Positions 1 through 6,058 of a stretch of 6,058 nt of DNA are shown piece after piece; position 1 is the first letter of the stretch, and each line of letters opens with the position of its first letter. The notes beneath the pieces were generated by a model that was given only the letters and a program-made list of their open reading frames with translations, was not told the DNA's origin and ran no database searches. The translations under genes were made by a program, and so were the position numbers. This DNA is from Kiritimatiellia bacterium (lineage in GTDB: Bacteria; Verrucomicrobiota; Kiritimatiellia; RFP12; UBA1067). The DNA is taken from assembly GCA_017547265.1 (NCBI GenBank), contig JAFYQC010000047.1:1-6058 (forward strand). Direction: 5' to 3'.

Positions 1-176
1 CCGCAGTCGTGGATGGCCTTCACGTGACTGTCGCTCCCTGCATTGGGCTGCAGGCAATACGCGCCGATCAGCAGTTTCGTGCGGTCCATCCGCGCGGTCT
101 TTCCTTCTGCCGCACACGCCATGTGCGTCGCCGTAACCGCCGCCGCCGCAATCGCGGCAAATATCATCTTCCTCAT
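1..176 (-). CDS. Exported protein of unknown function, N-terminal fragment (runs off window)
   Basis: The reading frame opens at an ATG at 176-174 and stays open for 58 codons to the window edge, so only the N-terminus is visible. It begins with a Sec signal peptide: basic start (MRKM), an alanine-rich hydrophobic stretch at about residues 5-18, and an A-C-A/A-E cleavage-like site near residues 20-24. The cysteine there is not in a good lipobox, so a lipoprotein is less likely. The mature start (about residues 30-58) contains KLLIGAYCLQPNAG followed by SHVKAIHDCG. I associate this style with the first barrel strand of large secreted glycosidase-like proteins in Bacteroidota and PVC bacteria, but this is recollection of a pattern and no catalytic residue is in view. 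The start is supported by a purine-rich AAGAAAGGAATGGAG just upstream, directly after repeat R1. Confidence 0.7.
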   Translation of the reverse strand, partial: MRKMIFAAIAAAAVTATHMACAAEGKTARMDRTKLLIGAYCLQPNAGSDSHVKAIHDC

Positions 177-189
177 TACTCCATTCCTT

Positions 190-230
190 TCTTAATCCTG
201 TTAATATTGTCAATCCTGTCTAAAAACTCC
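190..230 (-). repeat. Intergenic repeat R1 (A half only)
   Basis: On the plus strand this 41-bp copy reads TCTTAATCCTG, TTAATATTG, TCAATCCTG, TCTAAAAACTCC. It is one A shorter than the A halves of R2 and R3 and differs at a few positions. It has a 9-nt internal period. It lies 14 nt before the start codon of the exported protein at 176. The B half found in R2 and R3 is missing here, so this is a partial copy. Confidence 0.8.
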
Positions 231-318
231 TCTGCCGATCCTCTTGCGTCGTCTTTGGAAACGACATACAGATGGGCGAGGTTGACGTTATAGAGAAAAC
301 GACTTCCATTTCCATTGG

Positions 319-522
319 TTATGACCCTCCAATCATAAAGCCTACGGCAACAGTAAAGACGAAGATAGCAAACCAAATGATAAATGCAAAAGGAAACGGC
401 GGAAGGATTAGAATAAAAAGAGCGAGCAAGTATCTCTTGCGTTTGAAGAGCGAATAGGCGGCAACAGCGCTAATGGAAATCGCAATCGCCAACAACACAA
501 AAAATAGAAGCTCCAAAATCAT
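319..522 (-). CDS. Small two-helix membrane protein, unknown function
   Basis: This is a 67-residue, strongly hydrophobic protein with two predicted membrane segments, about residues 3-25 and 31-60, separated by a basic FKRKR loop at 26-30 that should face the cytoplasm. It ends in GFMIGGS. I do not recognise a family. The ATG at 522-520 is preferred because a GGTGGTGGAG Shine-Dalgarno-like run lies 10 nt upstream. A GTG at 555 would add eleven non-hydrophobic residues and overlap the preceding ORF. The gene begins 19 nt after the stop of the 51-residue ORF, so it is probably the last gene of the abiE transcription unit. Hydrophobic two-helix proteins beside toxin-antitoxin or defence genes are sometimes effectors, but nothing here shows that. 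Confidence 0.55.
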   Translation of the reverse strand: MILELLFFVLLAIAISISAVAAYSLFKRKRYLLALFILILPPFPFAFIIWFAIFVFTVAVGFMIGGS

Positions 523-541
523 GGTTTTTTCACTCCACCAC

Positions 542-697
542 CTACCAGCGGTCACCTTTTCTTACCGCTTTTTCTAACCGCTTTCTGACAACTTTTCTGA
601 CCACCTTTTCTGACCACCCTATCGCGGTCGCCCACGCCTCGGCGCGCTCGCGCCGCCCCGGCTCACCAGCCTTAAAATACTCTTCAAAGTCGTTCAT
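542..697 (-). pseudogene. Fic/VbhA-type N-terminal fragment (51 residues), probably a gene remnant
   Basis: The ORF starts at ATG 697-695 behind a good AAAGGAACAAACG leader and ends at a TAG at 544-542. Residues 1-27 (MNDFEEYFKAGEPGRRERAE followed by AWATAIG) resemble, from memory, the opening helix of Fic-domain proteins or their VbhA-like antitoxin segment. In those the text usually continues LQAVDGLKPS and then the body of the protein. Here it switches at residue 28 to WSEK-VVRK-VVRK-RLEK-AVRK, a low-complexity basic tail made by a 12-nt tandem repeat, and stops. No Fic core motif (HPFxxGNGR) occurs downstream. It follows the abiEii stop by 23 nt and so sits in the toxin-antitoxin operon. 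It may be a decayed third toxin-antitoxin gene, or a real small basic protein. The family call is moderate to weak. Confidence 0.45.
557..616 (-). repeat. 12-nt tandem repeat, five units
   Basis: On the minus strand the units read TGGTCAGAAAAG, GTGGTCAGAAAA, GTTGTCAGAAAG, CGGTTAGAAAAA and GCGGTAAGAAAA. They are imperfect copies of a (G)xGGTCAGAAAA motif. The first unit is offset by one base relative to the others. Because 12 is a multiple of three, four units translate as xVRK or RLEK tetrapeptides. The array forms the whole C-terminal half of the 51-residue ORF and directly follows the apparent truncation point of the Fic-like segment, so it may mark a replication-slippage or end-joining scar. 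Confidence 0.75.
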
Positions 698-699
698 AG

Positions 700-712
700 C
701 GTTTGTTCCTTT
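700..712 (-). promoter_or_regulatory. Ribosome-binding leader AAAGGAACAAACG
   Basis: A 13-nt AAAGGAACAAACG lies two bases before the ATG at 697. The identical 13 nt lies two bases before the ATG of the trifunctional gene at 5973. The AGGA core is at normal Shine-Dalgarno spacing. It supports translation of the 51-residue ORF even though that ORF looks truncated. Confidence 0.6.
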
Positions 713-717
713 ATGCG

Positions 718-760
718 CCTTTACAGCGAATCAACAAAAGCGGGGAAGCGAGTGACGAGT
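718..760 (-). repeat. Repeat B-half homologue inside the 3' end of abiEii
   Basis: The last codons of abiEii plus the bases after its stop align without gaps to the B halves of R2 and R3. The best-conserved block is TTTGTTGATTCGCTG in this copy and R2, and CGATTCGCTGTAAAGG-like sequence is shared with R3. In this copy the element encodes ELVTRFPAFVDSL plus the stop. In R2 and R3 the same frame reads VVTRFLRFVDSL and VVTRFPVSVDSL. Whether the toxin gene gained a repeat or the repeat came from a toxin gene end cannot be settled from this window. Confidence 0.6.
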
Positions 761-1503
761 TCTGCGCGTTCGCGATGGAAAAGCAGATGCTCGACATCGC
801 GGCGCTTGAGCTCGAGATCGACAGACTTCGCCTTTGCCGTCAGTGCCGCCTTGAGCGACTTGAGGTCAGTGACTTCTGGATGCACGGCAGACAAGAACGA
901 ATAATCTGGTTCCGTGCGCTGCAAAAGAAAGATCGCATCGTAAAAATCACGCCCCTTACCGCGCGTCAAAAGCGCTGACAACTTCATGGCGCAGAGCGTG
1001 GCCTCGTTCGGCACGGTCACAGGAAAGAAAAAGCCGCATCGCCGAATGTCGGCCGAGACCCGCTTGTACTCCCGCCCCTGGTCTTGCGCCTCAACCTTCA
1101 TCATAAACCGCTCTTCCTTGAAGGCCGAAAGCCCCAGCTCGTGCAGAAGACCCGGGAAAAGGATACTCCGCCGCATCGCCGTTAGCCGATCTGACTCCTT
1201 CTCCTTCGACACGGCATTAAGCCCGTTGCGCCTAAGATGTGCGACGAGCGCATCGGTGAAACGCACGAATTCTTCCGGCTCAAGATCCTTGCAGTCAAAG
1301 TCGAGGTCTTCGGAGAATCTGTCAATGTCCTTGGTGAGGCGAAGATTCGTGCCGCCAATGAATGTCAGACGGGGCGCCCATTGGCTTCTCGCAATCCACT
1401 CAAGCGCAAGACACTCGACATATTCCTTTAGAATATGCTTCACAAACTGTCCGGCACGAAGTTCCTCTGGAAAGAACCCCTTTATCGATTCAAGCGCAAT
1501 CAT
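721..1503 (-). CDS. abiEii: AbiEii-family nucleotidyltransferase toxin (type IV toxin-antitoxin)
   Basis: The 260-residue protein has the full signature of the AbiEii/COG2253 nucleotidyltransferase family (DNA polymerase beta-like fold). The GGT of motif I is at residues 50-52 (FIGGTNLRL). The metal-binding SEDLDF is at 64-69 (acids E65, D66, D68). A third acidic strand, MMKVEA, is at 134-139. A conserved K174 precedes RGKGRDFYDAIFLL at 181-194. Family members transfer nucleotides to cellular targets, and the related MenT enzymes modify tRNA 3' ends. In phage-infected cells this can cause growth arrest or abortive infection. The substrate here is unknown. The ATG at 1503 overlaps the abiEi stop as ATGA, which implies translational coupling with the antitoxin. 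Length is normal and no key residue appears lost. The C-terminus (VTRFPAFVDSL) matches a repeated intergenic element found twice more in the window. Confidence 0.93.
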   Translation of the reverse strand: MIALESIKGFFPEELRAGQFVKHILKEYVECLALEWIARSQWAPRLTFIGGTNLRLTKDIDRFSEDLDFDCKDLEPEEFVRFTDALVAHLRRNGLNAVSKEKESDRLTAMRRSILFPGLLHELGLSAFKEERFMMKVEAQDQGREYKRVSADIRRCGFFFPVTVPNEATLCAMKLSALLTRGKGRDFYDAIFLLQRTEPDYSFLSAVHPEVTDLKSLKAALTAKAKSVDLELKRRDVEHLLFHRERAELVTRFPAFVDSL

Positions 1504-2117
1504 AGCGCATACACCTCCTTTACAAGTCGCATCCTCCGCGCGAGGGCGTGAGAGCCGAAGCGCGCCACCACTCCATCCAAGTCACCGCTCGCAACAATCT
1601 CCGCGAGGACATCAGGATCAAAGCGCAACGCCTCGATTTCGTCTGGCGTGTCATACTGCGCGTTTAGATAAAGGAAGTCGCAAAGCGCCTTCGCGGGCGT
1701 CGCGACATTGACCGGCAATCCGTCGCCCACCGATTCCACGCCATAGCCAAACATCAACTGCGGCTTGACGCTTCGATACGAGAACTCGCCGAAGTCGTTC
1801 TTGAACGAGGCCGTCTTGAGCGTGGTCACCGAAGTAAACTGCACAACCGATTCAGGAATCAGTCCTGCGCGCGCCATCACATGCTCGCAGGAAAGATAGC
1901 TCGGCGAATAAATCTTGCCTGCAAAGTATTCGCCAATCCCCGGCTTGTTGGCAACATCGGCAAACGCATACCACGAACGCCTAAGCCGCTTGATATATCC
2001 CTTGCCAAGCCAAGTTAAGTAATTGCCCCTGTCAAAATTGGGAAACGCCGCCAAAACCTGCTCGGTCGACACACAGGCATAATCGTGGAAGCGCTCTCTG
2101 AAAGTAATGTAGTTCAT
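1500..2117 (-). CDS. abiEi: AbiEi-family antitoxin / transcriptional autorepressor
   Basis: The 205-residue protein has an N-terminal winged-helix region (about residues 1-55) containing GYIKRLRRSWYAF, the basic beta-wing typical of AbiEi antitoxins. A C-terminal domain follows with SYLSCEHVMARAGLIPE, then TSVTTLKTASF and FSYRSVKPQLMFGY (about residues 73-125), all characteristic of the AbiEi antitoxin group. In studied type IV systems AbiEi does not bind the toxin stably. It represses the operon by binding inverted repeats in the promoter and counteracts AbiEii activity. The ATG at 2117 sits within the inverted-repeat promoter described separately, and no clear Shine-Dalgarno is seen in the short leader. 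The gene overlaps abiEii by 4 nt. The domain limits are approximate, but the family call is firm because of the partner gene and the motifs. Confidence 0.9.
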   Translation of the reverse strand: MNYITFRERFHDYACVSTEQVLAAFPNFDRGNYLTWLGKGYIKRLRRSWYAFADVANKPGIGEYFAGKIYSPSYLSCEHVMARAGLIPESVVQFTSVTTLKTASFKNDFGEFSYRSVKPQLMFGYGVESVGDGLPVNVATPAKALCDFLYLNAQYDTPDEIEALRFDPDVLAEIVASGDLDGVVARFGSHALARRMRLVKEVYAL

Positions 2118-2171
2118 TGACTTTGTTTCTTATACGCGTATATTATACCGCATTTCAGAAACAAAAGTCAA
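2117..2171 (-). promoter_or_regulatory. abiE promoter enclosed by nested inverted repeats
   Basis: On the minus strand there is a -35 TTGACT (2171-2166), an 18-nt spacer and a perfect -10 TATAAT (2147-2142), about 25 nt before the abiEi ATG. The arms TTGACTTTTGTTTC (2171-2158) and GAAACAAAGTCAA (2129-2117) are reverse complements apart from one extra T. They begin at the -35 box and end at the start codon. A perfect 12-bp palindrome, TATACGCGTATA, lies between them at 2131-2142, where transcription should start. This arrangement fits the inverted-repeat operators known for AbiEi autoregulation. Confidence 0.75.
2131..2142. promoter_or_regulatory. 12-bp palindromic probable operator
   Basis: TATACGCGTATA is a perfect palindrome that touches the last base of the -10 box and spans the expected transcription start. 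A dimeric or paired repressor bound here would block RNA polymerase. AbiEi is the obvious candidate, by family precedent only. Confidence 0.6.
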
Positions 2172-2179
2172 CAAGGCGC

Positions 2180-2602
2180 TCAAAAGCATATACTCTTAGT
2201 CTGGAACTTCAAATACGCCATGGAAATGAGGACCACGACAATCACGGCAATATACAATAGGCAGCCAATGTTGAACGACTTCTCCGCACTGGCCAGATGC
2301 TTTTTCGCCGATTCGATGTCGCCGCGCTCCAACGCTTCGCGAGCGGATTGCCTGTCAAGCATGGAGAACAAGTTACCGCCCCTAAACCAATAATGTTCGG
2401 TGGCGCTCTGCTCTTCTATTGCGGCCTTGACCTTCATTCGCTCCAGTTCGCGCTCCAGCCGTTGGCAACGCATCTCCAGCGTTTCTTCTTTTTCTTCCTC
2501 CGGCGCAGACCCAGAGCCTTCTACTTCCGCCCCGCAAAATGGACAGCGAAACCGCTCTTCACCGTTATCGTATAGCTCTTTTCCACACGTTGGACAGTTC
2601 AC
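2180..2602 (-). CDS. Zinc-ribbon, coiled-coil, C-terminally anchored membrane protein
   Basis: The 140-residue protein starts with a zinc ribbon: CPTC at residues 3-6 and CPFC at 20-23 form a CxxC-x13-CxxC site. An acidic linker (about 31-42) and a charged helical stretch likely to form a coiled coil (about 44-63) follow. Next comes an amphipathic helix-turn-helix-like region, REALERGDIESAKKHLASAE (88-107). A single membrane segment lies at about 112-131 and the tail is short. The ribbon should therefore be cytosolic on a tail-anchored protein. I recognise the architecture but not a named family. The start is a GTG at 2602-2600, chosen because it immediately precedes the ribbon and AAGAAAGGGG lies 7 nt upstream, at the end of repeat R2. 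It ends 9 nt before the -35 box of the abiE promoter, so transcription could read through into abiE. Confidence 0.8.
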   Translation of the reverse strand: MNCPTCGKELYDNGEERFRCPFCGAEVEGSGSAPEEEKEETLEMRCQRLERELERMKVKAAIEEQSATEHYWFRGGNLFSMLDRQSAREALERGDIESAKKHLASAEKSFNIGCLLYIAVIVVVLISMAYLKFQTKSICF

Positions 2603-2615
2603 GGGCTCGCCCCTT

Positions 2616-2704
2616 TCTTAATCCTGTTAATCTTGTAAATCCTGTCTAAAAAACTCCGCACATTTGCAGCGAATCAACAAATCTAAGGAATCGCGTCACC
2701 ACTT
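2616..2704 (-). repeat. 89-bp intergenic repeat R2
   Basis: This unit aligns with R3 over 89 bp without gaps, with about nine mismatches. Its A half (2616-2657; TTAATCCTG-TTAATCTTG-TAAATCCTG-TCTAAAAAACTCC on the plus strand) is identical to that of R3. Most mismatches are in the B half (2658-2704). It fills nearly the whole gap between the stop at 2724 and the GTG at 2602. On the minus strand the B half reads in frame as EVVTRFLRFVDSLQMCGVF before a stop, and the A half in another frame as SFLDRIYKINRIKK. Confidence 0.85.
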
Positions 2705-2723
2705 CCAGACGATGCTTTCTCTC

Positions 2724-3191
2724 TCATGTGGAAAACCGCGCAGAGAAGACGATGGTGCCGACAAGGGCGAATATGGCCAAAGTCTCGATTCCGCCAAGTA
2801 TCCCCATCTTGAATTGAAACGAACCGATCAATCCATCCTTCGCCGTCGGCGTGTTTATCAACTTTGCCGCCACCGCGCCCTGTACAACAGCGACGAGCGC
2901 AAATGCTCCGCAGGCGAAAGTCGACACAATCGAAAGCTCACCCGCCGCAAGATTTCGCTGTGAAAGAGCCACAGCCACGACTATTGCATAGAAGACCTTG
3001 GTGATGGGCGTTACCGCCAACGCCATCGCAGGAAGAATCTCTTCCACGGGCACAGTGGCGGCCTCCTGCTTGTATTTCCAAACAAGTCGGACAATCCCCC
3101 TGCCAAACGAAAGCAGCAACCCCACAACGACGCCGACCGCAGCGATCGCGAGTCCCCTTGCCAATACAGGATTCTCAAAGATATTCATCAT
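2724..3191 (-). CDS. V-type ATPase proteolipid (subunit K/c)-like membrane protein, orphan
   Basis: The 155-residue protein has four membrane segments (about residues 9-30, 53-77, 86-109 and 128-150), the size and topology of the double-hairpin V-type K subunit. The second half resembles that family most: VVQGAVAAKLI (102-112) matches the conserved QGxxAA helix, and GGIETLAIFALVGTIVF (133-149) places a membrane glutamate (E136) where the ion-carrying glutamate sits in VETYAI-type motifs. The first half is divergent: VTPITKVFYAIVVAVAL (60-76) aligns with the LPGTQGLYGFVIAF-type helix, but glycine spacing is poor. No other ATPase subunit is present. ATG 3191 is chosen for a GGAG 8 nt upstream. 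A longer form would need a TTG at 3221 overlapping the preceding gene. It lies 19 nt after that gene and is likely co-transcribed with it. The homology is a motif-level reading. Confidence 0.6.
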   Translation of the reverse strand: MMNIFENPVLARGLAIAAVGVVVGLLLSFGRGIVRLVWKYKQEAATVPVEEILPAMALAVTPITKVFYAIVVAVALSQRNLAAGELSIVSTFACGAFALVAVVQGAVAAKLINTPTAKDGLIGSFQFKMGILGGIETLAIFALVGTIVFSARFST

Positions 3192-3210
3192 TCTCGTTTC
3201 TCCATTTCGT

Positions 3211-3693
3211 TCATACAGCAAGGCAACATCCAGCAGGGAAAATCAACCCAGCAAAGAGAAAGATCAACAGATATACGATTATCCATCCACAGCGGTTGTT
3301 ACGTACTGCCACTACAGAGCCATACACTCCAAGGCACAACAATGCCACACCTTCAAAGAAGCCTGCATCAAGTCCTGCACAACACAGCGTTAAGCATAGG
3401 ACAATAAGCAACAGCATCGCGATAGCAAAACCCCTCAAGGCGACATGGTCTGATTCCTTGTCGTAAGGACGCTTTCCATGCTTTAACCTCGCCTTAATAC
3501 CCGCAAAGACCGATATGGCAACAATCGCACATCCTGTTGCCACCAAAGCAATTTGCAACCAAGACACATAAGGGCTGAAGTATACAAAGTCATATATGGG
3601 GCGGCGGAAATACACAATCAAAAATTCAAGAACCGCAGCAACAGCAACCATGCCACCAATCGCGGCAAACATTATTCTATTCTTCGCGCTCAT
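3211..3693 (-). CDS. Five-helix integral membrane protein, unknown function
   Basis: The 160-residue protein is almost entirely hydrophobic, with predicted membrane segments at about residues 8-29, 44-66, 86-107, 110-130 and 136-157. A charged loop, KARLKHGKRPYDKESDH (about 67-83), should be cytoplasmic by the positive-inside rule. Cysteines cluster at 100, 104-105 and 156-157 in the last three helices. I do not recognise a family. The ATG at 3693 directly abuts the end of repeat R3, leaving only TTAAGAG before it as a weak ribosome site. The next gene starts 19 nt after the stop, so the pair probably forms a two-gene membrane unit. The lack of R1/R2-like sequence between these two genes contrasts with the junctions on either side. 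Confidence 0.7.
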   Translation of the reverse strand: MSAKNRIMFAAIGGMVAVAAVLEFLIVYFRRPIYDFVYFSPYVSWLQIALVATGCAIVAISVFAGIKARLKHGKRPYDKESDHVALRGFAIAMLLLIVLCLTLCCAGLDAGFFEGVALLCLGVYGSVVAVRNNRCGWIIVYLLIFLFAGLIFPAGCCLAV

Positions 3694-3694
3694 C

Positions 3695-3783
3695 TCTTAA
3701 TCCTGTTAATCTTGTAAATCCTGTCTAAAAAACTCCCCACCTTTACAGCGAATCTACAGAGACAGGGAATCGCGTCACCACTT
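3695..3783 (-). repeat. 89-bp intergenic repeat R3
   Basis: This full-length unit aligns without gaps to R2. Its A half (3695-3736) is identical to R2's and ends one base before the next gene's ATG. Its B half (3737-3783) runs over the stop codon and last two codons (KW) of the trifunctional gene. It spans the entire 81-bp gap between the two genes. In the second frame the B half reads QVVTRFPVSVDSL followed by a stop, an echo of the AbiEii C-terminus. Confidence 0.85.
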
Positions 3784-5973
3784 GTCGTAATGAATCTTCG
3801 CCGGATTCCACTTGTCCTTGGCTGGCGGATTCTCGGCGGGGTAGCCAACGGGGATGACATTAAGTGGCATGTAGCCATCGGGTATGGATAGAATCTCGCG
3901 GACGGCGGCAATGCGGTCTTCACCAGGGAATACGCCAGTCCAAACGGCCCCCAGCCCTTGGGCATGCGCCGCCAGAAGAAGATTCATAGTCGCCGCCGAG
4001 CAGTCATGAATCCAATATTCCTTGCCGCGGCCAGGCAGTCCGTTGTCAAGCGATCCGCAGACGACAATCGCAAGTTTCGCGCCATTGCCAACACGCGAAT
4101 ACGGAAGCCGTGCGGCGAGTGCCGACAGTTTCGCGGGGTCCTTGACGACAACGAATTCCCACGGACGCTTGTCCATCGCCGTCGGCGCGCACATCGCGGC
4201 ACGCAGCATCTTCTCTACCTTGTCATCCTCGACGGGCTTGGATGCGTCAAACTTGCGAATGGACTTTCGCGTCGAAATCGCCGTAAGGACATCTGGGCCT
4301 TTCCACTTGACGGCATCCACACCCTCTCCGACACCGGAACGCCCCACATTCTCCGGCTGTTTCATCCGCTCGGAGGCCTTGCGGATGAAGCGCGGTAGGT
4401 TTCCCCAGATGGAATGATAGCCGTAGCCGCCATTTCTCATCTCGTCAATCGCGTCGTCCGCCGTCCAGCCCTCACGCAGAATGCGATACATCGCGCACAT
4501 CGTTCCGGTTCGGTCGGCACCGTGCTGGCAATGCACCAAGACCGGCACAGCGTTCGTATCGTCTAAGACCGAGAGGAAATCAGTAATATACTTGTCCTTC
4601 ATGTTCCCCGTGAAAATCTCAATGCGATGCGCCTTAAGAGGAAGACCGCCGATCTCGTCAGAATCGGAATGGTTGTCGCGCAGGTTCACCACCGTCTTTA
4701 TGCCGAGCGCAACGAGATTTGTCATCCCCTCCGCCGTCGGCTGCGCGCTACGATAAAGCTTGTCTGAGACTTTATGCAAATTGGGAACGCCAGCGCACGT
4801 CATCGGCACCGCCCACTTCTCAGGTCTCGCCGTAACGTCCACGCGCGTCGCTGGTTCCTCTGCGGTAACGCTCTTTGCCTTCGGGAAAAGATAGCGGAAG
4901 TTGCGCCGCAGCGAAAGAAGCGTTTTCTCAGCCTTGCTACCGGGCTCGTGGCGAGGGACGCCCTTCCCTTCCAGCACATCCATAACATCTTTGCACGAAC
5001 TCCACGTGGTGAAGATGAGGCCGAGATACTGTCCGCGGTCGTGGGCGACGGCGTATGCCAGGAACTTCTGCGTGTTCTCGGAATAGCGCCAGGGGCAGAG
5101 ATATATTTTGCGCCCAGCATCGGCGAAGACATCCACGCTTGGATAGGCGGGGCAGTTCTCGTAGTGCCAGTCGCAGATGGCAATGTCCTTGTCGAGCATA
5201 TTGACTGCATCGCTTGTGCCATTGTCGCTCGCTTCCCATTCTCCGTAGCCGGTCGTTTTTGCATCGAGCAGACGGTCGCCCCAGATCATCGTGTCGACGC
5301 CGCGCGACTTGAGGTGCCTCGCAATTCCGTTGACCCAGTCCGCGAACAGCTTAGACGTTGGAGTGTCCTTGCAACGCGGACAGTTGCCGATTTCGAACAC
5401 CTCGTCGCAGCCAATATGCATGGCATCAGCGCCAAACGCCTCAACAAGTTCGTCCGCAAGGTCGGTGACGATTCGCATCGAGTCGGGGTGCTTGGGGCAG
5501 ATGCTTCGGCAGTAGTTGTTACGTACGTTCTTTTTCTCTGGCGATTCGTCGAGTTCGGGATACGCCTTCAGAAGCCCGTCGCTTATCGTGTTTCCGCTTT
5601 GATGGCCCAGCAGATTCATCTTTGGGATGAGCCGAATGCCGGCGTCGTCACAGGCGCGCTTTATGGCCTTTGCGTCATCAAGGGAGATTGCGTCCTTGGT
5701 CACACATCCAGGATGAGACGTGAACTGGTATTTGTATCGCACGAGCAGGACAACGGTATCGACGCCGGCCGGTTTTAGCGTGTCCTTCACAAATGTGCAG
5801 AACCGCCCCACGTCCTTTGGCGCCGGCACCGAAATGCAAATCGCCTTTGTCTTCCAACCGCCCGCGGGCTCCGGCGCCACGCCAGGCATGTCCTGATCTT
5901 CTGCGGCACCGAACGCCGAGACAAAGATCGTCACTCCCGCAACAACCAGTGCAAACATTTTTAGCTTTTTCAT
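3775..5973 (-). CDS. Exported trifunctional fusion: GH20-like glycosidase, TpbA-like phosphatase, FMN nitroreductase
   Basis: The 732-residue protein has a Sec signal peptide (1-22, cleavage after AFG) and three domains. (1) Residues about 40-345 form a GH20-like barrel: the catalytic pair is D190-E191 in MHIGCDEVF, CPRC is at 198-201, MIWGDRLLD at 229-237 and FTTWSS at 321-326. GH20 enzymes remove terminal N-acetylhexosamines. (2) Residues about 383-537 form a tyrosine/dual-specificity phosphatase of the exported TpbA type: KLYRSAQP at 405-412, GIKTVVNLRD at 424-433 and the CX5R loop HCQHGADRTG at 481-490 (C482, R488). (3) Residues about 556-732 form a full-length nitroreductase: RKSIRKFD at 569-576 for FMN phosphate, CAPTAMDKRPWEF at 595-607, LGAVWTG at 674-680 and a typical IHYDKW end. 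All catalytic signatures look intact and no stop or frame change interrupts them. The start is supported by AAAGGA upstream. Exporting an FMN enzyme by Sec is odd. The domain calls are firm, but joint function is unknown. Confidence 0.9.
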   Translation of the reverse strand: MKKLKMFALVVAGVTIFVSAFGAAEDQDMPGVAPEPAGGWKTKAICISVPAPKDVGRFCTFVKDTLKPAGVDTVVLLVRYKYQFTSHPGCVTKDAISLDDAKAIKRACDDAGIRLIPKMNLLGHQSGNTISDGLLKAYPELDESPEKKNVRNNYCRSICPKHPDSMRIVTDLADELVEAFGADAMHIGCDEVFEIGNCPRCKDTPTSKLFADWVNGIARHLKSRGVDTMIWGDRLLDAKTTGYGEWEASDNGTSDAVNMLDKDIAICDWHYENCPAYPSVDVFADAGRKIYLCPWRYSENTQKFLAYAVAHDRGQYLGLIFTTWSSCKDVMDVLEGKGVPRHEPGSKAEKTLLSLRRNFRYLFPKAKSVTAEEPATRVDVTARPEKWAVPMTCAGVPNLHKVSDKLYRSAQPTAEGMTNLVALGIKTVVNLRDNHSDSDEIGGLPLKAHRIEIFTGNMKDKYITDFLSVLDDTNAVPVLVHCQHGADRTGTMCAMYRILREGWTADDAIDEMRNGGYGYHSIWGNLPRFIRKASERMKQPENVGRSGVGEGVDAVKWKGPDVLTAISTRKSIRKFDASKPVEDDKVEKMLRAAMCAPTAMDKRPWEFVVVKDPAKLSALAARLPYSRVGNGAKLAIVVCGSLDNGLPGRGKEYWIHDCSAATMNLLLAAHAQGLGAVWTGVFPGEDRIAAVREILSIPDGYMPLNVIPVGYPAENPPAKDKWNPAKIHYDKW

Positions 5974-5975
5974 TT

Positions 5976-5988
5976 CGTTTGTTCCTTT
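5976..5988 (-). promoter_or_regulatory. Ribosome-binding leader AAAGGAACAAACG
   Basis: This 13-nt block is two bases before the ATG at 5973. It is identical in sequence and spacing to the leader of the 51-residue ORF at 697. The AGGA core supports this ATG as the start of the trifunctional gene and places the signal peptide at its N-terminus. Confidence 0.65.
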
Positions 5989-5992
5989 CGCG

Positions 5993-6030
5993 TTTTTTAG
6001 ACAGGATTTACAGGATTTACAAGATTAAGA
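5993..6030 (+). repeat. Intergenic repeat R4 (A half, opposite orientation)
   Basis: TTTTTTAGACAGGATT, then TACAGGATT, then TACAAGATTAAGA on the plus strand is the reverse orientation of the A halves of R1-R3, with one 9-nt unit differing. It lies upstream of the trifunctional gene. The window's last bases (AATCCTGTC, 6049-6057) are the reverse complement of GACAGGATT at 6000-6008, so a second, inverted copy may begin at the edge. No gene is visible between 5974 and the window end. Confidence 0.75.
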
Positions 6031-6058
6031 TTTCCATCCTCTTCCCATAATCCTGTCA

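What the first reader, a model, noticed from the sequence alone, without database searches (positions are those of the whole stretch)
3775..5973. Three unrelated enzymes fused in one exported polypeptide (GH20-like + TpbA-like phosphatase + nitroreductase)
One uninterrupted frame carries a signal peptide, a GH20-like barrel with a D-E catalytic pair, a CX5R phosphatase loop and a complete nitroreductase. I know each family as a stand-alone protein and know of no described protein with all three. All three signature motifs look intact, so the fusion does not look like decay. A sugar hydrolase and a phosphatase could act in turn on phosphorylated or modified glycans, but a redox flavoenzyme in the same exported chain has no obvious role.
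Basis: partly seen in the sequence, partly recalled or inferred. Interest (0 to 1): 0.85.

Follow-up and report, generated by a model that had tools for sequence, protein, structure and literature searches.

The report
Recently fused three-enzyme exported gut protein
Three enzymes that related gut bacteria export as separate proteins have been joined by recent DNA rearrangements into one still intact-looking protein, and forms that look like the intermediate steps survive in related bacteria.

Summary
In detail: window 5973-3775 (-) is one 732-aa frame with a signal peptide (SP), GH20 barrel, TpbA-like phosphatase (PTP) and nitroreductase (NR), motifs intact. A second protein, P0002, has both junctions and differs at 11 of 732 residues. 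The fusion is young. Relatives 93-97% identical in DNA carry the parts separately: SP-PTP then an NR gene (L006); SP-GH20-PTP then a broken NR gene (L001). P0068 is SP-PTP-NR with the same junction; P0069 has a different PTP-NR junction, so that fusion happened at least twice. A 1041-bp in-frame GH20 segment thus lies between signal peptide and PTP, and a deletion joined PTP to NR. Export of the NR predates fusion: 90 of 92 NR relatives examined have a hydrophobic export or anchor N-terminus. Differences from relatives are mostly synonymous in all three domains. The same 137-aa PTP core (80-99% identical, no length change, 19 proteins) is joined to at least five other N-terminal and two other C-terminal partners, so it behaves like a fusion-prone hub in a Kiritimatiellia-like gut lineage. 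I read three tethered, independent periplasmic enzymes; joint function is unproven. A chimeric assembly through the repeated PTP core is unlikely but not excluded.

The parts
3775..5973 (-). Fused gene, 732 aa, SP-GH20-PTP-NR
5902..5973 (-). Signal peptide, about residues 1-24; shared with SP-PTP genes of L006 and L010 and with SP-GH20-PTP of L001
   Evidence: cleavage site not computed
4852..5892 (-). GH20 segment absent from SP-PTP relatives: residues 28-374, 1041 bp, in frame
   Evidence: L006 and L010 join 5892 directly to 4851
5401..5406 (-). GH20 catalytic pair D190-E191
4357..4851 (-). TpbA-like phosphatase (PTP), residues 375-539
4510..4533 (-). PTP loop HCQHGADR, C482-x5-R488
4338..4357 (-). 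PTP/NR deletion junction (after Q539) and a second in-frame 54-bp loss (R545/S546) relative to stand-alone NR genes
4300..4347 (-). Linker predicted disordered, residues 543-558
   Evidence: pLDDT under 50
3778..4293 (-). Nitroreductase domain, residues 561-732
5992..6030 (-). Copy of the dispersed repeat, just upstream of the gene
3687..3736 (+). Copy of the dispersed repeat, just downstream of the gene

Best explanation
This is a recent, in-frame accretion of three enzymes that the lineage already exported separately. Shown by comparison: (1) SP-PTP and a lipoprotein NR stand as neighbouring genes in relatives; (2) some strains have a GH20 domain between the signal peptide and the PTP; (3) some have PTP joined to NR after loss of the spacer and of the NR signal peptide and lipobox; (4) the window has both. 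The order of steps is not resolved. Inferred: the chain is secreted through Sec and works as three independently folding enzymes on flexible linkers in the periplasm or outside: GH20 releasing an N-acetylhexosamine or lacto-N-biose-type unit from a glycan, PTP removing phosphate, NR reducing a small electrophile with FMN. Fusion changes the NR from a lipid-anchored to a soluble enzyme in fixed ratio to the others; I think it gives co-localisation rather than a new chemistry.
For: Blastn of window against relatives: L006 and L010 join window 5892 to 4851 directly; L006 and L001 hold separate NR genes about 0.4-0.5 kb past the PTP stop. L001 keeps the window's order GH20-PTP, NR, then the same downstream gene, so the locus order does not rest on the window's assembly alone. 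P0002 has the whole chain; P0068 (4 contigs, longest 41,839 bases) has the same PTP-NR junction; P0069 a different one. Differences are mostly synonymous: dN/dS GH20 0.06 (L001), PTP 0.05 (L001), 0.14 (L006), 0.08 (L010), NR 0.02-0.05 (five relatives). Export of the parts: 90 of 92 NR relatives and 94 of 100 PTP relatives under 240 aa have a hydrophobic N-terminus. Model of residues 371-732: pLDDT 88.7, both domains confident, linker 543-558 disordered.
Against: No reads, expression data or DNA of another triple-fusion allele, so selection on the fused branch itself was not measured; the dN/dS pairs compare fused with unfused genes. In L001 the NR gene is broken, so NR may be dispensable there. 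0 of 19 loci from genome contigs carry the triple fusion. The whole-chain model was weak (pLDDT 66, PTP under 50). FMN and reductant supply outside the cytoplasm is unexplained.
Confidence: 0.75

Rival explanations
1. Assembly chimera: GH20-PTP and PTP-NR are each real, but the assembler joined them through the near-identical PTP core, which is longer than a short read.
For: The PTP core is repeated in many contexts at 80-99% identity. Window and L001 differ less in GH20 (18 of 235 synonymous sites) than in PTP (25 of 116; Fisher p 4e-4), as a switch near the PTP start would give. Both triple chains known could share the same error.
Against: P0002 has the same chain with 8 PTP differences. L001, a separate assembly, independently places GH20-PTP, NR and the next gene in the window's order. 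The window's PTP differs from that of P0068 at 11 positions along its length, so it is not a simple splice with P0068. Real recombination gives the same mosaic.
Confidence: 0.13
2. Nearly neutral accident: the fusion is real but is a short-lived allele with the NR carried as a passenger, on its way to decay.
For: Only two triple chains found; NR gene broken in L001; PTP genes elsewhere broken (L059) or reduced to remnants (L012).
Against: All motifs intact; NR differs from stand-alone relatives at dN 0.003-0.044 against dS 0.13-0.93; PTP-NR fused twice independently and held on 4 contigs as P0068.
Confidence: 0.3
3. A dedicated three-step enzyme for one substrate: a phosphorylated or nitro/quinone-conjugated amino-sugar glycan is cut, dephosphorylated and reduced by one chain.
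For: Co-fusion and export of all three; neighbouring PTP and NR genes in L006; independent PTP-NR fusions.
Against: PTP and NR lie on different contigs or far apart in most of the family genomes that have both (adjacent in G001 and G002 only); the PTP is joined to many unrelated partners; no substrate known.
Confidence: 0.1

Closest known systems
GH20 single-barrel proteins Niako3494 (8bal) and Treponema denticola lacto-N-biosidase (9fyl, 9fym)
   Same: Barrel and catalytic DE; sequence E 1.9e-65 and 9e-52, Foldseek E 5e-26 and 3e-22
   Different: Those chains are single-domain; substrate of the window's barrel not known
TpbA, periplasmic dual-specificity phosphatase of Pseudomonas aeruginosa (2m3v, 4r0s)
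   Same: Exported, C-x5-R loop, fold (Foldseek E 4e-13, TM 0.82 by target)
   Different: TpbA is stand-alone; its general acid D105 falls on Met in the alignment, with a conserved Asp two residues on
Nitroreductases of Parabacteroides (3m5k) and Bacteroides (3kwk)
   Same: 48% identity in structure alignment, TM 0.91-0.92 by target
   Different: The window's NR family has an export or anchor N-terminus; the PDB chains show none, but constructs may be trimmed
Peroxiredoxin-nitroreductase fusion enzyme (4eo3)
   Same: A nitroreductase domain joined to another enzyme
   Different: Other partner; export status not examined

Membership tests
GH20 (PF00728) | Profile match above curated cut-off | tested here: met
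   39.4 bits against 22.3
GH20 (PF00728) | Catalytic Asp-Glu pair in the barrel | tested here: met
   D190-E191 align with 8bal and 9fym
GH20 (PF00728) | Hexosaminidase or lacto-N-biosidase activity | not testable with these tools
   needs assay
TpbA-like dual-specificity phosphatase | HC-x5-R loop | tested here: met
   HCQHGADR at 481-488
TpbA-like dual-specificity phosphatase | General-acid Asp equivalent to TpbA D105 | tested here: inconclusive
   aligned residue is Met; Asp two residues later is a candidate
TpbA-like dual-specificity phosphatase | Export | tested here: met
   signal peptide by sequence; 94 of 100 relatives under 240 aa have a hydrophobic N-terminus
Nitroreductase (PF00881) | Profile and fold | tested here: met
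   88.5 bits against 23.5; Foldseek E 7e-20 to 3m5k
Nitroreductase (PF00881) | FMN binding and homodimer | not testable with these tools
   motifs present; dimer not modelled

The most novel reading that the evidence does not exclude
The PTP core is a mobile protein domain: in this lineage a 137-residue exported phosphatase is being moved, essentially unchanged, between unrelated proteins on both its sides, and the triple enzyme is one product. P0026 (LRR-PTP) and P0092 (PTP-FGE) are 99% identical in the core with unrelated partners, and a phosphatase tail may serve as a regulatory or targeting tag for many exported proteins.
Probability: 0.35. Interest if true: 0.65.

Novelty: new variant of a known kind. 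Interest (0 to 1): 0.48.

Why it matters
Multi-domain enzymes are usually seen long after they formed. Here the separate genes, the two partial fusions and the full fusion look to be alive together at 93-97% DNA identity, so the selective value of each step can be tested with natural alleles. It also points to a family of exported nitroreductases, for which FMN loading and electron supply outside the cytoplasm are open questions, and to a phosphatase domain that changes partners unusually fast.

Tried and rejected
Viral contigs: two scans (P0068, P0001), no relative confirmed. Own genome: none held. Repeats as the direct cause of the fusions: the dispersed repeat flanks the gene but is not at either junction, so I do not claim it. 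A transposon-like insert in P0007: I suspected one, but Pfam shows no family in its tail. First alignment for modelling (A2) had the NR-only rows misaligned and was dropped; the whole-chain model was weak in the PTP, so residues 371-732 were modelled again. Reading tblastn matches of L006 (371-596) and G079 (388-573) as fusions: rejected, since they run through stop codons. Papers: nine searches; I saw passages of PMC4409338 and only listings of the rest.

Full report
What is there. Window 5973-3775 (-) is one uninterrupted 732-aa frame. It matches GH20, tyrosine or dual-specificity phosphatase and nitroreductase models above their cut-offs and solved structures of each kind. D190-E191, C482-x5-R488 and the nitroreductase motifs are present and align with solved relatives.

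Is it a one-off? No. The protein search with the whole chain scored 7,994 candidates and listed 66; one, P0002, is a second 732-aa chain with both junctions, 11 differences in all (2 in GH20, 8 in PTP, 1 in NR). It is on one 3,995-base contig. P0003 to P0006 are GH20-PTP chains that stop after the PTP; P0006 is 88% identical, so that junction has had time to diverge. A search with residues 371-732 (4,502 proteins reached 1e-15, the best 120 listed) found P0068, SP-PTP-NR with the same junction (4 contigs, longest 41,839 bases), and P0069, whose PTP and NR meet at another place. So PTP and NR were fused at least twice.

How it arose. Blastn against relatives gives sharp boundaries. In L006 and L010 window position 5892 continues at 4851: no GH20. 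In L006 the NR is a separate gene about 0.4-0.5 kb past the PTP stop, with its own lipoprotein-type signal; L001 has GH20-PTP with its own stop, then a separate NR gene that lacks codons for residues 596-624 and changes frame. DNA identity over these parts is 93-97%. L001 also shares the gene that follows the NR in the window. The window therefore differs from L001 mainly by removal of the PTP stop, the spacer and the NR signal, plus a 54-bp in-frame loss in the NR linker. The order of the GH20 and NR steps is not resolved, since both partial fusions exist. At the GH20 ends short similar stretches (coding AEDQ and AEEP) stand on both sides, which would fit recombination at short homology; this is inference.

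Not common. 0 of 19 loci from genome contigs, 0 of 114 family genomes and 0 of 161 order genomes (queried with P0068) show PTP and NR in one frame without a stop; in the phylum sample (387 genomes, two candidates scored in each) no match covers all three. These searches score a limited number of candidates per genome, so absence is not absolute. PTP and NR matches lie close together in G001 and G002 only; in G007 a PTP remnant lies about 3 kb from the NR.

Selection. Nei-Gojobori estimates: GH20 dS 0.08, dN/dS 0.06 against L001; PTP 0.05 (L001), 0.14 (L006), 0.08 (L010); NR 0.02-0.05 against five relatives. Each pair sets the fused gene against unfused ones, so they show constraint on the domains, not on the fusion. 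An unfused PTP pair, L001 against L006 (fused to GH20 only, and not fused), gave 0.20. GH20 has fewer synonymous differences from L001 than PTP has (18 of 235 against 25 of 116 sites, p 4e-4): a mosaic, from recombination or, less likely, from assembly.

Why an exported nitroreductase? It is ancestral. Among 92 NR relatives (those of the 120 listed that bear the motif KEYW[IL] and no PTP loop), 90 have a hydrophobic stretch near the N-terminus, 66 of them with a lipobox-like Cys; the two without are P0159 and P0163. The same test past residue 70 is positive in 1 of 92. Of 100 PTP proteins under 240 aa, 94 have a hydrophobic N-terminus. So three exported proteins became one; the NR lost its lipid anchor.

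The PTP as a hub. In 19 proteins chosen to show different architectures, the PTP core is 137 residues in every one and 80-99% identical, mean 92%. N-terminal partners besides GH20: BspA-type LRR (P0026), DUF805 (P0028 to P0032, and G003 in a genome bin), a DUF218 fragment (P0091), an unassigned region (P0033) and a membrane region (P0193, G088). C-terminal partners besides NR: FGE-sulfatase (P0092) and an unassigned tail (P0089). P0026 and P0092 share 99% of the core. By length, 33 of 134 held proteins with the PTP loop are fused, but the 134 come from searches aimed at fusions and are not a fair sample. In the family genomes most PTP frames are about 180-290 aa and stand alone. Fusion of neighbours is seen again with DUF805: in L055 a DUF805 gene lies upstream of a separate SP-PTP gene with one frame between them, while in L056 the two are one chain. 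G003 holds both a stand-alone PTP and a DUF805-PTP.

Structure. The whole-chain model is good for GH20 and poor for PTP (pLDDT 66). Residues 371-732 with a deeper alignment give pLDDT 88.7 with both domains confident, pTM 0.56 and a disordered linker at 543-558, as expected for two domains without fixed packing. Nearest folds: 8bal and the Treponema denticola lacto-N-biosidase for GH20; 3m5k, 3kwk and TpbA for the rest.

Where it lives. The closest records are titled uncultured bacterium (RUG14632, RUG10640; RUG as rumen genomes is recalled), with family members titled Kiritimatiellae (L014, sheep rectum) and Lentisphaerae (L007). L010 (goat cecum) is titled Clostridia, which I take for mis-binning. 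P0193 and P0195 are named Kiritimatiellae in NCBI. I therefore write Kiritimatiellia-like.

Function. Most likely three independent enzymes on one exported chain. Shown: frame, domains, motifs, history. Inferred: export, FMN loading outside the cytoplasm, substrates and any benefit from tethering.

Literature. None of nine searches found a description: 'periplasmic nitroreductase' 0 papers; Kiritimatiell with domain shuffling 0; with nitroreductase 1 and with gene fusion 5, seen as listings only, none about this by title; 8BAL with GH20 0 and 9FYM 0. The library holds open-licence papers only.

Noticed in passing
window 186-230, 2608-2657, 3687-3736 (+), 5992-6030 (-): Dispersed intergenic repeat. 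A 17-base core (up to 2 mismatches) occurs 4 times in the window and in L001, L006, L009, L010, but in none of 7 other loci checked, and 0 in 20 shuffles. With 1 mismatch it is in 8 of 10 genomes, up to 28 copies (G001), reversed control 0.
   Followed up: partly
window 2608-2704 and 3687-3783: A 97-base direct repeat (88%) flanks two small genes; each copy ends with the last bases of a nitroreductase gene, a trace of duplication or of cassette gain.
   Followed up: partly
window 721-2117 (-): Type IV toxin-antitoxin-like pair: AbiEii PF08843 E 1.9e-18; the partner matches AbiEi NF047376 only weakly, E 0.0041, below its cut-off.
   Followed up: no
L001 10015-10657: Separate NR gene broken by loss of codons and a frame change.
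   Followed up: partly
P0163: NR whose N-terminal third looks like another nitroreductase and whose rest matches this family: recombinant or assembly chimera.
   Followed up: no
P0007: GH20-PTP chain whose PTP breaks off inside the catalytic loop into a tail with no Pfam match.
   Followed up: partly
L006 7431-7898; L010 1329-2285: Vsr endonuclease gene upstream of SP-PTP in L006; IS110-type transposase downstream of SP-PTP in L010.
   Followed up: no
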